Source: a virus. From it: 64,000 nucleotides of DNA. Shown piece after piece: positions 1-64,000 of the stretch (the stretch's first letter is position 1; each line of letters begins with the position of its first letter). Below the pieces are notes generated by a model. It saw only the letters and a list, made by a program, of their open reading frames with translations, was not told where the DNA came from and ran no database searches. The stretch lies in the IMG/VR virus record IMGVR_UViG_3300042879_002524, positions 1 to 64,000 of that record; one strand, 5' to 3'. A program made the position numbers and the translations under genes.

Positions 1-421
1 TTTGCATTGCTGGCATATTTTGTGGAGAAACTTTTAAAACTTTAATTGCATCTTCAATTACATCTTGATTAACGCGTTGCACCGCATTAATTATAAACTG
101 CGCATCACTTATTAAATAATCTTTACCAGTTTCTTGAGCCCATTCTAAATTTTTATATACATCTGTTGATACATATTTTAAAAGACGTTGTGCAACTTTT
201 ATAGCTTCCTTACCTTCTTTACGTTTCATTGCCTGCTGGATATCAGCTGACATAACTTCTAAACTACCGGTGTTGTCATCAGTCTCTGGACGATTATGAA
301 AATATTCAATATCTGGATTAACGTTAAACATATCCAATTGTGTTTCATCTTCATTCAAATTTTTAGTTTTGAAACGACGCATATTTTCTGCTAAAAGATT
401 TTTTAATTTAATTTGTGACAT
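1..421 (-). CDS. Partial gene: candidate packaged internal protein with capsid-targeting leader
   Basis: I do not recognise the body of this protein. I translated 140 codons from an ATG at 421 before the frame runs off the left edge, so the C-terminus is missing. It opens with MSQIKLKNLLAENMRRF. The first 20 or so residues nearly match those of the gene at 13636-14136, also at DNA level, while the rest differs. The leader ends in L-A-E, the kind of site the T4 gp21 protease cuts in internal proteins, so I infer packaging in the head. The visible body is acidic and mostly helical in character. ACAGGAAC lies just before the ATG and an ATATTTAT element lies 22 nt upstream. Confidence 0.75.
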   Translation of the reverse strand, partial: MSQIKLKNLLAENMRRFKTKNLNEDETQLDMFNVNPDIEYFHNRPETDDNTGSLEVMSADIQQAMKRKEGKEAIKVAQRLLKYVSTDVYKNLEWAQETGKDYLISDAQFIINAVQRVNQDVIEDAIKVLKVSPQNMPAMQ

Positions 422-442
422 TTTTGTTCCTGTATTTTAATT

Positions 443-450
443 ATAAATAT
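443..450 (-). promoter_or_regulatory. ATATTTAT upstream element (candidate late promoter)
   Basis: The transcribed sense reads GATATTTATAATTAAAAT, 22 nt before the ATG at 421. It is one of 18 copies of the element in the window and marks a leader-bearing gene. Confidence 0.45.
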
Positions 451-464
451 CATGCAAAAAAAAA

Positions 465-2978
465 TCATTTTCCAAATGAAAAGAACTTTGCTACATTATT
501 ATTTTCAGGAAATGCACCCCAATTCATTGCAGCATAAAAATCATCAAGTTTATTTTTCAATTCCTTTTCAAATATTTTATTGCGATCAATGTATTGTGTA
601 ACAAATTCTACGGTCTGTTCTGGATCTTGATATCCTCGAAGAGCCATTGTTTCCATTCCATATGGATTATCTGATAGGTATGCCCATTTTACTTTTTCTC
701 CATTTTGAATAGGAGTAATGTCTTTGATGCCATACATATGTAAAAAGTCATTGAAATTGATTGCTGCTTTAACGTGTGCAGGTGTTCCTGATATATATCC
801 TGTAAATGGTTTTCTGCCTTTGATGAATTTGGATATTTCTTTAACTCCGGAATTCTTCATTACATTTAATACTTCAGAATTTTTCAATCCAGATTTGAAT
901 TTATGAATCATATCCGATGTAGCTGTTTTATCCTTTTCCTTAAGAATATACCACAATGTTTCTTTCATTATCTTTTTGAAATCTTCTGGGAAAGATGATC
1001 TAACAACGTCCAATCCTTTGATATCCAATTTATCCGTAGGTTTACCTTCTTTGTAAATAACCCATTGTGCATATCTTTTCTTTGCAATCCATAAACCTGA
1101 TTTTGCAATGTATTCTTGTTTGATTTGCCAACGATGTGATTCTGTATTGTGAAACTTAACTGCATATATATCATACATTGCATTAACCTTTTTCTGAACT
1201 TCAGATGCAATTGCATTGGTTTGGTCAATCATAAATTGTTCATCTGATTCATCAAAATCCGGAAATCGCGCTTCAATCAAAGGCAATGAAGAACAAAAGG
1301 TTGAATCTGTATCTGTATAAAATGCAAACTCTGCTGGCATACCGGTTGCATTAATAAAATGATCCTTACCAGTTTCTTTTGCATAATGTGCATTGATAAC
1401 CTTTGCAGAAAACTTAATTACACTTTGACCTGTTGCGGTAATTGCACCGGCATTATCTAAATCATGGAATCGAAATGTTTTAAGTCCTAATACTCCATAA
1501 AATGAATTAAGCAATACTTTTTGTGTTAACTGCATTGCATCATAAAACTTATAATCATCACTACCTACTTCATATTCATCACGCTTATCTTTAAATTCTA
1601 CCCGCTCATCAAACCATTTTGCTAGAATTGTTGGTAAAAATCCTTTTATATCGGTTCGATACACCGTTCCATTGCTAGCAACTGTATATTTATTATCGGT
1701 TAACCATTGTTTAACATCTGTAATCGTTTTGTTTCCAATTTGTACCGATACCGGATCAGTTTTTAATAAACATGTTTCATCCCAATTAGCAATAACTCCG
1801 ATCTTTGTTTCTGGAGATATGTTTAAACTCATAATGATACTCGGATACAGAGATGTTAAATCCAAGTCATATATCCATTTATACAATCCAGGCACCGGTG
1901 CCATTACATATGCACCTGCCAACACATCAGCTGCAGTTTCTTCTTCAATAAAACGGAATTGTTTATTTGGAGCTACATATCCATTACGTTTTAAATCTAC
2001 TATAGCAGCACCATCTAGATATTTAGATGCATAATAAACATCTTCATATGGTACATGTCCTTTATGACATATAGTCCGTGCTAAGTTTATGAACTGTAAC
2101 TTTTCATCTAATTCATAAACCAAATCGGTATCTGTCATGTTGTAAAAAGCAAACTTGTGAATATCTTGTGTAAAAAGAACATCTAAATCACCTTCATATT
2201 CAACTTTACCTCGACCCAATTCTAGTTTTGCAACAGTATCTAATCGATAATTTGGTAATTCGCTGTATGTAAAGTTTTTATATAGTTTCAAATAATCTAA
2301 ACTAGAAACACCAAATATTTTCCATTTTTCCTTTTTTGGATTATAATCTACAATTCCAGCCGGACTTAATTTTTTGATGGCATTTACACCTAATACCTTT
2401 TTAGCACGACCCAATAAATATGGAATATCATATCCATCAGTGTTCCATCCTGTAATTACAGTTGGTTGTACAGCCGCAAATATGTTTATAAATCTGGTTA
2501 AAAGATCTCTTTCGTCTCGAAATATTTCTAAAACATAACCATCGCCTTGTATTTCACGTTCTTTTATGCGATTCAGTTCGTCTAATATAAGTACTCGTCT
2601 ATCATTACCAATTTTATCATAATATGCAATTGATGTTATAGCCGTGCGCGTATCATGTATAGTACTATATCCATTTTCATCTTTTGCTGTTTCAATATCA
2701 AAGAAAAAATCGCGATGTCCTTTTGATACTAAATCTGATTCATAGTATAAATCTATCAGGGTTCGGACTTCTTCATTTAGATCAGATTCGTATGAAGCAG
2801 GATTATCTTTATGATTTCCTGGTATCTGTTTTAATGTAGTGCCGTCTAATGATACATATGTTCCTGCAGAGTCTGGTAAATATGCATATGGTTTAAATGG
2901 AAATTTTTGATGTCCTAATTCATCATCCCACACGTGCATAGTACCGGATTTTCTGTCATATGAAATATTTTGATACAT
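465..2978 (-). CDS. 43: Family B DNA polymerase (T4 gp43-like)
   Basis: This is the replicative DNA polymerase with 3'-5' proofreading, 837 aa against 898 in T4. Exonuclease motifs are visible: ExoI D94-x-E96 (FFFDIETA), ExoII around N179-D184 (GWNTDGYDIPYL) and ExoIII Y279-x3-D283. Polymerase motifs follow in order: motif A DLDLTSLYPS at about 371-380, motif B QKVLLNSFYGVLG at about 486-498 and motif C YTDTDS at about 554-559. The C-terminus ends in a short hydrophobic stretch (AKFFSFGK) that could dock on a sliding clamp; that is inference. The next gene upstream ends directly before its ATG at 2978. A separate family-A-like polymerase gene lies at 16225-17547. Confidence 0.97.
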   Translation of the reverse strand: MYQNISYDRKSGTMHVWDDELGHQKFPFKPYAYLPDSAGTYVSLDGTTLKQIPGNHKDNPASYESDLNEEVRTLIDLYYESDLVSKGHRDFFFDIETAKDENGYSTIHDTRTAITSIAYYDKIGNDRRVLILDELNRIKEREIQGDGYVLEIFRDERDLLTRFINIFAAVQPTVITGWNTDGYDIPYLLGRAKKVLGVNAIKKLSPAGIVDYNPKKEKWKIFGVSSLDYLKLYKNFTYSELPNYRLDTVAKLELGRGKVEYEGDLDVLFTQDIHKFAFYNMTDTDLVYELDEKLQFINLARTICHKGHVPYEDVYYASKYLDGAAIVDLKRNGYVAPNKQFRFIEEETAADVLAGAYVMAPVPGLYKWIYDLDLTSLYPSIIMSLNISPETKIGVIANWDETCLLKTDPVSVQIGNKTITDVKQWLTDNKYTVASNGTVYRTDIKGFLPTILAKWFDERVEFKDKRDEYEVGSDDYKFYDAMQLTQKVLLNSFYGVLGLKTFRFHDLDNAGAITATGQSVIKFSAKVINAHYAKETGKDHFINATGMPAEFAFYTDTDSTFCSSLPLIEARFPDFDESDEQFMIDQTNAIASEVQKKVNAMYDIYAVKFHNTESHRWQIKQEYIAKSGLWIAKKRYAQWVIYKEGKPTDKLDIKGLDVVRSSFPEDFKKIMKETLWYILKEKDKTATSDMIHKFKSGLKNSEVLNVMKNSGVKEISKFIKGRKPFTGYISGTPAHVKAAINFNDFLHMYGIKDITPIQNGEKVKWAYLSDNPYGMETMALRGYQDPEQTVEFVTQYIDRNKIFEKELKNKLDDFYAAMNWGAFPENNNVAKFFSFGK

Positions 2979-3212
2979 TTACTTTGTAATTTCTTTATTG
3001 TGTAATATACGAATAATTCCGTATAAATTAATTGATATGATGACAAAACTTAATACTAGGTGACTTATATTGTTTATATATAAATCATATGATACCCAAC
3101 CAATATCACCAATTATCCAAGCAATCATCGCAAACATTGGATAGCCTTTGGCATTGGAAATGTATCCTAACAAAACCAATGCCGTGCTTACCCATCCTAT
3201 GAATTCAATCAT
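2979..3212 (-). CDS. Small integral membrane protein
   Basis: A 77-residue protein made almost wholly of three hydrophobic helices: residues about 3-22, 27-45 and 50-69. It ends in a short charged tail. The pattern of small residues and the internal Trp/Tyr recall small PnuC- or YgjV-type membrane proteins, but the match is weak and I would not assign transport activity. Its stop codon abuts the polymerase start and its ATG overlaps the end of the GroES-like gene by 4 nt, so it is probably translated as part of that operon. Confidence 0.7.
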   Translation of the reverse strand: MIEFIGWVSTALVLLGYISNAKGYPMFAMIAWIIGDIGWVSYDLYINNISHLVLSFVIISINLYGIIRILHNKEITK

Positions 3213-3508
3213 ACATTGGTATTTATCATAGCAATTTCTGATTCACGAATAAGTACATATTCATCGCCATCAATTGTAACTTTTTTCTGGGATCCGATAT
3301 TCCCATTGTAAATTTTAACTTGCATGCCGGGTTTTGTTGTCATTGGAATTCGATCACCAGTATGCGTAAACAAACCATCGCCAATTGCAATGACATCACA
3401 CGTTACATAATCATCCATACCAGCCATAACAATAATACCACTCGCTGTTTTTTCTTGTTTTTCTTGCTGTTTAACAAGAACTTGATCTCCAATTGGTTTC
3501 CAATTCAT
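3209..3508 (-). CDS. GroES-like cochaperonin (T4 gp31 analogue)
   Basis: A 99-residue Cpn10-fold protein. The N-terminus WKPIGDQVLVKQ and the C-terminal DGDEYVLIRESEIAMI follow the GroES pattern, and the central GDGLFTHTGDR and PGMQVKIY segments match its beta-barrel strands. A mobile-loop-like region is seen around residues 17-33. In T4 the equivalent gp31 replaces host GroES so that GroEL can fold the capsid protein gp23; the same role is likely here by analogy. AAGGAAT sits before the ATG, so the start is well supported. It lies between thioredoxin and a small membrane protein. Confidence 0.88.
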   Translation of the reverse strand: MNWKPIGDQVLVKQQEKQEKTASGIIVMAGMDDYVTCDVIAIGDGLFTHTGDRIPMTTKPGMQVKIYNGNIGSQKKVTIDGDEYVLIRESEIAMINTNV

Positions 3509-3523
3509 AACTTATTCCTTTTT

Positions 3524-3772
3524 TTATTTATTATATAAATTTATTACTGCATCTTTTGTTATAGCAGTTCCTAGTATTCGTCCTACTTCTATTCCATTTT
3601 TAATTATCAGCAATGTAGGCACAGTTCGTACGTTGTATTTACTGCATGTATCTGGGCTTGCATCTGCGTCAATAAATGTAATTGTCATTTGAGATTGTAA
3701 TTGTTGAATTTGTGGTTTAATCATTTTGCATGGTCCACACCATTCTGCTGAAAAATAAAGTACTTGTTTCAT
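3524..3772 (-). CDS. Thioredoxin
   Basis: An 82-residue thioredoxin-fold protein with the classic WCGPCKM active site (C12 and C15), the following helix, and the cis-proline region VRTVPTLLIIKNG near residues 48-60. It is shorter than the usual 105 residues, lacking most of the first beta-alpha unit, as in many phage glutaredoxin/thioredoxin proteins. The likely role is to re-reduce the phage ribonucleotide reductase at 7167-9023, whose C-terminus carries a redox Cys pair. That pairing is inference from co-occurrence. Confidence 0.9.
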   Translation of the reverse strand: MKQVLYFSAEWCGPCKMIKPQIQQLQSQMTITFIDADASPDTCSKYNVRTVPTLLIIKNGIEVGRILGTAITKDAVINLYNK

Positions 3773-3829
3773 TTCTTTATAATATAATTAATTTCATAAT
3801 TTCCAAATGTCGTTGTCGTTGTCCACATA

Positions 3830-4606
3830 TCAAACTCCCCTTTTAGTATCATATGCCACGATATGGTCTCTTCCTGTCATGTTATAACCATGGTTAGCAC
3901 ACATTTCAAATACCAACGGATACATTTTAATCAATTCGTCTCTAGTATCACCAGCAGGCATTATGTACGTTTTATCCTTTGGAATATTATGTTGAATCCT
4001 AAACAATTCAATTTCTTGTAGATTCTCTTCAGTACCATCCCAGACTGGTTTATAGTGATAATCTGCGTGATATGCAATCATTTTATCTATCGCTTCGCTA
4101 TTGAGACGGAATTTATTATGTTGCTTAACCATCTTTTCATCCGTAATCGTCCCTTGCGGTGTAGCAACGCCCACAACGGGTACGCTATTGGCAAACTTAG
4201 GACTAATAGAAAGGAGGCCAATAGGGTAATCAGTTTCAATATAATGAGAACCTTCAGTTTCAATAGTAATAAGAATATCTCTTTCATGTGCAAAATGTGT
4301 CAATTCATTAACTAGTGCTGGATGCATTGTCGGGGATCCTCCAGTTAACATCATTTCTTTAATATGTGGATTTTCGTCGTAAATTTTAATAATATCATTG
4401 AATGTAAAAGTACCTTTTTCTGGATGAATTGAACTGTACCAGCTATCGCACCAGCCACCTTCACCAAAATAGCATCGATGAGTGCATCCGGTAGTGCGTA
4501 CTGCGATTGTTGGTCTACCAAATCGGCTTCCTTCTGATTGCACACAACGATATAATTCTATGATTGGCAATGTTTTATTGTAGTCTGTTATTCTTCCTGG
4601 CTTCAT
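3830..4606 (-). CDS. queE: QueE-like radical SAM 7-carboxy-7-deazaguanine synthase
   Basis: It converts 6-carboxytetrahydropterin to 7-carboxy-7-deazaguanine in the preQ0 pathway. The frame is open further upstream, but I chose the ATG at 4606 (258 aa). It follows AAGGAATTT and avoids overlap with the upstream gene. The typical YRCVQSEGSRFG entry and TTGCTHRC cluster motif are present, then MMLTGGSPTMHP. The three cluster Cys (about C41, C45, C53) are spaced C-x3-C-x7-C instead of the usual C-x3-C-x2-C, a departure worth noting. FolE and QueD homologues lie just upstream. Confidence 0.85.
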   Translation of the reverse strand: MKPGRITDYNKTLPIIELYRCVQSEGSRFGRPTIAVRTTGCTHRCYFGEGGWCDSWYSSIHPEKGTFTFNDIIKIYDENPHIKEMMLTGGSPTMHPALVNELTHFAHERDILITIETEGSHYIETDYPIGLLSISPKFANSVPVVGVATPQGTITDEKMVKQHNKFRLNSEAIDKMIAYHADYHYKPVWDGTEENLQEIELFRIQHNIPKDKTYIMPAGDTRDELIKMYPLVFEMCANHGYNMTGRDHIVAYDTKRGV

Positions 4607-4613
4607 AAATTCC

Positions 4614-4985
4614 TTAAAATGGTAGGTCGTCATCGATTGACTCAACACTATTGGTAACATTGGTATCTAATTTTTTAATTAATTCATCAAACTTATTTTC
4701 TAATGAATATAAACGTTCAAGTAAATAACGCAAATCAGCCTGTGCTAATTCAGAAGCAAATGTATCACCGGGTGTAGTTTTGCCAAAGTATTCATCTAGA
4801 AATGATTTTGGATATGTTGCTACTCGATTATATTCTGGTCTAGATAAGTCTGGTGGTAGATCTTGATAAATAACATGAATATTTTTTGACTTTGCAGCTT
4901 CATACACTTTTTGACCTAGTCCACTTTCTCGAGATGCTTTACCACTGTAATCATACAGTGACATATATTGATCATTACTCTTCAT
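4614..4985 (-). CDS. Unknown protein with SSB-like acidic C-terminal tip
   Basis: I do not recognise this 123-residue protein. The N-terminal half has a mixed alpha/beta look (VYEAAKSKNIHVIYQD, then a Pro-rich stretch). Residues about 80-106 form a leucine-rich helix likely to make a coiled coil. The last residues are VESIDDDLPF, which closely mimic the acidic DD-[IL]-PF tip that bacterial SSB uses to recruit repair and replication proteins. It sits between a 71-residue unknown and queE. A role in docking SSB partners is inference. Confidence 0.75.
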   Translation of the reverse strand: MKSNDQYMSLYDYSGKASRESGLGQKVYEAAKSKNIHVIYQDLPPDLSRPEYNRVATYPKSFLDEYFGKTTPGDTFASELAQADLRYLLERLYSLENKFDELIKKLDTNVTNSVESIDDDLPF

Positions 4986-4988
4986 GGT

Positions 4989-5204
4989 TTAGTTATTTGG
5001 TTTAACCGTTATTGTATATTTTCTAGTATAACTAGAATCCTCGTTTTTTACTAACACACCTAGTACTGGTATAAATTCGTTAGGATCAAACATAATTGGT
5101 GTAACAACAACACTTAGATTGGAGTTTTCTAAAGCAATTTTAATTTGTTGAGTTATTGCCATCTCATTAACTTCTACTTTCATTTGGTCTTTATTATTGT
5201 TCAT
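4989..5204 (-). CDS. Hypothetical protein, 71 aa
   Basis: A short protein with no family I recognise. A charged N-terminus leads into a helix (ITQQIKIALENS) and then beta-strand-like segments (SVVVTPIMFDP, IPVLGVLVKNE, TRKYTITVKP). It overlaps the end of the queD gene by 11 nt and ends 3 nt before the next gene, so it is translationally coupled inside the 7-deazaguanine operon. A later start at M8 or M15 is possible. Confidence 0.6.
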   Translation of the reverse strand: MNNNKDQMKVEVNEMAITQQIKIALENSNLSVVVTPIMFDPNEFIPVLGVLVKNEDSSYTRKYTITVKPNN

Positions 5205-5658
5205 AACTTGCTGAATTTCGTTCGTGTTCGTATACTTCTATTTTGATAGCTTTTACTCGGCCTTCTGTTTCTTCTTTTAAGAATGCATTTATTACATAAT
5301 ATAAATGTTCTGCAAATTTTTCACATCCAGTAGCTGGTAAAATTCTTAATTGAATAATACCATCTTCATCCATTTGTTTGAATTTATCTAAATATGGATC
5401 ATCTAATGCAACGATTGTAGTATGATCTAATAAAAATGTAAAATAATCTTTTGGAGACATACCTGCAATTTGAGTTTTAGAACGCTTCATACCGCCAAAA
5501 TCCCATACCCAATTACGATGATCTAATTCTCCTTCAAACCATACTCTAAATGATACAGCATATCCATGTAAGAATTTACAATGAGTATCTTCTGCTTTCC
5601 ATTGACGGAAACAAGTTGAGTAACCATCAAATAATTTTGTTGAAATGTAACGTGCCAT
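5194..5658 (-). CDS. queD: QueD-like 6-carboxytetrahydropterin synthase
   Basis: A T-fold enzyme of the PTPS/QueD family, 154 aa, making 6-carboxytetrahydropterin from the FolE product. The catalytic Cys region HCKFLHGY (C27, H31), the DFGGMK motif (about 53-58), LDHTTI (H79) and YEHERNS (E145) are all present. Two of the usual three Zn-binding His differ. The first is replaced by a Cys at about position 16 and the HGH third ligand is Y33. This may be a phage subfamily with a different metal site, or an altered activity. Neighbours are FolE upstream and QueE downstream. Confidence 0.85.
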   Translation of the reverse strand: MARYISTKLFDGYSTCFRQWKAEDTHCKFLHGYAVSFRVWFEGELDHRNWVWDFGGMKRSKTQIAGMSPKDYFTFLLDHTTIVALDDPYLDKFKQMDEDGIIQLRILPATGCEKFAEHLYYVINAFLKEETEGRVKAIKIEVYEHERNSASYEQ

Positions 5659-5659
5659 A

Positions 5660-6364
5660 TTAATTATTATAACCTTTTACAAATTGATAAAATTCTGATC
5701 TTGCGTTGCCATCTTCTAAAAATGCACCAGATAATTTCGCAGTTTTCATTGAAGCACCACCATGCTTAACTCCTCGACATTGCACACAGTTATGAGTTGC
5801 TTCAATCATTACTGCTACACCTTTATTGTTTTCGATAAGTTCATCAATTGCGTGGTGGATAGCAACAGTTAATTGTTCTTGAATTGCACCTCGTCTGCCA
5901 AAGTGCTCAACTACTCGATTCAATTTACTTAAACCAATAACGTTGCTATTTTCACCCGGAATATATGCAACGTGAACTAGACCCATAATAGTTTGATGAT
6001 GATGGCTACACATTGATGTTAATGGAATACCTCCTTCAAACACAATGCCATCGTATCCATCACTTGGAAATGCTGTAATATCTGACATTGGTTCATATCG
6101 ACCGGCCCATAAGTCATTTACATATGCCTTTGCTACTCGCCGAGGTGTATCAGCCGAGTTTGGATCAGATTCCCATGTTACGCCTAATGCGGTTAAGAAT
6201 TGACCATAATGATATGCAGCTTTATCGATAATAGCTTGTTTTTCTTCTGTAGTCAATCTAGCATCTGGACCTTCAATCGATTGTTTTGTTGCTAACTGAA
6301 TAGAAACTCCATTTGCAAAGCCAGGATGCACTAATTCTAAATTTGTTCTTTGTTTCGTTGTCAT
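5660..6364 (-). CDS. folE: GTP cyclohydrolase I
   Basis: It converts GTP to 7,8-dihydroneopterin triphosphate, the first step toward folate or 7-deazaguanines. The Zn site is intact: C119 and H122 in MCSHHHQT and C193 in HNCVQCRG. The catalytic VIGLSKLNRVVEHFGRR and QEQLT segments match the family, and 234 aa is normal length. It is followed by QueD and QueE homologues with short or no gaps, so here it probably feeds preQ0 synthesis rather than folate. No QueC gene is visible in the window. Confidence 0.93.
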   Translation of the reverse strand: MTTKQRTNLELVHPGFANGVSIQLATKQSIEGPDARLTTEEKQAIIDKAAYHYGQFLTALGVTWESDPNSADTPRRVAKAYVNDLWAGRYEPMSDITAFPSDGYDGIVFEGGIPLTSMCSHHHQTIMGLVHVAYIPGENSNVIGLSKLNRVVEHFGRRGAIQEQLTVAIHHAIDELIENNKGVAVMIEATHNCVQCRGVKHGGASMKTAKLSGAFLEDGNARSEFYQFVKGYNN

Positions 6365-6396
6365 AACTTGTTTTATTAATTATAATATAGAATATT

Positions 6397-7147
<751 letters not shown>

Positions 7148-7151
7148 ATTA

Positions 7152-7159
7152 ATAAATAT
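7152..7159 (-). promoter_or_regulatory. ATATTTAT upstream element (candidate late promoter)
   Basis: The sense strand reads GATATTTATTAATATG, with the ATG at 7147 only 5 nt downstream. If this were a promoter, the message would be nearly leaderless or use a more distal start. Confidence 0.4.
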
Positions 7160-7166
7160 CTAAATA

Positions 7167-9023
7167 TTATTTTATCTCACACGCTCCACCAGCACAAGCT
7201 AATTCGCCTGATAAGTCGGTATTATCATCTAATTCAATTACTTGACTCAAATCAATATTATGAAGAGATTTCATCATGTTCTCATATGTTTCTTGAGTAC
7301 AATCTTCAAATGGAGCTTGTGTATAAGTTCCGCCATCATATGGCAATACTGATAATCCGTTATAATGATCTCTATTCTCCCACATCCATTCGCCAGCTAA
7401 TTCCCATTCATCTGCTTTAAGTGAAACGGTTGCAGAAACATTGTGAGTATTATTTCCTGATCGGTGTCCTGGTTTAACCCATTCTAGGTGTACCTTTTTA
7501 ATACGATCTAATAATTGGAATGGGGATTCTGTTCTCATAATAGCGCCTTCTGGTGCTTTTTGAGGAATTGAAATAACTGCAGTGTCATGTGGACGGAAAT
7601 ACTCATCTTCAATAAGTTCTGGATGATTGATTGCTAGGTATGAATAAATTGCTTCATTTTTTCCTACACGAATGCGACGAATATAATAATCATTGTGCCA
7701 AGCGTGAATACCTGATGATGTTCCTAATGCTAATGATGTCGTCCCTGCAGGCTTAACTGTGGTAGTACGAGCTGATTTGTTGATTCCAATCAATTCAGCT
7801 ACCCGTACATTTTCTTCTTTAACTGCCTTTGCGGCAGCTTTCATATCATAGCCTAACACTGTTCCAGAACCGATTCCTGTCATGGATACTCCGATAAGGG
7901 CATCTTTCTCAGTCGTACGTTTCCATACTGGACGAAGATAATGAAAATCAGTGTAACCTGCTTGAAGTGTTCCAATAAATGCTGCTGCTCGTACTCTTGC
8001 TTCTAAATCTTCTTGTGATTCGATGTCAGACGCGTTAACTTCACATAAATTACAGAACTGAAATGGTCGTAATGCAATTTCACAACATGGATTCGTTCCC
8101 CAATCTTTATCATTTGTTAAATAAATTCCTGGTTCACCTGCTCCTGACAATTCAACACGTTTCCATAAATCCATAAAGAATTCTTTTGTTAATTTATGAC
8201 GCATTAATGTTGCTGAATTGTTTGCACGCCCTCGTTGTGGATTATGCTCCCACCAATTACCAGATTTGCATGAAATCATTTCTTCATCATCGGCACTAAA
8301 AAGACTAATAAGAGCTGCTCTACGAATACCCCCGGCTAATACTGCATCTGCAATATGACAAACCATATCGTGTACTTCAATAGCAGTTAATTTATCGCCA
8401 TCTTCTTTTGCATCTAAGATACCGGCTAATTTAATTAAACATTCTTTAAGTGGTTGTGGGCCTGGTGCTTTTCCTCCGGATGTTACTAAACGAGCACCTT
8501 TGGCACGAATATCCGAAAAATCAAATGTAAACGTAGATCCACCTTCGAAATACGATTTAACTAATGCCTTTACTGCATCAGCCCATCCTTCGATCGAATC
8601 CGCGATAAGATATCTTCGTGTTTTCTTTGGATTAGGTTTACGAATTTCAGGCAATTTTTCTACGTGATGTGTTTGAACTGAATATCCTACACCAGTACCG
8701 CCTAAAAGTAAAAACATTGCTTCGCCAAATGCTCGATAATCATCAATTGGTAAATATGCACAGTTATAAATTCGGTTAGGGGAGATTTCAATTGGTTTTC
8801 CGCCGAATTGCAAACTACGCATCGATGGTAATACTTTTTTATCATAAACAAATTTATATGCAGCTTCAATTTCATCTCGCAAATGCGGATACTTCTTTTG
8901 ATGCATTTCTTTGTTTCTCGTAACTAATTCTTCCCATGTTTCTCGACGATTGAGCTCGGGAACATACTTTGCATACTTCATGTATACTGTAATTTCACTT
9001 AAAATTTTGTTTGAAATCTCCAT
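7167..9023 (-). CDS. nrdJ: Class II (B12-dependent) ribonucleotide reductase
   Basis: It reduces ribonucleotides, likely triphosphates, to deoxyribonucleotides with adenosylcobalamin, needing no second subunit or oxygen. At 618 aa it resembles the monomeric Lactobacillus leichmannii type. By motif comparison, N311, C313 (thiyl radical) and E315 lie in NPCCEIALRP, and the redox pair is C88 and C324. The C-terminal shuttle Cys C610 and C615 are in CAGGACEIK. The start at 9023 is plausible, with AGAGATTACAAC upstream. A terminator at 9067-9095 separates it from the helicase gene. T4 itself uses class I and III enzymes. Confidence 0.93.
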   Translation of the reverse strand: MEISNKILSEITVYMKYAKYVPELNRRETWEELVTRNKEMHQKKYPHLRDEIEAAYKFVYDKKVLPSMRSLQFGGKPIEISPNRIYNCAYLPIDDYRAFGEAMFLLLGGTGVGYSVQTHHVEKLPEIRKPNPKKTRRYLIADSIEGWADAVKALVKSYFEGGSTFTFDFSDIRAKGARLVTSGGKAPGPQPLKECLIKLAGILDAKEDGDKLTAIEVHDMVCHIADAVLAGGIRRAALISLFSADDEEMISCKSGNWWEHNPQRGRANNSATLMRHKLTKEFFMDLWKRVELSGAGEPGIYLTNDKDWGTNPCCEIALRPFQFCNLCEVNASDIESQEDLEARVRAAAFIGTLQAGYTDFHYLRPVWKRTTEKDALIGVSMTGIGSGTVLGYDMKAAAKAVKEENVRVAELIGINKSARTTTVKPAGTTSLALGTSSGIHAWHNDYYIRRIRVGKNEAIYSYLAINHPELIEDEYFRPHDTAVISIPQKAPEGAIMRTESPFQLLDRIKKVHLEWVKPGHRSGNNTHNVSATVSLKADEWELAGEWMWENRDHYNGLSVLPYDGGTYTQAPFEDCTQETYENMMKSLHNIDLSQVIELDDNTDLSGELACAGGACEIK

Positions 9024-9066
9024 GTTGTAATCTCTTTAATTTAAAAAATATAAATGTTTATTAGAT

Positions 9067-9095
9067 AAAAAAAGGGCCGAATATTATCCGGACCT
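9067..9095 (-). terminator. Rho-independent terminator after helicase gene
   Basis: On the transcribed strand, AGGTCCGGATAATATTCGGC continues into CCT and a run of T. The stem is about 8 pairs with one mismatch and is followed by seven T. It lies between the helicase stop (9116) and the nrdJ start (9023). Confidence 0.8.
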
Positions 9096-9115
9096 CATTT
9101 TATATAAATATGGTT

Positions 9116-10483
9116 TTATCCTAAAGTTCCACCCAAATCTTTGAATTTTTGTGCTAAATTTTTCTTCATAACATTTTCGCCTGTTTTCATAACTTGTGTG
9201 GTCTGTTTGCCTTGTGTTGTTTGTGGCTCAAAAAATTGAAATTGGCCGTTGTTTGTGTTAATTTTACTAGGCAAGGTAATGCCATCTGGGCCGAACCGAT
9301 TCTTAATAACGTGACCTCTACCTGTACCTGACATTTTATCTTCAACCTTACGAGACAATGACATCAAGAAGTCAGCTACCATCACTTTTCCATATGATGA
9401 TGCAATTTTATCTGCTTCAATAATATCTTCTTCTAACGCACTTCGACCTGCTTGTGATGCCGTCCAAACCGGAATATCATACTCACCTGCCATTCCTCGT
9501 AACTCCTCGTAAAGTTCTTCTAATGCCTCGTGTTTGTCCTTTTTTGTATTGATTTTTAACAAATCACCATAATCTACAATTACAACATCTGGCTTTTTAC
9601 CTAGCATAATAGTTTTTTCTAAATGAGCTTTTAATCCCATTACGCCAACTGATTTAGTTGGAAAATATTTTACAATCAAATCACCGCGTAAACTTTTCAT
9701 TTTATCTTCAACTGTGTCTTGATGATTTTTTAAGCTCTGTGCATTAATACCAGTTAATACCGAATCATAACGTTGTCCTACATAATTTTCATTAAGTTCT
9801 AATGTGTAATGTATTACGGTATGACCTGCCTTTACTGCATTAGCTCCAATGTTAATTAAGAGCCATGATTTACCAATACCAGCTGGTGCCATTACTACAC
9901 CTAATTCACCTGGAGCTAATCCGCCGTCCATTAAATCATCAATAACATCCCATCCGGTTGTAATTGTATGACGCGATGCTTCGGCGTATCGAGCTGATAT
10001 ATTAAGTTTATATTCTAACCCAATATTAGTATCAGCACCAGCTTTCATTGCTGTATCAATCTTTGACTTTATTTCATCATAATTTCCACGTTGCAACAAA
10101 TTAACCGAATCCATAATTGCCCGTTTAATTTCCTGATTTTTACAGAAATTAAGTATTTCATCTTTGACAAAACTTAAATCATCTGATTCCATGTATCGGA
10201 ACACATCTTTAAGTTGTTCTAGTATTGCAGTTTTAAGTATAGATTCTGGACCAGATTCACTTAATGCAGTTAATCGAACTTTTAAAACATCTTTTGTTGG
10301 GGGTGTTTTATATTGTTGAAAATGATCTAAAACTGTTTCTAATACCCAATTATTTGCATCTGATTCGAAATACTCTGGGCGAATAATATCGGCAATTTGT
10401 TGTAAAAATATTCGGTCGGTAAACATTGCTGCTAAAACTTTTACTTGAAAGCTCCAGCCATATTCCGATAGTTTATCTGTCAT
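9116..10483 (-). CDS. 41: Replicative DNA helicase (T4 gp41 / DnaB-like)
   Basis: A hexameric 5'-3' helicase of the DnaB/gp41 family, 455 aa (T4 gp41 is 475). An N-terminal helical domain (about 1-155) leads to a RecA-like core. This has Walker A APAGIGKS at 199-206, Walker B VVIVDYGDL at 300-308, a WTASQAGRSA motif around 340 and a GRGHVIKNRFGPDG arginine-finger region. It should load the primase (60852-61796) and unwind DNA ahead of gp43. It is the last gene of the gp32-uvsX-exonuclease-helicase run and is followed by a terminator. Confidence 0.95.
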   Translation of the reverse strand: MTDKLSEYGWSFQVKVLAAMFTDRIFLQQIADIIRPEYFESDANNWVLETVLDHFQQYKTPPTKDVLKVRLTALSESGPESILKTAILEQLKDVFRYMESDDLSFVKDEILNFCKNQEIKRAIMDSVNLLQRGNYDEIKSKIDTAMKAGADTNIGLEYKLNISARYAEASRHTITTGWDVIDDLMDGGLAPGELGVVMAPAGIGKSWLLINIGANAVKAGHTVIHYTLELNENYVGQRYDSVLTGINAQSLKNHQDTVEDKMKSLRGDLIVKYFPTKSVGVMGLKAHLEKTIMLGKKPDVVIVDYGDLLKINTKKDKHEALEELYEELRGMAGEYDIPVWTASQAGRSALEEDIIEADKIASSYGKVMVADFLMSLSRKVEDKMSGTGRGHVIKNRFGPDGITLPSKINTNNGQFQFFEPQTTQGKQTTQVMKTGENVMKKNLAQKFKDLGGTLG

Positions 10484-10519
10484 AAACTTATTATATAATA
10501 GTTATGTATAAATTCCAAG

Positions 10520-11578
10520 TTATTTTTTATGTGTTTGTTGTGCAAATGCATTTAGTGATAACCATGTATTATTTAACCAATCTGGTAAATTTTTCATAGT
10601 TGACCACATTTTGTCTTCCATGAATAATCTTTGAAATTCCATTTTGTTCATCATTGGAATCGGCTGATCTAATATACCTCGAATTACCGTAGCACTCTGA
10701 GCTGGAATATCTAATAATTTAATATTCATTAAACGATAATTCTTATCAATAGTATCCTGATTTTCTAGTATTTTACCATATGTTTTTGATTCATTTAAAT
10801 TATTAGTGCATTTATTAAATAATGCATCTAACGTAAACTCAGTAGTATCAGCAAGTTCGGGTAATGTTTTTATAATTGTCTTTGGACCTATTCCAGATAC
10901 CCCGGGTATGTTGTCAGAGGTGTCGCCTGTAAATGTTCGATAAATAACATAGTTATTTGGATGTACTCCAAATTCATCTAATAATGCTTGTTCGTCATAC
11001 ATTTTCTTTTTGATAGGCGACCATACTTGAATTGTAGGACTTATTAACTGATAAAAATCTCTATCCGTTGAAACTATGGTAATTTTTTTAGAAATACCTT
11101 GATACATATCAGCAATATATGCAATCGTATCATCTGCTTCGATACCATCAATTGAAATAAATGTTACTGGTAAATTATCTAGATATGATACTAATCGAGA
11201 AAATTGCCAACGCATTGCTTCCTGTTCATCTTCAATTGTAGCAAATTGTTGATGATCGTGTCTACGTAAACGTGTTTTATTTGCTCGATTACCTTTATAA
11301 TCGCCGTAAATCTTTCTGCGACGAGCAGATCCGCCTCTACCATCAAACACGATAACTAACCGAGATGGTTTAAAATCTCGAACTACTTTACCTATTGAAA
11401 ATAAAAATCCAGTAATTCCTCCGATATGATCACCATCTTCATTTGTAGATGGAGTTGCTCCAAACGCTCTAATAAAGGTGTTTAGCCCATCAAGCACCAT
11501 AATATGATCATTGACACTTGATGGACTATTTTCCTTTTCTTGTTGTAACTGTTTGAATAGCTGTTGATACCTGTTCAT
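10520..11578 (-). CDS. rnh: 5'-3' exonuclease / RNase H (T4 Rnh, FEN family)
   Basis: It removes RNA primers and flaps from lagging-strand fragments. It is 352 aa, near T4 Rnh (305). Conserved acidic clusters of the FEN/PIN fold are present: VFDGRGGSARR, SIDGIEADDTIAY, VSTDRDFYQL and TGDTSDNIPGVSGIGPKT; the last is the helix-3-turn-helix DNA-binding region. The stop of uvsX and this ATG overlap by one base at 11578, indicating coupling. The order uvsX-rnh-41 places it in a recombination/replication operon. Confidence 0.93.
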   Translation of the reverse strand: MNRYQQLFKQLQQEKENSPSSVNDHIMVLDGLNTFIRAFGATPSTNEDGDHIGGITGFLFSIGKVVRDFKPSRLVIVFDGRGGSARRRKIYGDYKGNRANKTRLRRHDHQQFATIEDEQEAMRWQFSRLVSYLDNLPVTFISIDGIEADDTIAYIADMYQGISKKITIVSTDRDFYQLISPTIQVWSPIKKKMYDEQALLDEFGVHPNNYVIYRTFTGDTSDNIPGVSGIGPKTIIKTLPELADTTEFTLDALFNKCTNNLNESKTYGKILENQDTIDKNYRLMNIKLLDIPAQSATVIRGILDQPIPMMNKMEFQRLFMEDKMWSTMKNLPDWLNNTWLSLNAFAQQTHKK

Positions 11579-12741
11579 TAAGCTTCTTCGTCTATAACCT
11601 CATCTGTAATAATTACGTCATCAATACCGCCATCGATACCAGCTTGATACTTAAAGATATACGCATCGCATATTCTTTTATACAATCGATCTTTAATCTC
11701 TGGTTGATTGATTACCTTATCTACAAATGTTTTTGATTGAAATTTAATTTCTCCAAATACTTCTCCAGTTTCAATATCAGTGTCATCTAATGTATAATGA
11801 GCTCCTGATTGTTTTACTAGATTGTATTTTTTCATTGTTTCAAGCCATCCACCATAGTTATCAATACCACTATCATAATAGATGTCATAGTTGATTTTTC
11901 GATGCGGAGGACCCATTCTGTTTTTCACTACTTGTACTTCAGTCTTACTTCCTACCACTTGTTCAACGCCTTCAACTTTGGCTTTAATCATTCCAGTATT
12001 CTTAAGACGAAGACGTACAGATGCATGAAATGGAATCGCTTTACCACCCGATGTTGTCCACGCATCGCCGAATGATACCCCTAATTTAGTTCGTAACTGA
12101 TTAGTCATAATCAAACAAATTCTTTCTCGTGCAATCCAGTTAGTTACCTTACGCATTGCTTTTGATAGAATAATTGATTTACTGGTAGCATATCCATCTT
12201 TGTCATATTCAGCAGCCATTTCTATTTTTGTAGATGCACCCATAATAGAGTCAACAATAATAGTAACGAGACGATCTTTATCTGATTTACGTACCTGTTC
12301 AACAATAGTTTCAATTGTTTCAAAAATTTCTTCTACTGTTTCTAATGGAACATATAACATTGATTTCAAATCAATTCCAATAGCTGACATAAATTCAGCA
12401 CTAGTTGCTGCTTCTGTATCAATATAAACTGCTAATCCACCTTTTTTCTGTGTTTCTGCAGCTACATGAGATACTAATAAAGACTTACCTGATGCTTCTA
12501 ATCCGGTAACTTCAGTTATCCGACCTACTGGGAATCCTCCGTTCGATCGGTTTGAAATCGCTAAATCGAGCATATCACAACCAGATGAAATCCATTCTGT
12601 TACATTGCTTGGTGAATCAGCATCTCCTTCTAAAAAGAAAGCTGTTTTAAGAGCTTGCCCTTTAAATTGCTTGTTAATGCTATCAGCTAATGTACTTGCT
12701 AATGAGTCTTCCAGTTCCAGTTTGCTTTTACTCTTTGCCAT
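11578..12741 (-). CDS. uvsX: UvsX recombinase (RecA family)
   Basis: A strand-exchange recombinase for recombination-dependent replication and repair, 387 aa (T4 UvsX is 391). Walker A GLEASGKS at 80-87, Walker B IIVDS at 161-165, the L1/L2-like region with IMTNQLRTKLGV and the C-terminal acidic tail (DDVIITDEVIDEEA) are visible. A strong AAGGAG precedes the ATG at 12741. It lies directly downstream of the gp32-like gene, its natural partner for presynaptic filament formation. Confidence 0.95.
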   Translation of the reverse strand: MAKSKSKLELEDSLASTLADSINKQFKGQALKTAFFLEGDADSPSNVTEWISSGCDMLDLAISNRSNGGFPVGRITEVTGLEASGKSLLVSHVAAETQKKGGLAVYIDTEAATSAEFMSAIGIDLKSMLYVPLETVEEIFETIETIVEQVRKSDKDRLVTIIVDSIMGASTKIEMAAEYDKDGYATSKSIILSKAMRKVTNWIARERICLIMTNQLRTKLGVSFGDAWTTSGGKAIPFHASVRLRLKNTGMIKAKVEGVEQVVGSKTEVQVVKNRMGPPHRKINYDIYYDSGIDNYGGWLETMKKYNLVKQSGAHYTLDDTDIETGEVFGEIKFQSKTFVDKVINQPEIKDRLYKRICDAYIFKYQAGIDGGIDDVIITDEVIDEEA

Positions 12742-12754
12742 TTATAACTCCTTC

Positions 12755-13531
12755 TTAATTAAAAAGATCATTGAATGCTGATGCTACGTCATCAACTTTA
12801 CCTGCTACTGGCTTTGCAGCTTTTGCTGGTGTTGAAACGCCTTGTGCCTCTTCTTCTTCATCAGCTGCTACATCTGAATCTGCATTTTCAGGATTCATCC
12901 ATTCTGTTAATGCAACTTCTAACTCTTCATAAGTTGGTTCAGGAAATATGTCAGTAATTACTGGTTGATTCATAATCTTTTCAGCAATTGCTTTATCTTC
13001 TGTTGCTGGCTGTGTGTTTGGTTTCACTCGAATTGCAGTTTTTGGAAATGCACCACCTTCTGCAGGAGTAAATTCTACATCAATATCACGACCATTCATT
13101 AAATCTGTAATGTCTCCATAGTCTGGATCAGAGATAATTGATAATAGTTCTGCGTAGATAGTTTTACCAAATCCCCAAAACTTTACACCTTCTGCTTCTT
13201 TACCGCGCACGATAACAGGTACATAAGTTCTCATTTTAGGCTCAATTTTACGACCCATCATCCATTCATCCTTATCGCCAGTTTTTTTTAGTTTGTCTGA
13301 AAACTCTACGATTGGATCTGCATTGCCGAATGAGATCGGTGATAACATTGATCTTTTGCCAATGTCGTAATGAAAATACAATTCTAAGAATGGATTGTCT
13401 TTTCTGTGCACATATGGCACGATACGGATTCTTGTTTTACCTGCTTCAGGTTTCCACAAATTGTTTTTCTTTTCATCAGTTTTGTTCAACTGATTGAGTT
13501 TTGCCTTTATGGCATCTAAATTTAAGCCCAT
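12755..13531 (-). CDS. 32: Single-stranded DNA-binding protein (T4 gp32-like)
   Basis: It coats ssDNA at the fork. It is 258 aa against 301 in T4. The OB-fold start KTRIRIVPYVHRKDNPFLEL and the core SPISFGNADPIVEF match T4-type gp32. There is an acidic linker (DVAADEEEEAQG) and a C-terminal AFNDLFN-type tip. No cysteine occurs anywhere, so the T4 zinc-binding module is absent. An 8-bp inverted repeat in its leader (13573-13595) may take part in regulation, as T4 gp32 represses its own translation; that is inference. Confidence 0.9.
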   Translation of the reverse strand: MGLNLDAIKAKLNQLNKTDEKKNNLWKPEAGKTRIRIVPYVHRKDNPFLELYFHYDIGKRSMLSPISFGNADPIVEFSDKLKKTGDKDEWMMGRKIEPKMRTYVPVIVRGKEAEGVKFWGFGKTIYAELLSIISDPDYGDITDLMNGRDIDVEFTPAEGGAFPKTAIRVKPNTQPATEDKAIAEKIMNQPVITDIFPEPTYEELEVALTEWMNPENADSDVAADEEEEAQGVSTPAKAAKPVAGKVDDVASAFNDLFN

Positions 13532-13572
13532 TGGTTAAATCCTTTTTTAATTGGTTAATAAAATATAAAATA

Positions 13573-13595
13573 TTAATTACATTATAAGTAATTAA
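13573..13595 (-). promoter_or_regulatory. Perfect inverted repeat in the gp32 leader
   Basis: TTAATTAC and GTAATTAA pair over 8 bp around a 7-nt loop, 42 nt upstream of the gp32 start. The rest of the 104-nt leader is A/T-rich. T4 gene 32 carries a structured autoregulatory leader; function here is inferred. Confidence 0.4.
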
Positions 13596-13635
13596 ATCGT
13601 TAAATCAAAGTAATTTGTTAAGTTTTTTTTTGTTT

Positions 13636-14136
13636 TTAAAATAAATAATCCATAATCGTAGAATCACTTATTCCATATTTTGTAGCAATATCTTCATCCT
13701 GTATTTCTACATTTTGAATATCACCATCTTCATCATATGTAACTGTCAAATCGATAGTATCGGTACCAACTTTAAGTTCACAGTCAAATGTAATGTCGGA
13801 TACTAATCTGGTTTGATCATATGCACCAGTTGGATCATTTTTACTTTCAATATCTTGTTTGATGTCGTTCACAATATCTTGAAATGTATTTTTATCATCA
13901 ATTCCAGATCCTTGAAAATACATAGATGTAATACCAGAAATGTTGGTATCATAATCAACTCGGTTAATATGAAGTTTTAAATTCTTAGGATCAAACATTG
14001 GATTACCTGTTCGAGGATCTCGATTGGCACCATCGAATCCTAATTTATTTTCCAAATCACTTAAATCAGCTTCGTGTAGATTTTTTGTATTAAAACGACG
14101 CATATTTTCTGCTAGGATGTTTTCTAGTTTTTTCAT
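13636..14136 (-). CDS. Candidate packaged internal protein with ILAE leader
   Basis: A 166-residue acidic protein of unknown function. It opens with MKKLENILAENMRRFNTKNL, nearly the same leader as the truncated gene at 1-421, ending in L-A-E. The body (about 45-166) has alternating beta-like stretches, for example LVSDITFDCELKVG and IDLTVTYDEDGD, and a C-terminal helix ending in IMDYLF. It is separated by 6 nt from the next leader-bearing gene (14143-14568), with which it probably shares a transcript. I infer cleavage by gp21 and packaging in the head. Confidence 0.72.
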   Translation of the reverse strand: MKKLENILAENMRRFNTKNLHEADLSDLENKLGFDGANRDPRTGNPMFDPKNLKLHINRVDYDTNISGITSMYFQGSGIDDKNTFQDIVNDIKQDIESKNDPTGAYDQTRLVSDITFDCELKVGTDTIDLTVTYDEDGDIQNVEIQDEDIATKYGISDSTIMDYLF

Positions 14137-14142
14137 AATTAC

Positions 14143-14568
14143 TTATTTTGAAAATCGATATGCGTAACTGCTAGTATCGCCGGATTGGATTGCATATGCG
14201 TGTTGTAACATACGATTAAGATTATCTCTTACATCTCGGTAAGTTCCTTGCCATCCGCTATATGTTTTTGAATATGGATATAATTCTAAAAATGCATTTA
14301 TAAAATCCATAGTAGTCGCACTGCCAGGCGTTTTATCTTTATAGATTGATAACAAATCCATCACATCATTTTTAAACTCAGCCATATCAATACGAGCTCG
14401 TTTTATTCTAGAATAGTTTTGTTCTAGTTTAGATAAAAAACTATCCTGTATTCTTTGATCTGCTTCGGCATCTAATCCAGTCGTTTTACCTAATTGTGCT
14501 GGCGACTTATAATCAGCAGGATTCCATTTCTGCTCATCTTCTTTTAATAAATGTTTTAATTTTAGCAT
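14143..14568 (-). CDS. Candidate packaged internal protein with LLKE leader
   Basis: A 141-residue, mostly helical, basic protein of unknown function. It begins MLKLKHLLKE/DEQKW, again a basic amphipathic leader ending in L-x-E. The body contains helical segments (AEFKNDVMDLLSIYKDK, TMDFINAFLELYPYSKTY) and a Tyr/Ser-rich end. AATAGGAATAAC precedes the ATG and the ATATTTAT element is 20 nt upstream. It is the first gene of a two-gene unit with 13636-14136. Confidence 0.7.
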   Translation of the reverse strand: MLKLKHLLKEDEQKWNPADYKSPAQLGKTTGLDAEADQRIQDSFLSKLEQNYSRIKRARIDMAEFKNDVMDLLSIYKDKTPGSATTMDFINAFLELYPYSKTYSGWQGTYRDVRDNLNRMLQHAYAIQSGDTSSYAYRFSK

Positions 14569-14587
14569 AGTTATTCCTATTACTTAT

Positions 14588-14595
14588 ATAAATAT
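14588..14595 (-). promoter_or_regulatory. ATATTTAT upstream element (candidate late promoter)
   Basis: The sense strand reads TGATATTTATATAAG. The TGA is the stop of the upstream gene, so the element begins inside the stop codon, 20 nt before the ATG at 14568. Confidence 0.45.
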
Positions 14596-14981
14596 CAATT
14601 CCAAGTAATTTTCTTAAAAAATACCAATCCAACAACACGATATCCAGCATCATCTGTTAATATAAATGAATTTTGATATTTACTCCAATCCAATTGATAT
14701 GTTTTATCTAAAACTCCGTTATTAACCGTTCGTATAACTTCATTAAGTGCATTAACCGTATACAAGGTATTTGTTTCTTTTTTACGGTGTATGCTTATTG
14801 TGTTTTGTCCTCTGCGACCAGAATCGATAGCATTGTATGTGCAATACAAATTGTCTGCATGATCTTCGTTTGCAAATACAAATATTCGACGTTCTGGAAT
14901 CTCGTAGTTATGTTGTATGTATTCGGATATAATGTTTAAATCCGTTTTATGTGCAAATGTGCAAAGTAGTTGTGTTTTCAA
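14595..14981 (-). CDS. Hypothetical protein, 128 aa
   Basis: I do not recognise the family. The protein starts MKTQLLCTFAHKTDLN and has alternating helix and strand segments: an N-terminal helix with EYIQHNYEIPERRIFVF, then NTISIHRKKETNTLYTVNALNEV and a C-terminal RVVGLVFFKKITWN. There is no membrane segment and no evident catalytic motif. Its ATG overlaps the end of the PD-(D/E)xK-like gene by 4 nt, which suggests coupled synthesis and perhaps a shared role. Confidence 0.65.
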   Translation of the reverse strand: MKTQLLCTFAHKTDLNIISEYIQHNYEIPERRIFVFANEDHADNLYCTYNAIDSGRRGQNTISIHRKKETNTLYTVNALNEVIRTVNNGVLDKTYQLDWSKYQNSFILTDDAGYRVVGLVFFKKITWN

Positions 14982-16228
14982 AGTTCATATTCCTCAGTTA
15001 TATCCGTATCGCTTAAATCAATTTTATCTGAACCAATTGCCGTTTCTATTATACGTATTTTTCCGGCATCTATAACTACATATCTAAATTCGTTTGTAAC
15101 TCGTATACGATCTTTTCTAAAAACAATAAATTGTAAATCGTTACCTATAATTGAATCAACAGCTTCTTGTAAATCTACATCTAACATTTCTGGTTGTCGT
15201 ACGTATTTTAATCGACGAAGTTCTGTGTTAATATATGTAATGTCCTGACTACCATCATCGATAGGCTTAATAGTTACTGATCCATCAATTGTTTGTTTTA
15301 ATGGCTCAATTGACATTTCTATAGGAGTAGCATTTGGTCCGCGTAAAATAACATTAGTATATCCTTGTATTTCAGAATTTAATAAGTTAGCTTCTCGATA
15401 AAATTGCATTAAAAATTGTTTATCTTTCATATTTAAATTTCCAGCTAAAATAAATGTGCGCCGATCATCTAAATATGCAATAGAATTTAACAACGATTCG
15501 TTAAAATATTTATGAAATTTAAATTTTGGGTTTTCAACAGTTCCTCGTAATTGATCTAGACGTTTCAAAGTTGTTACTATTTCATCCCAAAATTTAAATC
15601 TAGTAACACTAGCTTTAGTACCCAATCGAATCGATTTAGCATTTCCTTTCCCACCAGTATAATCTTTTATTTCATAGGATCGTCCATTTGCTGTCATATC
15701 AAATGATACTCCGCTGCCGTTTATTCGTGATCCTTTGATTAAAGATGCTAATAAAATTTCACCTTTTCCTATACCCTTAGGTTCTAATTTGAATAAATCA
15801 TGTCCAATGCCGGATTTGAAGTTTATAGTATTTAACTCATCCTCTGTAACATCATTCAATGTATATAACAAAGAAGCAAACATTACAGATTGTTCCGAAT
15901 TCAATTGATTTAAAAAATTTAAAGTTATAGCATCTGCTTCAGTTGGTAATAAATTTAAAAATTCTCGAAATTCATTGGTTTTATTTGCTTGTTGAATTGC
16001 ATTAATTAATAATTGATTTTCGATAGAATCAAATTGTATAGATTCAGTAACGAGTTGTTTAACGTTACCTCGAGCTCGTTCTACAATCAGTCGTGCTTCG
16101 TCTGGAGATATATTTACCACTTCTAATAAAACATCATATAATGTCTCATAATCTTTAGATGCAGTAGGATATCCTTTTGGTAATCGATAACACCATTCTG
16201 TTAATATTAAATTAATGTCTATGTTCAT
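14978..16228 (-). CDS. Putative PD-(D/E)xK nuclease-like protein with L-T-E leader
   Basis: A 416-residue protein. Residues about 150-190 carry what looks like a restriction-endonuclease-fold active site: E157 in GIGKGEILLASLI, D177 in GVSFDMTANG and E186-x-K188 in SYEIKDY. The spacing is right for that superfamily, but I cannot confirm the fold. The N-terminus MNIDINLILTE/WCYRL also resembles the capsid-targeting leaders, so it could be a packaged nuclease. It overlaps its upstream neighbour, the family-A polymerase-like gene, by 4 nt (ATGA). No close named homologue is evident to me. Confidence 0.6.
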   Translation of the reverse strand: MNIDINLILTEWCYRLPKGYPTASKDYETLYDVLLEVVNISPDEARLIVERARGNVKQLVTESIQFDSIENQLLINAIQQANKTNEFREFLNLLPTEADAITLNFLNQLNSEQSVMFASLLYTLNDVTEDELNTINFKSGIGHDLFKLEPKGIGKGEILLASLIKGSRINGSGVSFDMTANGRSYEIKDYTGGKGNAKSIRLGTKASVTRFKFWDEIVTTLKRLDQLRGTVENPKFKFHKYFNESLLNSIAYLDDRRTFILAGNLNMKDKQFLMQFYREANLLNSEIQGYTNVILRGPNATPIEMSIEPLKQTIDGSVTIKPIDDGSQDITYINTELRRLKYVRQPEMLDVDLQEAVDSIIGNDLQFIVFRKDRIRVTNEFRYVVIDAGKIRIIETAIGSDKIDLSDTDITEEYEL

Positions 16229-17547
16229 AACGAGATTGTTTTCATTTTACTATAAATATTAGCAACTTTCACTTTTACTGGAAAATTACCTTGTTCCAAT
16301 GCCTGTTTTATCTGTGGTATGAGTTGTTGAGCTTCTTCAAATTTACTGTCTATCAAAATACTATCATACGTGTACAATATGAGTTTAGTTTCATAGTCGT
16401 GTAATATTTGTTGAACTGTTTGTAATTTTTGCACAGATACCTCCGTTTCCATTGCTTGTAAATAATAGTTAAACACTTTGTTTGCGGTTGGATTTGAAAT
16501 CATATCATGTGTAATTTGTCGTTTTAAAATCGGTGTTTCTATTCGCTTTTTTGTTTTCCAAGTATTCCATAATGAATAAATAAAATCATTTACCTTAGCA
16601 AAAAATGGAACGGATAAAAATTCTCGATCGATTCCACCATATAACAAACGAAATGTTATTTGTTTGCTTTGTTCGTATTGTTCTTCTGTTAATTGTTCAG
16701 TGTCAAAATAGAACCGGCCAAAATATTCATGCACAGATCCAGCCGGTAACTCATATCCAATTATCCTAGCAATCAATCTAACATGATATGCATCAAAGTC
16801 CATTTCCACTAATGCTCCATTATCAAATCTGCTACAAAATGCTGCACGTGTACCATCTTCTTTGTTCATTGCAGCAAAATTGAATCCTCGAGCTGCATTA
16901 CTAGGTCGACCCGTAACCGTGTGATAGTTATAACTTGAATACACTCGACCAGCATTAACTAAATCTGGCATACGGAATGTTTCATTAACAGCTAATCCCG
17001 TGCTTTCAATTTCAGCAAAAACTTTAGGATATATTTCATTGAACCGTAAATATGAAGTTGACAGTTCGGCATTCATACACATCGGCCAAGCATATTTTCT
17101 AATTTTCTGACACATAGCTAAATGTTGTTGTAATGGCACAATTGCATTAACATGTGCTAATGTTTGATGACGTCGCCAATAAAATGAATGAGCCGTTGTT
17201 GGATAATGTGATTCATCATATGCTTCATTGTATGTATACCACCATAACGTCTTTATATCCAATACGGCATCATTTCCTCCGATTTGAAGCCAGGTTTTCT
17301 TGTCATGGACAAATATATTGCGTAATGCTAAAAAGTCTGGCAATCGTTTTGAAAACCCGGTTATCTGTTCTGTATGCCGGATTGGTATTAATCTTTCTAC
17401 ATCATCTTCAGTATAAATATAAATTGCAATAACTGGATTAATAACAGGATGTAATACTGGACTTGATAGTATTGGTATTAACAGAGTTCGCTTCTGTGCA
17501 CAGTATTGCAATATTGCATCAATTTCATCTGCATGATCCGTTATCAT
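16225..17547 (-). CDS. Divergent family A (Pol I-like) DNA polymerase homologue
   Basis: The C-terminal 240 of 440 residues follow the Pol I palm/fingers order. TGRPSNAARGFNF (212-224) replaces the TGR-x-S-x-NLQN element. Motif A is EMDFDAYHVRLIARI with D250. Motif B is SKQITFRLLYGG with K295, F299 and Y303. SNPTANKVFNYYLQAM lies at 351-366, and motif C is LYTYDSILID with D395. The motif B Arg (E. coli R754) is Tyr and the motif C His is Tyr. Residues about 20-125 may be a remnant exonuclease domain without its catalytic acids. Activity is uncertain. A family-B polymerase is also encoded at 465-2978. Confidence 0.75.
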   Translation of the reverse strand: MITDHADEIDAILQYCAQKRTLLIPILSSPVLHPVINPVIAIYIYTEDDVERLIPIRHTEQITGFSKRLPDFLALRNIFVHDKKTWLQIGGNDAVLDIKTLWWYTYNEAYDESHYPTTAHSFYWRRHQTLAHVNAIVPLQQHLAMCQKIRKYAWPMCMNAELSTSYLRFNEIYPKVFAEIESTGLAVNETFRMPDLVNAGRVYSSYNYHTVTGRPSNAARGFNFAAMNKEDGTRAAFCSRFDNGALVEMDFDAYHVRLIARIIGYELPAGSVHEYFGRFYFDTEQLTEEQYEQSKQITFRLLYGGIDREFLSVPFFAKVNDFIYSLWNTWKTKKRIETPILKRQITHDMISNPTANKVFNYYLQAMETEVSVQKLQTVQQILHDYETKLILYTYDSILIDSKFEEAQQLIPQIKQALEQGNFPVKVKVANIYSKMKTISL

Positions 17548-17584
17548 ACATTAAATATAAGAAAAATATTTCAATAAAACAATG

Positions 17585-18193
17585 TTATTGATTAATATCT
17601 GCAGGTACCACGTAATCCGAGTCAGAATAATATTGTAATAAATCAGTAAAGAATGTAAATATATCAGGAATCGATTCTTGTAACTTGGTTAGTGTTTCTA
17701 AGTTTTTAGTGTATACACCTGGTTTTAATACGCCACCTTCATATACATCGGTAGTTGGTCCGGAGATATACCATTTAAACTGAAATGCTTGGTATAAATT
17801 ATTATCTATTTGCCGAGCAATCCATTTTGTATATTGACCTGAATCGATTTCGGTTATTAAATTTTTATTTAACTGATATAAAATATATCTAGTAATGAAT
17901 CCAGCTGTACGATCTGCTTCTGTGATTGTTGGTATACTAGTTACCGGCGGATCAAATTTTGTTTGTACAGTTTTTATTCTTTTGTACTGTTTCGTTAACT
18001 CGGATTCAAATACTATAGCAAATAATTTGATTGATGTTTGTGGATTCCATGTTGCACCAGAAAATACTTCACCGGTAGTGTATGTATGATATGGACCTAT
18101 ATATTCTTTCTGAGCTGAATTCATTAACTCAGATCCAGTAGTATATAGATTTTTAGTAATCTGACTTGGGGTGTAATGTAAACGTTGTCTCAT
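17585..18193 (-). CDS. Hypothetical virion/baseplate-associated protein
   Basis: A 202-residue protein with a Tyr-rich N-terminus (RQRLHYTPSQITKNLYTTG, then HTYTTGEVFSGATWNPQTS). I believe related sequences are common in marine T4-like phages next to baseplate genes, but I know no assigned function. It overlaps the hub-like gene at 18190-20259 by 4 nt (ATGA), so it is probably a structural partner translated from the same message. No membrane or enzymatic motif is visible. Confidence 0.65.
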   Translation of the reverse strand: MRQRLHYTPSQITKNLYTTGSELMNSAQKEYIGPYHTYTTGEVFSGATWNPQTSIKLFAIVFESELTKQYKRIKTVQTKFDPPVTSIPTITEADRTAGFITRYILYQLNKNLITEIDSGQYTKWIARQIDNNLYQAFQFKWYISGPTTDVYEGGVLKPGVYTKNLETLTKLQESIPDIFTFFTDLLQYYSDSDYVVPADINQ

Positions 18194-20259
18194 TCTAATA
18201 TCCGAACTCTAGGTACACATCTAATTTTAGTAGTCCAATCGCCAGTGTTTGAAACTTCATGTGTAACTGCCATTATAGTAAATACAAATGCATCTGTATA
18301 TCTTCTCGGTAACCCAGCAAATGTTAAAACATCTCCATATTTAAATCCATTAATACCATCAATTGTAAACTCTAATTCCATTGGAAACACAGTTTTATTA
18401 CGTTGTATCGATTTTTTAATATCAGGCGTAAAATATGATATATATTGTTCTAAAACTTTAGCAAATGTTTTTTTAAGTACCGGGTCATCTGGTCTTTTTG
18501 AAAAAGTATTTTTAACAGTAGCCAAATCTTTGAGTGATTGTTCGTGATTAGCTCGCCACTCTTTTTCTAATTCAATTCTTTGCGCTTCAGTTCCATATAT
18601 ATATCCGTTATATGCAACTTGTTTCTGTGTACCGGTTGCCCCAGATGTAATACCAAAAATCATATTTTTAATTGAATTCGGTACATTTGATGTTAGTGAA
18701 AAATCACGAACTACTGATTGGCCAGTTTTTGATGTAAATATTGGAATTTCAAATTCTGTTACAACTCTGTCTGAATCAACATAATTTACATCAGTATATA
18801 ATAAAGCATCTGGAATTATAGGATCTTGCACTAACACCATACGTATAGCATTGCCAGTAGAAGTATATATTATATTACTTAATTTATTTAAAAAATGTCT
18901 AATAGATAAATCTGGTTTTTCTTGTGCGGACATTTCATTAATAATGTTTTGTATAACATCAATGTTTATGTATATTCGAGATGGATATGATACCCCAGCT
19001 GACCCTGCTATTACAGAAAATCCTTCTGATTGTGGGTTAACGTTTGGAAACATTTTTAATGGGGAATCGGGTGGCCCAGCTGGGGTAACTTCAGGAACAT
19101 CAGCCGTAGTTCCGAATATCACAGCTTCGCCTAATGGAGGTTGTGTAGTTATATCATAATTATATACATCAGTCTTAATACCGTTGGTGCCAGACCATAA
19201 CAATATATTTTCTGGATCTGCTGATACTATTTTTTCATAAAAATTACTTAAACATACCGAATCATTACATACTATTCGCGATCCGACACGTTCTAATGCA
19301 AATGTATTAATATAGTTAATTAAATATCCTAAAGTTATTAAACGATGTTGATGTGGCGAATTAGTATTTCCTATTTTATATGGCACTCCAACTAATAAAC
19401 CTTGATCTTTAGTTCCGGATGTTATTTGCTCAAATTCTATATTCTCTTTGCCAGTTTCTTTGTATGCTTGAATAATATCATCAATTTGTCTCGATAATCC
19501 GGCGTACAAATCGCTAACTTGATTTTCAACATCTTTACCACCAGATCCGCTATTTTTAGTTTTTACTGAATTCTTTATATAAAGCTGAACCTCTGCATAT
19601 GTGTTACTAGTACCTATAGCTTCGATTTGCAATTCAACCGTACCAGCTGGTGTGTATGAAAATGTAAAATTTGATATACGTCCTTGAAAATAAAATTCAT
19701 TCATGTTTTTTAGACGTTCTAAATCTACATTTGGATATAACTTTGTCAAAGTTTGTGTGCTAGGCAATTCTAAATCAGATAATTTTGTATTTGTAATAAC
19801 AGCTGTCTCTGGATGTGCAATTACTAATTGAATGTACCGACCCGGTGCACAATATATACGTTCAATTTCATTTAAATCAGTTGTTGGATCCGGAATACTA
19901 ATATCAATCGTAGTCTTATTCATATAGAATTTAGATTGATCATAAAAACCAGTATTTACATTTGTTATAAATGGAGGTATACGGTGCGCCGGTCTAATTC
20001 TATCATTTAAAAATCCTTCCGGACCTGATGGCATGTATGCTTTAGATACCACTGAAGCTCCACCTAAAATACCATAACCATCAAATGGTTTAGAATCTTT
20101 TTGTGGTCGGGATTCATATGCAGTTAATTCAACATTTGCAATTTTTTCCAACATAAATTGCATAGCAGCAGTAGTTCGATCTATAGAACCAGCTCGGCCT
20201 CGAGCATTTAATTCAGCTCTTAAATTAGGATTAACTTGTGAATAAAATATAGCACTCAT
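18190..20259 (-). CDS. Baseplate hub-like structural protein
   Basis: A large (689 aa) protein rich in beta-strand segments. The stretch around 195-235 (YFQGRISNFTFSYTPAG, VELQIEAIGTSNTYAEVQL) resembles the way baseplate hub and late-control-D type proteins begin their ring domains. The C-terminus (GFKYGDVLTFAGLPRRYTDA, then TVTHEVSNTGDWTTK-like text) fits a hub domain. I place it as gp27/gp5-region equivalent by position and pattern only. It overlaps the gp53/LysM-like gene by 4 nt. No lysozyme motif is visible. Confidence 0.5.
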   Translation of the reverse strand: MSAIFYSQVNPNLRAELNARGRAGSIDRTTAAMQFMLEKIANVELTAYESRPQKDSKPFDGYGILGGASVVSKAYMPSGPEGFLNDRIRPAHRIPPFITNVNTGFYDQSKFYMNKTTIDISIPDPTTDLNEIERIYCAPGRYIQLVIAHPETAVITNTKLSDLELPSTQTLTKLYPNVDLERLKNMNEFYFQGRISNFTFSYTPAGTVELQIEAIGTSNTYAEVQLYIKNSVKTKNSGSGGKDVENQVSDLYAGLSRQIDDIIQAYKETGKENIEFEQITSGTKDQGLLVGVPYKIGNTNSPHQHRLITLGYLINYINTFALERVGSRIVCNDSVCLSNFYEKIVSADPENILLWSGTNGIKTDVYNYDITTQPPLGEAVIFGTTADVPEVTPAGPPDSPLKMFPNVNPQSEGFSVIAGSAGVSYPSRIYINIDVIQNIINEMSAQEKPDLSIRHFLNKLSNIIYTSTGNAIRMVLVQDPIIPDALLYTDVNYVDSDRVVTEFEIPIFTSKTGQSVVRDFSLTSNVPNSIKNMIFGITSGATGTQKQVAYNGYIYGTEAQRIELEKEWRANHEQSLKDLATVKNTFSKRPDDPVLKKTFAKVLEQYISYFTPDIKKSIQRNKTVFPMELEFTIDGINGFKYGDVLTFAGLPRRYTDAFVFTIMAVTHEVSNTGDWTTKIRCVPRVRILE

Positions 20260-20558
20260 CTAGTTGTATTTACTGTTTGTATTTGTTGTTGTATACCAGT
20301 GATATCTGGAATACGTAATCGTGTATTAGGAGGGGCAATCAATGATCCTTTACCTAAACCATTTGCAGATGCAATAACATACCATAAAGTAGCATCATTG
20401 TAGAATCTATATGCTAATAAATCTAAGCGTTCTAACGATGTAACTTGAATATACACATCATTATTAGATATAGCTGGTACCGGAATAATCATTGTATCTT
20501 TTCTCCGGCGACCATTTGAGTCCTTTATCGTTTTAGTATTTGAGTATCGATTTGCCAT
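20256..20558 (-). CDS. Baseplate wedge gp53 / LysM-like protein
   Basis: A 100-residue protein. The segment LERLDLLAYRFYNDATLWYVIASANGL followed by a Pro/Arg-rich end (PPNTRLRIPD) is the pattern of small LysM-like tail proteins. It also matches the core of T4 gp53 (ELANAIYGNPQLYWVLL). A role joining the baseplate or tube tip is likely. AGAGGATTAT precedes the ATG. It sits between the tail-tube-initiator-like and hub-like genes, as expected for a baseplate component. Confidence 0.7.
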   Translation of the reverse strand: MANRYSNTKTIKDSNGRRRKDTMIIPVPAISNNDVYIQVTSLERLDLLAYRFYNDATLWYVIASANGLGKGSLIAPPNTRLRIPDITGIQQQIQTVNTTR

Positions 20559-20595
20559 ATTATAATCCTCTGTTTAATATATATTTTTATAAACA

Positions 20596-22473
20596 TTATC
20601 CACCAACGCCAGGTTGGTTTTCTGTTGTTATACTAGCACGATTAGCAGCTCGATTTTCAGCTATTTTTTTAGCTTTCTCATCAGTTTGGTTTGTACCAAA
20701 ATCACTTAACCAATTATCGCCACCTTCTTTTGGAATTCCTAGATCATTATATTGTTTAGCCAATGAATACATACGTCCGCCTTTTTCAGGAAGATAATCA
20801 GATATAACATGTAATCCTAGTTGAACTGAAACTTTATGTGGTACTTGCATCATTGTGCTATCTTGTTCTATGTTAATTTCCCAGGTAGTATCAGAATCCA
20901 TAAATGTATATTGTAATGATGTAATTACTACCGGCTGTTGGACTAATAAATCACCAATTGTCATTCGTAGCCATGGACCTTTCATTGCTATTGTATCACT
21001 CGAATAATCAGGAGTAGTATATGCTGCTAATGCATTAATCTTACGATACATCGGTTTCATTTCATCACGGGATGTAGCAAACATTGTGAATGATAAACTA
21101 ACATCGCGAGAATATCCGGTATAAATGTAATTAGGGTCAGCACGACCAACCATTTGAACTGCATCCCAGGATGGCGAATGACTATCAGAAAATGAATCTA
21201 TTGTAGCTCGAAATACCATGATATCATCAACAGCATCTTCTGCTCCATTGTGTAATTTAGGACCAGTAAAATAAAATTTTATAAAATCTTGTGTTAAATC
21301 GGTAGCATTTAATATATTTGAAATAGCATTCCACGTATCACTTCCATTAAATAGTTTAGGTTTCCACTGATATACTTGTGATAATTTTCGTTGACTGAAA
21401 TCAATAACATTAATTTTATCACCTCTAAATTCAGTAGATAACTCTATAGGATTAAATGTAGGGATCCATTTACCTTTTGTACTTAATTTACCATCAGGTC
21501 CTATAGATGGTATAGGTGACCAATTTGTAGCAACTTGAGTTCTTGCTGTGAAATCTCGTCGTTGAGCATTAGTATCACCGTGATTACCAAATCCATATAC
21601 TGACTCTAAATTGAATAATGTATATGCACCCCCTGGAGCTGCAGATGTTGCAGCAAATAATCCACTAATTGCAGAAGATTTAATATTTCCGCTAAATAAA
21701 TTTCTAGCAGCTGCAGCAGCACCATCTATTCTAACATCATCTACGCTAAATACATATCCTTTAAACGTTCGAAAGTCTTTATATTTAGTTAATGACCATT
21801 CTTCTATTTCTTTTTTACGCGTGAATGGCATAATAGAATATGGTGTTCCTAAGTTTTCACTGCGAGTATCATCATCTAAACTTAATTTAAATATTGTAGA
21901 AATTGCAGTACTGGATAATTGATGAGTCATTGGAGTACCAAGACCAGCTGTAATTCCGACTAATGCATTTCTAATTGCATTTTTAAATATGGATCCCGGT
22001 GGTGTATTACCAATATTTTGCACAATATCAGCTCGTGTACGATATGTAAATCCGCTTGGATTAGATAGAGTTGAATTGTCGCCATTTGCAGACGGACCTA
22101 ACACAATTTCTGGTGTATTAAATGGTACTGCGTATGAATATTGTGATAATGATAATAAAATTCCGCCTGGAGTTGGATATTGTTTCGATACTGGACGAAA
22201 TGAACTGTCAATAGTTGTTAAATAAATAGCACCTTCATATTCAGATACCGTACCAATTGGAAATTGTGTATCAGAATATTTTTCTCGTCGGATTCCTATA
22301 GGAAATGGTGGAGGAGGAAATTCTGTGTCTGAATATTTCGATGGCTCTGCTGTATTTGGAAATGGCGGTGGCGGAAATTGTGTATCAGAATATTTTGATT
22401 GCCCTGCTGCCGGCGTAAATGGCGGAGGAGGAAAATTCGTACTGGAATATGGATTTTGATATGTATTTGACAT
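20596..22473 (-). CDS. Baseplate / tail-tube initiator-like protein with FPPPPF repeats
   Basis: A 625-residue structural protein directly downstream of the tape measure gene, the position of gp48/gp54 in T4. The C-terminal third has text typical of T4-like tube-associated proteins (FRATIDSFSDSHSPSWD, YSRDVSLSFTMFATSRDE, LQYTFMDSDTTWEINIEQD). The N-terminus is unusual: four tandem units of about 18-20 residues, each starting Y-S-x-T-x-F-P and three carrying FPPPPF. The C-tail is polar and probably disordered. Exact equivalence to gp48 or gp54 is not certain. Confidence 0.6.
   Translation of the reverse strand: MSNTYQNPYSSTNFPPPPFTPAAGQSKYSDTQFPPPPFPNTAEPSKYSDTEFPPPPFPIGIRREKYSDTQFPIGTVSEYEGAIYLTTIDSSFRPVSKQYPTPGGILLSLSQYSYAVPFNTPEIVLGPSANGDNSTLSNPSGFTYRTRADIVQNIGNTPPGSIFKNAIRNALVGITAGLGTPMTHQLSSTAISTIFKLSLDDDTRSENLGTPYSIMPFTRKKEIEEWSLTKYKDFRTFKGYVFSVDDVRIDGAAAAARNLFSGNIKSSAISGLFAATSAAPGGAYTLFNLESVYGFGNHGDTNAQRRDFTARTQVATNWSPIPSIGPDGKLSTKGKWIPTFNPIELSTEFRGDKINVIDFSQRKLSQVYQWKPKLFNGSDTWNAISNILNATDLTQDFIKFYFTGPKLHNGAEDAVDDIMVFRATIDSFSDSHSPSWDAVQMVGRADPNYIYTGYSRDVSLSFTMFATSRDEMKPMYRKINALAAYTTPDYSSDTIAMKGPWLRMTIGDLLVQQPVVITSLQYTFMDSDTTWEINIEQDSTMMQVPHKVSVQLGLHVISDYLPEKGGRMYSLAKQYNDLGIPKEGGDNWLSDFGTNQTDEKAKKIAENRAANRASITTENQPGVGG
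22249..22452 (-). repeat. Tandem proline-rich repeats (YSDTxFPPPPFP)
   Basis: Four in-frame units encode YSSTNFPPPPF, YSDTQFPPPPF, YSDTEFPPPPF and YSDTQFPIG. They are separated by variable 7-8 residue linkers, at residues 8-75 of the baseplate protein. Confidence 0.85.
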
Positions 22474-22483
22474 TTTATTAATC

Positions 22484-24157
22484 CTATATTATATTCGTGT
22501 TATTCATTACTGAATTATCTAATATTTGTAATGAAGATCGAATTTTTTGACCATCAAATACATTGGTTACATGAAAACTCATTCCTTTTAATGCTGCAGC
22601 TACAGCAGATCCAACAGATTCTCCAGAACCATTTCCTCGCGATCCGACTGCGTCCCGAATACCTGGCATAGCTAATACATCATCTCGGCTATCTAATGCA
22701 AATGATCCAAATGGCCCTGACACGACAGTACCCGCGGATGCTGGTATAAATACATCTTGTTTAGGGGTAGTATTTAATGGCAATGTGTCCCGATCTTGCC
22801 TGGTTGTTATTCCTTTTATATTTAATAAATCTACAACGATACTACCAACATTCATTAACCCTATAGCAGTGCCGATTATTCCAGATCCTTTATTAATTGC
22901 CTGATTTGCTAGTTTACCAGCACCAGCATAAGTAGCGTCAGATGCAGCTTGGAATCCTGTATTTAGTTTTTTAACTTCTTCAGAATAATCTCCAAGTGCA
23001 TCTATTTGTGCCTTAACGTTTCGATCTAGTTGTTGCACTTGCTGTGAACGTTCATCGCCTAATTTAATCTGCTCTTCAAAATTCTTACCATTAATTACTG
23101 TTGCATCGACTTGTGCGTTAATAAGTTTTAAACTATCTTCATGTGTTAGTTTTTGAGCTTTTAATTGTTCATACATTTTAAATGCATCATCTACCGATAT
23201 ACCTGCTATATCATTAAAACGTTGTTGTAGATAGACATTATCTCGCAAGTCATCACCATATTTTTCAACCAATCCTGCATATAGTTCAACTTGACGATTT
23301 GCATCTTGCGCAAGTACAGCTTTTTGCATTTCAACTGCAAAATCTTCACCTTTTTGTGTAGTTAATTCTTCACCCGTTAATAATTGAAATTCTAGTTGAC
23401 CAGCAATTGCGCTTTCTACATCTAAAAATTGTTGTGCACCATCTGTAAGAGTTGATAATGATGTACCTAATAATTTTGTTTTAGCCAATGCTAGGCCTAG
23501 TTGGTGTGGCATTCTGCCGAATGTAACCCGTTGTTTTGCTTCTAAATCAGTAAACGAATCTAATATATCTGTCATTGCACCTTCATAGCCTAACTTTTCT
23601 AAAGATGCAGCTACATCAGCAAATTGTTCTGCTGACTGCTCGAATGTAATACCCATATTAGAATATAATACTGTTTGTGTACGAGCAAAACTTTCATTGG
23701 CTTCTGCGGTTAATCCTAATCGGTTTCGCAATGCTTCACTTTGTTTCAATAACATTGCACCAGCACCGGTAGTATTATTATATATCTTAGTAGTGCCAAC
23801 AAATAAATTTCTTAATTCAACAGCATATTGTTTATTCTTTTGTGAATTAGTTCCTAATTCGCGTGATATTTTATCAATTTTAACACCAAATTTAGCAGCG
23901 TTTTCTCCATTAATATTAAATCCTTCTGATAACTCTTGATTTAGATCTTGAAGTATTGATAAATTTTGTACTACTCCACTAATCTGATCTGCTAGTTTAC
24001 CAAATACATTTAAACGGATAATTTCATCGCCGCCGACTTTATATAAATCAAATACCTGTTTAAGACCAGCTGTTACTTGGCTTAATGGATCAACTGCCTG
24101 TCCATGCCTTGGTTGTTGTTTTAAGCGACTAATTAGTTGATCTCGATGCAAATTCAT
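22484..24157 (-). CDS. 29: Tail tape measure protein (T4 gp29-like)
   Basis: A 557-residue, largely helical protein close in length to T4 gp29 (590). It lies directly downstream of the tail assembly chaperone pair and upstream of baseplate genes, the standard place for a tape measure. Long helices dominate (about 40-400), with hydrophobic Gly/Ala-rich stretches at about 415-450 (GAGKLANQAINKGSGIIGTA) that could reach the membrane on infection. The C-terminus is Gly/Ser-rich and then ordered (MSFHVTNVFDGQKIRSSL). Confidence 0.82.
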   Translation of the reverse strand: MNLHRDQLISRLKQQPRHGQAVDPLSQVTAGLKQVFDLYKVGGDEIIRLNVFGKLADQISGVVQNLSILQDLNQELSEGFNINGENAAKFGVKIDKISRELGTNSQKNKQYAVELRNLFVGTTKIYNNTTGAGAMLLKQSEALRNRLGLTAEANESFARTQTVLYSNMGITFEQSAEQFADVAASLEKLGYEGAMTDILDSFTDLEAKQRVTFGRMPHQLGLALAKTKLLGTSLSTLTDGAQQFLDVESAIAGQLEFQLLTGEELTTQKGEDFAVEMQKAVLAQDANRQVELYAGLVEKYGDDLRDNVYLQQRFNDIAGISVDDAFKMYEQLKAQKLTHEDSLKLINAQVDATVINGKNFEEQIKLGDERSQQVQQLDRNVKAQIDALGDYSEEVKKLNTGFQAASDATYAGAGKLANQAINKGSGIIGTAIGLMNVGSIVVDLLNIKGITTRQDRDTLPLNTTPKQDVFIPASAGTVVSGPFGSFALDSRDDVLAMPGIRDAVGSRGNGSGESVGSAVAAALKGMSFHVTNVFDGQKIRSSLQILDNSVMNNTNII

Positions 24158-24174
24158 ATAAATCGTACTTTATT

Positions 24175-24182
24175 ATAAATAT
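24175..24182 (-). promoter_or_regulatory. ATATTTAT upstream element (candidate late promoter)
   Basis: The sense strand reads TAAATATTTATAATAAAG. The TAA is the chaperone-frame stop, and the element is 18 nt before the tape measure ATG. Confidence 0.45.
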
Positions 24183-24476
24183 TTACAATGGAGATTTTAC
24201 GATAGGTTTTTTAGAAGCAGACGCTTTGGCTTTCTTTTTCTCATGACGTTGTTTATCTTCTTCAATTATCTGATTGACTTTATTGATCCAGAATCTACGT
24301 AAATACACTGGCATACTGTATAAATCAGACCATGTCCATCGACCTTGACCAAACCAAACTAGATTGAATAAAGATTCATGAAGTTGTACGCGGTCTTCTG
24401 GTTTAAAACCAAAAAAGGTCTGCTCCAATTTGAAACATTGCAGTGAAGGTGTCCCCATCTTCACCTTCGAATTCAT
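24183..24476 (-). CDS. Tail assembly chaperone, frameshift extension
   Basis: An open frame whose first 74 nt overlap the end of the gene at 24403-25164. Its useful part encodes GFKPEDRVQLHESLFNLVWFGQG, an amphipathic/aromatic segment, then a basic Lys/Ala tail. No good start with its own ribosome site is seen; the nominal first residues read the upstream gene out of frame. I think it is made as a fusion by a +1 (or -2) slip at the T6 run at 24411-24416. That is a common arrangement for tail chaperones just upstream of the tape measure gene. Confidence 0.65.
   Translation of the reverse strand: MNSKVKMGTPSLQCFKLEQTFFGFKPEDRVQLHESLFNLVWFGQGRWTWSDLYSMPVYLRRFWINKVNQIIEEDKQRHEKKKAKASASKKPIVKSPL
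24403..24420 (-). other. Probable programmed frameshift site
   Basis: The sense strand reads GACCTTTTTTGGTTTTAA. The zero frame (CTT TTT TGG TTT TAA) stops at once, while the frame shifted by +1 (or -2) continues as TTT TTT GGT TTT AAA for 75 more codons. Confidence 0.55.
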
Positions 24477-25164
24477 ATTCTAATACAACACTCGGTGTAT
24501 TATCACTCATATAATTCCGGAATTTTTTAGATTCAGATGCTAAAAATTTATATCGAATGAAATCATCAATGTCTGTTTTTGATCGAGAATCATTAACTTG
24601 ACAAATAGTATGTTCTAAAAATTTTGAAATAGATAAATCTACATTATCATTGTTTAACAAAAATTTAAATTTTAATTTAGTTCCATTTGTTAGTTCATAA
24701 TCAAATTCACCATTTTCATCAGAAACTAAATTGAATTCTGAATGTTTTAATTTGTTTAAATCGACAATGCGTTGCAACGTGTTACTTGTTTTAGGATTTG
24801 TTACTTGAACTGGATAATCCTTTCCGTAACTTAATATACGGGCTGAGATAATCAATCCATTTTTGTCTACGCGCGAAATAGTTGAATAATCTACAGGAGT
24901 TACTATCAATGATTCTAACAATTTATCTAATACAACGCCTTCTCGTATATATGATGGATTAGTTAGAATATCTTCATCATATGCTGTCATGTACCGCATT
25001 TCAATAGTACCATCACGTAATGGATGATCTTTTGGATATACCATTCCGTTGCTAACTAAACGAATTAATTCGCTAGGAATACTGCTTCGTTTGCTGTCTT
25101 CATACTGTTTTTTAGCAAGTTGTATTAAATCTTGATTGGTTACTCGATCTGTCATTGCACTCAT
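24403..25164 (-). CDS. Tail assembly chaperone (T4 gp26/gp51, T4_baseplate family)
   Basis: A 253-residue protein of the T4 baseplate-protein family. It shows PSELIRLVSNGMVYPKDHPL, then RYMTAYDEDILTNPSYI and LDKLLESLIVTPVD, a set shared by gp26/gp51-type proteins. I chose the ATG at 25164 behind AAGGAGAATA; the longer frame to 25221 would read through a terminator. The acidic C-terminus (EYEFEGEDGDTFTAMF) ends at a T6 slippery run and stop. The frame at 24183-24476 probably continues it after a frameshift. Confidence 0.8.
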   Translation of the reverse strand: MSAMTDRVTNQDLIQLAKKQYEDSKRSSIPSELIRLVSNGMVYPKDHPLRDGTIEMRYMTAYDEDILTNPSYIREGVVLDKLLESLIVTPVDYSTISRVDKNGLIISARILSYGKDYPVQVTNPKTSNTLQRIVDLNKLKHSEFNLVSDENGEFDYELTNGTKLKFKFLLNNDNVDLSISKFLEHTICQVNDSRSKTDIDDFIRYKFLASESKKFRNYMSDNTPSVVLEYEFEGEDGDTFTAMFQIGADLFWF

Positions 25165-25188
25165 TATTCTCCTTATAACTTCTTTTAA

Positions 25189-25196
25189 ATAAATAT
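25189..25196 (-). promoter_or_regulatory. ATATTTAT upstream element (candidate late promoter)
   Basis: It lies 25 nt before the chaperone ATG at 25164 and just downstream of the tail-tube terminator, so a new transcript could start here. Confidence 0.45.
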
Positions 25197-25206
25197 GTTT
25201 GAACAT

Positions 25207-25231
25207 AAAAAATGGGGACAACTGCCCCCAT
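25207..25231 (-). terminator. Strong terminator after tail tube gene
   Basis: The sense strand reads ATGGGGGCAGTTGTCCCCAT followed by T6. A 6-bp GC-rich stem closes an 8-nt loop, right after the tail tube stop at 25252. Confidence 0.88.
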
Positions 25232-25251
25232 TAAATAGTATAATATCAATA

Positions 25252-25767
25252 TTAGTATTGAAGAATTGCGTAATCATATTTAAGCGTTAATTCAATCATC
25301 ATCGCTTCTTCTGTTCCCCAATCCATGTTTCCAAAGTTTGCATCTGAAATAAATGCTCCTTTTAAAGTCCAGTTTTCAATTTTTTCACCTAATGCTGATA
25401 ATGCATAAAATTCTAAATCGCGTTTATAATCAGTAGAATATCCATCTCTACCAGTTAATGATTCGTGGTGGAAACGTACCCATTCCATTACTGCCTGAGC
25501 GCCTTCTGATGTAATTGGATCATATATAGATATCGAAACATCACTCCAACGAGATTTTCCTTTAACTTTTCGGTCAATATTGATATGATCTAGAACAATT
25601 TCACCATTTGTTATAGTAGGGCGAGCTGCAGCTTTAACTAGATATGCCGGAATATTTGTACCTGCTAATTGCATAATAAATCTATTGGCATATTTCGGTT
25701 CCCACGAAAACGCACTATTAAATAAATCATTCTGACTAATATCAGGTAAAGTTGGTGTTAATGCCAT
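25252..25767 (-). CDS. 19: Tail tube protein (T4 gp19-like)
   Basis: The inner tube subunit, 171 aa against 163 in T4. The sequence has the expected PKYANRFIMQLAGTNIPAYL start, the RKVKGKSRWSDVSISIYDP beta-hairpin region and the C-terminal ELTLKYDYAIL strand. A strong AAGGAT precedes the ATG. It has its own terminators on both sides (25207-25231 and 25810-25838), which fits a very highly expressed gene. It lies immediately downstream of the sheath gene, as in T4. Confidence 0.93.
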   Translation of the reverse strand: MALTPTLPDISQNDLFNSAFSWEPKYANRFIMQLAGTNIPAYLVKAAARPTITNGEIVLDHINIDRKVKGKSRWSDVSISIYDPITSEGAQAVMEWVRFHHESLTGRDGYSTDYKRDLEFYALSALGEKIENWTLKGAFISDANFGNMDWGTEEAMMIELTLKYDYAILQY

Positions 25768-25792
25768 TTGGTATCCTTCATTACTTTTTTAT

Positions 25793-25800
25793 ATAAATAT
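25793..25800 (-). promoter_or_regulatory. ATATTTAT upstream element (candidate late promoter)
   Basis: The sense strand reads GATATTTATATAAAAAAG, 26 nt before the tail tube ATG. It lies between the sheath terminator and the tube gene, so it can only serve the tube. Confidence 0.5.
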
Positions 25801-25809
25801 CAGCAAAGT

Positions 25810-25838
25810 AAAAAAGGTAGAACCGAAGTCCTACCTTT
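25810..25838 (-). terminator. Strong terminator after tail sheath gene
   Basis: The sense strand carries AAAGGTAG, a short loop containing CTTCGG, then CTACCTTT and more T. The 8-bp stem is perfect and ends in a T run, just after the sheath stop at 25859. Confidence 0.9.
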
Positions 25839-25858
25839 TAATGATTAGATTTAAAATA

Positions 25859-28351
25859 CTATTCTGGGAAACTTGCTCCAGTAGGTTGAATATTGAAATC
25901 TAAAATAATAAATTCAGCCGTACGTGTCGGTTGAAGGAAGATTTGACCATATAAAATATTTTGATCAATCAAATCTGGTGTATTATTTGAAGAATCCATT
26001 ACTACACGGAATGCAAATAATCCTTGTTTAGCTTTTACCTGATCTAGGTATGGATTAACAATTGACAAGAAACGTAAACGTGTTGCATCAGTGTTTTGTT
26101 CAAATACTAAGTATCTAGTAGATGATGCAATAAACTTCTTCACAGTAAGCAGTAAACGACGCACATTTACTCGGTCTAATGCACTTGGAATTCCTTGTAG
26201 AGTCTTTTGCCCCCAAATACATACTCCGTCGTTAGGGAAGTTGGCAATAGGGTTTACGCGAGCTTCATACAATGTGTCCCGATCTGATTGATTCAAGTTA
26301 GTATATACATCTGATACTGTGGTTAAACCACCGCGTGTCAATCCAGCTGGTGCATACCATGGTGCGGCAACAGAATCGTTAAATGATAACACGCCTGGTA
26401 CTACAACGGATGGTGGAACCCATAATGGCACATTTTTAGCAGGATTAACTATTCTAACCCATGGCCAATATGTTGCAGTATAATTTGTATCTAATGTGGT
26501 AACATTATTAACCACGGTAGGAATTGATTCTGTTAATCCGTTTGAATCCATTACATAGAATGCATCTTGACGAGTTTCTACCATGTTAATTGCTGCACTA
26601 GTTACAATGCTGTGTTCGCTATTAATAATACCAGGGGTTACTAACATGTTAATGTCATAGTAATCAGTATCACTTAGCAATGCAAATGCTTTGTTATATG
26701 CTTTTGTTCCAGCTGTGCTTGTACCTGAACAATTGAATCCAAATGTGTTGTCATTTGTAATGTATTGTCCTGAGTATTTTTTTAGGTTTGGTTTAGCCCC
26801 ATCAAATCCGCCTTGCATCGGTACAATGAACTTACGTGTACTAAGTGCTACGTTAGCTGTAAAGTATGAATTACCTGTTGTCAATGCTGTTTCTAAACTT
26901 CCGGAATATGGTGATGTTGTTGTAGGAAAACCTGCAGCTGCATCTTGATTCACATTACCTAAATAAAAGTCAGTGTTACTACCAGTTACTGAACCAGATG
27001 TTGGTACTGGTGCTAAGTAATTCAAGTTATTAACATTGCTAAAGTTAAATCCAAAATAGTTATTTGCGTTGTATGTAGTTACAACTTGTGATGTTAGATA
27101 TGTAGTAGCAGTTAAGTTAACAGAACCAGATGGCATCGGTATTGGTGAATTCAACGCACGGAATCCAAATGGAATCAAACTTTTATCATTTGTTTTTGTT
27201 TCAACACCAGTTGTTACTTCTACTCGGATGTATTTTGAAAGGTTTGGATATGCACCGTAACGAACAATTTTATTATCATCTGACACAATCTGATAACGAT
27301 CTCCAATTACCCGAGAGATGTATCTAGATGAATCTGGATTTAAATTGACATTTTGAAATACTTCAACAATATCAGGATTTCGGTCTGTGTCTTGAGATGA
27401 ATATGGTGAGTTTGGAATATTATTAGTATTAACTCGTCGAACTTCCACAGTAAATGTACCATATCCAGATGGATCAGAAACTTCAGCTGAAGTACGTACA
27501 TCTCGAATACCAACTTTAACCTCATGGTTAACTGATGTACCATCTGCTAATGCATAGAAACGGAACAAGTCTTTAGATACAACTCCTACTTTTTGTGATG
27601 TTATCCATGGAGTAGCAGCTTTACCATCTAAATTACCATAATCAGTTAGCAATTCATAGTTTGAAATTATTGCTAGTTTCGTAGTAATATTGCCTGGATT
27701 TGCAAATGCAGCAAATGCAGTCGGATTTTCATACAATACATATGCTGGATAGTCTACCGATTTAGGACCAGTTCCAAATACTTTAGCTAAATAGTTATTA
27801 GCATTTGGATTAATAGAAGCGGATATCGCAGTATCTTGTGATACTAGGAATGATCCATCAAATCCAATGGCAGCATCGGTTGATGCAACTGCACTAGATC
27901 CGGATATTTTAATTGCAAATGATCCTGACCCAGCATCAGTTAACACTGAATTTTCAAATATTGGTGTAGCACCATCTGCTTCTACTGCTTGCACTGGATG
28001 AAGTACATGTGTTACTACTTCTACTTTAGATGCGCCAGATCCCGAAGCTGCAATGATTGCTAATGCTCCATTTGTTAATTTATACCCATCTTCATATAAA
28101 AGACGAGTTACTGTGATTACACTTCCGTTACGTAAATAATCTTGAACGACAAATGGCACATATGAATCATCTGTATATGATCCAAATGTTGCTACAAAAT
28201 CGCTATAATTTCTTATTTGCGTAGGAATTAGTGCTGGTCCTTTCACAGTTGGACCTACTATTGCTGCACCTATTGCAGCAACGCCACCAGCTAAAAACGA
28301 TTGATCTACTTCGTTCGTAAATACGCCTGGTGACACAATTCTTTCTGCCAT
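25859..28351 (-). CDS. 18: Tail sheath protein (T4 gp18-like)
   Basis: The contractile sheath subunit, 830 aa (T4 gp18 is 659). The N-terminus VSPGVFTNEVDQSFLAGGVAAIGAA is the sheath signature. The C-terminal domain (RVNVRRLLLTVKKFIASSTRYLVFEQNT, then TAEFIILDFNIQPTG) contains the conserved handshake strands. The middle, about residues 130-480, is enlarged with Ser/Thr/Gly-rich beta domains that probably decorate the tail surface. TAGGAGTAATTT precedes the ATG. Confidence 0.95.
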   Translation of the reverse strand: MAERIVSPGVFTNEVDQSFLAGGVAAIGAAIVGPTVKGPALIPTQIRNYSDFVATFGSYTDDSYVPFVVQDYLRNGSVITVTRLLYEDGYKLTNGALAIIAASGSGASKVEVVTHVLHPVQAVEADGATPIFENSVLTDAGSGSFAIKISGSSAVASTDAAIGFDGSFLVSQDTAISASINPNANNYLAKVFGTGPKSVDYPAYVLYENPTAFAAFANPGNITTKLAIISNYELLTDYGNLDGKAATPWITSQKVGVVSKDLFRFYALADGTSVNHEVKVGIRDVRTSAEVSDPSGYGTFTVEVRRVNTNNIPNSPYSSQDTDRNPDIVEVFQNVNLNPDSSRYISRVIGDRYQIVSDDNKIVRYGAYPNLSKYIRVEVTTGVETKTNDKSLIPFGFRALNSPIPMPSGSVNLTATTYLTSQVVTTYNANNYFGFNFSNVNNLNYLAPVPTSGSVTGSNTDFYLGNVNQDAAAGFPTTTSPYSGSLETALTTGNSYFTANVALSTRKFIVPMQGGFDGAKPNLKKYSGQYITNDNTFGFNCSGTSTAGTKAYNKAFALLSDTDYYDINMLVTPGIINSEHSIVTSAAINMVETRQDAFYVMDSNGLTESIPTVVNNVTTLDTNYTATYWPWVRIVNPAKNVPLWVPPSVVVPGVLSFNDSVAAPWYAPAGLTRGGLTTVSDVYTNLNQSDRDTLYEARVNPIANFPNDGVCIWGQKTLQGIPSALDRVNVRRLLLTVKKFIASSTRYLVFEQNTDATRLRFLSIVNPYLDQVKAKQGLFAFRVVMDSSNNTPDLIDQNILYGQIFLQPTRTAEFIILDFNIQPTGASFPE

Positions 28352-28377
28352 TAAATTACTCCTATGATTTGTTTATT

Positions 28378-28385
28378 ATAAATAT
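28378..28385 (-). promoter_or_regulatory. ATATTTAT upstream element (candidate late promoter)
   Basis: The sense strand reads TTATATTTATAATAAAC, 27 nt before the sheath ATG at 28351. Confidence 0.45.
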
Positions 28386-28395
28386 AATGCTAATG

Positions 28396-28668
28396 TTACT
28401 GACCAACAGGAGTAAATGTGCCGGCAGCAATATTTATTTCACCGTCTCCATACCGCTCTTTAAGTTTTTCTAGTAAGGATGATTCATCATTTCGTAATTT
28501 ATCAAATCGAGCTAATAATTGAGTTTCTTGTTCAGCAAGTTGTTCTAGTTGCCGTTTTAATAGTTGTTTTTCAATTGATACATTGCCGATGTAAGATGCA
28601 ACCTCAGAAAACCCTGTTCGTAACTCTTGTATTGCATCTAAATGTTCTTTGTCTAATTTTCGTGTCAT
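28396..28668 (-). CDS. Small coiled-coil protein
   Basis: A 90-residue protein. Residues about 30-70 form a strong heptad helix (EKQLLKRQLEQLAEQETQLLARFDKLR) and the C-terminus INIAAGTFTPVGQ looks extended. Small coiled-coil proteins of this form are common between fibre and sheath genes of T4-like phages; the function is unknown. In its leader, about 28706-28717, the sense strand carries TATAAATACTT. That is the T4 late-promoter orientation, unlike the inverted elements elsewhere. Confidence 0.65.
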   Translation of the reverse strand: MTRKLDKEHLDAIQELRTGFSEVASYIGNVSIEKQLLKRQLEQLAEQETQLLARFDKLRNDESSLLEKLKERYGDGEINIAAGTFTPVGQ

Positions 28669-28705
28669 ATGTAACCGTTTCTTGATATAATAAGAAGTAT
28701 TTATA

Positions 28706-28717
28706 TAAAATCCAAAT
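28706..28717 (-). promoter_or_regulatory. T4-type late promoter-like sequence
   Basis: The sense strand reads TATAAATACTTCTTATT, close to the T4 late consensus TATAAATACTATT. It lies about 40 nt before the small coiled-coil gene (ATG at 28668). Confidence 0.4.
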
Positions 28718-28953
28718 TACCAACTAGTAATTATTATGATTCCAGATCCGCCATAACCACCTTGACCACCAGTGCCTGTTGTATTTCCTATTAAACTTCC
28801 GCTTAATCTTAAACTTCCTGTTAAAGTAAATGAGCCAGACACAGTTATATCGTATGCTTCAACTTTAGTAAAAGCATCAATTGATTGGGTAACATGCCAA
28901 GCATCAACTTGTTCTCCAGTTACTATTCCAGTTTTAGATAAAACTTTAGCCAT
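28717..28953 (-). CDS. Small tail/fibre-associated protein
   Basis: A 78-residue protein. Residues 1-40 (SKTGIVTGEQVDAWHVTQS, then a short linker to VEAYDITVSGS) run into the T-G-S-L beta repeats seen in the larger fibre proteins here. It ends in a Gly-rich segment (GGQGGYGGSGIIIITSW). It looks like a short fibre-type module rather than an enzyme. Its position between the sheath and the propeller gene supports a tail role. Confidence 0.6.
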   Translation of the reverse strand: MAKVLSKTGIVTGEQVDAWHVTQSIDAFTKVEAYDITVSGSFTLTGSLRLSGSLIGNTTGTGGQGGYGGSGIIIITSW

Positions 28954-28964
28954 TTAGTTTTATT

Positions 28965-28972
28965 ATAAATAT
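28965..28972 (-). promoter_or_regulatory. ATATTTAT upstream element (candidate late promoter)
   Basis: The sense strand reads TTAATATTTATAATAAAAC, 12 nt before the ATG at 28953. Confidence 0.42.
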
Positions 28973-28978
28973 TAAATT

Positions 28979-29215
28979 TTAAAGCATTTCAACATCATTT
29001 ATGTTGATAGAGAAATCACTTACAGATAGTGTATCTCCATCCAATGTAAAATCTGTTCGATAGTCTAAAGGTGTACCTGCAGGTATATTTGAAGTGTCGA
29101 TTTTTAATCCATATCCTGCTCCATCAACATAAACATTGATGATTTGGTTGTAATCAAAATCAACTAATTCAACTGCTGTTAAAGTTTTGTCTTGTAAAAA
29201 TTCTTTAAGTGTCAT
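28979..29215 (-). CDS. Hypothetical small acidic protein, 78 aa
   Basis: No recognised family. It is very acidic and reads as a small beta protein (TAVELVDFDYNQIINVYVDG, then GLKIDTSNIPAG). It ends 26 nt before the next gene of the fibre block. It may be a fibre-associated adaptor; this rests on position only. Confidence 0.55.
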   Translation of the reverse strand: MTLKEFLQDKTLTAVELVDFDYNQIINVYVDGAGYGLKIDTSNIPAGTPLDYRTDFTLDGDTLSVSDFSININDVEML

Positions 29216-29233
29216 AAATTTAATTGTTTTACA

Positions 29234-31465
29234 TTAATATATATATGGCAAAATTATACGTACAACGTTGTTAAAACCAGATCCTGTAGGAACAAATGTA
29301 GTATCTATAGTACCATTTGTATTTAGTCTTGCAATTCGGTTTACTGTTGAGCCTGAATATGTAGTAAATCCTCCACCTATTAAGATTTTTTGCGTTTCTG
29401 GGTCTAATGTTATGTTGGATACTTCTCCATTAGCTCCAGACCCTACATTGAATGTTGCATCTATAGTACCATTTGTATTTAGTCTTATAATTCGATTTGT
29501 TGATGAACCGGAATATGAAGTAAATGATCCCCCTGCTATAATTTTTCCATCGGTTTGGATTGCTAATGAGGTTACTGAGTTATTTCCGAATCCAGTTCCT
29601 ATATTGAATGTTGTATCTAGAGTACCATTTGTATTTATTCTTACAATTCGATTTATGTTTGAACCAGAGTATGAAGTCAAGGCCCCACCGGCTATTATAC
29701 GGTTCGAAGAGTCGATAGCTAATGCATTTACAGTATTGTTAAATCCAGTTCCTACGTTAAACGTAGCATCTATAGTACCACTTGTATTTAGTCTTACAAT
29801 TCGATTTATGTTTGAACCAGAATATGAAGTGAAATCACCTCCAGCTATTATTTTATTATCTGTTTGTATTGATAAACTACTAAGACCACCACCAAAACCA
29901 GTTCCTATACTAAATGTAGTATCTCTAGTTCCATTAGAATTAATTCGAGTTATTCTGTTCTGTGTTGAACCAGAGTATGAAGTAAATGATCCCCCTGCTA
30001 TAATTTTTCCATCTGTTTGTAATGTTAATGAATTTACAGTACTGTTAAAACCATTTCCTATGTTAAAAGAGGCATCTATACTTCCGTTAGGGTTTATTCT
30101 AGTTATATAATTTCGAGATGATCCTGAATAATATGTAAAAGTTCCACCAGTTATAATTTTTCCATCAGTTTGTGCTTTTAGGTCGCGTATATTAAACCAA
30201 AACCCATTAGAGGCTATTATACTATTAGAAGTAGTGCTGCCAGTAGTATTTAAAAAGGTTAATGAATCTATATTATTCCCTGTGAAATTACCTCCGACAA
30301 CAATATTATTATTAGGTAGTTGTAATATTATATTTGGACGAGTAGATGAATTTATCCCATGATTAAAAGAAGTATCTACAGTACCATCAGTGTTTAATCT
30401 AATAGTTCTTACAGCTAACGATCCTGAGTATGAGGTAAATTGACCTTGTATTAATATTTTTCCATCAGATTGGATTCCAATACTATCTACTGTTGGTGTA
30501 ACACCACCAATTCCAGTTCCTATATTGAATGTTGTATCTAGAGTACCATTTGTATTTAGTCTTACAATTCGATTTATGTTTGAACCAGAGTATGAAGTGA
30601 AATTACCTACAACTATTACTTTATCATCGGATTGAATTGCTAATGAATTTACCTCACTATTAAATCCAGTTCCTATATTGAATGTTGTATCTAGAGTACC
30701 ATTTGTGTTTAGTCTTACAATTCGGTTTATTGATGAGCCTGAATATGAAGTGAAATTACCTACAGCTATTACTTTACCGTCGGATTGTGACACCATATAA
30801 TTTGCTTGGCCATTTAATCCGCTGGTGCCAACATTATAAGTTGTATCTCTTGTCCCATCAGTATTCAAACGTATTATACGAGTTGCACCGGATGACGAGC
30901 CTGAATATGATGTAAATGCTCCAGAGGCTATTATTTTATTATCTGTTTGTATTGATAAACTACTAAGACTACCGTTGAAACCAGTTCCTATATTAAATGT
31001 AGTATCTCTAGTTCCATTAGAATTAATTCGAGTTATTCTGTTCTGTGTTGAACCAGAATATGAACTTAATGATCCGCCAGCTATTATACGACCCAATGAA
31101 TCTATACCCAATGTAACTACACCACTATTAAAACCTGTACCTATATTAAATGTAGTATCTCTAGTTCCGTTTGTATTAATTCGGGTTATATATGGTTGGG
31201 ATGATCCTGAATAGTTAAGGAATATACCTCCTAGTACTAATTTATCATCAGATTGTATGCTATAAGTGTATACAGTGCCATTTAAACCGTCACCTTGATT
31301 AAAATTACTAGCCTGGGATCCACTTGAATCTAAAACTCTAAAATATGGGTTGGTATTAGTAGCATATGTATTAAAATCACCTCCTATATAATAACCATTA
31401 ACTATTATCCCAGGGGTTGGTAGTACTAAAGATAAAGGTTGAATAAATGCAAATGGTGTAAACAT
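29234..31465 (-). CDS. Delta-60-type repeat (beta-propeller) tail adhesin
   Basis: A 743-residue protein built of about 14 copies of a roughly 41-45 residue unit. Its core is SYSGSNINRIVRLNTNGT followed by a [DT]-T-F-N-x-G-T-G-F-N segment and a GGxF strand. This is the delta-60 (DUF5122) propeller repeat. Repeats are also very alike at DNA level, so copy number may vary by recombination. A short unique N-terminus (FTPFAFIQPLSLVLPTPG) may attach it to the tail. It likely acts as a receptor-binding or host-range protein. Confidence 0.85.
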   Translation of the reverse strand: MFTPFAFIQPLSLVLPTPGIIVNGYYIGGDFNTYATNTNPYFRVLDSSGSQASNFNQGDGLNGTVYTYSIQSDDKLVLGGIFLNYSGSSQPYITRINTNGTRDTTFNIGTGFNSGVVTLGIDSLGRIIAGGSLSSYSGSTQNRITRINSNGTRDTTFNIGTGFNGSLSSLSIQTDNKIIASGAFTSYSGSSSGATRIIRLNTDGTRDTTYNVGTSGLNGQANYMVSQSDGKVIAVGNFTSYSGSSINRIVRLNTNGTLDTTFNIGTGFNSEVNSLAIQSDDKVIVVGNFTSYSGSNINRIVRLNTNGTLDTTFNIGTGIGGVTPTVDSIGIQSDGKILIQGQFTSYSGSLAVRTIRLNTDGTVDTSFNHGINSSTRPNIILQLPNNNIVVGGNFTGNNIDSLTFLNTTGSTTSNSIIASNGFWFNIRDLKAQTDGKIITGGTFTYYSGSSRNYITRINPNGSIDASFNIGNGFNSTVNSLTLQTDGKIIAGGSFTSYSGSTQNRITRINSNGTRDTTFSIGTGFGGGLSSLSIQTDNKIIAGGDFTSYSGSNINRIVRLNTSGTIDATFNVGTGFNNTVNALAIDSSNRIIAGGALTSYSGSNINRIVRINTNGTLDTTFNIGTGFGNNSVTSLAIQTDGKIIAGGSFTSYSGSSTNRIIRLNTNGTIDATFNVGSGANGEVSNITLDPETQKILIGGGFTTYSGSTVNRIARLNTNGTIDTTFVPTGSGFNNVVRIILPYIY
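29234..31465 (-). repeat. Tandem in-frame repeats in the propeller gene
   Basis: Twelve copies carry the YSGS core and at least two more are degenerate. Adjacent units share long near-identical DNA stretches, for instance around 29590-29650, 30510-30600 and 30660-30720. Confidence 0.85.
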
Positions 31466-31468
31466 AAC

Positions 31469-32281
31469 TTATATCATATTTCTTACAGAACTTAAAAATA
31501 CTGTTGTTGAATCAAATGTAATCATTGTTACAATATCAATTGCGTTTGATATTTGTGAACCAGTATATGCAGAACCACTTGGTTGATCAACGGTAGATGG
31601 AAAACTTACTGTACCTGTTCCAGCTGAACCTTGATTTACTCTAATATTGACTGTTTGTCCTGGTTGTAGGTTAGTTGGGTTAATATGGGTGTTTGCTCCA
31701 TTTACTAAATTTAAAATAAAGAAGTTACCAAAAGACATATTAAGTGAAGCAGTATTTGATGAAATGGAAAGTGTGGATACATTTCCACGTAATGAACCAG
31801 TTATTACTTGACTTCCTGTTATAGTTAATGAACCAGTTATAAGAGTATTACCTGTTGAAGTAATACGCATTCGTTCAATTGATGAATCTGAATTAGAAGG
31901 TAAAGTAGTAGAGGGTGAAGTGCTAAATATTATATCATCTGCATAAAAATTCGTTCCAGCATTATGATTAAATTCTATTTTTGAAGTAATATTATTACTA
32001 GATCCAAGATCATAACCATGACCTATTTTCATAGATACTGGGGCTGAATTAGTTCCAATTATATTTGGTTGGGTTGAGGTTGTAGATATATGAAGACTAT
32101 GAGCTGGGGTAGTTGTTCCAATTCCAACTATTCCACCAAATGAAGCTGTTGAAGCATTCTGTGTAATTGAACCTGTAATTACTACTTGTTGATTAAGTGG
32201 GTTGACAAATGAAGCCGTAGATGCAAATGAAGCACTCTCTGCTGTTATTTGAAAACCGTTTATTTTGCTTACGTTACTCAT
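31469..32281 (-). CDS. Tail fibre protein with TGS/TAS beta repeats
   Basis: A 270-residue fibre-like protein. Low-complexity Thr/Gly/Ser text such as VITGSITQNASTASF and LITGSLTITGSQVITGSL is typical of trimeric beta-helical fibres. The centre holds a GIGTTTPAHSLHI segment often seen in such fibres. A distinct C-terminal domain (SSNTASLNMSFGNFFIL to the end) may be the tip. Its ATG overlaps the stop of the next upstream fibre gene, so the two are coupled. Confidence 0.75.
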   Translation of the reverse strand: MSNVSKINGFQITAESASFASTASFVNPLNQQVVITGSITQNASTASFGGIVGIGTTTPAHSLHISTTSTQPNIIGTNSAPVSMKIGHGYDLGSSNNITSKIEFNHNAGTNFYADDIIFSTSPSTTLPSNSDSSIERMRITSTGNTLITGSLTITGSQVITGSLRGNVSTLSISSNTASLNMSFGNFFILNLVNGANTHINPTNLQPGQTVNIRVNQGSAGTGTVSFPSTVDQPSGSAYTGSQISNAIDIVTMITFDSTTVFLSSVRNMI

Positions 32282-34440
32282 ATCTCATACCAATCGTTAG
32301 ATGGGTTAAATTTCATTATCCAATAGTCAGGTGTTGTTGCGCTGTTGTAGTACATATGGCCTACCACTCTCACATATCCTGAGGTTGGTTTAGTTGTAGT
32401 AAGGGATGACTGTGATCCGGTTAAATATACAGGCATACCGTAAAAGTTACTTCCTCTTACATATGGTACATCTATAATAGCAGATGAGGTTGTTACAGTA
32501 ACTATTCCATCTATTAAGATACCACCTCTAACGTACCCATTAGTACAAATTCCTAAAAGTTTTGTAGTATTATCTGTTGATTGGTCTGCTAGTTTCCATA
32601 CACCATCTGTATCTAAAAATACAGTATTTGATGCTGTTACTGCCAAATCAATATTTGGGCCAACCTCTATAAGTTTACCAGCAAAATTAGAAGCTATACT
32701 ACCAAACCCGGTTGTGGTTGCAATAAATTCATCTTGAGAAGTTTCATTTGAAATTTCAATAGTAGGTCGATAATTTACTATATTAAGTCCAGAAGTACCA
32801 CTCCAGTCTATTGATGGATTACCTCCGGTGTCGTCTGCTCGACGGTTTTCCCAATTTATAGATGTGTTACCTGACGAATCGAGATTAACTCTGTTTGTCC
32901 AATCACTTGATATATTACCGGCAGTATCTAATAAATAACGGTTCTGCCAATCAATTGATTGAAGTTGGGTTGTATCATATGAAATACGATTTTGCCAATC
33001 TACGGAACTAATATTACTATCATCTGTTAATGTACTAGTTGCAGTATCTAGTTTAACATTAGTTCCATTATTTACAGAAAATGATCCAGTAACTCCTAAG
33101 CTTCCAGTTATCTGTGCTGAGCCAGTGTATGGGAATACCGGAGCATATGATGCTGATGTTGCGAATGATGCGGTACCTAGTAGTGACCCTGTAAATGAAG
33201 TTGCTGACAAACTTCCCGTTAATCCGTATGATCCGGTAAGCTGTCTACCACTAATCCAAACGCTTCCAGATTTTACTAATATATCACCAAAGGATGATGT
33301 AGTTGTAGTTTCTCTAACATCATGTAACTCCCCAATCTCCCATCCATTTGATATATGCGTAAATATAGATCCTACGGTATTATGCACCCTAACAATATAT
33401 CCTAATAGTACTGTATGTTGTGGTGCTTGTGGCTGTGTAGTTGTCCATCCACCTGGGGTGGTTGGTGATAACCAAACTGGCGATCCGCCTATTGTACCAC
33501 TGGTATTTATGTTATTAATAAATCCAAATGTAGTAACATAACCTTCAGCACCAGATAATATAGATTCTGCAGTAAATCCTAAAGTTGTTGCTGAATATCC
33601 ATCAGTCGTACCAATCGCTCTGTTAACCGAAGGTCTATTTCCTTGTGACCCGGAAACAAAAACTACTTCTCCTTTGTTTAAGGTAGTTCCTGTATTATTA
33701 AAAACCAATACAACATTTTCTTGACCTAACTCTACATTAACGTTTCCGCCCTTTAACATTAAGTCTAACGTGCCGGCGCCATCATCCCAACCTAATTGCC
33801 CAACTTGAGTTACTCCACTCGCAGTTGTGTAAAAGTGTATGCTGTTAGGATTGAAGATAGAACCAGATATGTTAAACGATCCAGTCATAGTAAGTGCTGA
33901 GCCGTCAAAGGTTAAAGCCGCTTCTCCGTTTAATTCTGGAGAGGTTCCGGTGGCTGTAATCAATCTGTTATTGACATTTGTACCACCGTTAAATGTAGCT
34001 CCGCCACCAGAACCTGATAGTAGATTTGTTCCAGCACCTCCGGCTGCAGCTGTTAGGTCAATGTATGCTCCTCTTGCAGCCCCTCCTTGTTCAAAAAATC
34101 GAATTTTATTTTGATACACATCAATGGTAACACCACTACCAGTAAGGGATGTATTAGTAACCGGTTTGTTTAGCAGTATTTCTCCACCTTCATCTCCCGA
34201 TTGATAAAGTACACTTAATTTAGAACCATCAAATGTTAGTAATGATTCAGCATTTAATGTGCCATCTCCGTTAGCAGTTAACACTCGAGTGTCTGCATCA
34301 TTCGATATAGCAGGTGTTATGTTAGAAGCTGTTAGAGAAAATGAGGCTGTCCCAAGTAGAGACCCAGTTATACTAGGCGAATATAAAGAATTTAATGCAG
34401 CATCCGATCCGGATACTATGACTTTTTTCCATGCTGGCAT
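32278..34440 (-). CDS. Large tail fibre protein
   Basis: A 720-residue fibre protein. The N-terminus MPAWKKVIVSGSDAA nearly matches that of the fibre at 34930-35973, suggesting a shared attachment module. The middle has TGSLLGTASFATSASYA repeats. Residues about 479-547 contain five tandem DWxNR units, and the C-terminus (TSGYVRVVGHMYYNSAT) is a likely tip domain. A possible structured RNA lies in its leader, and GGTAGGAGTATAAT precedes the ATG. Confidence 0.8.
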   Translation of the reverse strand: MPAWKKVIVSGSDAALNSLYSPSITGSLLGTASFSLTASNITPAISNDADTRVLTANGDGTLNAESLLTFDGSKLSVLYQSGDEGGEILLNKPVTNTSLTGSGVTIDVYQNKIRFFEQGGAARGAYIDLTAAAGGAGTNLLSGSGGGATFNGGTNVNNRLITATGTSPELNGEAALTFDGSALTMTGSFNISGSIFNPNSIHFYTTASGVTQVGQLGWDDGAGTLDLMLKGGNVNVELGQENVVLVFNNTGTTLNKGEVVFVSGSQGNRPSVNRAIGTTDGYSATTLGFTAESILSGAEGYVTTFGFINNINTSGTIGGSPVWLSPTTPGGWTTTQPQAPQHTVLLGYIVRVHNTVGSIFTHISNGWEIGELHDVRETTTTSSFGDILVKSGSVWISGRQLTGSYGLTGSLSATSFTGSLLGTASFATSASYAPVFPYTGSAQITGSLGVTGSFSVNNGTNVKLDTATSTLTDDSNISSVDWQNRISYDTTQLQSIDWQNRYLLDTAGNISSDWTNRVNLDSSGNTSINWENRRADDTGGNPSIDWSGTSGLNIVNYRPTIEISNETSQDEFIATTTGFGSIASNFAGKLIEVGPNIDLAVTASNTVFLDTDGVWKLADQSTDNTTKLLGICTNGYVRGGILIDGIVTVTTSSAIIDVPYVRGSNFYGMPVYLTGSQSSLTTTKPTSGYVRVVGHMYYNSATTPDYWIMKFNPSNDWYEI
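32800..33006 (-). repeat. DWxNR tandem repeats in fibre gene
   Basis: Five units of about 16 residues encode SVDWQNR, SIDWQNR, SSDWTNR, SINWENR and SIDWSGT, linked by D-T-x-G turns. Confidence 0.85.
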
Positions 34441-34455
34441 ATTATACTCCTACCA

Positions 34456-34517
34456 TTGTGGTTAGATACATACACTTATGCCGTGTATATGCCTACTTCC
34501 TTGCGGCCTACAATGAT
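34456..34517 (-). promoter_or_regulatory. Possible three-way-junction RNA in fibre gene leader
   Basis: An outer stem CATTGT (34456-34461) pairs with ACAATG (34512-34517), extended by GG/CC. Inside lie a 6-bp hairpin, ATACAC/GTGTAT (34472-34490), and a short GCC/GGC helix (34493-34509). The 92-nt leader is otherwise empty. Confidence 0.35.
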
Positions 34518-34525
34518 TTATTAAT

Positions 34526-34533
34526 AAATATAT
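34526..34533 (-). promoter_or_regulatory. ATATTTAT upstream element (candidate late promoter)
   Basis: It sits 86 nt before the fibre ATG at 34440, much farther than usual, because the structured leader lies between. Confidence 0.42.
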
Positions 34534-34718
34534 TAACGAGGTTTTTTACTGGTTTGTTTAGAATCCATTTGTTTAGCAATTTCTGCAATCTCTGATTCTA
34601 ATTTAACCTGAAGTGATGCAATAGTTTTAGCATCTTTACCAGTAATAGTGATTACATCTAATGATTGTCGTAAAATACTAATTTCTTGCGGTGTTAAATC
34701 TATAGCAAATAAATCCAT
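34533..34718 (-). CDS. Small helical protein, tandem paralogue A
   Basis: A 61-residue helical protein with LTPQEISILRQSLDVITIT followed by a G-x-x-A helix and a basic tail (SKQTSKKPR). Its pattern of Leu, Thr-Gly and Lys-Leu positions resembles the adjacent 62-residue protein at 34721-34909, so the pair probably arose by duplication. No function is known to me; it lies in the fibre block. Confidence 0.55.
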   Translation of the reverse strand: MDLFAIDLTPQEISILRQSLDVITITGKDAKTIASLQVKLESEIAEIAKQMDSKQTSKKPR

Positions 34719-34720
34719 AA

Positions 34721-34909
34721 CTATTTAGTTTGTTCGGTGTATTGATTTTGTAATTTGATTACCATATTATAAAACAATTCAACTTGTTCGCCGGTTAATG
34801 TGGATGTACGTAACATTGTTAATAAAAATTCTAATTCAGAAGTATTTAACTGATTTACGGATTGATTAGCTTGATGTGCCGGTTTATTTATTTTATTTAT
34901 GATACCCAT
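34721..34909 (-). CDS. Small helical protein, tandem paralogue B
   Basis: A 62-residue protein from the ATG at 34909 (MGIINKINKPAHQ). A longer frame to 34945 exists, but its first codons overlap the upstream fibre gene. The core NTSELEFLLTMLRTSTLTG and KLQNQY align loosely with the neighbour at 34533-34718. No Shine-Dalgarno is obvious. Function unknown. Confidence 0.5.
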   Translation of the reverse strand: MGIINKINKPAHQANQSVNQLNTSELEFLLTMLRTSTLTGEQVELFYNMVIKLQNQYTEQTK

Positions 34910-34929
34910 ATAACTTATTATATATAATA

Positions 34930-35973
34930 TTACGCATAAATCCAAATATCACCTGCCGTAGATGTATACATTGCACCTTGAACTGCAAACTCACCAGTTA
35001 CTGGTTTAGTAGCACCATGATTTGCTTCAGTAAATAAATATGGTACAAATGAACCACTAACTCCTCCAGCAGATGTCGGATCTAATGCATTGGTAGTATC
35101 AGTGACACCGGATTGGAATCCCCAACGATCTGTTGCTGCATCAAATCCATATGCAATGTTACCAGCAGCATCCGAACCTCTATCGATAATAATACCACCA
35201 TCACTTGATGCAGCAGATCCGGATGCTAACAAGATAAATTTATCTTCTACATATAAATCTTGAACATTAATAAATGTAGTAGTACCATTAACAGTTAAAT
35301 CTCCAGTTACAACTAAACTATTATTTACTGTAGTTGTACCAGAACCAGCGCCTAAATTTAATGTTGTTGCTGCACCAAATGCGTTAACAGTAGTAGCATT
35401 GGTATTAAATACGGTGGCGGTTGCGGCGGTTGTAGTAATATCGCCGCCATTAACTGCTGCATCACCGGTTAATGTCAATCCTACAAATTGTGGCGAATCG
35501 CCAGTTTCTAAACCTAAATCGATAGTCGATCCTGCTACACCGTTTGTTGTAAGTACAGCTTGTCCTTGACCCGGCGATGATAATACAGATGATGACACAA
35601 TACCAGCTGGTAATTGAGCTGAACCAGACCAGACACCTGATCCGTTAAGGATTTGTGCTTGTGTTATAGATCCGCCTAATGAAACAGAAGTTCCTGCTAT
35701 TGTAATAGATGAATTTGTTAAGCTAGCATTTGGGATACTACCGAGAGTAAATGTGATAGTGTCTGTAGTTGCATTTCCAGTAATATCTAATCCAGCACCA
35801 GATGATGATGCAAACGTTAATGTGTCAACGGATGAATCTGCAATTACAGAAATGCCGTTAATAGACATAGTAGCAAATGTATTTTGTTGTGTTACCGCGG
35901 TTAAATATCCAGCATCATTATTAAGTTGTGATATATTACTACCGGATACAACTACCTTTTTCCAAACTGCCAT
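34930..35973 (-). CDS. Tail fibre-type structural protein
   Basis: A 347-residue protein. It shares the MAVWKKVVVSGSNIS start with the fibre at 32278-34440. It continues with Thr/Ser/Gly/Asn-rich beta repeats (ITGNATTDTITF, then TLNLGAGSGTTTVNN) and ends in a compact domain with GGIIIDRGSDAAGNIAYGFD and a C-terminal EFAVQGAMYTSTAGD. Many phage fibres carry such a C-terminal domain. AAAGGAATAAA precedes the ATG. Confidence 0.75.
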   Translation of the reverse strand: MAVWKKVVVSGSNISQLNNDAGYLTAVTQQNTFATMSINGISVIADSSVDTLTFASSSGAGLDITGNATTDTITFTLGSIPNASLTNSSITIAGTSVSLGGSITQAQILNGSGVWSGSAQLPAGIVSSSVLSSPGQGQAVLTTNGVAGSTIDLGLETGDSPQFVGLTLTGDAAVNGGDITTTAATATVFNTNATTVNAFGAATTLNLGAGSGTTTVNNSLVVTGDLTVNGTTTFINVQDLYVEDKFILLASGSAASSDGGIIIDRGSDAAGNIAYGFDAATDRWGFQSGVTDTTNALDPTSAGGVSGSFVPYLFTEANHGATKPVTGEFAVQGAMYTSTAGDIWIYA

Positions 35974-35999
35974 TTTATTCCTTTACTATATTTTTTATA

Positions 36000-36007
36000 A
36001 TAAATAT
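36000..36007 (-). promoter_or_regulatory. ATATTTAT upstream element (candidate late promoter)
   Basis: The sense strand reads ACATATTTATTATAAAAAAT, 27 nt before the fibre ATG at 35973. Confidence 0.45.
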
Positions 36008-36024
36008 GTTAAAACTTAAATTAA

Positions 36025-36339
36025 CTAATCCAATCCTACAAAAAACGAACCTGATGTAAAATATATTCCGCCATTCGGTGCTGGATTTGATAATTCTGCT
36101 GATTGTGTTGCTACTACAATAACTCGATCAGATTGTATTTTAAACAAATCAATGCTAGCAGATTTAACTAAAAATAAATCATTAACTGTGTTAACTTGAG
36201 CTATAACGCTACCACTAATAATTCTAAATGATTCACCGCCTCCACCGTTTGCGACGTAAGATGCTGTTAATGCAAAACTAGAAGATATATCATAAAGAGA
36301 TCCGGTACGTAATTGTCCTGGTTTAAACTGCCTTGCCAT
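36025..36339 (-). CDS. Small structural protein with beta-rich fold
   Basis: 104 aa from the ATG at 36339, preceded by GGGAG at good spacing; an ATG three codons upstream lies directly against that site and is less likely. The start overlaps the stop of the gp15-like gene as TAATG. It has a short basic N-terminus (ARQFKPGQLRTGS), fibre-like SSSFALTASYVA text, a Gly run and beta strands (DRVIVVATQS, GIYFTSGSFFVG). Probably a small fibre or tail accessory protein. Confidence 0.6.
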   Translation of the reverse strand: MARQFKPGQLRTGSLYDISSSFALTASYVANGGGGESFRIISGSVIAQVNTVNDLFLVKSASIDLFKIQSDRVIVVATQSAELSNPAPNGGIYFTSGSFFVGLD

Positions 36340-37559
36340 TATTGCCATCTCCCATTAATAACAACGCTATCTAATGTATCAATAGTATAACCTAAGCCTA
36401 TAGTATCAAAAACAATAGTTTGTGTTGATGATAATGATGGTGTCCATGTATAAAGAGCTTTATCGATATATTGGCCGTTTATATAAACATTAAATTCATT
36501 TTTAGTTGCAGCAACTGTTGTTACTGAATTATATGCAGCTGAAGCTGTTACAGTTACAGTGTTATTTGAAACATATACTGCTGTTTTATCGGATAAATTA
36601 GTCAAGTATGCCATTACTTCTGCATTAATTGTAGCAGTAGTACCTCCAGATACTGAAACCGACCCACCGTTTGCTATATATCCGCGGCTTTGCATTAATG
36701 CAGGTGGAACTACTGTTGATGCAAATATATCTTCAGAAACATCGACTACTTGATCGAATGAAAGTTTTTTAATAGAAAACATTTTTCGAAGTGTGGATCT
36801 ACGTGCTTCTTGTTCAGATAGCAATGTACCTAATACAGTTAATGGTATAGTAGCTCTAACTAATCGGTCTTCTCCAACAGTGTTAACTGTTTCGAATGAT
36901 ACTGACCCTAATGTTGTTGAAAATTTATTGTTTTCGTTACCCCACGCAAATCGCCCATATGGCATTATTTGATCGACCAGTGAATTCATTTGTGTGGTAA
37001 AATCACACCAAAGTAGCATGTCATATTCAACTGTTACGTATTTAGGAATATCTACAACATATACTTTTTCTGATGGCTGTGGGTTATTAATTGGAATTGG
37101 AAACAATTCATCTTGATATCTGGAACGTTCATTGTATTTGGTTTTATAAATCCGTACGTTTTCAGATTGTGGTCTGTTAACATCCAATGATTTAACAGAG
37201 TCTCGTTCAACCATAGAGTTACGTTTCAACATGATTACCGGAGATTGTAACATTCCTTTTTCATCGCGTAAATATCCTAATCGACGCACATTGTCCCATT
37301 TTTCACCATTTGAAAAAATTACTGGTACATTGATAGTTTGACTATTAGCTGTTACTTGAGGCTGTATTTCGTTGTCAATAAACCATTTAATTGCAAAGTC
37401 AATATCATAAATATTTCGTTTTGCTGTACGTATTATGTCATCATCTCGTCGAATTTGTTCTGCCCGATTCAAAAACAAATCATTTCCTAATCCTTCTGTT
37501 TGTGTGGGATTGGGTTTATTTGTTTTTCGATCAATATTTTGTCTATTTAATCTAGGCAT
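36339..37559 (-). CDS. 15: Tail sheath stabiliser / tail terminator (T4 gp15-like)
   Basis: A 406-residue protein (T4 gp15 is 272). VPVIFSNGEKWDNVRR and the later VEYDMLLWCDFTTQMNSLVDQIMPY parallel gp15's VPITYASKEHF and the IFTRYEDDMFQIVEQILPY segment. RATIPLTVLGTLL also fits. It would cap the tail tube and sheath before head joining. A C-terminal extension (about 290-406) is beta-rich and absent from T4. Order gp13-gp14-gp15 is as in T4 relatives. Confidence 0.75.
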   Translation of the reverse strand: MPRLNRQNIDRKTNKPNPTQTEGLGNDLFLNRAEQIRRDDDIIRTAKRNIYDIDFAIKWFIDNEIQPQVTANSQTINVPVIFSNGEKWDNVRRLGYLRDEKGMLQSPVIMLKRNSMVERDSVKSLDVNRPQSENVRIYKTKYNERSRYQDELFPIPINNPQPSEKVYVVDIPKYVTVEYDMLLWCDFTTQMNSLVDQIMPYGRFAWGNENNKFSTTLGSVSFETVNTVGEDRLVRATIPLTVLGTLLSEQEARRSTLRKMFSIKKLSFDQVVDVSEDIFASTVVPPALMQSRGYIANGGSVSVSGGTTATINAEVMAYLTNLSDKTAVYVSNNTVTVTASAAYNSVTTVAATKNEFNVYINGQYIDKALYTWTPSLSSTQTIVFDTIGLGYTIDTLDSVVINGRWQ

Positions 37560-38077
37560 TAAAATCCTTTATATGCAAAATTGTTATTTCCACCTCTTCT
37601 GATATTTGTGATACCTGTTGGTGTTTGTCGTGTTGCATGAGCATCACATAGAACAGACACACTATAACCATGTTTATCGCCGTTTGGCCAAGTGTCTGGA
37701 TTTTTACCCGTAAAATACTGATTAGCATCTACGTTATCAAGTTCATAATATTCATTGTCCCAGAATATTATATCACCTACTTCAGGATAAAAATCAGCTC
37801 GTTCTAATATATCACGCGTTATTGCAAATTGTGCCGTACGAGTATATGTATGACCGTAATCATCCATAACAGCATTTTTAGTTTCTTTTGTGATTAAACA
37901 TGGAATTAAAATTGAATCATAATATGATTTTGATTCAGATTCGCCATATACATTTGAATCGCTTCGTTCAACAATTAATTTGAAAAATTCAATTTCAGTG
38001 TCTATTATGGAATTTAGTAGTTCTGCATTGATTGATGCTAAAAATTTTGCGTCCCGCATTCCGCCAAAAAGTGCCAT
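37559..38077 (-). CDS. 14: Neck protein (T4 gp14-like)
   Basis: A 172-residue neck/head-completion protein (T4 gp14 is 256). It begins GGMRDAKFLASINAELLNSI, and the conserved beta section FAITRDILERADFYPEVGDIIFW leads to DNEYYELDNVDANQYFTG. Its start lies 8 nt after the gp13-like gene and its stop overlaps the gp15-like start by one base. It probably forms the head-tail connector ring with gp13. Confidence 0.78.
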   Translation of the reverse strand: MALFGGMRDAKFLASINAELLNSIIDTEIEFFKLIVERSDSNVYGESESKSYYDSILIPCLITKETKNAVMDDYGHTYTRTAQFAITRDILERADFYPEVGDIIFWDNEYYELDNVDANQYFTGKNPDTWPNGDKHGYSVSVLCDAHATRQTPTGITNIRRGGNNNFAYKGF

Positions 38078-38085
38078 ATTTACTC

Positions 38086-39324
38086 CTATCCAACATATAT
38101 TTTCAATGGAACTTTTGCTAAAATTTCATGCATCTGAGTTGATTCAGCATTTTGTCGTGTTAGCATTTGTTCTTTTGTCAATTTATCTAAAAATTCTCTC
38201 AACTGCGTTATTAATGCATCTTTTTCCGATTGTCCCTGTGAAATTAAATCTCCACCGTTCAATGTAACTTCGGAATTAGGTATTGGAATTGATGAATATT
38301 TATTACGTACAAATCCTAACATTTCTTTTACAAGTGCAGCACCATATTTAATTATCCAAGATCGCCCCATATCATTAATGCTACTGTATGTTTGATATGT
38401 ATATGGTATATTAGATGCGTCACTCACAACGCCGTTTAAAAGTGCTGTATTACCAAATAATAAGGCATCCTTATCTTTTTCATCGGCAAATATATATTCT
38501 ACCCATACTTGACCATAGAATATAGTAGATGCTGAACTACCGGTGCCTGATGTTGGTATTGGATAAAACTTAATATCATCGCCATGTATTTCAAATGAAT
38601 AATGAGACTTACGTACCTGGTCATTGAATTCAATCGATTGTAGTCTTAACAAATCTGCATGTATTGGCATCATCATGAAACTAATAGAAGGTGAAAATCC
38701 TCCAAAGTTAAATGAATCTAAAAGTTGTTGCGATCCTAATCCAGTACCAACAAATGGATCAAAATATCTAACAATTGCTGGCGGTGGTGTATGTAATACT
38801 CGTTTAATTTCAATTGAGCTAGTTGGAGATAATGATGATGATTCTGCTGCTAATGATGAAGATACAGCTGCGCGCATACTATATGTCTGCTGACCAGGAA
38901 TCATATCTATCTGTACTTTTCTCCATTTTACAGTACCACCAGAATCAGCTTCAGTACCATATGCTCTAGATAGTTTTGTAATGTATCCTAAAGAGCTTCC
39001 AACTACTGCTCCGGTAAAACCTTGCGGACCTAAGAAGCTAGATCCGGTTTGGATACCCAATGTACTCATCAAATTGTTAGTTATATTAATTTGATTGATT
39101 TGATTTGAGTATTCTATAACAGCAGCTTCAAATGCAGTATAAAAATTAACATCAACTAATTCAACATCCATAATAGGATATCCAACATGTTGTGCTGCAT
39201 ATTTAGCAAATCGATCGGCTTGTTGTTGAAATAATGGATCTGTATCAAAAAATCCAAATGGTGTAGATCCAGTTGTAAATGAAGAAGAACCGGGCCATAT
39301 GGGCTTTGATACACTATAATCCAT
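38086..39324 (-). CDS. 13: Neck protein (T4 gp13-like)
   Basis: A 412-residue protein (T4 gp13 is 309) that joins the portal side of the head to the tail. QQADRFAKYAAQHVGYPIMDVELVD and the helical region (YTAFEAAVIEYSNQINQINI) are typical of gp13. Its C-terminal helix (SEKDALITQLREFLDKLTKEQ) follows the family. AAAGGAAACAT precedes the ATG at 39324, and the PhoH stop codon touches the upstream ATATTTAT element. Confidence 0.8.
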   Translation of the reverse strand: MDYSVSKPIWPGSSSFTTGSTPFGFFDTDPLFQQQADRFAKYAAQHVGYPIMDVELVDVNFYTAFEAAVIEYSNQINQINITNNLMSTLGIQTGSSFLGPQGFTGAVVGSSLGYITKLSRAYGTEADSGGTVKWRKVQIDMIPGQQTYSMRAAVSSSLAAESSSLSPTSSIEIKRVLHTPPPAIVRYFDPFVGTGLGSQQLLDSFNFGGFSPSISFMMMPIHADLLRLQSIEFNDQVRKSHYSFEIHGDDIKFYPIPTSGTGSSASTIFYGQVWVEYIFADEKDKDALLFGNTALLNGVVSDASNIPYTYQTYSSINDMGRSWIIKYGAALVKEMLGFVRNKYSSIPIPNSEVTLNGGDLISQGQSEKDALITQLREFLDKLTKEQMLTRQNAESTQMHEILAKVPLKIYVG

Positions 39325-39342
39325 TATGTTTCCTTTTTATAT

Positions 39343-39350
39343 ATAAATAT
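39343..39350 (-). promoter_or_regulatory. ATATTTAT upstream element (candidate late promoter)
   Basis: The sense strand reads TGATATTTATATATAAAAAG, with TGA ending phoH, 19 nt before the gp13 ATG. Confidence 0.45.
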
Positions 39351-40015
39351 CAATACGTCTCATTTAAGAGCTTTAAAATTTCATCTAATGCTTCATGTCG
39401 ATGATTATCTAACAATATAATTTCATTCACAAATCTAGACTTAGTTAATTTAGGAACTTCATGCACTGCCGAATCATTTGTAAATTTTAAATCTATCTGA
39501 TATTTATCGCCAGTTAATATCATTAAACTGTCTTTACCTAATCGAGACAACACCATTTGTAATTGTTGTTTGGTTAAATTCTGAAATTCATCCACAATAC
39601 AAATTGCATGATCAAAAGTACGTCCTCGGAAATGTGCTAAAGAAACCAATTCAATGTTTTCTTCTTTTTCCATTTTTTCCAGTATATCCGGTTTATTGTA
39701 TACCTTACGCATATTGCTTCGAAGCGGCACTAACCATGGCTCCATCTTTTCATTCAATGAGCCGGGTAAAAATCCATTATCTTCATTTGATACGGTAGGA
39801 CGTGTTATAATGATTTTGTTTATTTGTCGTTTAAAAAACATATCCAAAGCAATTTGGACTGCTAACAAGGTTTTACCAGACCCAGCTTTACCTAGTATAA
39901 AATTGAATGGTGTTTCAATAATTTTTGCTTTTGCTAGTTTTTGTTCTTCTGATAATGTTATTGAAAATTTAATGTCGTTCTTCGGTGGAGTTTTCTCCTT
40001 GTTTGATGTTGTCAT
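39350..40015 (-). CDS. phoH: PhoH-like ATPase
   Basis: A 221-residue P-loop ATPase of the PhoH family, widespread in marine phages. Walker A GKAGSGKT is at 42-49, the sensor-like IIITRPTVSNEDNGFLPG segment at about 68-85 and Walker B CIVDEFQN at about 139-146. A possible RNA-related or phosphate-stress role is debated; I claim only the fold. Its position between capsid and neck genes is unusual for an auxiliary metabolic gene and suggests late expression. Confidence 0.92.
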   Translation of the reverse strand: MTTSNKEKTPPKNDIKFSITLSEEQKLAKAKIIETPFNFILGKAGSGKTLLAVQIALDMFFKRQINKIIITRPTVSNEDNGFLPGSLNEKMEPWLVPLRSNMRKVYNKPDILEKMEKEENIELVSLAHFRGRTFDHAICIVDEFQNLTKQQLQMVLSRLGKDSLMILTGDKYQIDLKFTNDSAVHEVPKLTKSRFVNEIILLDNHRHEALDEILKLLNETY

Positions 40016-40037
40016 AGTAACCTGTTTTAAGTTAAAA

Positions 40038-40313
40038 TTAAAATAATTTTGTAAGTGTAGATTCTCGAAGTGTCATGTCTTTAAGTGTTTCAATCTTACC
40101 TAAACAGGCTTGACGGATAGCTTTAAACGTGTCATGAGGAGAATGAGGTGTCATTACTTTGATGGTAATTAATTCTTTATCTGGACCTAAGTCTTGTTCG
40201 ATATGAACCATTAATACCAAACTAATTGCTCGTATACGATCTAATACATCGACTAAACGACCATCATATCGTATAATTGTTTGCATTGAATACTTGTTAT
40301 AAGGTACTGCCAT
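40038..40313 (-). CDS. Hypothetical protein, 91 aa
   Basis: A small mixed-alpha/beta protein: TIIRYDGRLVDVLDRIRAIS, then ITIKVMTPHSPHDTFKAIRQACLGK. I do not recognise it. It precedes phoH in the transcript and follows the terminator of the capsid gene, with its own ATATTTAT element 16 nt upstream. Confidence 0.65.
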   Translation of the reverse strand: MAVPYNKYSMQTIIRYDGRLVDVLDRIRAISLVLMVHIEQDLGPDKELITIKVMTPHSPHDTFKAIRQACLGKIETLKDMTLRESTLTKLF

Positions 40314-40328
40314 ATTATTTCTTTTAAT

Positions 40329-40336
40329 ATAAATAT
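40329..40336 (-). promoter_or_regulatory. ATATTTAT upstream element (candidate late promoter)
   Basis: Placed between the capsid terminator and the 91-aa gene (ATG at 40313), at 16 nt spacing. Confidence 0.45.
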
Positions 40337-40343
40337 TGAACAG

Positions 40344-40373
40344 TAAAAAAGGGTGACCGAAGCCACCCCTTTC
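40344..40373 (-). terminator. Terminator after major capsid gene
   Basis: The sense strand has AAGGGGTG, then GCTTCGGT, then CACCCTTTTTT. A GC-rich stem with a CUUCGG-type loop and T6 lies 22 nt past the gp23 stop. Confidence 0.9.
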
Positions 40374-40394
40374 CTATTCGTTAAATATTAAATA

Positions 40395-42044
40395 CTATAG
40401 AGTATCTAATCCACGTACATATACCTTCCCATAAAATTCGGGGCGGACCACTTTCTTCGCGTAACGTGTCATAACACCTTTACGTGGAGTGAAGTTAACT
40501 GGATCGTATACCAACGGAGTCATGATAAGTGGAATGTATGGGCTAAATACAGCACCTGTTTCTAGGAACTGTGCTCCACGGAATCCCATAAGGATTACAT
40601 TCTCTTTCATGTATGGGTTTTTGTAAACTGTGTAACGGTTATTGATTGCACCAATTTTTTGTACACCAGCTGCAAATTCCATTTTAGTTCCATCTGTGTC
40701 AGCAGCAAATCCTGGGATAGACTCAAGGATAGTTGCAACAGCAGGAGAAGTTACAAGGAAGTTAGCACCACCACGCAATGTTTTTTGGTGAATTTTATTA
40801 GATACTTTTTGAAGTTTAGTACCTAATGTTTGGAACCAACCACCTTGAGTGTTATAGAAACCACCAGTAGTAGTAGAAGTTTGAGTGAAACCAGTTCCGT
40901 TCCATACTTCGTTGTTAACTGCTGACCAATACTCAGTTGTTGGAGCTGCTGCGATCAACATGTCAAGGATCTCAAGATCGATTTCCATTGATACATACTC
41001 AGAAAGCATTGAAGTCAATTCAGCTTCAGCATCAATTGAGTGGTAAGCATTAAGGTCTTGAGCAAATTCAGGAGTCCAAACTGCTTTCAACTTACGTGTT
41101 TTAGCAACAATTGGTTCTGATTGCATTTCAAGATTGATTTCTGGGATATCAATATCAATACCAGTATTAATACCTGTGTTAGCAGAAGATCCTTTAAATG
41201 GATTTTTATCTTCAAAATCACCTCTAGTAATATCAGTAGGTTGTTTGCTATAATTCAATTTGAAATTAGATGCACTAATTGCAGTTTGAATTGCAATTGC
41301 TTGAGTTGCAGTTACAACGAATGACGCAGTGTAGTTGCTAGTAATTGTTGAGAAAGCTTGTACCGGTACAATTTCTGTGTTAGCAGAACCAGAACTAAGT
41401 GTAAATGCACGAACTGCATATAAATCAGCATCTGTTGGTACGTTAACTGTAACAACTTTATAATTTGATGATCCGTTTGTAAAATCTGAATCGAAATTTA
41501 AAGATGCAGATGATGGTGCAGAACCAGTTGCTGCAGTTACTGTCGAACTAACGTTATGAATTGAATATCCAAAACGACCTGCTCCATAAAGACCTCCAGC
41601 TGCGTCAGATCCAGTTGTAGTAACACCAAACATTGAATCTAATGCATTAGGATTTCCAAATGGATCACCTGTACGGTTCAAGTTGTCATCATCGAATCCT
41701 GGTTGTGCTGTACCATATTTGAAATCAAGATAGAAAATAAGTCCTGATGGCAAGTTCATTGGTTGAACTGAAACGAATTCTTTAGCTGCAAATTCAGCAA
41801 AGATACGACGTACCAATGGAAGAGCTACACCAGCCCATTCTTCAGATCCTGCAGCAACACCCGTAGATGATGCTTCTTTTACTAATTGACGTGCTTGGTT
41901 TTCAAGCAATTGAGCCATACCTGCTTTTTCGGTTTCGCCCTTAAGACCTTCTAATAGACCGGTCTTTTCCCATTTTGCTGCTAACGCTTTTGCTTGATTT
42001 CTTTGTACAAAATCGTTAGTTTGCAATAAATTTGAAATACTCAT
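40395..42044 (-). CDS. 23: Major capsid protein (T4 gp23-like)
   Basis: The main shell protein, 549 aa (T4 gp23 is 521). After a helical N-terminal region, GMAQLLENQARQLVKE/ASSTG resembles the region where T4 gp23 is cut by gp21, so about 56 residues would be removed. VQPMNLPSGLIFYLDFKYG matches the conserved core start. The C-terminal P-domain region (IPLIMTPLVYDPVNFTPRKGV, MTRYAKKVVRPEFYG) also matches. It is the only gene between the scaffold gene and a strong terminator. AAAAAGGAAAAC precedes the ATG. Confidence 0.97.
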   Translation of the reverse strand: MSISNLLQTNDFVQRNQAKALAAKWEKTGLLEGLKGETEKAGMAQLLENQARQLVKEASSTGVAAGSEEWAGVALPLVRRIFAEFAAKEFVSVQPMNLPSGLIFYLDFKYGTAQPGFDDDNLNRTGDPFGNPNALDSMFGVTTTGSDAAGGLYGAGRFGYSIHNVSSTVTAATGSAPSSASLNFDSDFTNGSSNYKVVTVNVPTDADLYAVRAFTLSSGSANTEIVPVQAFSTITSNYTASFVVTATQAIAIQTAISASNFKLNYSKQPTDITRGDFEDKNPFKGSSANTGINTGIDIDIPEINLEMQSEPIVAKTRKLKAVWTPEFAQDLNAYHSIDAEAELTSMLSEYVSMEIDLEILDMLIAAAPTTEYWSAVNNEVWNGTGFTQTSTTTGGFYNTQGGWFQTLGTKLQKVSNKIHQKTLRGGANFLVTSPAVATILESIPGFAADTDGTKMEFAAGVQKIGAINNRYTVYKNPYMKENVILMGFRGAQFLETGAVFSPYIPLIMTPLVYDPVNFTPRKGVMTRYAKKVVRPEFYGKVYVRGLDTL

Positions 42045-42068
42045 TTTTGTTTTCCTTTTTTTTAATGT

Positions 42069-43040
42069 TTATAGCAATCCTGCTAATTTTTTCCAACGGT
42101 TAGCTAATTCAAACCCTTCAGATAAAACTTGTGTTGTTGCTTTGCTAGGAGCTGTTGTTGCAACTGCTTTAGATGCATACGACTCTTTAACTACACGTTT
42201 TTTAACTGGACGAGTGAATGATTCAGCCAATGTAGTGAATACTAATTTAACTTCTCTCGTTGTTCCGGCACGATCAAAATTTTCAATTACTTTCATTTTT
42301 TGAGTTTCGTTTAACTCAAAGTTACGGAACAATTTGTTTGTGTAAAGAAGTTTTGCATTTAAAAGATTAACTTCAGAAAGAATAGACTTAAGTTCATGAA
42401 CCGTACGGTAAGCTTCTTTAAGTTCTTCTTCTTTAGCTTCCATTTCTTCTTTCATGTGATCTGCCTCTTCATCTTCTTCTGCTTCTTCCTCTTCACGTAA
42501 GATTGCTTCAATGATAGAATCGATATTTTCAGACATCATTTCATCATCTTCGTCAGACATATAGCCATCTGCAACGATTTCTTCGTCAACATCTGTTTCC
42601 ATTTCTGGTTCTGTTTCCATTTCTAAATCGCCTTCAAGCTCACGAATGATTGCTTCTAAATTTAGATCTTCTTCACCCTCTTCAGAAAATTCATCAGCTT
42701 CAATTTCTGCAGGTACGTCTGCCGGCATTTCTTCGTCAGCTGGTTCGTTAATTTCATAATCATAAGTTTCATCACCTACTGAAAATGAAATGTCATTGTC
42801 AACCCACTCAACTCCTTCGCCTTCGCCTTCCATACCAGCGTCAACATCCATTGAATCCATTTCTACATCCGCTTCCATCGCATCTTCGTCAGCCAATTCA
42901 TTTTCGATTTCTGTTGCCAGCATCTCTTTAATTCTTGGTGCGAAAGCTTCTTGAAGCGCAAGTTTTGCGTTTGCTAATGCAGTTTCTTTAACAGCACGTG
43001 CATCAGCGATTGCTTCTTTTAGCAAATCTGATTTTGCCAT
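42069..43040 (-). CDS. 22: Prohead scaffold protein (T4 gp22-like)
   Basis: The internal scaffolding core, 323 aa (T4 gp22 is 269). It is extremely acidic in the middle (about 60-200, runs of Asp/Glu), helical and rich in the L-x-E or I-x-E sites the prohead protease cuts, for example DLLKEAIADARAV and LALQEAFAPRI at the start. It lies between the protease and capsid genes, as in T4. AAGGAGAAACAA precedes the ATG. A 190-nt non-coding leader upstream contains a hairpin and a terminator. Confidence 0.88.
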   Translation of the reverse strand: MAKSDLLKEAIADARAVKETALANAKLALQEAFAPRIKEMLATEIENELADEDAMEADVEMDSMDVDAGMEGEGEGVEWVDNDISFSVGDETYDYEINEPADEEMPADVPAEIEADEFSEEGEEDLNLEAIIRELEGDLEMETEPEMETDVDEEIVADGYMSDEDDEMMSENIDSIIEAILREEEEAEEDEEADHMKEEMEAKEEELKEAYRTVHELKSILSEVNLLNAKLLYTNKLFRNFELNETQKMKVIENFDRAGTTREVKLVFTTLAESFTRPVKKRVVKESYASKAVATTAPSKATTQVLSEGFELANRWKKLAGLL

Positions 43041-43114
43041 TTGTTTCTCCTTAAATTTTTTTTTTGGAAGTAAGATTATTATGAATCTTAATAGAATATT
43101 TTTTATACATCTAA

Positions 43115-43141
43115 ACGCTATATAATAAAAGAAAATAGCGT
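43115..43141 (-). promoter_or_regulatory. Inverted repeat in scaffold gene leader
   Basis: ACGCTAT and ATAGCGT form a 7-bp stem with a 13-nt loop, 75 nt before the gp22 ATG. With only AT-rich sequence around it, it could be a leader RNA hairpin. It lacks a T run, so it is probably not a terminator. Confidence 0.3.
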
Positions 43142-43149
43142 ATTCTTTA

Positions 43150-43157
43150 ATAAATAT
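43150..43157 (-). promoter_or_regulatory. ATATTTAT upstream element (candidate late promoter)
   Basis: It lies downstream of the bS21 terminator and 110 nt before the gp22 ATG, so transcripts for gp22-gp23 would carry a long hairpin leader. Confidence 0.42.
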
Positions 43158-43177
43158 ATCAATGTATTAAAAAACAG

Positions 43178-43209
43178 TAAAAAAGCCCCAACTTTTTTGT
43201 TGAGGCTTT
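43178..43209 (-). terminator. Terminator after bS21-like gene
   Basis: The sense strand has AAAGCCTCAAC, loop AAAAAA, then GTTGGGGCTTTTTT. The stem is 11 pairs including G-T, ending in T6, 24 nt past the stop at 43233. Confidence 0.9.
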
Positions 43210-43232
43210 AAATTATTATATTTTCGTGTTTA

Positions 43233-43475
43233 TTATTCGTTTGCTGATTTTATACGTTGAATGTATGCAGCTTTGGTTTTTTGCTGACGATTTGTTACAC
43301 TAGGTTTAATATATTCTTGTTTGTCTTTAACCCGATTCAATATGTTAGCAGATTTTACTTTACGTTTCCATGCCTTTAATGCATGTGCTAAATCCATTGC
43401 TTCTGTACCTACTACATTTATAGCTAAAGAATTACCAGGAACAATTTGTTGATGTTGTTTTTGTTTTTTACTCAT
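43233..43475 (-). CDS. rpsU: Ribosomal protein bS21 homologue
   Basis: An 80-residue homologue of bacterial small-subunit protein S21. After a 15-residue extension (SKKQKQHQQIVPGN), SLAINVVGTEAMDLAHALKAW leads into KRKVKSANILNRVKDKQEY and IKPSVTNRQQK, the S21 helix and basic tail pattern. Viral bS21 copies are known in several phages and can enter host ribosomes. Here it sits inside the head gene block, between scaffold and protease, and just before a terminator. That suggests late expression. ATAAGTTAT, without strong Shine-Dalgarno, precedes the ATG. Confidence 0.85.
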   Translation of the reverse strand: MSKKQKQHQQIVPGNSLAINVVGTEAMDLAHALKAWKRKVKSANILNRVKDKQEYIKPSVTNRQQKTKAAYIQRIKSANE

Positions 43476-43484
43476 ATAACTTGT

Positions 43485-43937
43485 TTATTTTTTAACTTTA
43501 AATTTAAATTTAGCAATTCCCGGAGACTGTGATATATAACCTTGTATTCTCTGTGAATCTTTATACGGATCCGTACCAATTCTAAAATATAGATATCCAG
43601 CTACTGCACCAGATGATGTTTTGTATAAATCTTTTGTAATTAGTTCAAATCCTTTTTTCTTTGACCAATCAATAATATCCATCATTGTTTGTTTTGCTGT
43701 TGCCGGATCAGCAAATAACATTCGTACGCCGCCTTGATAATCAGTAATCTTATTAACTAATTCTGCTTCTTCTAATTCAGTATTTTCTAATTTAACATCT
43801 AATCCCTGATCAGTCATTTTTTTAATATCAGGTGCAGGTGTTGTTTTCGGTAAATGTACAGATCCTTTTTTATTATTAATTGATGTTTGTTCAGTTAATC
43901 CAAAAAAGTCACGATATAGTTTTTTTAGTTTATTCAT
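43485..43937 (-). CDS. Hypothetical head-region protein with L-T-E site
   Basis: A 150-residue protein beginning MNKLKKLYRDFFGLTE/QTSIN. The basic leader ending in L-T-E could again be a prohead protease site. The body has a helix-rich middle (ELEEAELVNKITDYQGG) and a beta hairpin end (GAVAGYLYFRIGTDPYKDSQR, then FKFKVKK). No named family is recognised. It lies between the bS21 gene and a small head protein, so an internal head role is plausible. Confidence 0.62.
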   Translation of the reverse strand: MNKLKKLYRDFFGLTEQTSINNKKGSVHLPKTTPAPDIKKMTDQGLDVKLENTELEEAELVNKITDYQGGVRMLFADPATAKQTMMDIIDWSKKKGFELITKDLYKTSSGAVAGYLYFRIGTDPYKDSQRIQGYISQSPGIAKFKFKVKK

Positions 43938-43981
43938 TTTATATTACCTTAATAATAAAGTATTTTATACTAATTTCCAAA

Positions 43982-44359
43982 TTATCCAACGCGGAAGTAT
44001 CGGTTTAAATGCTGTCCAATATCTTCATATGCAGCTTCTAATCGTTGCTGTAATTGGTTTATTTCTTTAGAAGTAGCTTCAAATACTTTAAAAGCTTCCG
44101 TTAAACCTTTCGCATGACGACTTACAGTTACATTATCAAACCAGTCTTTATCTTCGGTCATTATTCGTTGTGATTTGTCAACGATACCACGTACGCGTTC
44201 CGTTAAATCTTTTAGTTTTCCACTTCCATATACCGATTCACCTAATGCAGAAAAATTTGCTACATCTTGCATAAACTGGCGTTTTTCTTCTTTTGTTAAT
44301 GCTACTTCTTCTTCGCCAGTCATCATTTCTAAAATTCTTTTTAAATTCGGTGTATTCAT
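43982..44359 (-). CDS. Small helical head protein
   Basis: 125 aa from the ATG at 44359 (MNTPNLKRILEMMTG), with AGGATATA upstream. A longer frame to 44458 runs out of phase through the protease gene and is unlikely. The protein is nearly all helix, with a C-terminal coiled coil (FKVFEATSKEINQLQQRLEAAYED). Directly downstream of gp21, it may be a scaffold core protein like T4 gp67/gp68, though sequence does not prove it. Confidence 0.62.
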   Translation of the reverse strand: MNTPNLKRILEMMTGEEEVALTKEEKRQFMQDVANFSALGESVYGSGKLKDLTERVRGIVDKSQRIMTEDKDWFDNVTVSRHAKGLTEAFKVFEATSKEINQLQQRLEAAYEDIGQHLNRYFRVG

Positions 44360-44360
44360 A

Positions 44361-44990
44361 TTATATCCTACATTTTCCATCTTCACACAATATAGATGTG
44401 ATAATGTTATTAACATTTGCGTATTTATTTGTTGTTTGATTTTTATTAACAGATTCATTCATTGATGTTGGTCGCATAAATGCACCGTGGGTTGATGGAT
44501 TTGATACAAAGTCCCAACATATTAATTCAAAATCCTCTTGAACTTCTACTGCTGACTCGTTACGTAATTCCTTTACAGATCCCAATCCTCGCGATGATAT
44601 TCCCAATGTAATTCCCGCTCGGAACAACTCTTTAAGAATTTTACCAGATGGCGTATCTAATACTTGAACTGTACCATGTAGATCATCACCACTCCACCAA
44701 ATTTTAAGAATATTGTGTGACACATTATTCAAGTTAACTACCGATGATTCTGGATGATCTAATTCACCTAATGCTCTATGTTGATCAATATATTCTCGTT
44801 GATATCTCTGGCACTCTCTATGTAATATGTTTTTAGGATATATTCGTCCATTTTGATTTTTAGCACCAGCTCTTTGTAAAACTCCTTCAACTACAAAACC
44901 ACCTGGTATTCCATATGCAGCCCCATTTGATTCATTTAATGAACCAACCGGTTTAAATGGCATATATTCTACAATTAGTTGTTTTGACAT
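44361..44990 (-). CDS. 21: Prohead protease (T4 gp21-like)
   Basis: A serine protease that matures the head by cutting gp22, gp23 and internal proteins at [LI]-x-E sites; 209 aa (T4 gp21 is 212). The herpesvirus-type fold is evident: GFVVEGVLQRAGAKNQNGR, catalytic H79 in GELDHPES and S132/S133 in LGISSRGLGS. The C-terminal basic tail is probably self-cleaved. It presumably processes the L-x-E leader proteins encoded elsewhere in this window. Confidence 0.94.
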   Translation of the reverse strand: MSKQLIVEYMPFKPVGSLNESNGAAYGIPGGFVVEGVLQRAGAKNQNGRIYPKNILHRECQRYQREYIDQHRALGELDHPESSVVNLNNVSHNILKIWWSGDDLHGTVQVLDTPSGKILKELFRAGITLGISSRGLGSVKELRNESAVEVQEDFELICWDFVSNPSTHGAFMRPTSMNESVNKNQTTNKYANVNNIITSILCEDGKCRI

Positions 44991-44991
44991 A

Positions 44992-45852
44992 TTATTCCCC
45001 TAATGATCTTATTCGTTCTGATATTTTTATTAATCTTTCTGATATTTTTTGTAACGCTTTTGTTGTCGCTGGTCCATATGATGTAGATGTTACACCAGAT
45101 TCTGTTTTTAATTTTGTATTGTAATTAACCAACGTTTCAATTTCAGAAAGTTTTTTTGCAATTTCTTGTATTGTTTTCTTAACTTTAACCGAAGGTTTTA
45201 TATCTTCAGATTTAAAGTTTCGATAACTTTCAATTAACTGTTCATATTTTGTTTCTATCACTTCATTAACAGTTAATGTTTTATGTTTTTTAGTAGCAGT
45301 ACCTGGTTTTCCTACTAAATTTTTTGATGGATATTCATAATCAGAATGTTGCCAATCTTTACCATCAACTGCAAATGGAAATTTAGAATTATATTCTTCT
45401 TCCTCAGACTCAGGTTTTTGATACTGATCGTTATCTGTAAATGGATCGAATTTATATGTTGGTGGGGTATTTACTGATTCATATCTAGCTTGTTTACCAC
45501 GCCATTTGCCTGGTTTAGCAAAAGCAGCTGGTGTATTAAATCCAGCAACTCCCCCAGTTGTTGACATTTCATCCAATGAAATATTATGATCGATAATTTC
45601 AATATTTTGTTTAATAAACGTGTCATATAGATCTTGTATTTCTTCTCCATTAAATGAAGCATATACATTAGATCCATATGTAGTAATTTCATTAAAACTT
45701 CTAGCAATATCCGCATATGTTTCTAAAGCTCGTTTAGCATCACGTACTGCTACTTCGATGTAGTTTGGCTCATCTAAACTAGACTTTAAATTTTCATGAA
45801 CTGAATTTAATTCTAAAAATTTATCTTCAATTTCTTTAAGAAATGACCTCAT
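44992..45852 (-). CDS. Conserved head-region protein, 286 aa
   Basis: I cannot name it. MRSFLKEIEDKFLELNSVH starts a helical N-terminus that contains an L-K-E site. The central DEMSTTGGVAGFNTPAAFAK segment is, to my recollection, recurrent in head proteins of marine T4-like phages. A long disordered, charged stretch (about 120-190) is followed by helices to the C-terminus. It sits between gp21 and the 284-aa gene, overlapping the latter by 4 nt. A scaffold or internal role is likely. Confidence 0.6.
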   Translation of the reverse strand: MRSFLKEIEDKFLELNSVHENLKSSLDEPNYIEVAVRDAKRALETYADIARSFNEITTYGSNVYASFNGEEIQDLYDTFIKQNIEIIDHNISLDEMSTTGGVAGFNTPAAFAKPGKWRGKQARYESVNTPPTYKFDPFTDNDQYQKPESEEEEYNSKFPFAVDGKDWQHSDYEYPSKNLVGKPGTATKKHKTLTVNEVIETKYEQLIESYRNFKSEDIKPSVKVKKTIQEIAKKLSEIETLVNYNTKLKTESGVTSTSYGPATTKALQKISERLIKISERIRSLGE

Positions 45853-46703
45853 GAATGAATCCCTTTTAATTCGTCTATCAAATCAAAATAACGAAGTAAT
45901 GATAAAATATGTGATTCTTTAATAGATTTCATTGTTTCAACATTACATAACATTTCAGATAGTTTTGTTACTTTTATTTTAGTAGCAGGATCTGAGATAT
46001 GCTTTGCTTGTGCAGCTAAATCTTTTTTAATAACAGGAATAACATGTTGTATATATTCCTTTAAAGCAGTAGTATCATTAACATTTGTAATATATTTGTT
46101 TAATAAACGTTTCTGAGATTCGGATAATACTGAATATTTTTTATTAAATTTATCTACTAACATTTGATATGCTAACAAACGCATATCCTTAGATTGTGAT
46201 TCAAATGTTTCGAGTATATTGTCTTTTTTTACATGGGTACGTTGTTCTGATATTAATCCATGTGTAATAATTACATTTTTACATTCTAGCAATTGTTTTG
46301 GATTATGAGTTTCATCATGTTCGAACAACATGTTAATAGATGCTAAAACTTTGTAATTATTGATATGCATTTTTGCCATATCTGAAAAAACAAATTTTTC
46401 TGAAATTTCTTTTACTAAATTATATCGTTGTCGCTTTAATGCACTTTGATTTAATTTAGAGTGTGCAGATTTTACTGTACGTACATAATCTAATGCCTGA
46501 GCTTCACTTTTAAATTGCTCTTTAATTAACGTGTTATACAAATGCAATTCTTTTGCTAATTCAGTATTACGTCCAAAGTATTTTTTAATTATATCAATTG
46601 TAACCGATTTATCAGAAGATAATGTTTCAGATGTTAATTTTCTTACTAACATTTCAAATAAAATACCCGTATTTTTATATTTCGAATGTTTTAATTTTTT
46701 CAT
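45849..46703 (-). CDS. Conserved helical protein between portal and protease genes
   Basis: A 284-residue, mostly helical basic protein. LKHSKYKNTGILFEMLVRKL near the start is a motif I recall in proteins found just downstream of portal genes in T4-like marine phages; their function is unknown to me. The rest contains helix-rich text (LHLYNTLIKEQFKSEAQAL, then SVLSESQKRLLNKYITNV). It may help portal or prohead assembly. It overlaps the next gene by 4 nt. Confidence 0.62.
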   Translation of the reverse strand: MKKLKHSKYKNTGILFEMLVRKLTSETLSSDKSVTIDIIKKYFGRNTELAKELHLYNTLIKEQFKSEAQALDYVRTVKSAHSKLNQSALKRQRYNLVKEISEKFVFSDMAKMHINNYKVLASINMLFEHDETHNPKQLLECKNVIITHGLISEQRTHVKKDNILETFESQSKDMRLLAYQMLVDKFNKKYSVLSESQKRLLNKYITNVNDTTALKEYIQHVIPVIKKDLAAQAKHISDPATKIKVTKLSEMLCNVETMKSIKESHILSLLRYFDLIDELKGIHS

Positions 46704-46731
46704 GTTTTATACGTTGCCCCGAATCTTTTAA

Positions 46732-46739
46732 ATAAATAT
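46732..46739 (-). promoter_or_regulatory. ATATTTAT upstream element (candidate late promoter)
   Basis: Sense ATATTTATTTAAAAG, 29 nt before the ATG at 46703 and within the short gap after the portal stop. Confidence 0.43.
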
Positions 46740-46747
46740 GTTTATAA

Positions 46748-48580
46748 TTATAAAATGTTATTTTCATCTAGTATAGTTCCAGAATCTTCATCTTGTTTAT
46801 TATTAGAATTTAATGTCTCAGTTATAATAGATACACTATTTCCTTTTACAGACTGTAATTTTTTTACAAAACTTTCAACGGCAATTGTAGAACTATTCCG
46901 GAAATTTGGATCTGGCTGAAATGCTGTTTTTTGATTTTCAGGATCAAACGCTTGATCGATTTCTTTTTTACCAGTAACATCCCAACCAAACGCGTTTTTA
47001 TGCTGACCTGATTTAATTCCTTCTTTTGGACGACCGCCTTTGTCTTTTTCTTCAACTTCATTAGATGACATATGAACCGTTGCTAGATCGTGTGGAGTTC
47101 CAAATGATACACCTGTTATTGCCGGATCATTACCTTCTTGTTCAATCTGATTTTGTCGGAATCTTAATTTAAGATCTTCAATAACATTGGTTCTTTCTTG
47201 TAACCATTGTTCTTCGGACATATTAAATATAAATTCGTAAATGTATTGATCTGATACTAATTTTGAATCTTTCATTGCGTTTGCTAATGTTATCTTTTCA
47301 TTCATTAACGCAACTTTTTGTTGATCATAAATAATAGATGGAGCTGTTAATTGTAATTCAAAACCGACTAAATCCTCTCCTTCAAATCCTTGAGCGTACA
47401 AATGCACAATTGCAATTTTAGTTAATTCAGAAATTACAATTTTTTGTATTCGTTCAATAGTTCTAGCAAAACGAATATCCATTGATGCTAATGTAGATTT
47501 TCCTTCAACTGCTTCTGCATATCCTAAGAATGGTTTAGGTATTTTTAAAGCAGCCATCATTTTGTCTTTGATGTATTCAATATCATCCATTCCAGTAAAT
47601 GTCATACCTGGTAATGTATCTATTTGCGTAGATGACTGTCCTCCTCGAACTGGTAAGTAATAATCTTCCAACATGTTATTAAGATTAAAACGTAAATTGT
47701 AATTACCTGTTTGTGGATCGATATGTGGAATTTTTTTCATTTTATTGATAATTTGTTCCATGAAAGAATCAACTTCATTTGGTGGAATATTACCAATATC
47801 TATTTTGAAAATACGTTTTTCAGGTGCTCGCATAATACGATGTATTAGCATAGCATCTTCCATCATCATTAATTTCTGAAACTCTTTACGAGCTCCTTCG
47901 AGCATAGATCTACCATATGGTAAAAAATTTGAATCGGATAACATACGAAAATGTGCAATTTCAAACACATCATATTTCATTTGTTCCGATGCAATATTTT
48001 TAAATTTAATTTCATACTCACCAGTAGCTTCATTATATTCTTCCCAACGTTCCATTTCATAACTAGAAAATGGACGAGCATTGATAATTCCATACTCTTC
48101 AGCAATATCTAATTTTAAAAAGAAATCACCATATTTAGTTAAATTACGTATCCATGCCCATAAATTAAATTCAATGTTCAATACATCATAAAATAAATTA
48201 TATAATATTTTTTGAATGTTCGATTTATTAGATTTAATTGTTAAAATTTCACCAAACTGATCGGCTAATGTAGATTCGTCAGAATAAATATCTAATGCTG
48301 AATGTATAATTGGATCTTTATCCATCATTTCATAATCAGCATAAAGTTGCATACGATTCTGATGCATATAATAGTTAGAATCATATCCACCCATTCCACC
48401 TACACGATGTTTATTAGCACCATGCAGTCTAGTATATCTGTCGGCTATTTTACTTTGACCTAAATTACCAGAGCTCTGTAATCTATTGGTATCTACAATT
48501 CGTAATTGGTCTTTACCATATGCACGGACAATTACATTAGTAGTAAATAGATTTTGTAAACGTTTTCTTAATGACGCCAT
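46748..48580 (-). CDS. 20: Portal protein (T4 gp20-like)
   Basis: The dodecameric portal through which DNA is packaged, 610 aa (T4 gp20 is 524). Conserved portal text is present: MQLYADYEMMDKDPIIHSALDI, then DESTLADQFGEIL, PYGRSMLEGARKEFQKL and KIPKPFLGYAEAVEGKSTL. The C-terminal 100 residues are hydrophilic and likely disordered. It directly follows the large terminase gene. AAAAAGAAAAT precedes the ATG. Confidence 0.94.
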   Translation of the reverse strand: MASLRKRLQNLFTTNVIVRAYGKDQLRIVDTNRLQSSGNLGQSKIADRYTRLHGANKHRVGGMGGYDSNYYMHQNRMQLYADYEMMDKDPIIHSALDIYSDESTLADQFGEILTIKSNKSNIQKILYNLFYDVLNIEFNLWAWIRNLTKYGDFFLKLDIAEEYGIINARPFSSYEMERWEEYNEATGEYEIKFKNIASEQMKYDVFEIAHFRMLSDSNFLPYGRSMLEGARKEFQKLMMMEDAMLIHRIMRAPEKRIFKIDIGNIPPNEVDSFMEQIINKMKKIPHIDPQTGNYNLRFNLNNMLEDYYLPVRGGQSSTQIDTLPGMTFTGMDDIEYIKDKMMAALKIPKPFLGYAEAVEGKSTLASMDIRFARTIERIQKIVISELTKIAIVHLYAQGFEGEDLVGFELQLTAPSIIYDQQKVALMNEKITLANAMKDSKLVSDQYIYEFIFNMSEEQWLQERTNVIEDLKLRFRQNQIEQEGNDPAITGVSFGTPHDLATVHMSSNEVEEKDKGGRPKEGIKSGQHKNAFGWDVTGKKEIDQAFDPENQKTAFQPDPNFRNSSTIAVESFVKKLQSVKGNSVSIITETLNSNNKQDEDSGTILDENNIL

Positions 48581-48594
48581 ATTTTCTTTTTAAT

Positions 48595-48602
48595 ATAAAT
48601 AT
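48595..48602 (-). promoter_or_regulatory. ATATTTAT upstream element (candidate late promoter)
   Basis: The sense strand reads TTATATTTATATTAAAAAG, 15 nt before the portal ATG at 48580. Confidence 0.45.
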
Positions 48603-48627
48603 AACTAGTTTTAGATCTACTTGTTTT

Positions 48628-50208
48628 TTATCGAATAAGCCAAGTTAAATCTTGATCGCCATCGCCTGGATTCCAATTCCATCCACTATCTTTTTGAGAT
48701 GTTTTACCGGTATAAATAACTGTATCAGTTTTTTGAAATGATGATAAAGCTCGTTTATTTAAATCAATTCCTTGTTGACGTAGTTTTAGCGCGGTGTCTC
48801 GTAACCAAAGTGTGATAGCAAATGCCATAACTAAATCGTCATTATATCCTTGTTGTGATTGTGCTTTACCATTTAACCAAATAAACACTAATAGTTCTTG
48901 TATAAGCCTTTTACTACGAATAATAGGGGTTTTTTGACGCATATACATTTCTAAGGCAGATATCATTAATGGTCGTGTTCTGGATGTTGTAGACACACCT
49001 GGTACCATTTGTGTTTTATCTTTCATATCATAACCTTTACGAAGTTGTACATCAGCATCAGTATATCCATCGTCTTTGTATGTATAATGTAAATTTTGAT
49101 ATCCTCGATCTAATGCTGGCTGTATTGCTGCCCAACCAATATTTGCATTTTCTATTGCTAGCAATGCATTATTCCATTCCGTAGCTACAGTTACAAGCAT
49201 ATTACCAAATTCATTCGGTGGAATTTTACCTTTATATTCGGCAACTTGACGTACTGATTCTACATCAAATATTTGAAAAGTAGAAAAGTCAGCTCCATCG
49301 CCTCGCGCGACGTCAGCTACTACTATATAATCACGTGCGTAGTCTGGATATTCCCAAACCCAATAATTGCCATCAAACCCACGTTTTTCTATTGGATCTG
49401 AACAATTTGCATCATATTCTAATAATAATGGACCATCAACAACAGTATGTCCCGAACTTACAAAGTCACAATCACATTCTTGTGCAGCTCCCCGTTCACC
49501 TAAAAGCTGTGTTTGTTCATTACGCCATTGCTGATCTCGTTCTGGATGCACTGTCCAATGCAGTTTAATTGTGTGAAAGCCATTAATATCAGCTTCAGCA
49601 TCTGCCCATGTTTGATGAAACCAGTTACCAACGCCATTGGGTGTAGATAATACAATAGCACCACCACCCGTTGATAGAGTTGCTTGTGATGCTATCCATA
49701 TTTCTTCAATGTTTCTAATAAAAGCAGCCTCATCCACAATTAATAATGATAATGCTTCTGATCGAGCTCCGGTGGTTGCTGATGATACTGCTTTAATCTG
49801 CGAACCATTTTTAAATTTTAAAGACAATTTATTGTCTGCTTCAACTGTACCTTTAAGCCAACTTGGTAAATTGTCATGCATCACTCGCACTTTAGTTACT
49901 AAGTTTTTTGCTACTTCTTGCGTAGTGGCAATAACAAGCACATTGAAATCTTCTGCAAATAACATGCTCCATAAAGCAAAGCCAGCTGATAATGTTGATA
50001 TACCTAACTGCCGAGATTTTAAAATAACATTGTATCGATTATCTCGCAATTCAGTTAATGAATCTTCCTGAAATGGAAACAGATTAAATTTAATCTTACC
50101 CCGTTTTGGATGTTGGATATAACAATAATTACGCATAAAGAATACAGGATCTTTAGCACACATCATGTACTGTTGCTGTATTATTTGCTTTATGTTAGGT
50201 TGCGACAT
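48628..50208 (-). CDS. 17: Terminase large subunit (T4 gp17-like)
   Basis: The packaging motor, 526 aa (T4 gp17 is 610). ATPase: Walker A SRQLGIST at 65-72 and Walker B LLIVDEAAF at about 155-163. Nuclease: D299 in VVADVARGDGAD, further acidic residues, and a C-terminal NDDLVMAFAITLW motif. The motif order is standard. It abuts the membrane protein gene at 50209-50589, with no intergenic gap. I see no certain small terminase gene in the window. Confidence 0.95.
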   Translation of the reverse strand: MSQPNIKQIIQQQYMMCAKDPVFFMRNYCYIQHPKRGKIKFNLFPFQEDSLTELRDNRYNVILKSRQLGISTLSAGFALWSMLFAEDFNVLVIATTQEVAKNLVTKVRVMHDNLPSWLKGTVEADNKLSLKFKNGSQIKAVSSATTGARSEALSLLIVDEAAFIRNIEEIWIASQATLSTGGGAIVLSTPNGVGNWFHQTWADAEADINGFHTIKLHWTVHPERDQQWRNEQTQLLGERGAAQECDCDFVSSGHTVVDGPLLLEYDANCSDPIEKRGFDGNYWVWEYPDYARDYIVVADVARGDGADFSTFQIFDVESVRQVAEYKGKIPPNEFGNMLVTVATEWNNALLAIENANIGWAAIQPALDRGYQNLHYTYKDDGYTDADVQLRKGYDMKDKTQMVPGVSTTSRTRPLMISALEMYMRQKTPIIRSKRLIQELLVFIWLNGKAQSQQGYNDDLVMAFAITLWLRDTALKLRQQGIDLNKRALSSFQKTDTVIYTGKTSQKDSGWNWNPGDGDQDLTWLIR

Positions 50209-50589
50209 TTATTTTAAATATTGATTGATAATTACGCCAGTAAATAACGTAGTTAAAATACCACTACCAAACCAAATTGCTTTATTATCAAACCATTTTG
50301 GCTGTAAACGCTTTTCTCGTTCAACATATAAATTTATATTTTTCTGTAATAAATCTATTTGTTGTGTTTTATATGATAATTGTATTGAATCTAATTCAAT
50401 TAATTTACTTTGTTTATCAATTAAAAATTCTTGTTCTATTATGATATTATCATTTATATCAATAACTTTGTAAAGTGAATCGAGTGTAAATGAAATATCT
50501 AATATTTCTTGTTCCGTAAAACAAGTATCATCAACTTCTTGTGCAAAGCAAGAAATGGGAAATATTAATAATAATAATAAACGTTTCAT
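50209..50589 (-). CDS. Secreted/anchored coiled-coil protein, spanin-like
   Basis: 126 aa. An N-terminal signal (MKRLLLLLIFPISCFAQ) is followed by a coiled-coil-like region (about 45-98) and a C-terminal membrane helix (WFGSGILTTLFTGVIINQYL, about 104-123). FAQ suits signal-peptidase cleavage in Bacteroidota. Alternatively C14 in ISC could be lipidated, giving a lipoprotein with a C-terminal TM, the layout of unimolecular spanins such as T1 gp11 (about 130 aa). The lipobox is imperfect (Pro at -3). Function in lysis is inference. Confidence 0.55.
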   Translation of the reverse strand: MKRLLLLLIFPISCFAQEVDDTCFTEQEILDISFTLDSLYKVIDINDNIIIEQEFLIDKQSKLIELDSIQLSYKTQQIDLLQKNINLYVEREKRLQPKWFDNKAIWFGSGILTTLFTGVIINQYLK

Positions 50590-50591
50590 AA

Positions 50592-50936
50592 CTATTTCTT
50601 TTTAGGTTTACGACCTCTGCGTGTTTTATTTAAAATATTTTCTTTTGCAGCTTGTACCGTTTTAGCTTCTTCTACAACAATATTTTCTTTTTCATGTTTT
50701 AACTCTTCAATTGTCTGTTCATGTTGTTCAATTTCTGTTTTAACAGATTCTCGTTGTTCTTCTATAACATCAACTTTACCTTGCAATTGATTAACTTGTT
50801 GCGTGTTGTCATCAATTTGTTTTTTTAGTTTATCCGATTTTTTATCAGAATTTCGACGCGATGTTACTGCAAATATTCCGATAATTGCAATAATTGCTCC
50901 TACTAGTATTGCCCAATATTTTTTAATCATTTTCAT
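50592..50936 (-). CDS. Membrane-anchored coiled-coil protein
   Basis: 114 aa from the ATG at 50936, which follows GGAG by six bases; an earlier in-frame ATG at 50948 lies on that site. There is one N-terminal membrane helix (WAILVGAIIAIIGIFAV), then a long coiled coil (about 35-95) and a very basic tail (TRRGRKPKKK). It resembles inner-membrane spanin or holin-like accessories in layout only. It overlaps the upstream gene by 14 nt and ends just before the spanin-like gene. Confidence 0.55.
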   Translation of the reverse strand: MKMIKKYWAILVGAIIAIIGIFAVTSRRNSDKKSDKLKKQIDDNTQQVNQLQGKVDVIEEQRESVKTEIEQHEQTIEELKHEKENIVVEEAKTVQAAKENILNKTRRGRKPKKK

Positions 50937-51570
50937 TTGTTTCTCCATTTAATTTTGTTAAAAAGTTTTCTTTAAATTTATCAAATTGTTTTTGTATTGT
51001 TTCTTCAAATTCCTCAGAAGTCATACGAGCTGACCATGATTCTTTTTCGCCGGCCGAATTTGTTACGAATTCAGATGCTTGAGTATATGCTTGTTTTAAC
51101 ATAGCAACATCTCGTTCTGCAGAAGCTAACCAAGCTAAGGCATTTTCACGAATTTTTGTCTGTTCATATTCTGTATATTTGCCAGATTTTTTTAATTCAT
51201 GTTCCATTTCAACCACACAATCAAAACACATTCCATGTATTTTTTGCATTTTTTGATCTATGGGATGTTTACCTAAACATGTACATGTTTCTTTACGGCA
51301 ATTAGGAAATGAACGAACTTCGTCTCGAACTTCTTGCAATACATCACTGCTTTTTGTTTTTTTAATTCGAAACCCATCTCGTTGTTCGATTACATGGGTA
51401 ATTCCGGTTGCAGAATCAGTTTCTTCCCAAACGTCTCCTATTAAACGTTTTCGATTTTTTTCAGCAGTTTCATTTGCATCAGAAAATCCAATGGTCTTTT
51501 TTGTTTGAAACTTGTGATTACCTTCCAACATTTGTTGAACGGCTTTAATGTTTTGTAACTTTTTTGACAT
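50923..51570 (-). CDS. Conserved Cys-cluster protein, 215 aa
   Basis: A hydrophilic helical protein. MSKKLQNIKAVQQMLEG and EETDSATGITHVIEQRDGF are, as far as I recall, recurrent in T4-like marine phages near terminase genes. The Cys set CRKETCTCLGKHP, then GMCFDCVVEM, could bind Zn. The C-terminal half is coiled coil (KENFLTKLNGET end). It precedes gp17 in the transcript, the place of a small terminase in T4, but I see no helix-turn-helix proof. Confidence 0.6.
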   Translation of the reverse strand: MSKKLQNIKAVQQMLEGNHKFQTKKTIGFSDANETAEKNRKRLIGDVWEETDSATGITHVIEQRDGFRIKKTKSSDVLQEVRDEVRSFPNCRKETCTCLGKHPIDQKMQKIHGMCFDCVVEMEHELKKSGKYTEYEQTKIRENALAWLASAERDVAMLKQAYTQASEFVTNSAGEKESWSARMTSEEFEETIQKQFDKFKENFLTKLNGETNEND

Positions 51571-51574
51571 ATAA

Positions 51575-52429
51575 CTATTTTTTAGATTCTTTTTCTGAGC
51601 CTAATCTTTCTAATTTATTAATTGCGTATGTACGTAATAATTGGAAGAAGTTTTTAGAATCATCATATTCTAATTCATTGGTTGCTAATTTAATTACATT
51701 AGCAATTGCTTTGATTTTTTCTACTGTACCAGGCATCATTTTTAATGATTGAACAAAACGATCGGTATCCATTGTTTTTTTAGTTTCTGGATCGACTTCT
51801 GGTTCAGGTGTTGTTTCGGCTGTAGCAGGCTCTTCAGTTGGTGTTGCAGCAGTTGGATCGGCAGCAGGTGTGGGTGTTGCAGTCATATCTGGTGCTGCAG
51901 CAGGTGTTGCAGTAGGTGTTGCAGTCGTATCAGTAGCTTCTGGTGCTTCTGGTTCGGTTGGTGTTGCTTCTGGTTCTTCTGTCGGCTGTTCTTCGTCAGT
52001 TGGTGGTGTTGCTTGTTCTGCTAATACTTTGTTAATTTTTCTTCGAATATATTCACGAACAATTTGTTCTTTTTGTTCTCGAGTTAAATTTTCAATTTTA
52101 TCTTTTAACACATCCGCAGTTTCTTTTTCTTCTTTTTCAGAACGTTTATTTAGTCGTTTTGCTGCAGTTTTAGGATCATACTCACCATCTTCAATTTTTG
52201 TATAAAGACGATCATCAGCATCATACTTAATATCCAATTTACCAGTATCAACAACTTCTTTATCCGTTTTACGTAATACACCTAATTGTTTATCTTTGGT
52301 AGATTTTGGATTTAATCCTCCATCTTTATCATCCATTGTATAATCTTTAAGATCTTTACGAGCTTTTGGTTTTTGTGATTTTTCTAGATCTTTTGGAGCT
52401 TTATACTTGCTTTTATGTTTTTGAGCCAT
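51575..52429 (-). CDS. Acidic Pro/Thr/Ala-rich disordered protein
   Basis: A 284-residue protein. Lys-rich N-terminal 60 residues, then helices (about 85-140) ending in VREYIRRKINKVLAE, are followed by a long low-complexity region (TPPTDEEQPTEEPEATPTEP style, about 140-215). A helical C-terminus follows (MPGTVEKIKAIANVIKL). The L-A-E at the helix end might be a protease site. Disordered linkers like this occur in phage internal or scaffold proteins; function unknown. Confidence 0.6.
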   Translation of the reverse strand: MAQKHKSKYKAPKDLEKSQKPKARKDLKDYTMDDKDGGLNPKSTKDKQLGVLRKTDKEVVDTGKLDIKYDADDRLYTKIEDGEYDPKTAAKRLNKRSEKEEKETADVLKDKIENLTREQKEQIVREYIRRKINKVLAEQATPPTDEEQPTEEPEATPTEPEAPEATDTTATPTATPAAAPDMTATPTPAADPTAATPTEEPATAETTPEPEVDPETKKTMDTDRFVQSLKMMPGTVEKIKAIANVIKLATNELEYDDSKNFFQLLRTYAINKLERLGSEKESKK

Positions 52430-52450
52430 TTTAAATTATCCTATTTTTAT

Positions 52451-52458
52451 ATAAATAT
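52451..52458 (-). promoter_or_regulatory. ATATTTAT upstream element (candidate late promoter)
   Basis: The sense strand reads TGATATTTATATAAAAATAG, with TGA closing the 831-aa gene, 22 nt before the ATG at 52429. Confidence 0.45.
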
Positions 52459-54953
52459 CACCGTGCGTATTTTAATACGCCTAATATCTGATTCACTGGT
52501 GCAAATGCTCCTGTCATCTTGTATGTGTTACCTTGATATGTAAATACTATGCCTTCAGACGGTACAATTGAATCAAATCCTCCTAACTTCTGAATTCTAC
52601 GAAGTTCTGACTCTAATTTACGTAACGTATCTTCATTTGGAGATCCTTGTAAATCTTTAATCAATTGTGATAATTCGGATTTAATTGCTTGCACAGTTCG
52701 GCTAGGATTTGCTGCTAAGAAATTAGATGCATTTTGCAATACTAATACACCTAAACGTAAAAAGATTGATTCAAACGGTTCTAAGTTTTGTTTACGATAT
52801 TGTTTAAAATCTTTTTTATCAAATGCATCAACCCATGCAACAAATTCCGGATTATCAATTTGTTTTTTAAGTACTGATATATTTGTAGATTTATTATCAA
52901 ATGCCCAGCGCTGGGTTAATGTTACTAAAATATCATCCGGTATTTCGTATCCTACTTCATTTGCTTTTGTTTGTATTACATCACGCCACCATGCTTTATG
53001 ATAATCACTTAACAAATCCGTATCTTTTAATCCATACTTGTCTCGAAGTTGATCAATTTCATTATAAAATGCTGCTTGTTGATCTTCAAAATCATATACA
53101 CGCCCTAGTTTAATACGTTGTGGCGGAATAAATGAAAATGTATTTTGCATATGAGCATTTGCATCTTGTATGATTTTTTGCATCATTGCACCACCGGTTA
53201 AGTCAGTTTCAACAACATTGCCTTTTTCATCATATTCAACTAAGTTATGAAACTGAAGATGTGCTTTATCATATGCAATTACATTTTTAGTTGCTGGATA
53301 AATAATTTCCATGTTTGCAAATACTCGGCCGTTTTTAAATATACGTTCTAATTCTCCAGCTGGTAATGAAGATAATGCAGCAGTAATATCTTGTGCCATT
53401 TCCCGAAATGCATCTACTACTAGTTTATATCCTTCAGCTGCCTCAGCTCCATTTTTCTGAATTGCTTCCTGATATTTACGTTCGAAATCTGCAATCAACT
53501 GATCAGGTGTCATTGGATTAATAATAGTACCTTTATTTCTAGCAAAACCAGGCTGTCCGTTTTTCCAGGTAAACTGAATATTTTGCCCATCTGTTTTTTC
53601 TGTTACAGCTTGTTCAATATCTAAACGACCTGATAATGCTCTAGATACAATTTCCCGAACGTCATTAAATGTTAATCCATGATCATCCCATGGATGTGCC
53701 ATATGTCCTGCAGCACCACCTTCAGACAATATACCTCCAGTTTTTAAACGAGATTCGATTGTATATATAATATCTTCTGGATTATTTGACTGCCATCGTT
53801 TTCTTTGTTTTTTAATTGTCCGCGGAATTAATTCAATCACTTTTTTACTAGGATTCCATTGCAGCATGAATGGCATATGAATTGGAATATCAAATTGATA
53901 ATCAGAACCAACACCGTTTGGTCGATCTAAATGCAATTGTCTAGCAATTTTATCTCCATATTCATTTGCTAAATCTTCGAAAAAATCTCGGAGTTCATCT
54001 GTATAAATAGGTGCTTCGTTTCTTGGGTCATTTAATCGATCGATAAAATGCGTAAACTTGCCTTGAAAATCTACATCAATTCCATAATGTCTAAAAAATC
54101 CATCAACTGCTGATTCTATAGATGCCAATTCGGACCGTGTTATATAGTTTTCTTTAATTATATTTTCTACTAATTTAGCACCATATACTGTTTTATGAAA
54201 ATCATCAAAATCATATACAAAATCTTTGCCTCGATGTTTATCTAAAAATGCACGTAATTTTTTAATTTTATCAGCATGATGTTTTTTTTCACGTGGAAAC
54301 ATCATTGATTCAACAACAGAATCTACATCTTCTTGTAAATTGTTTAACCACCAATCTTTAGTAAATAATGATTCTTGCATACCAGTTAATAGTTGCCAAA
54401 CATTTTTTACTTTAGCTTCATCGTATTGTGGATATGATGCTCGAAATGTTTCATAATCATTATTAGCTAATGCCGTTCGAACAACAGTTGCTGAAACCGG
54501 TTCACCATTACGATATTGCATTGGATCTACATTAACATTTAATTCTATTGCATCTATACCGGAGGGAATCGTACGGCCTTTTTTGTCTCCGATAGTTGCG
54601 TATTTATCTACATTTGGGATAAAATCTTTTGCACGAACATAATCATCACCTTTAGCCGATGCAGCCATTGCATACCGACCAGTCACATCTTCTGGAAGTG
54701 CAAATAAGTATTCATATGCGGCCGTTATAGGAGAATTAAATTCTGTTGGTTGTATTTCAATATTAGGATTATCATTTAAGATATTAAACATTTCAATTGT
54801 TTTATCTCGGGTAATTCCATCTCGTTCTTTAGGACCAATTAAAAGTATAACACGATCTACATCTGCAGATTGTGCATACCGATTTGCTAAATCTAGATGA
54901 GCACCAGTTAATGGTTTAAACCCGCCAGGAAACAGTACTGTTATTTTGTTCAT
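52458..54953 (-). CDS. NMNAT-like nucleotidyltransferase fused to ligase-like domain
   Basis: 831 aa with two enzyme-like parts. Residues 1-165 are an HxGH-type adenylyltransferase fold: GGFKPLTGAH (H19, first His replaced by Thr) and SATVVRTAL (154-162). Residues about 440-831 look like a covalent nucleotidyltransferase (RNA/DNA ligase type): motif I EKTDGQN with K453, RNKG (472-475), FANMEIIYP with E549, and SEGIVF (799-804) plus YKMTG with K812. The middle is helical with GGAAGHMAHP. I recall such proteins as a DUF6267-type group in T4-like phages. Biochemistry is unknown. Confidence 0.65.
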   Translation of the reverse strand: MNKITVLFPGGFKPLTGAHLDLANRYAQSADVDRVILLIGPKERDGITRDKTIEMFNILNDNPNIEIQPTEFNSPITAAYEYLFALPEDVTGRYAMAASAKGDDYVRAKDFIPNVDKYATIGDKKGRTIPSGIDAIELNVNVDPMQYRNGEPVSATVVRTALANNDYETFRASYPQYDEAKVKNVWQLLTGMQESLFTKDWWLNNLQEDVDSVVESMMFPREKKHHADKIKKLRAFLDKHRGKDFVYDFDDFHKTVYGAKLVENIIKENYITRSELASIESAVDGFFRHYGIDVDFQGKFTHFIDRLNDPRNEAPIYTDELRDFFEDLANEYGDKIARQLHLDRPNGVGSDYQFDIPIHMPFMLQWNPSKKVIELIPRTIKKQRKRWQSNNPEDIIYTIESRLKTGGILSEGGAAGHMAHPWDDHGLTFNDVREIVSRALSGRLDIEQAVTEKTDGQNIQFTWKNGQPGFARNKGTIINPMTPDQLIADFERKYQEAIQKNGAEAAEGYKLVVDAFREMAQDITAALSSLPAGELERIFKNGRVFANMEIIYPATKNVIAYDKAHLQFHNLVEYDEKGNVVETDLTGGAMMQKIIQDANAHMQNTFSFIPPQRIKLGRVYDFEDQQAAFYNEIDQLRDKYGLKDTDLLSDYHKAWWRDVIQTKANEVGYEIPDDILVTLTQRWAFDNKSTNISVLKKQIDNPEFVAWVDAFDKKDFKQYRKQNLEPFESIFLRLGVLVLQNASNFLAANPSRTVQAIKSELSQLIKDLQGSPNEDTLRKLESELRRIQKLGGFDSIVPSEGIVFTYQGNTYKMTGAFAPVNQILGVLKYAR

Positions 54954-54968
54954 TTTATTTCTTTATAT

Positions 54969-54976
54969 ATAAATAT
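54969..54976 (-). promoter_or_regulatory. ATATTTAT upstream element (candidate late promoter)
   Basis: The sense strand reads TAATATTTATATATAAAG, 16 nt before the ATG at 54953. Confidence 0.45.
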
Positions 54977-54994
54977 TATCTAATAAATTATTGA

Positions 54995-57694
54995 TTATAT
55001 TTCCGGAAGTAATATTCCTATAGATCCAGTAACGCTACCTACAACTCGACTAGTACGATATACAAAGTGTTTTAGTTTAAATTCACTCGTTCCCGACCCT
55101 AATCCCGCGTGTGATGTTAACATGTAAATTCTTACATATTTACCCTGACATTCAGCAAAATTAGCTTTTCCAACAGTACCACCTACTACTTCTAATGTTC
55201 TAGAATTTCCTCGAATTGAAGTAACAGGTGTAAATAATATCGGTACTGATCCGCCTGACAAAGATTTTGGAGTACTCCACATATCATATTCATTAGTCAA
55301 TGGACTTAAATCTATACTACTAGCAGATTGTATATACCATTCACCCGATAATGTTCTATTACCTGAAGCAGAATTTATAAATTGAGCAGTTACTGATATT
55401 TGCATTCTAGTTTCGCCTGGTAAAATAAATGTTTCAAATATCGATGAAGTTACAGGTGTACCATTACTTCCAAAATTACCAGAAGCTGTAAATTCTGATC
55501 TATCAAAATATACAACCCGGCCGACATTAAATCCATCAACAAATTCTGAGTTCGAATCAAATAAAACATTACTTCCATTTACTGCAATAAATGATGATGC
55601 AGTTACATCCCCATCCGCTGTTAAATAAAATCCACTCGATGATATTTCTAAATTACCATTACTTCCAGAAATATACTGTGAGTTAGGATCTCCAAAGAAA
55701 AATGTTTCTGTATGTACATCTAACTCGGATGGATTTGTTGAATAACGAAAATAATTATTAGCATCTCCGTATAATTCTAAACCAACACCACTATATGGTA
55801 CTCCACCTTTTGTTCCTAAAGATCCACTTAAAGCAGATCCAGACCACATTAAAAATCCAGGAAAGCCAGCAGTAAATCCTTCATAACCTAATGATCTTAT
55901 ATATCCGGTATTCTTATATCCAGATATCGCTACGCCAGTTTCTAATGAGTCTGCTACATACAAAGATCCAGTAAGCATAGAATAATCGCCATCTATATAA
56001 CGATTACCACCTTCCCAATTTTTATTATAAATGTAATTAATTTGTTTGCTTTTTTCGCCAGCTATATTATAATATTCTACTTTAAATGATACTTGATTAT
56101 CAGCTTTATGTGGAGTTGGTACTAAACTTCGAAGACGTGTATATTGTGGTGTATATCCTGACTCATTATCAGAAGTTGTACGTACATCAGAAACTTGCCA
56201 TTCTCCAGATTCTACAATAAATATTAATACACCAGTACCGGTATTATCTGCAGTAAACTCAAACGTTTCATCATCAAATCGTTGGTTGTTAGTTTGTACT
56301 TCTAATTCACCAACCCGTTTTCCAAATCGTCTGGAAAAATCTTGGTTAAAATAGTCTGTTGTATTAAAATTAAACGCACTACCTGACAAATAAACAGAAA
56401 TTTTTGGATTAGTTGTACCAGTTCTAGTTCCTAATGCATCTATCATAACTTTATATGATGCATCTTTAATAAAAATTCCGTTATATGCAGATTGCAATTC
56501 TGCAGTAGTAATAGTATTTACTGCATCAATATTAACACTACTCGAAATACGCATAGCATTATTAATAGATGCCGTTGTCCAAGTTAGTACCGGTGCTGCA
56601 ATTTCTGTTTTACCTTGATACGTATGTCCTTCCCAGTATGTATTAATTACGCTTTGACTGTAAAATAATCCTAAACTCTCATATGGATATAATGATGATG
56701 TGCTAGAAACAAATATTTCCGTTTCTTCTAATTCTACATCATTTATTAATTCCCATGACCCGATAGTACCATTATTGCTAACAAATGTTTTTATTCTGGA
56801 TATGTCACCAGTTGCCGGTTCTAAATCATCAATTTGTATAAGAGCGAATGATTCAGAATTTTGTGTAGGTACATATTGCGGTGTTGCTTCATATGTTACC
56901 GAATAAGCAGAGTAATCAAATGCAGTGTATGTATGAGATGAAATACTTTGGCTACTAAAAACCGTATACTCTGTGTTTAACAGTGCTAAACTAGGAGATA
57001 ATATCTTTTTAATAGTTGTTTGATAAACCGCATTAGATACAGTGTAATTAGGCGTAGGAGAAGGATTTTGTGGAGTGGCTACTGTTAATGTTCCGCCAAT
57101 CATATCTCCGGTAAAAGATCCCCCGGTAATTTCTATAGCAGCTGCACCGTTATAATTATAATATCTTACGGTGCCGGTGTTATATGTAGGAAACTGCGTG
57201 TTATTTGCGTATACTCTGTCTAACTGAACTCCAACCTGTTCTGATAACGTTATAGTCGGTAATGTTTCAAATATTATTTCAGTATCATTAGCTATATTAG
57301 GGTTAACAGGTACCGTACGAGTCCATTTAACATTAGCACGATTTTGCCATTCAGATGGGGCATTAACTGCTTCACCTATCAATGTAATTCGACAATCACC
57401 CGGAGATGTATTTTCATATATATAAATTGCAACAACTCTGGATTTATCTTCATCTAAATAATCAATAACTTCAGAATAGATAGGATCACCATTATAATCT
57501 AGTACTTCGATATTTAGATACGATCCTACTTTTAAATTCGTAGGATTTCCACGAAGTTTAAATAAATTTTTTCCAGCAGTTAACCGAAGTGGAAATTCTG
57601 AAATTTGAAAAAAATCTGGTGATGTTAATGATGTATCGTTGTATAAAACATCGATAAATTCTAAACCTTTATAAACAGCTTCTTTGCGTTTCAT
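54995..57694 (-). CDS. Large tail/fibre structural protein
   Basis: 899 aa, rich in beta text. Residues 1-120 resemble a tail attachment domain (FPLRLTAGKNLFKLRG, VGSYLNIEVLDYNGDPIYS). Fibronectin-like or adhesin-like domains follow (about 130-620), then a fibre-like GSLYVADSLETGVAISGYK, GSNGNLEISSSGFYLTADGDV section. The C-terminus SVTGSIGILLPEI is extended. It probably forms a long fibre or baseplate appendage. It is set apart from the main fibre block by over 20 kb. Confidence 0.65.
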   Translation of the reverse strand: MKRKEAVYKGLEFIDVLYNDTSLTSPDFFQISEFPLRLTAGKNLFKLRGNPTNLKVGSYLNIEVLDYNGDPIYSEVIDYLDEDKSRVVAIYIYENTSPGDCRITLIGEAVNAPSEWQNRANVKWTRTVPVNPNIANDTEIIFETLPTITLSEQVGVQLDRVYANNTQFPTYNTGTVRYYNYNGAAAIEITGGSFTGDMIGGTLTVATPQNPSPTPNYTVSNAVYQTTIKKILSPSLALLNTEYTVFSSQSISSHTYTAFDYSAYSVTYEATPQYVPTQNSESFALIQIDDLEPATGDISRIKTFVSNNGTIGSWELINDVELEETEIFVSSTSSLYPYESLGLFYSQSVINTYWEGHTYQGKTEIAAPVLTWTTASINNAMRISSSVNIDAVNTITTAELQSAYNGIFIKDASYKVMIDALGTRTGTTNPKISVYLSGSAFNFNTTDYFNQDFSRRFGKRVGELEVQTNNQRFDDETFEFTADNTGTGVLIFIVESGEWQVSDVRTTSDNESGYTPQYTRLRSLVPTPHKADNQVSFKVEYYNIAGEKSKQINYIYNKNWEGGNRYIDGDYSMLTGSLYVADSLETGVAISGYKNTGYIRSLGYEGFTAGFPGFLMWSGSALSGSLGTKGGVPYSGVGLELYGDANNYFRYSTNPSELDVHTETFFFGDPNSQYISGSNGNLEISSSGFYLTADGDVTASSFIAVNGSNVLFDSNSEFVDGFNVGRVVYFDRSEFTASGNFGSNGTPVTSSIFETFILPGETRMQISVTAQFINSASGNRTLSGEWYIQSASSIDLSPLTNEYDMWSTPKSLSGGSVPILFTPVTSIRGNSRTLEVVGGTVGKANFAECQGKYVRIYMLTSHAGLGSGTSEFKLKHFVYRTSRVVGSVTGSIGILLPEI

Positions 57695-57713
57695 CCATTG
57701 ATATTCTTTTTAT

Positions 57714-57721
57714 ATAAATAT
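57714..57721 (-). promoter_or_regulatory. ATATTTAT upstream element (candidate late promoter)
   Basis: The sense strand reads TGATATTTATATAAAAAGAA. It starts in the last bases of the gp47-gp46 fusion gene, 20 nt before the ATG at 57694: the junction between replication and virion genes. Confidence 0.5.
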
Positions 57722-60700
57722 CAAACATGATTAATCTGGCTGAATCCGTCGATTTTATTAACTTCAATTAAATTGTCTACCATATCTCGCATAGAATCAA
57801 CATGGCTGATAATAATAGAAAAGTCAAATTTAGTTCGAAAATAATCAAATAGATTTACTACTGCAGAAATATGTTCTGCATCCAATGATCCCCATCCTTC
57901 ATCTATTGCAATAAAATTTGGTCGTGGTAGTGCAGATACATTGATAAGTGCTATTCGAATTGCTAATGATGATATAAAACGTTCCATACCACTTGTTAAT
58001 TCCAATGGCCAAAAATTATCTTCATCATAAATAATGTATCCATTGATATTTTTACCATCACTTTGCAACACCATATTAAAATCTACAACCTGATTTAAAA
58101 CATTGTTTATTTCAGTTTCTATTTTCGGCATTGCTTTAGAAATTAATTCATATGGAATTCCATCTCGTTTTACCGTTTGTAAATAGTATTCATATGCTTT
58201 ATATTCTGTTTCTAATTTATGATATGCATCTAAACTCGTCAATGCAGATTGTTTATTTGTTTTTGCAACTTCTATAGCACCAAACAGTGATTTGATTTGT
58301 GTTTGAATAGATTTTATTTCCTCAGTAAATGCATCGATATCTTGTTTACATTCAGTAATTTTTTCATCAATTGTTTTATTATGAGTTATAGCAGTTTCAT
58401 TGTTTCGGAATAATTCTTGCCGTTCCAAACAAGTTTCAAGTTCTGATTCTTTAGTTTGCAGTTCATTTTCTGCAATCTGAAGTTGCAATTCTAATTTTTC
58501 TACAGCACTTTGTTTGGTTTGTAAATTGGTTCGAAGTGTAATTAATTCAGCATATCGTTGTTCATATTGTTGAAGCAATTCAATTTCAGCATTAATGTCT
58601 TGTTTAGTGGTTTGTAGTCCTGTTAATATGTTTCTATCCGAATCGATTGTATTTTGCGCTTCGATTGCATCTTGTACAAAAACGTTAGATGTACAATATT
58701 TGCATTTCGGATCATATTCATGTTCGGCAAGATGATTAATTTTTTCTTGTTTAGCATTTACAACTCCTTGTTGTTTGTCAATTTGAGTTTCAATTTGTTT
58801 GAGATTGGTTTTAAAAATTTTCAATTGGTCCAATTGTTCTAATAAACCAGGTTCATCATAAGTACGAATTTCTTTTTTAATCGTAACATGTTGTGTTTTT
58901 AAATCTTCTAAAGTTTGTTCTGATTGATCGATATTATTTTGTAAGTCATCAATTTTTTCTGTTAAATCAGATTCAGTTTTTCGTAATTTTGTAATATCTG
59001 GTCCATCATATGTTGTTGGTAATTTTGTTTCAATTAATGATACGATTTGATTTTGTAAATAATTTCGTCTTTCTTGAAACTCATCTTCTTGTGTTTCTAA
59101 CGTTTGAATAGTTCCATGATTTGCATTTATTATGTTGTCTGTACTAACAATTATTTCAGCAAAATCTGTTTTCTTGTATTCTTTTAATTTACCAGCAGTT
59201 TCTTTAATTTCATCTGCAGCAAGTTGATATAGTTGTTCAAATACCGTTATGTCTAAAAACTGCGATAATAGATCTTTACGTTCTCTTTGTGATTTTTCTA
59301 TAAAATTGTTGTTATCAGCTTGAAGTGAAAATGCAGTTAAAATAAAATCATCATATGTTCCTAAATACCTACGAATCGATTTATTTGTATCACTTCGTTC
59401 TTCTCCATTTAAATTTTCTGTGTCGGTATAAAAATCTACCAAAACTTTAACATGACCATTTTTTTGTTTAATACCATTACGTTCGATAATGTATTTAACA
59501 CCATTCATTTCAAATGTAAATTTACCTCGGAATGTAGCTTTTTTATTATTTAATACTTCATGTGCTTTGCCTGTTTTGCTGCATTTATCAAAAATTGTAT
59601 ATGTAATTGCATCGAGTAAAGATGATTTACCAGATGTATTTGCTGCAAATAATCCACATACATCCTGCATGTTTTCGAAATTAATAACATTGCCTTCCCC
59701 ATATGAAAACATGTTATCAAATTCAAATTCAATTGGATGCCAAGTCATATGACGAACAGATTCGATAGCTGGTAGTTTAGAATTAATTGTTCGGTTAATG
59801 TGTCGAATTGCATCTGTTTCCTCCGATGTTGCTTGTGGAAAATTAACTGCAATGTAATCTGTTATCAATGTGTTTTGATATTCAACATCTCGTACGTTTC
59901 CTATAGTAAATGATGAAGAAGCTTCATTATGAATTGAAGTAGAGTTTCGCTGTATTGTGATATCCTGTACATCATATTTTTTTCGAATAGCAGCAATCAT
60001 TTTTTTCATATCAGCTGCACTAGTGTCGGAAAATTTAATACGAACTCGGGGCTTATTCGGAATACGTGATGGTGCGTTAATAACTGTGGTGCCTTGCACA
60101 TCGAGTGTTACATATCCATAATCATTGTGTATTGGAACAAACTTTGCTGAACGATCTGGCAAATCCCATACTAATATTCCGTGATCTAATGCTTCACCGT
60201 GATTTTGTTGAATTAATGATCCTGGATATGCAATTGTTTGTTTATCATCTAAGAATTGTGCCGGCTTATGAATATCGCCTAGCAATGTAATATCATGACC
60301 AGCAAACAAATCGATTCCAACATGCTCATTAGATATTTGATAACCAATATCAGTACGAGCAGAATTCACAGCTCCATGATGTAATGCAATTTTATATGCA
60401 GCTTCGAATTGATCAGCTCTAATATATTCAGTTGGTGCAACATCAACAGCCATGTGATTGAATACAACATTAGCAATTTGAAATAATCCATTCTCTTTAA
60501 CAAAAATAATGTTAGGATTCTTAATAACATTGATTATTGGACTAACCGCATCCGTTCGATGCATGTTGTTTAAATTCATGTCATGATTACCTAAAATAAC
60601 AACCGTTGGTATCATGAATCCTTCGAAGAACTCAACAAGTATTTCTATTAATTCCGGAGACATATCTAATTTACTATGAACTATATCACCGGTAACAACA

Positions 60701-60861
60701 GCTATACTATTATTAGTTGCATGTTGTGCAATATGATCAAATAAATTCCTAAATACCTCTCGGTATTCTCGATGGCGTTTTAATGTGCGAATATGAATGT
60801 CAGAACAATGAAAAATTGTATCTACCCATTCTTTTCCAATATCATAACGTTTTATGTCCAT
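57721..60861 (-). CDS. Fused Mre11-Rad50 type nuclease/ATPase (gp47-gp46 fusion)
   Basis: One 1046-aa open frame contains both subunits of the SbcCD/gp46-gp47 complex. Nuclease part, 1-345: CSDIHI (D21, H23), VTGDIVH (D59), LGNHD (N92, H93) and GHDITLLGDIH (H189, H198). ATPase part, from about 373: FDNMFSYGEGN start, Walker A FAANTSGKSS (405-414), long coiled coils with Zn-hook CKYC (C719, C722), signature LTSGMERF near 955, Walker B IAIDEGWGSLD near 984 and a SHVD H-loop. It processes DNA ends for recombination and host DNA breakdown. In T4 these are two genes. No stop or second start is evident at the joint. Confidence 0.93.
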   Translation of the reverse strand: MDIKRYDIGKEWVDTIFHCSDIHIRTLKRHREYREVFRNLFDHIAQHATNNSIAVVTGDIVHSKLDMSPELIEILVEFFEGFMIPTVVILGNHDMNLNNMHRTDAVSPIINVIKNPNIIFVKENGLFQIANVVFNHMAVDVAPTEYIRADQFEAAYKIALHHGAVNSARTDIGYQISNEHVGIDLFAGHDITLLGDIHKPAQFLDDKQTIAYPGSLIQQNHGEALDHGILVWDLPDRSAKFVPIHNDYGYVTLDVQGTTVINAPSRIPNKPRVRIKFSDTSAADMKKMIAAIRKKYDVQDITIQRNSTSIHNEASSSFTIGNVRDVEYQNTLITDYIAVNFPQATSEETDAIRHINRTINSKLPAIESVRHMTWHPIEFEFDNMFSYGEGNVINFENMQDVCGLFAANTSGKSSLLDAITYTIFDKCSKTGKAHEVLNNKKATFRGKFTFEMNGVKYIIERNGIKQKNGHVKVLVDFYTDTENLNGEERSDTNKSIRRYLGTYDDFILTAFSLQADNNNFIEKSQRERKDLLSQFLDITVFEQLYQLAADEIKETAGKLKEYKKTDFAEIIVSTDNIINANHGTIQTLETQEDEFQERRNYLQNQIVSLIETKLPTTYDGPDITKLRKTESDLTEKIDDLQNNIDQSEQTLEDLKTQHVTIKKEIRTYDEPGLLEQLDQLKIFKTNLKQIETQIDKQQGVVNAKQEKINHLAEHEYDPKCKYCTSNVFVQDAIEAQNTIDSDRNILTGLQTTKQDINAEIELLQQYEQRYAELITLRTNLQTKQSAVEKLELQLQIAENELQTKESELETCLERQELFRNNETAITHNKTIDEKITECKQDIDAFTEEIKSIQTQIKSLFGAIEVAKTNKQSALTSLDAYHKLETEYKAYEYYLQTVKRDGIPYELISKAMPKIETEINNVLNQVVDFNMVLQSDGKNINGYIIYDEDNFWPLELTSGMERFISSLAIRIALINVSALPRPNFIAIDEGWGSLDAEHISAVVNLFDYFRTKFDFSIIISHVDSMRDMVDNLIEVNKIDGFSQINHV

Positions 60862-61796
60862 ATCATTCCCATCTTTAACTGCATTAACCGTTCAAATGTT
60901 AATACATCGGTATTTTGTAAAATATTATTTATTGCATGAAATCCCAATTCAGAAGCATCTTTATCTTGTAACTCAACAAAATAAACATTTAATCCTTCTG
61001 ACATGAATCGTTCAGCAATTTGTATTGCATTACGCAAAGCGTCTGCATCTAAACAAAGATATATATCTCGTACTCGTTCTTCAATTATTTTCTTTTGAAG
61101 TGTCGGTTGTATTATTTTACCAAATAATGGTATTGCATTTCTTTTAACAGCAATTGCATCAAATGCACCTTCACATAGTATAATAGGTTCCGCCCAATTA
61201 ATAAACATTTCAAACCCAATAATATCTTTAGATACTTTAGGATTTTTATGTTTTTGCGAATCTGCTTTATAAAATGCTCTGCTAACAAAGTAATTTAATT
61301 GTCCTGCGCTATTGTAACTAGGAATAATTATTTTGCCTGTATACTCACCAGATTCGCAATATCCAATTCGATATTTAATTATATCAAAAACACCAATACC
61401 TCTATTTAATAAGTAGTGCATTGCATTTTTATAATCCGGAGTATTTTTTTTTATCCATAACGGTTTATAATCTTCCGGAAGTTGCAATGTAACAACTTTA
61501 GTTTCGGTATCATTTAATGATTTATATCTAACGTTATTTAATATTTTTTGAAGTTGCTCAAAGTTTTCTTTACCTAAATTTAGTTGTTTAAATAAAGTAG
61601 CAATTGACCGACCTTTTTTATCAGAAATCCAACAATGCCATGGATTTTCACCGGCATGATTTGTGTTAATATTAATTTCTAATTTTGGCTTGTAGTGAGA
61701 AACGAATGGAGAAAAGAATGCTATGTTATCACCAGATGTAGGTTTACCTTTACCTAATACTGATTCTAATAACTGTAATAACTTAATATTCTTCAT
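60852..61796 (-). CDS. 61: DnaG-type primase (T4 gp61-like) with degenerate Zn ribbon
   Basis: 314 aa (T4 gp61 is 342). Toprim motifs: ILCEGAFDAIAVKR and LCLDADAL. The preceding core (LLNRGIGVFDIIKYRIGYC, GKIIIPSYNSAGQLNYFVSRAF) matches DnaG. The N-terminal Zn-ribbon looks degraded: SPFVSHYKPKLEI and NPWHCWIS have lost three of the four expected Cys. It makes RNA primers with the gp41 helicase. The gene's end overlaps the start of the fusion gene by 10 nt. Confidence 0.9.
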   Translation of the reverse strand: MKNIKLLQLLESVLGKGKPTSGDNIAFFSPFVSHYKPKLEININTNHAGENPWHCWISDKKGRSIATLFKQLNLGKENFEQLQKILNNVRYKSLNDTETKVVTLQLPEDYKPLWIKKNTPDYKNAMHYLLNRGIGVFDIIKYRIGYCESGEYTGKIIIPSYNSAGQLNYFVSRAFYKADSQKHKNPKVSKDIIGFEMFINWAEPIILCEGAFDAIAVKRNAIPLFGKIIQPTLQKKIIEERVRDIYLCLDADALRNAIQIAERFMSEGLNVYFVELQDKDASELGFHAINNILQNTDVLTFERLMQLKMGMIWT

Positions 61797-61979
61797 TATT
61801 AATAATATAATTAAATTACTATACTAATCCAATTAATTATTAATATAATATTATTAATATTAGTTAGACACATACACTACATTTCTGGTCTAACGATCGA
61901 TTCAATACTGAATCAATCATTTAATTAATATAACATTAATTTCTATGAATGTATTAAAAATATTTCACATTTCAAATCT
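61797..61979. other. 183-nt non-coding AT-rich region with inverted repeats
   Basis: No plausible gene on either strand. It holds runs of ATTAATATAATATT type and two inverted repeats. GTTAGAC/GTCTAAC is at 61863-61869 and 61888-61894, and GATTCAATACTGAATC is at 61899-61914. A role as promoter region or replication origin is possible but unproven. Confidence 0.5.
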
Positions 61980-62462
61980 TTATGCAAAAAATTTTCTAAC
62001 ATTAACTGGTTCTTCGCCATTTTTTAAACATTCCGCAAGCCATTCGCTAGGAATTTCTTTTTTTGCAACATGATGTATACCTAATTTTACAGCATAACTT
62101 TCATATGTAGTTTTACTTCCTTTAGATATTTTTTGCGTAGGAGATTGAAAAACCATGCGGATATCAATGCCAGGATTCGATGCAAGTACATGTTTCATTT
62201 TTAAACGATCAGAACTAGTCCATCGACCTTTAGTTTCAATAAACATTAAAGTACCATCTCGTTTAATAAAAACAAAATCTGGAGTATATTTTGCTTTACG
62301 TTCCGGTACTATATAATTTAATGTTTCAGTTTCATATTTCAAAGGATATTCTGCAGATTTTATTTGTTCCGCAACCGTATGTTCTAATCCTGATTTATAA
62401 CCATATTTTAATGCCGCCGCTCGTTTAGCATTACCGGCACTATGAAAATGATTTCGTTTCAT
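61980..62462 (-). CDS. T7-type endonuclease I (Holliday junction resolvase)
   Basis: 160 aa (T7 gp3 is 149). The PD-(D/E)xK site is complete: E27 in SGLEHTVAEQI, D62 in YTPDFVF, and E76-x-K78 in FIETKGRW. The following DRLKMKHVLASNPGIDIRMVF and IPSEWL parallel T7 gp3. It resolves branched DNA, needed before packaging; T4 uses the unrelated gp49 for this. It heads a region leading to primase and the gp47-gp46 fusion. Confidence 0.93.
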   Translation of the reverse strand: MKRNHFHSAGNAKRAAALKYGYKSGLEHTVAEQIKSAEYPLKYETETLNYIVPERKAKYTPDFVFIKRDGTLMFIETKGRWTSSDRLKMKHVLASNPGIDIRMVFQSPTQKISKGSKTTYESYAVKLGIHHVAKKEIPSEWLAECLKNGEEPVNVRKFFA

Positions 62463-63305
62463 TTAAAATTTTGTTTTAAATTTTGGTAACATTTTTCCAT
62501 TTGCCGATTTATTCTCTAAATTAAACGATCCTAATTCATACATTCTCATAATCATTTCATGAAATTCCGCGGCACTTCTAGGTTTTTCAAATTTGGAACT
62601 TGTATTATCGTCAGTATAATTAATAACACCATATAAATTGCTTCGAATTTCAGCAACTACTTTATTATCAGATGACATATCTAACATTTTACCAATTGGC
62701 TGTTGTGGATTAAAAATTGAATTAATATTTTTTAAAGATGCATCTTTTGGCATATTAAAAATTGCATTTACTGAAATACTATTCAATCCGTTACTAGATA
62801 ATGCATAATTATATTGTTTTTGAAATTTCATTGCTAGTTTTTGATCTATAGATCCAGGTGTGGATAATCGTAATATCCAATCAATATATACACATACCAT
62901 ATATGTAGAATTAGTATTATTTCGTATAATATATTGTTTAATTAAGTTATACATTAAATCAGTATCTCGTTTACGACTAGCAGCTCCAAATTTTTGTAAA
63001 AATTCTACTGAGCTAGTTATTAACGGAATCCATGCTTTTTTAGCAATTATAGCTACGTTCCTATCTTTAGGATCTTTAGATCCTCCTTTTAATCTACGTT
63101 CCGCATCTTCTTTTGATTTGCGTTCCGCATCTTGTTTTGCCTTTAAAGCTGCGGCATCTCTAGCTCGTTTTGCTGCATCTGCATCTCCTCCGGATTTAGG
63201 TGGTGTAGTTATCTTACCGGTACTAGTAGATTTACTTTTTGTTGCTTGTTGTATTGCAGCATCAGCCCCAGCCCATGGATCTTCTTGTTCGTTAATTTTA
63301 TACAT
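62463..63305 (-). CDS. Hypothetical protein, 280 aa
   Basis: Not recognised. The N-terminal 85 residues are low-complexity and charged (Lys/Ala/Asp with AAKRARDAAALKAKQDAER). The rest is helical (ITSSVEFLQKFGAASRKRD, TYMVCVYIDWILRLS) and ends basic (KMLPKFKTKF). MYKINEQEDPWAG at the start is unlike the L-x-E leaders. It directly precedes the endonuclease gene with no gap. Confidence 0.6.
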   Translation of the reverse strand: MYKINEQEDPWAGADAAIQQATKSKSTSTGKITTPPKSGGDADAAKRARDAAALKAKQDAERKSKEDAERRLKGGSKDPKDRNVAIIAKKAWIPLITSSVEFLQKFGAASRKRDTDLMYNLIKQYIIRNNTNSTYMVCVYIDWILRLSTPGSIDQKLAMKFQKQYNYALSSNGLNSISVNAIFNMPKDASLKNINSIFNPQQPIGKMLDMSSDNKVVAEIRSNLYGVINYTDDNTSSKFEKPRSAAEFHEMIMRMYELGSFNLENKSANGKMLPKFKTKF

Positions 63306-63309
63306 ATAG

Positions 63310-64000
63310 TTATTTCAATTTAGTTCGTAATAAATCTATAAAATCTGATGTTACTATATCTGGATTTAAATCTTTATATTTCAAAAGATCTTTTATAACA
63401 GATATTATTTGTTGTGTACCACCTAGTTTTTTCAACACCGGCATACCATCCCAAAAATCACCACGATTTTCTTTTGTATTTAATGCATTTTTAACATTGT
63501 TATACCAAGCTTTATTTTCAACGCGTCCAATAGATTCTGCAAATCTTAACATTAAAACTTGCACTTTATAAAATTCATTATCATCTTTTAATCCTACTTT
63601 AAATCCGCCAGCTGGCACAATAATAGAATTTAAAATTTCATTTGATATTTTATCAGGTGTTAAATCTAAAACTGGAATACCTTGTTTAGTTGTAGTTGTC
63701 GATGTTTCCGGTTGTTTAGGTGTATCACCTATCGATAAAAGTTCAGGTTTTTCTGCAGGATCTTTAATTCTAACTACCCAATCAGAAATATTAATTTTAT
63801 TTATATCAAAAACCAAACCTCCTTGTTTAAACGTTTTTAACCATCCGGGCGTCGATGAATTAATCTTTACACGTTTAAATTGACTAATCATATCAGCTTT
63901 TACATAGGTACATACAACTTTATATCTTGCTCGTTTCTTTTCGTTTTTAGTATCTTTAGCATCAATATCCCCACTAATAAACCAAAAATAACCGGCACTT
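63310..64000 (-). CDS. Partial hypothetical protein, 5' end beyond window
   Basis: The frame is open from 63310 to the right edge of the window, so the true start lies outside. An internal ATG at 63891 begins a 193-aa portion, but 36 further codons (SAGYFWFISGDIDAKDTK and on) continue upstream in frame, which suggests that ATG is not the start. The body is helical/beta mixed, with SDWVVRIKDPAEKPEL, a Thr-rich linker and VIKDLLKYKDLNPD. Function unknown. Confidence 0.6.
   Translation of the reverse strand, partial: SAGYFWFISGDIDAKDTKNEKKRARYKVVCTYVKADMISQFKRVKINSSTPGWLKTFKQGGLVFDINKINISDWVVRIKDPAEKPELLSIGDTPKQPETSTTTTKQGIPVLDLTPDKISNEILNSIIVPAGGFKVGLKDDNEFYKVQVLMLRFAESIGRVENKAWYNNVKNALNTKENRGDFWDGMPVLKKLGGTQQIISVIKDLLKYKDLNPDIVTSDFIDLLRTKLK

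Follow-up and report, generated by a model that had tools for sequence, protein, structure and literature searches.

The window, by which we mean the whole 64,000-nucleotide stretch of viral DNA analysed here, carries a gene (16225-17547, minus strand, ATG start) for a 440-residue protein of divPolA1, a family of thumb-less family-A DNA polymerases with a predicted inactive exonuclease. In our judgement this protein is probably an active accessory DNA polymerase, with a 128-residue protein (p128) as its likely cofactor and with the product of an adjacent slot gene supplying an exchangeable nuclease.

The polymerase family is already published, having been described in Virol J in 2024 in a study of Flavobacterium phage immuto and 13 relatives (PMC11348598); the window gene is thus not a new kind of polymerase. 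According to the main text of that study, divPolA1 is an extra PolA present beside a regular PolA, PolB or PolC, with a catalytic palm, a truncated thumb and an inactivated exonuclease; the same text takes a view of the polymerase that agrees with the active accessory role favoured here. What is added by our analysis is the companion protein, the swappable nuclease, the histidine at the steric gate and the fixed locus; no discussion of the first two was found in the main text of PMC11348598. The interest lies in the setting, namely a thumb-less polymerase with a His gate, a universal companion without a PDB fold match, and a nuclease that has a domain exclusive to divPolA1 loci and a cutting part traded among nearly identical phages. 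It also raises the question why a second polymerase is kept, with any type of replicase, in large phages of Bacteroidota-rich waters.

The small polymerase is a member of the divPolA1 family

The 440-residue protein matched the Pfam DNA_pol_A family with an E-value of 4.8e-8 and 32.8 bits, 1.5 bits short of the curated cut-off (34.3 bits, PF00476), and it matched PHROG 17 (DNA polymerase) with an E-value of 4.7e-7. DNA_pol_A was also matched by 36 of 52 relatives (best E-value 1.5e-13), and the cut-off was passed by 8 of the 15 searched records with relatives, in one of the 8 by way of a canonical PolA. A PDB search with the single window sequence gave no match; a family profile of 52 diverse relatives found the Klenow fragment in the PDB with an E-value of 1.7e-6. 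The AlphaFold2 model built from the alignment of these 52 relatives had a pLDDT of 93.9 and a pTM of 0.91, and its top Foldseek match was Klenow (1kfd, E-value 5.9e-20, TM 0.74 by query length), with polymerases nu and theta also among the top matches. Profile, model and motif comparison therefore agree on the palm and fingers of a Pol I fold, motifs A, B and C included. The divergent family-A polymerase of the original prediction is thus real, and it withstood the refuting condition set for it, a predicted structure that lacks a Pol I palm.

The window polymerase aligned with the small PolA of immuto at 30.2% identity over residues 33-430 (E-value 2e-51), which is about 90% of the length, the two proteins being alignable in full. 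All defining features of divPolA1 that we tested were found in the window gene, which belongs to this family. The comparison with other family-A enzymes was made by motifs.

The window polymerase was matched by 246 IMG/VR stretches, and a broader profile detected divPolA1 relatives in at least 560. Close relatives were present in only 6 of 50,697 phage records: the four immuto genomes, Microcystis phage Mel-JY01 and one 484-kb uncultured phage. A scan of bacterial and archaeal genomes returned 8 matches, several of them in Flavobacteriales or other Bacteroidota; all 8 come from metagenome-assembled bins, as would be expected of phage contigs that had been binned with them, and a cellular origin or a prophage was rejected as the source of the gene. 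An assembly chimera of two phages was ruled out by the same gene order in many independent contigs.

Active site, exonuclease region and thumb

Conservation was counted in 52 diverse divPolA1 members, down to about 25% identity. Invariant in all of them were T212, R214 (the Arg of the TGR element), D250, H255, K295, Y303, G304, N360, Q364, Y394 and D395. Motif A (16783-16800, minus strand) reads D250-F-D252-A-Y-H255 and holds the catalytic Asp; motif B, the O helix (16636-16677, minus strand), holds Y291, K295, F299, Y303 and G304, with position 299 being F in 49 members and W in 3; motif C (16363-16368, minus strand) is Y394-D395, again with its catalytic Asp retained. D250, K295, F299, Y303 and D395 are all at the positions at which they had been predicted, and they are conserved across the relatives. 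The two substitutions noticed from the window alone also extend to the family, as the motif-B Arg (Arg754 of Pol I) is Tyr in 50 of the 52 members and Arg in 2, and the motif-C His (His881 of Pol I) is Tyr in all 52. A third one had been missed, namely the replacement of the steric-gate Glu710 of Pol I by His255 in 52/52. Glu is kept at this position in E. coli Pol I, T7 gp5, Roseobacter phage CRP-3, Lactobacillus phage LpeD and Xanthomonas phage phiXF1, and the motif comparison found it also in the canonical PolA of immuto and in one divPolA2.

The 3'-5' exonuclease is predicted to be dead, with its catalytic acids replaced. Sequence and secondary structure, compared without residue-level superposition, placed no conserved acid at the exo motif I site (residues 20-33), in agreement with the earlier description of an exonuclease-like N-terminus that lacks catalytic acids; the only strongly conserved acids in residues 1-107 are E60, D82 and D97. 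From the palm motif IExxG to TGR, divPolA1 has 32 residues as compared to 126 in E. coli Pol I, so that about 94 thumb residues appear to be missing; this estimate depends on the pairing of IESTGL with IERNGV, the first IExxG of Pol I, and not with the later LEYRGL, a pairing that we infer from the flanking sequence. With proofreading and essentially the whole thumb lost, divPolA1 alone should grip DNA poorly. Compared to the E. coli Klenow fragment (PF00476), it has in common the fold, TGR, the aspartates of motifs A and C, the O-helix Lys, Phe and Tyr, and Q364 as the equivalent of Gln849, and it differs in the absent thumb residues and exonuclease acids and in the three exchanges of gate Glu to His, motif-C His to Tyr and motif-B Arg to Tyr.

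The His gate and the motif-C Tyr are unusual and could mean an altered or lost activity. Together with the loss of the exonuclease acids and of the thumb, the substitutions in motifs B and C would fit a catalytically dead relic that is kept as a DNA-binding or structural protein. However, no member of the family departs from either catalytic Asp or from the O-helix Lys and Tyr, and we regard a relic as highly improbable. The invariance of the active site in members with as little as about 25% identity indicates that catalysis is under selection.

Single-subunit RNA polymerases are related to family A, and a His that takes the place of the gate Glu in all 52 members may be read as a sign of an RNA polymerase, a primase or a polymerase tolerant of ribonucleotides. 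Nevertheless, His, too, is bulky and could keep rNTPs out, and the best PDB matches were DNA polymerases, not RNA polymerases of the T7 type. Most records, moreover, encode a DnaG-type primase, which in the window lies at 60852-61796 (minus strand; PHROG 47, E-value 4.7e-27; Toprim_2), so divPolA1 is not needed as a primase, and a role as a primase substitute was ruled out. We consider an RNA polymerase, a primase or a ribonucleotide-tolerant enzyme very unlikely.

The polymerase is retained beside a canonical replicase

The window also encodes a gp43-like family-B DNA polymerase of 837 residues (465-2978, minus strand; PF00136, E-value 4.2e-37; PHROG 262, E-value 2.1e-172), the presumed replicase, so the family-A gene indeed stands beside a family-B one. 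PolB was found in 13 of the 15 records searched, that is in the window record, in 10 of 11 IMG/VR contigs, in Mel-JY01 and in the 484-kb phage; immuto has no PolB and carries a 778-residue canonical PolA instead. As a side observation, in the 484-kb phage W01 (LR756508.1) PolB is split over two open frames of 1022 and 625 residues (260623-266900). The regular PolA of immuto is encoded by a gene of its own next to GroES and GroEL, in agreement with the main text of PMC11348598. That phages keep the small polymerase irrespective of their replicase points to a distinct task and supports its earlier reading as an accessory rather than a fork enzyme.

The position of the divPolA1 locus is fixed, between the tail genes and a replication cassette of ssb, uvsX, FEN nuclease and helicase, in that order. 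In the window these genes, all on the minus strand, encode a gp32-like ssDNA-binding protein (12755-13531; assigned by Pfam and conserved order), which is the first of the cassette, a UvsX/RecA recombinase (11578-12741; Pfam and PHROG matches), a FEN-type 5'-3' exonuclease resembling T4 RNase H (10520-11578; PF02739, E-value 3.8e-32) and a DnaB-like replicative helicase (9116-10483; Pfam and PHROG matches). Gene 1 of immuto encodes the small PolA, and the genes for ssb, recombinase, exonuclease and helicase come after it. PolB, or another canonical polymerase, would copy the genome, and divPolA1 would fill gaps or extend 3' ends during phage replication and recombination; its location before ssb, uvsX and the FEN nuclease suggests that this takes place in recombination-dependent replication. 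Only 37 nt separate the tail genes from the divPolA1 gene, so late expression is possible, which would be less in keeping with replication. In 8 of 9 records the search for an ATP-dependent ligase was negative, so that sealing would fall to a different ligase or to that of the host.

The location directly after the tail genes would also suit a virion-associated system, in which the nuclease and perhaps the polymerase are packaged and injected. The prohead protease of T4 cleaves at (L/I)-x-E, and the N-termini of the slot protein, of a 141-residue protein and of a 166-residue protein (MNIDINLILTE, MLKLKHLLKE and MKKLENILAE) resemble T4 capsid-targeting peptides. However, divPolA1 and p128 have no such N-terminus, and conservation in the slot domain spans about 60 residues, well past the putative cut, so that packaging of this system seems extremely improbable. 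The genes at 6623-7147, 13636-14136 and 14143-14568 have N-termini of this kind ending in (L/I)-x-E, and their products are possible packaged internal proteins.

p128 is a constant partner of the polymerase

The gene for p128 (14595-14981, minus strand) has a TTG start that overlaps the slot gene. It was present in 147/147 polA loci whose downstream sequence exceeds 4 kb; not all of these loci are independent. A search that started from p128 gave 75 new loci; polA was found in 52 of them, the other 23 had too little upstream sequence, and there was no counterexample. Both genes occur in the same 6 of 50,697 phage records. We conclude that p128 is an obligate, constant partner of divPolA1.

The conserved core of p128 is HRKKxTNTxYTxNALN, and its fold was predicted with a pLDDT of 95.0. 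A known replication factor was not recognised in it, as no Pfam, PHROG, PDB-sequence or PDB-fold match was obtained; its one fold match in BFVD is an uncharacterised phage protein, and the predicted fold is apparently undescribed. Among 96 loci the distance matrices of polA and p128 correlated with r 0.92, and with ssb, uvsX and exo controlled the partial correlation was 0.575, the highest of polA among four genes; since neighbouring genes share their history, we take these values as supportive. Genetic linkage is not proof of physical interaction, and a mirror-tree correlation of neighbours is weak evidence for it. Functionally, p128 would be a polymerase cofactor, possibly one that grips the duplex as the thumb would otherwise do.

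The slot gene and its exchanged cassettes

The distances between polA and p128 cluster near about 20 nt and at about 1.2 kb or more. The short gap, without a slot gene, is that of the immuto clade; the large gaps hold proteins that share an N-terminal domain of about 60 residues. In the window this slot gene (14978-16228, minus strand) encodes 416 residues, the N-terminal domain (ILTEW.YRL..GYP; 16049-16228, minus strand) and a predicted PD-(D/E)xK-type nuclease, with a 4-nt overlap between its start and the polymerase stop. All 155 matches of the domain in the first set of loci were in the slot. Of 145 further loci from a domain-based search, 14 were not testable, and in the remaining 131/131 the domain was downstream of divPolA1, directly after polA in 111 and after polA plus one inserted gene in 20. 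A general phage domain was considered and rejected, as the domain was not found away from divPolA1. In the clade of Mel-JY01 it is a free ORF of 56-64 residues.

The C-terminal parts of the slot proteins form about 15 unrelated groups. In 16 of 75 pairs of loci with polA at least 95% identical the C-termini were unrelated; loci L076 and L080, for example, are 99.9% identical in nucleotide sequence over polA and the N-terminal domain, then unrelated for about 1.1 kb, and then 99.4% identical. Wholesale replacement of the cassette was seen in the window (14978-16228) and at L076, L080, L072, L073, L066 and L221. Homing endonucleases are also inserted in the slot, and in one clade a NUDIX hydrolase ORF lies between polA and p128 (L242, 10673-11077).

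The 416-residue protein is described as a PD-(D/E)xK-like nuclease on the basis of its signature G-x-GKGE157 ... D177 ... E186-x-K188-D-Y (15665-15760, minus strand), and this reading, made earlier from the window, is strengthened by the invariance of the triad (E157, D177, E186-x-K188) in 15 relatives. Hhalign paired the signature positions with three other cassette families, with scores driven by the shared N-terminal domain, and several cassette families retain an E-D-(E/S)xK signature. Neither the window slot protein nor its family profile matched Pfam, PHROG, PADLOC or the PDB, and searching the PDB with profiles of three slot families was likewise negative. Among the slot proteins, known defence families were limited to homing-type endonucleases and weak single matches. 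As to the predicted coupling of the polymerase gene to a nuclease-like and to a 128-residue protein, it is the latter that proved constant; the nuclease is not, as the immuto clade has no gene in the slot, which elsewhere holds unrelated C-terminal cassettes.

The exchange of whole C-termini between near-identical loci, the recurrence of the E-D-(E/S)xK signature and the restriction of the N-terminal domain to divPolA1 loci would agree with a conflict module, in which divPolA1, p128 and the slot nuclease act against the DNA of competing phages or of the host, the swapped cassette provides a variant specificity, and the polymerase repairs or copies at the cut. On the other hand, selection that acts only on the nuclease may account for the swapping, the window slot protein matches no known defence nuclease, and the immuto clade keeps the polymerase and p128 without a slot gene, which indicates that the core pair has a job of its own. 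We consider such a module unlikely. The suggestion of defence evasion found no support in the case of the polymerase; a conflict role is plausible for the slot gene only, from the cassette swapping.

If the accessory role of the polymerase is adopted instead, the slot protein would act with the polymerase or with p128 through its conserved N-terminal domain, and its exchangeable nuclease could make ends or nicks. It is doubtful, yet conceivable, that divPolA1, p128 and the slot N-terminal domain form one complex, made of a thumb-less polymerase, a detachable grip (p128) and a docked swappable nuclease. If true, this would amount to a modular machine of polymerase and nuclease in which the effector part is polymorphic, and no replication or conflict system described so far would resemble it.

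Comparison with related enzymes and phages

The divPolA1 of immuto resembles that of the window in gene order, in being a second polymerase, in the kept palm residues, in the lost exonuclease acids and in the reduced thumb; the two clades differ in the slot nuclease between polymerase and p128, present in that of the window and absent in that of immuto, a difference that does not exclude common membership. The divPolA2 enzymes of barbaviruses and others, as described in the main text of PMC11348598, are likewise extra short PolA-like enzymes beside PolB and without exonuclease; they lack a conserved neighbourhood according to that text, have no detectable sequence relation to the window polymerase and retain Glu in motif A. 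Polymerases theta and nu are also exonuclease-inactive accessory family-A enzymes, but they are eukaryotic, with a full thumb and special insertions that were not observed in divPolA1.

Besides replication genes, the window encodes a QueE-like radical SAM protein (3830-4660) and a GTP cyclohydrolase (5660-6364), which are parts of the 7-deazaguanine pathway; immuto has the full set, including a DNA guanine transglycosylase. A TGT-type transglycosylase was not detected in the window's record, and two relatives gave weak sub-threshold matches. At 7167-9023 the window encodes a short (618 residues) class II-like ribonucleotide reductase with a B12-RNR insertion domain; at the corresponding position immuto has the two-subunit NrdA/NrdF type.
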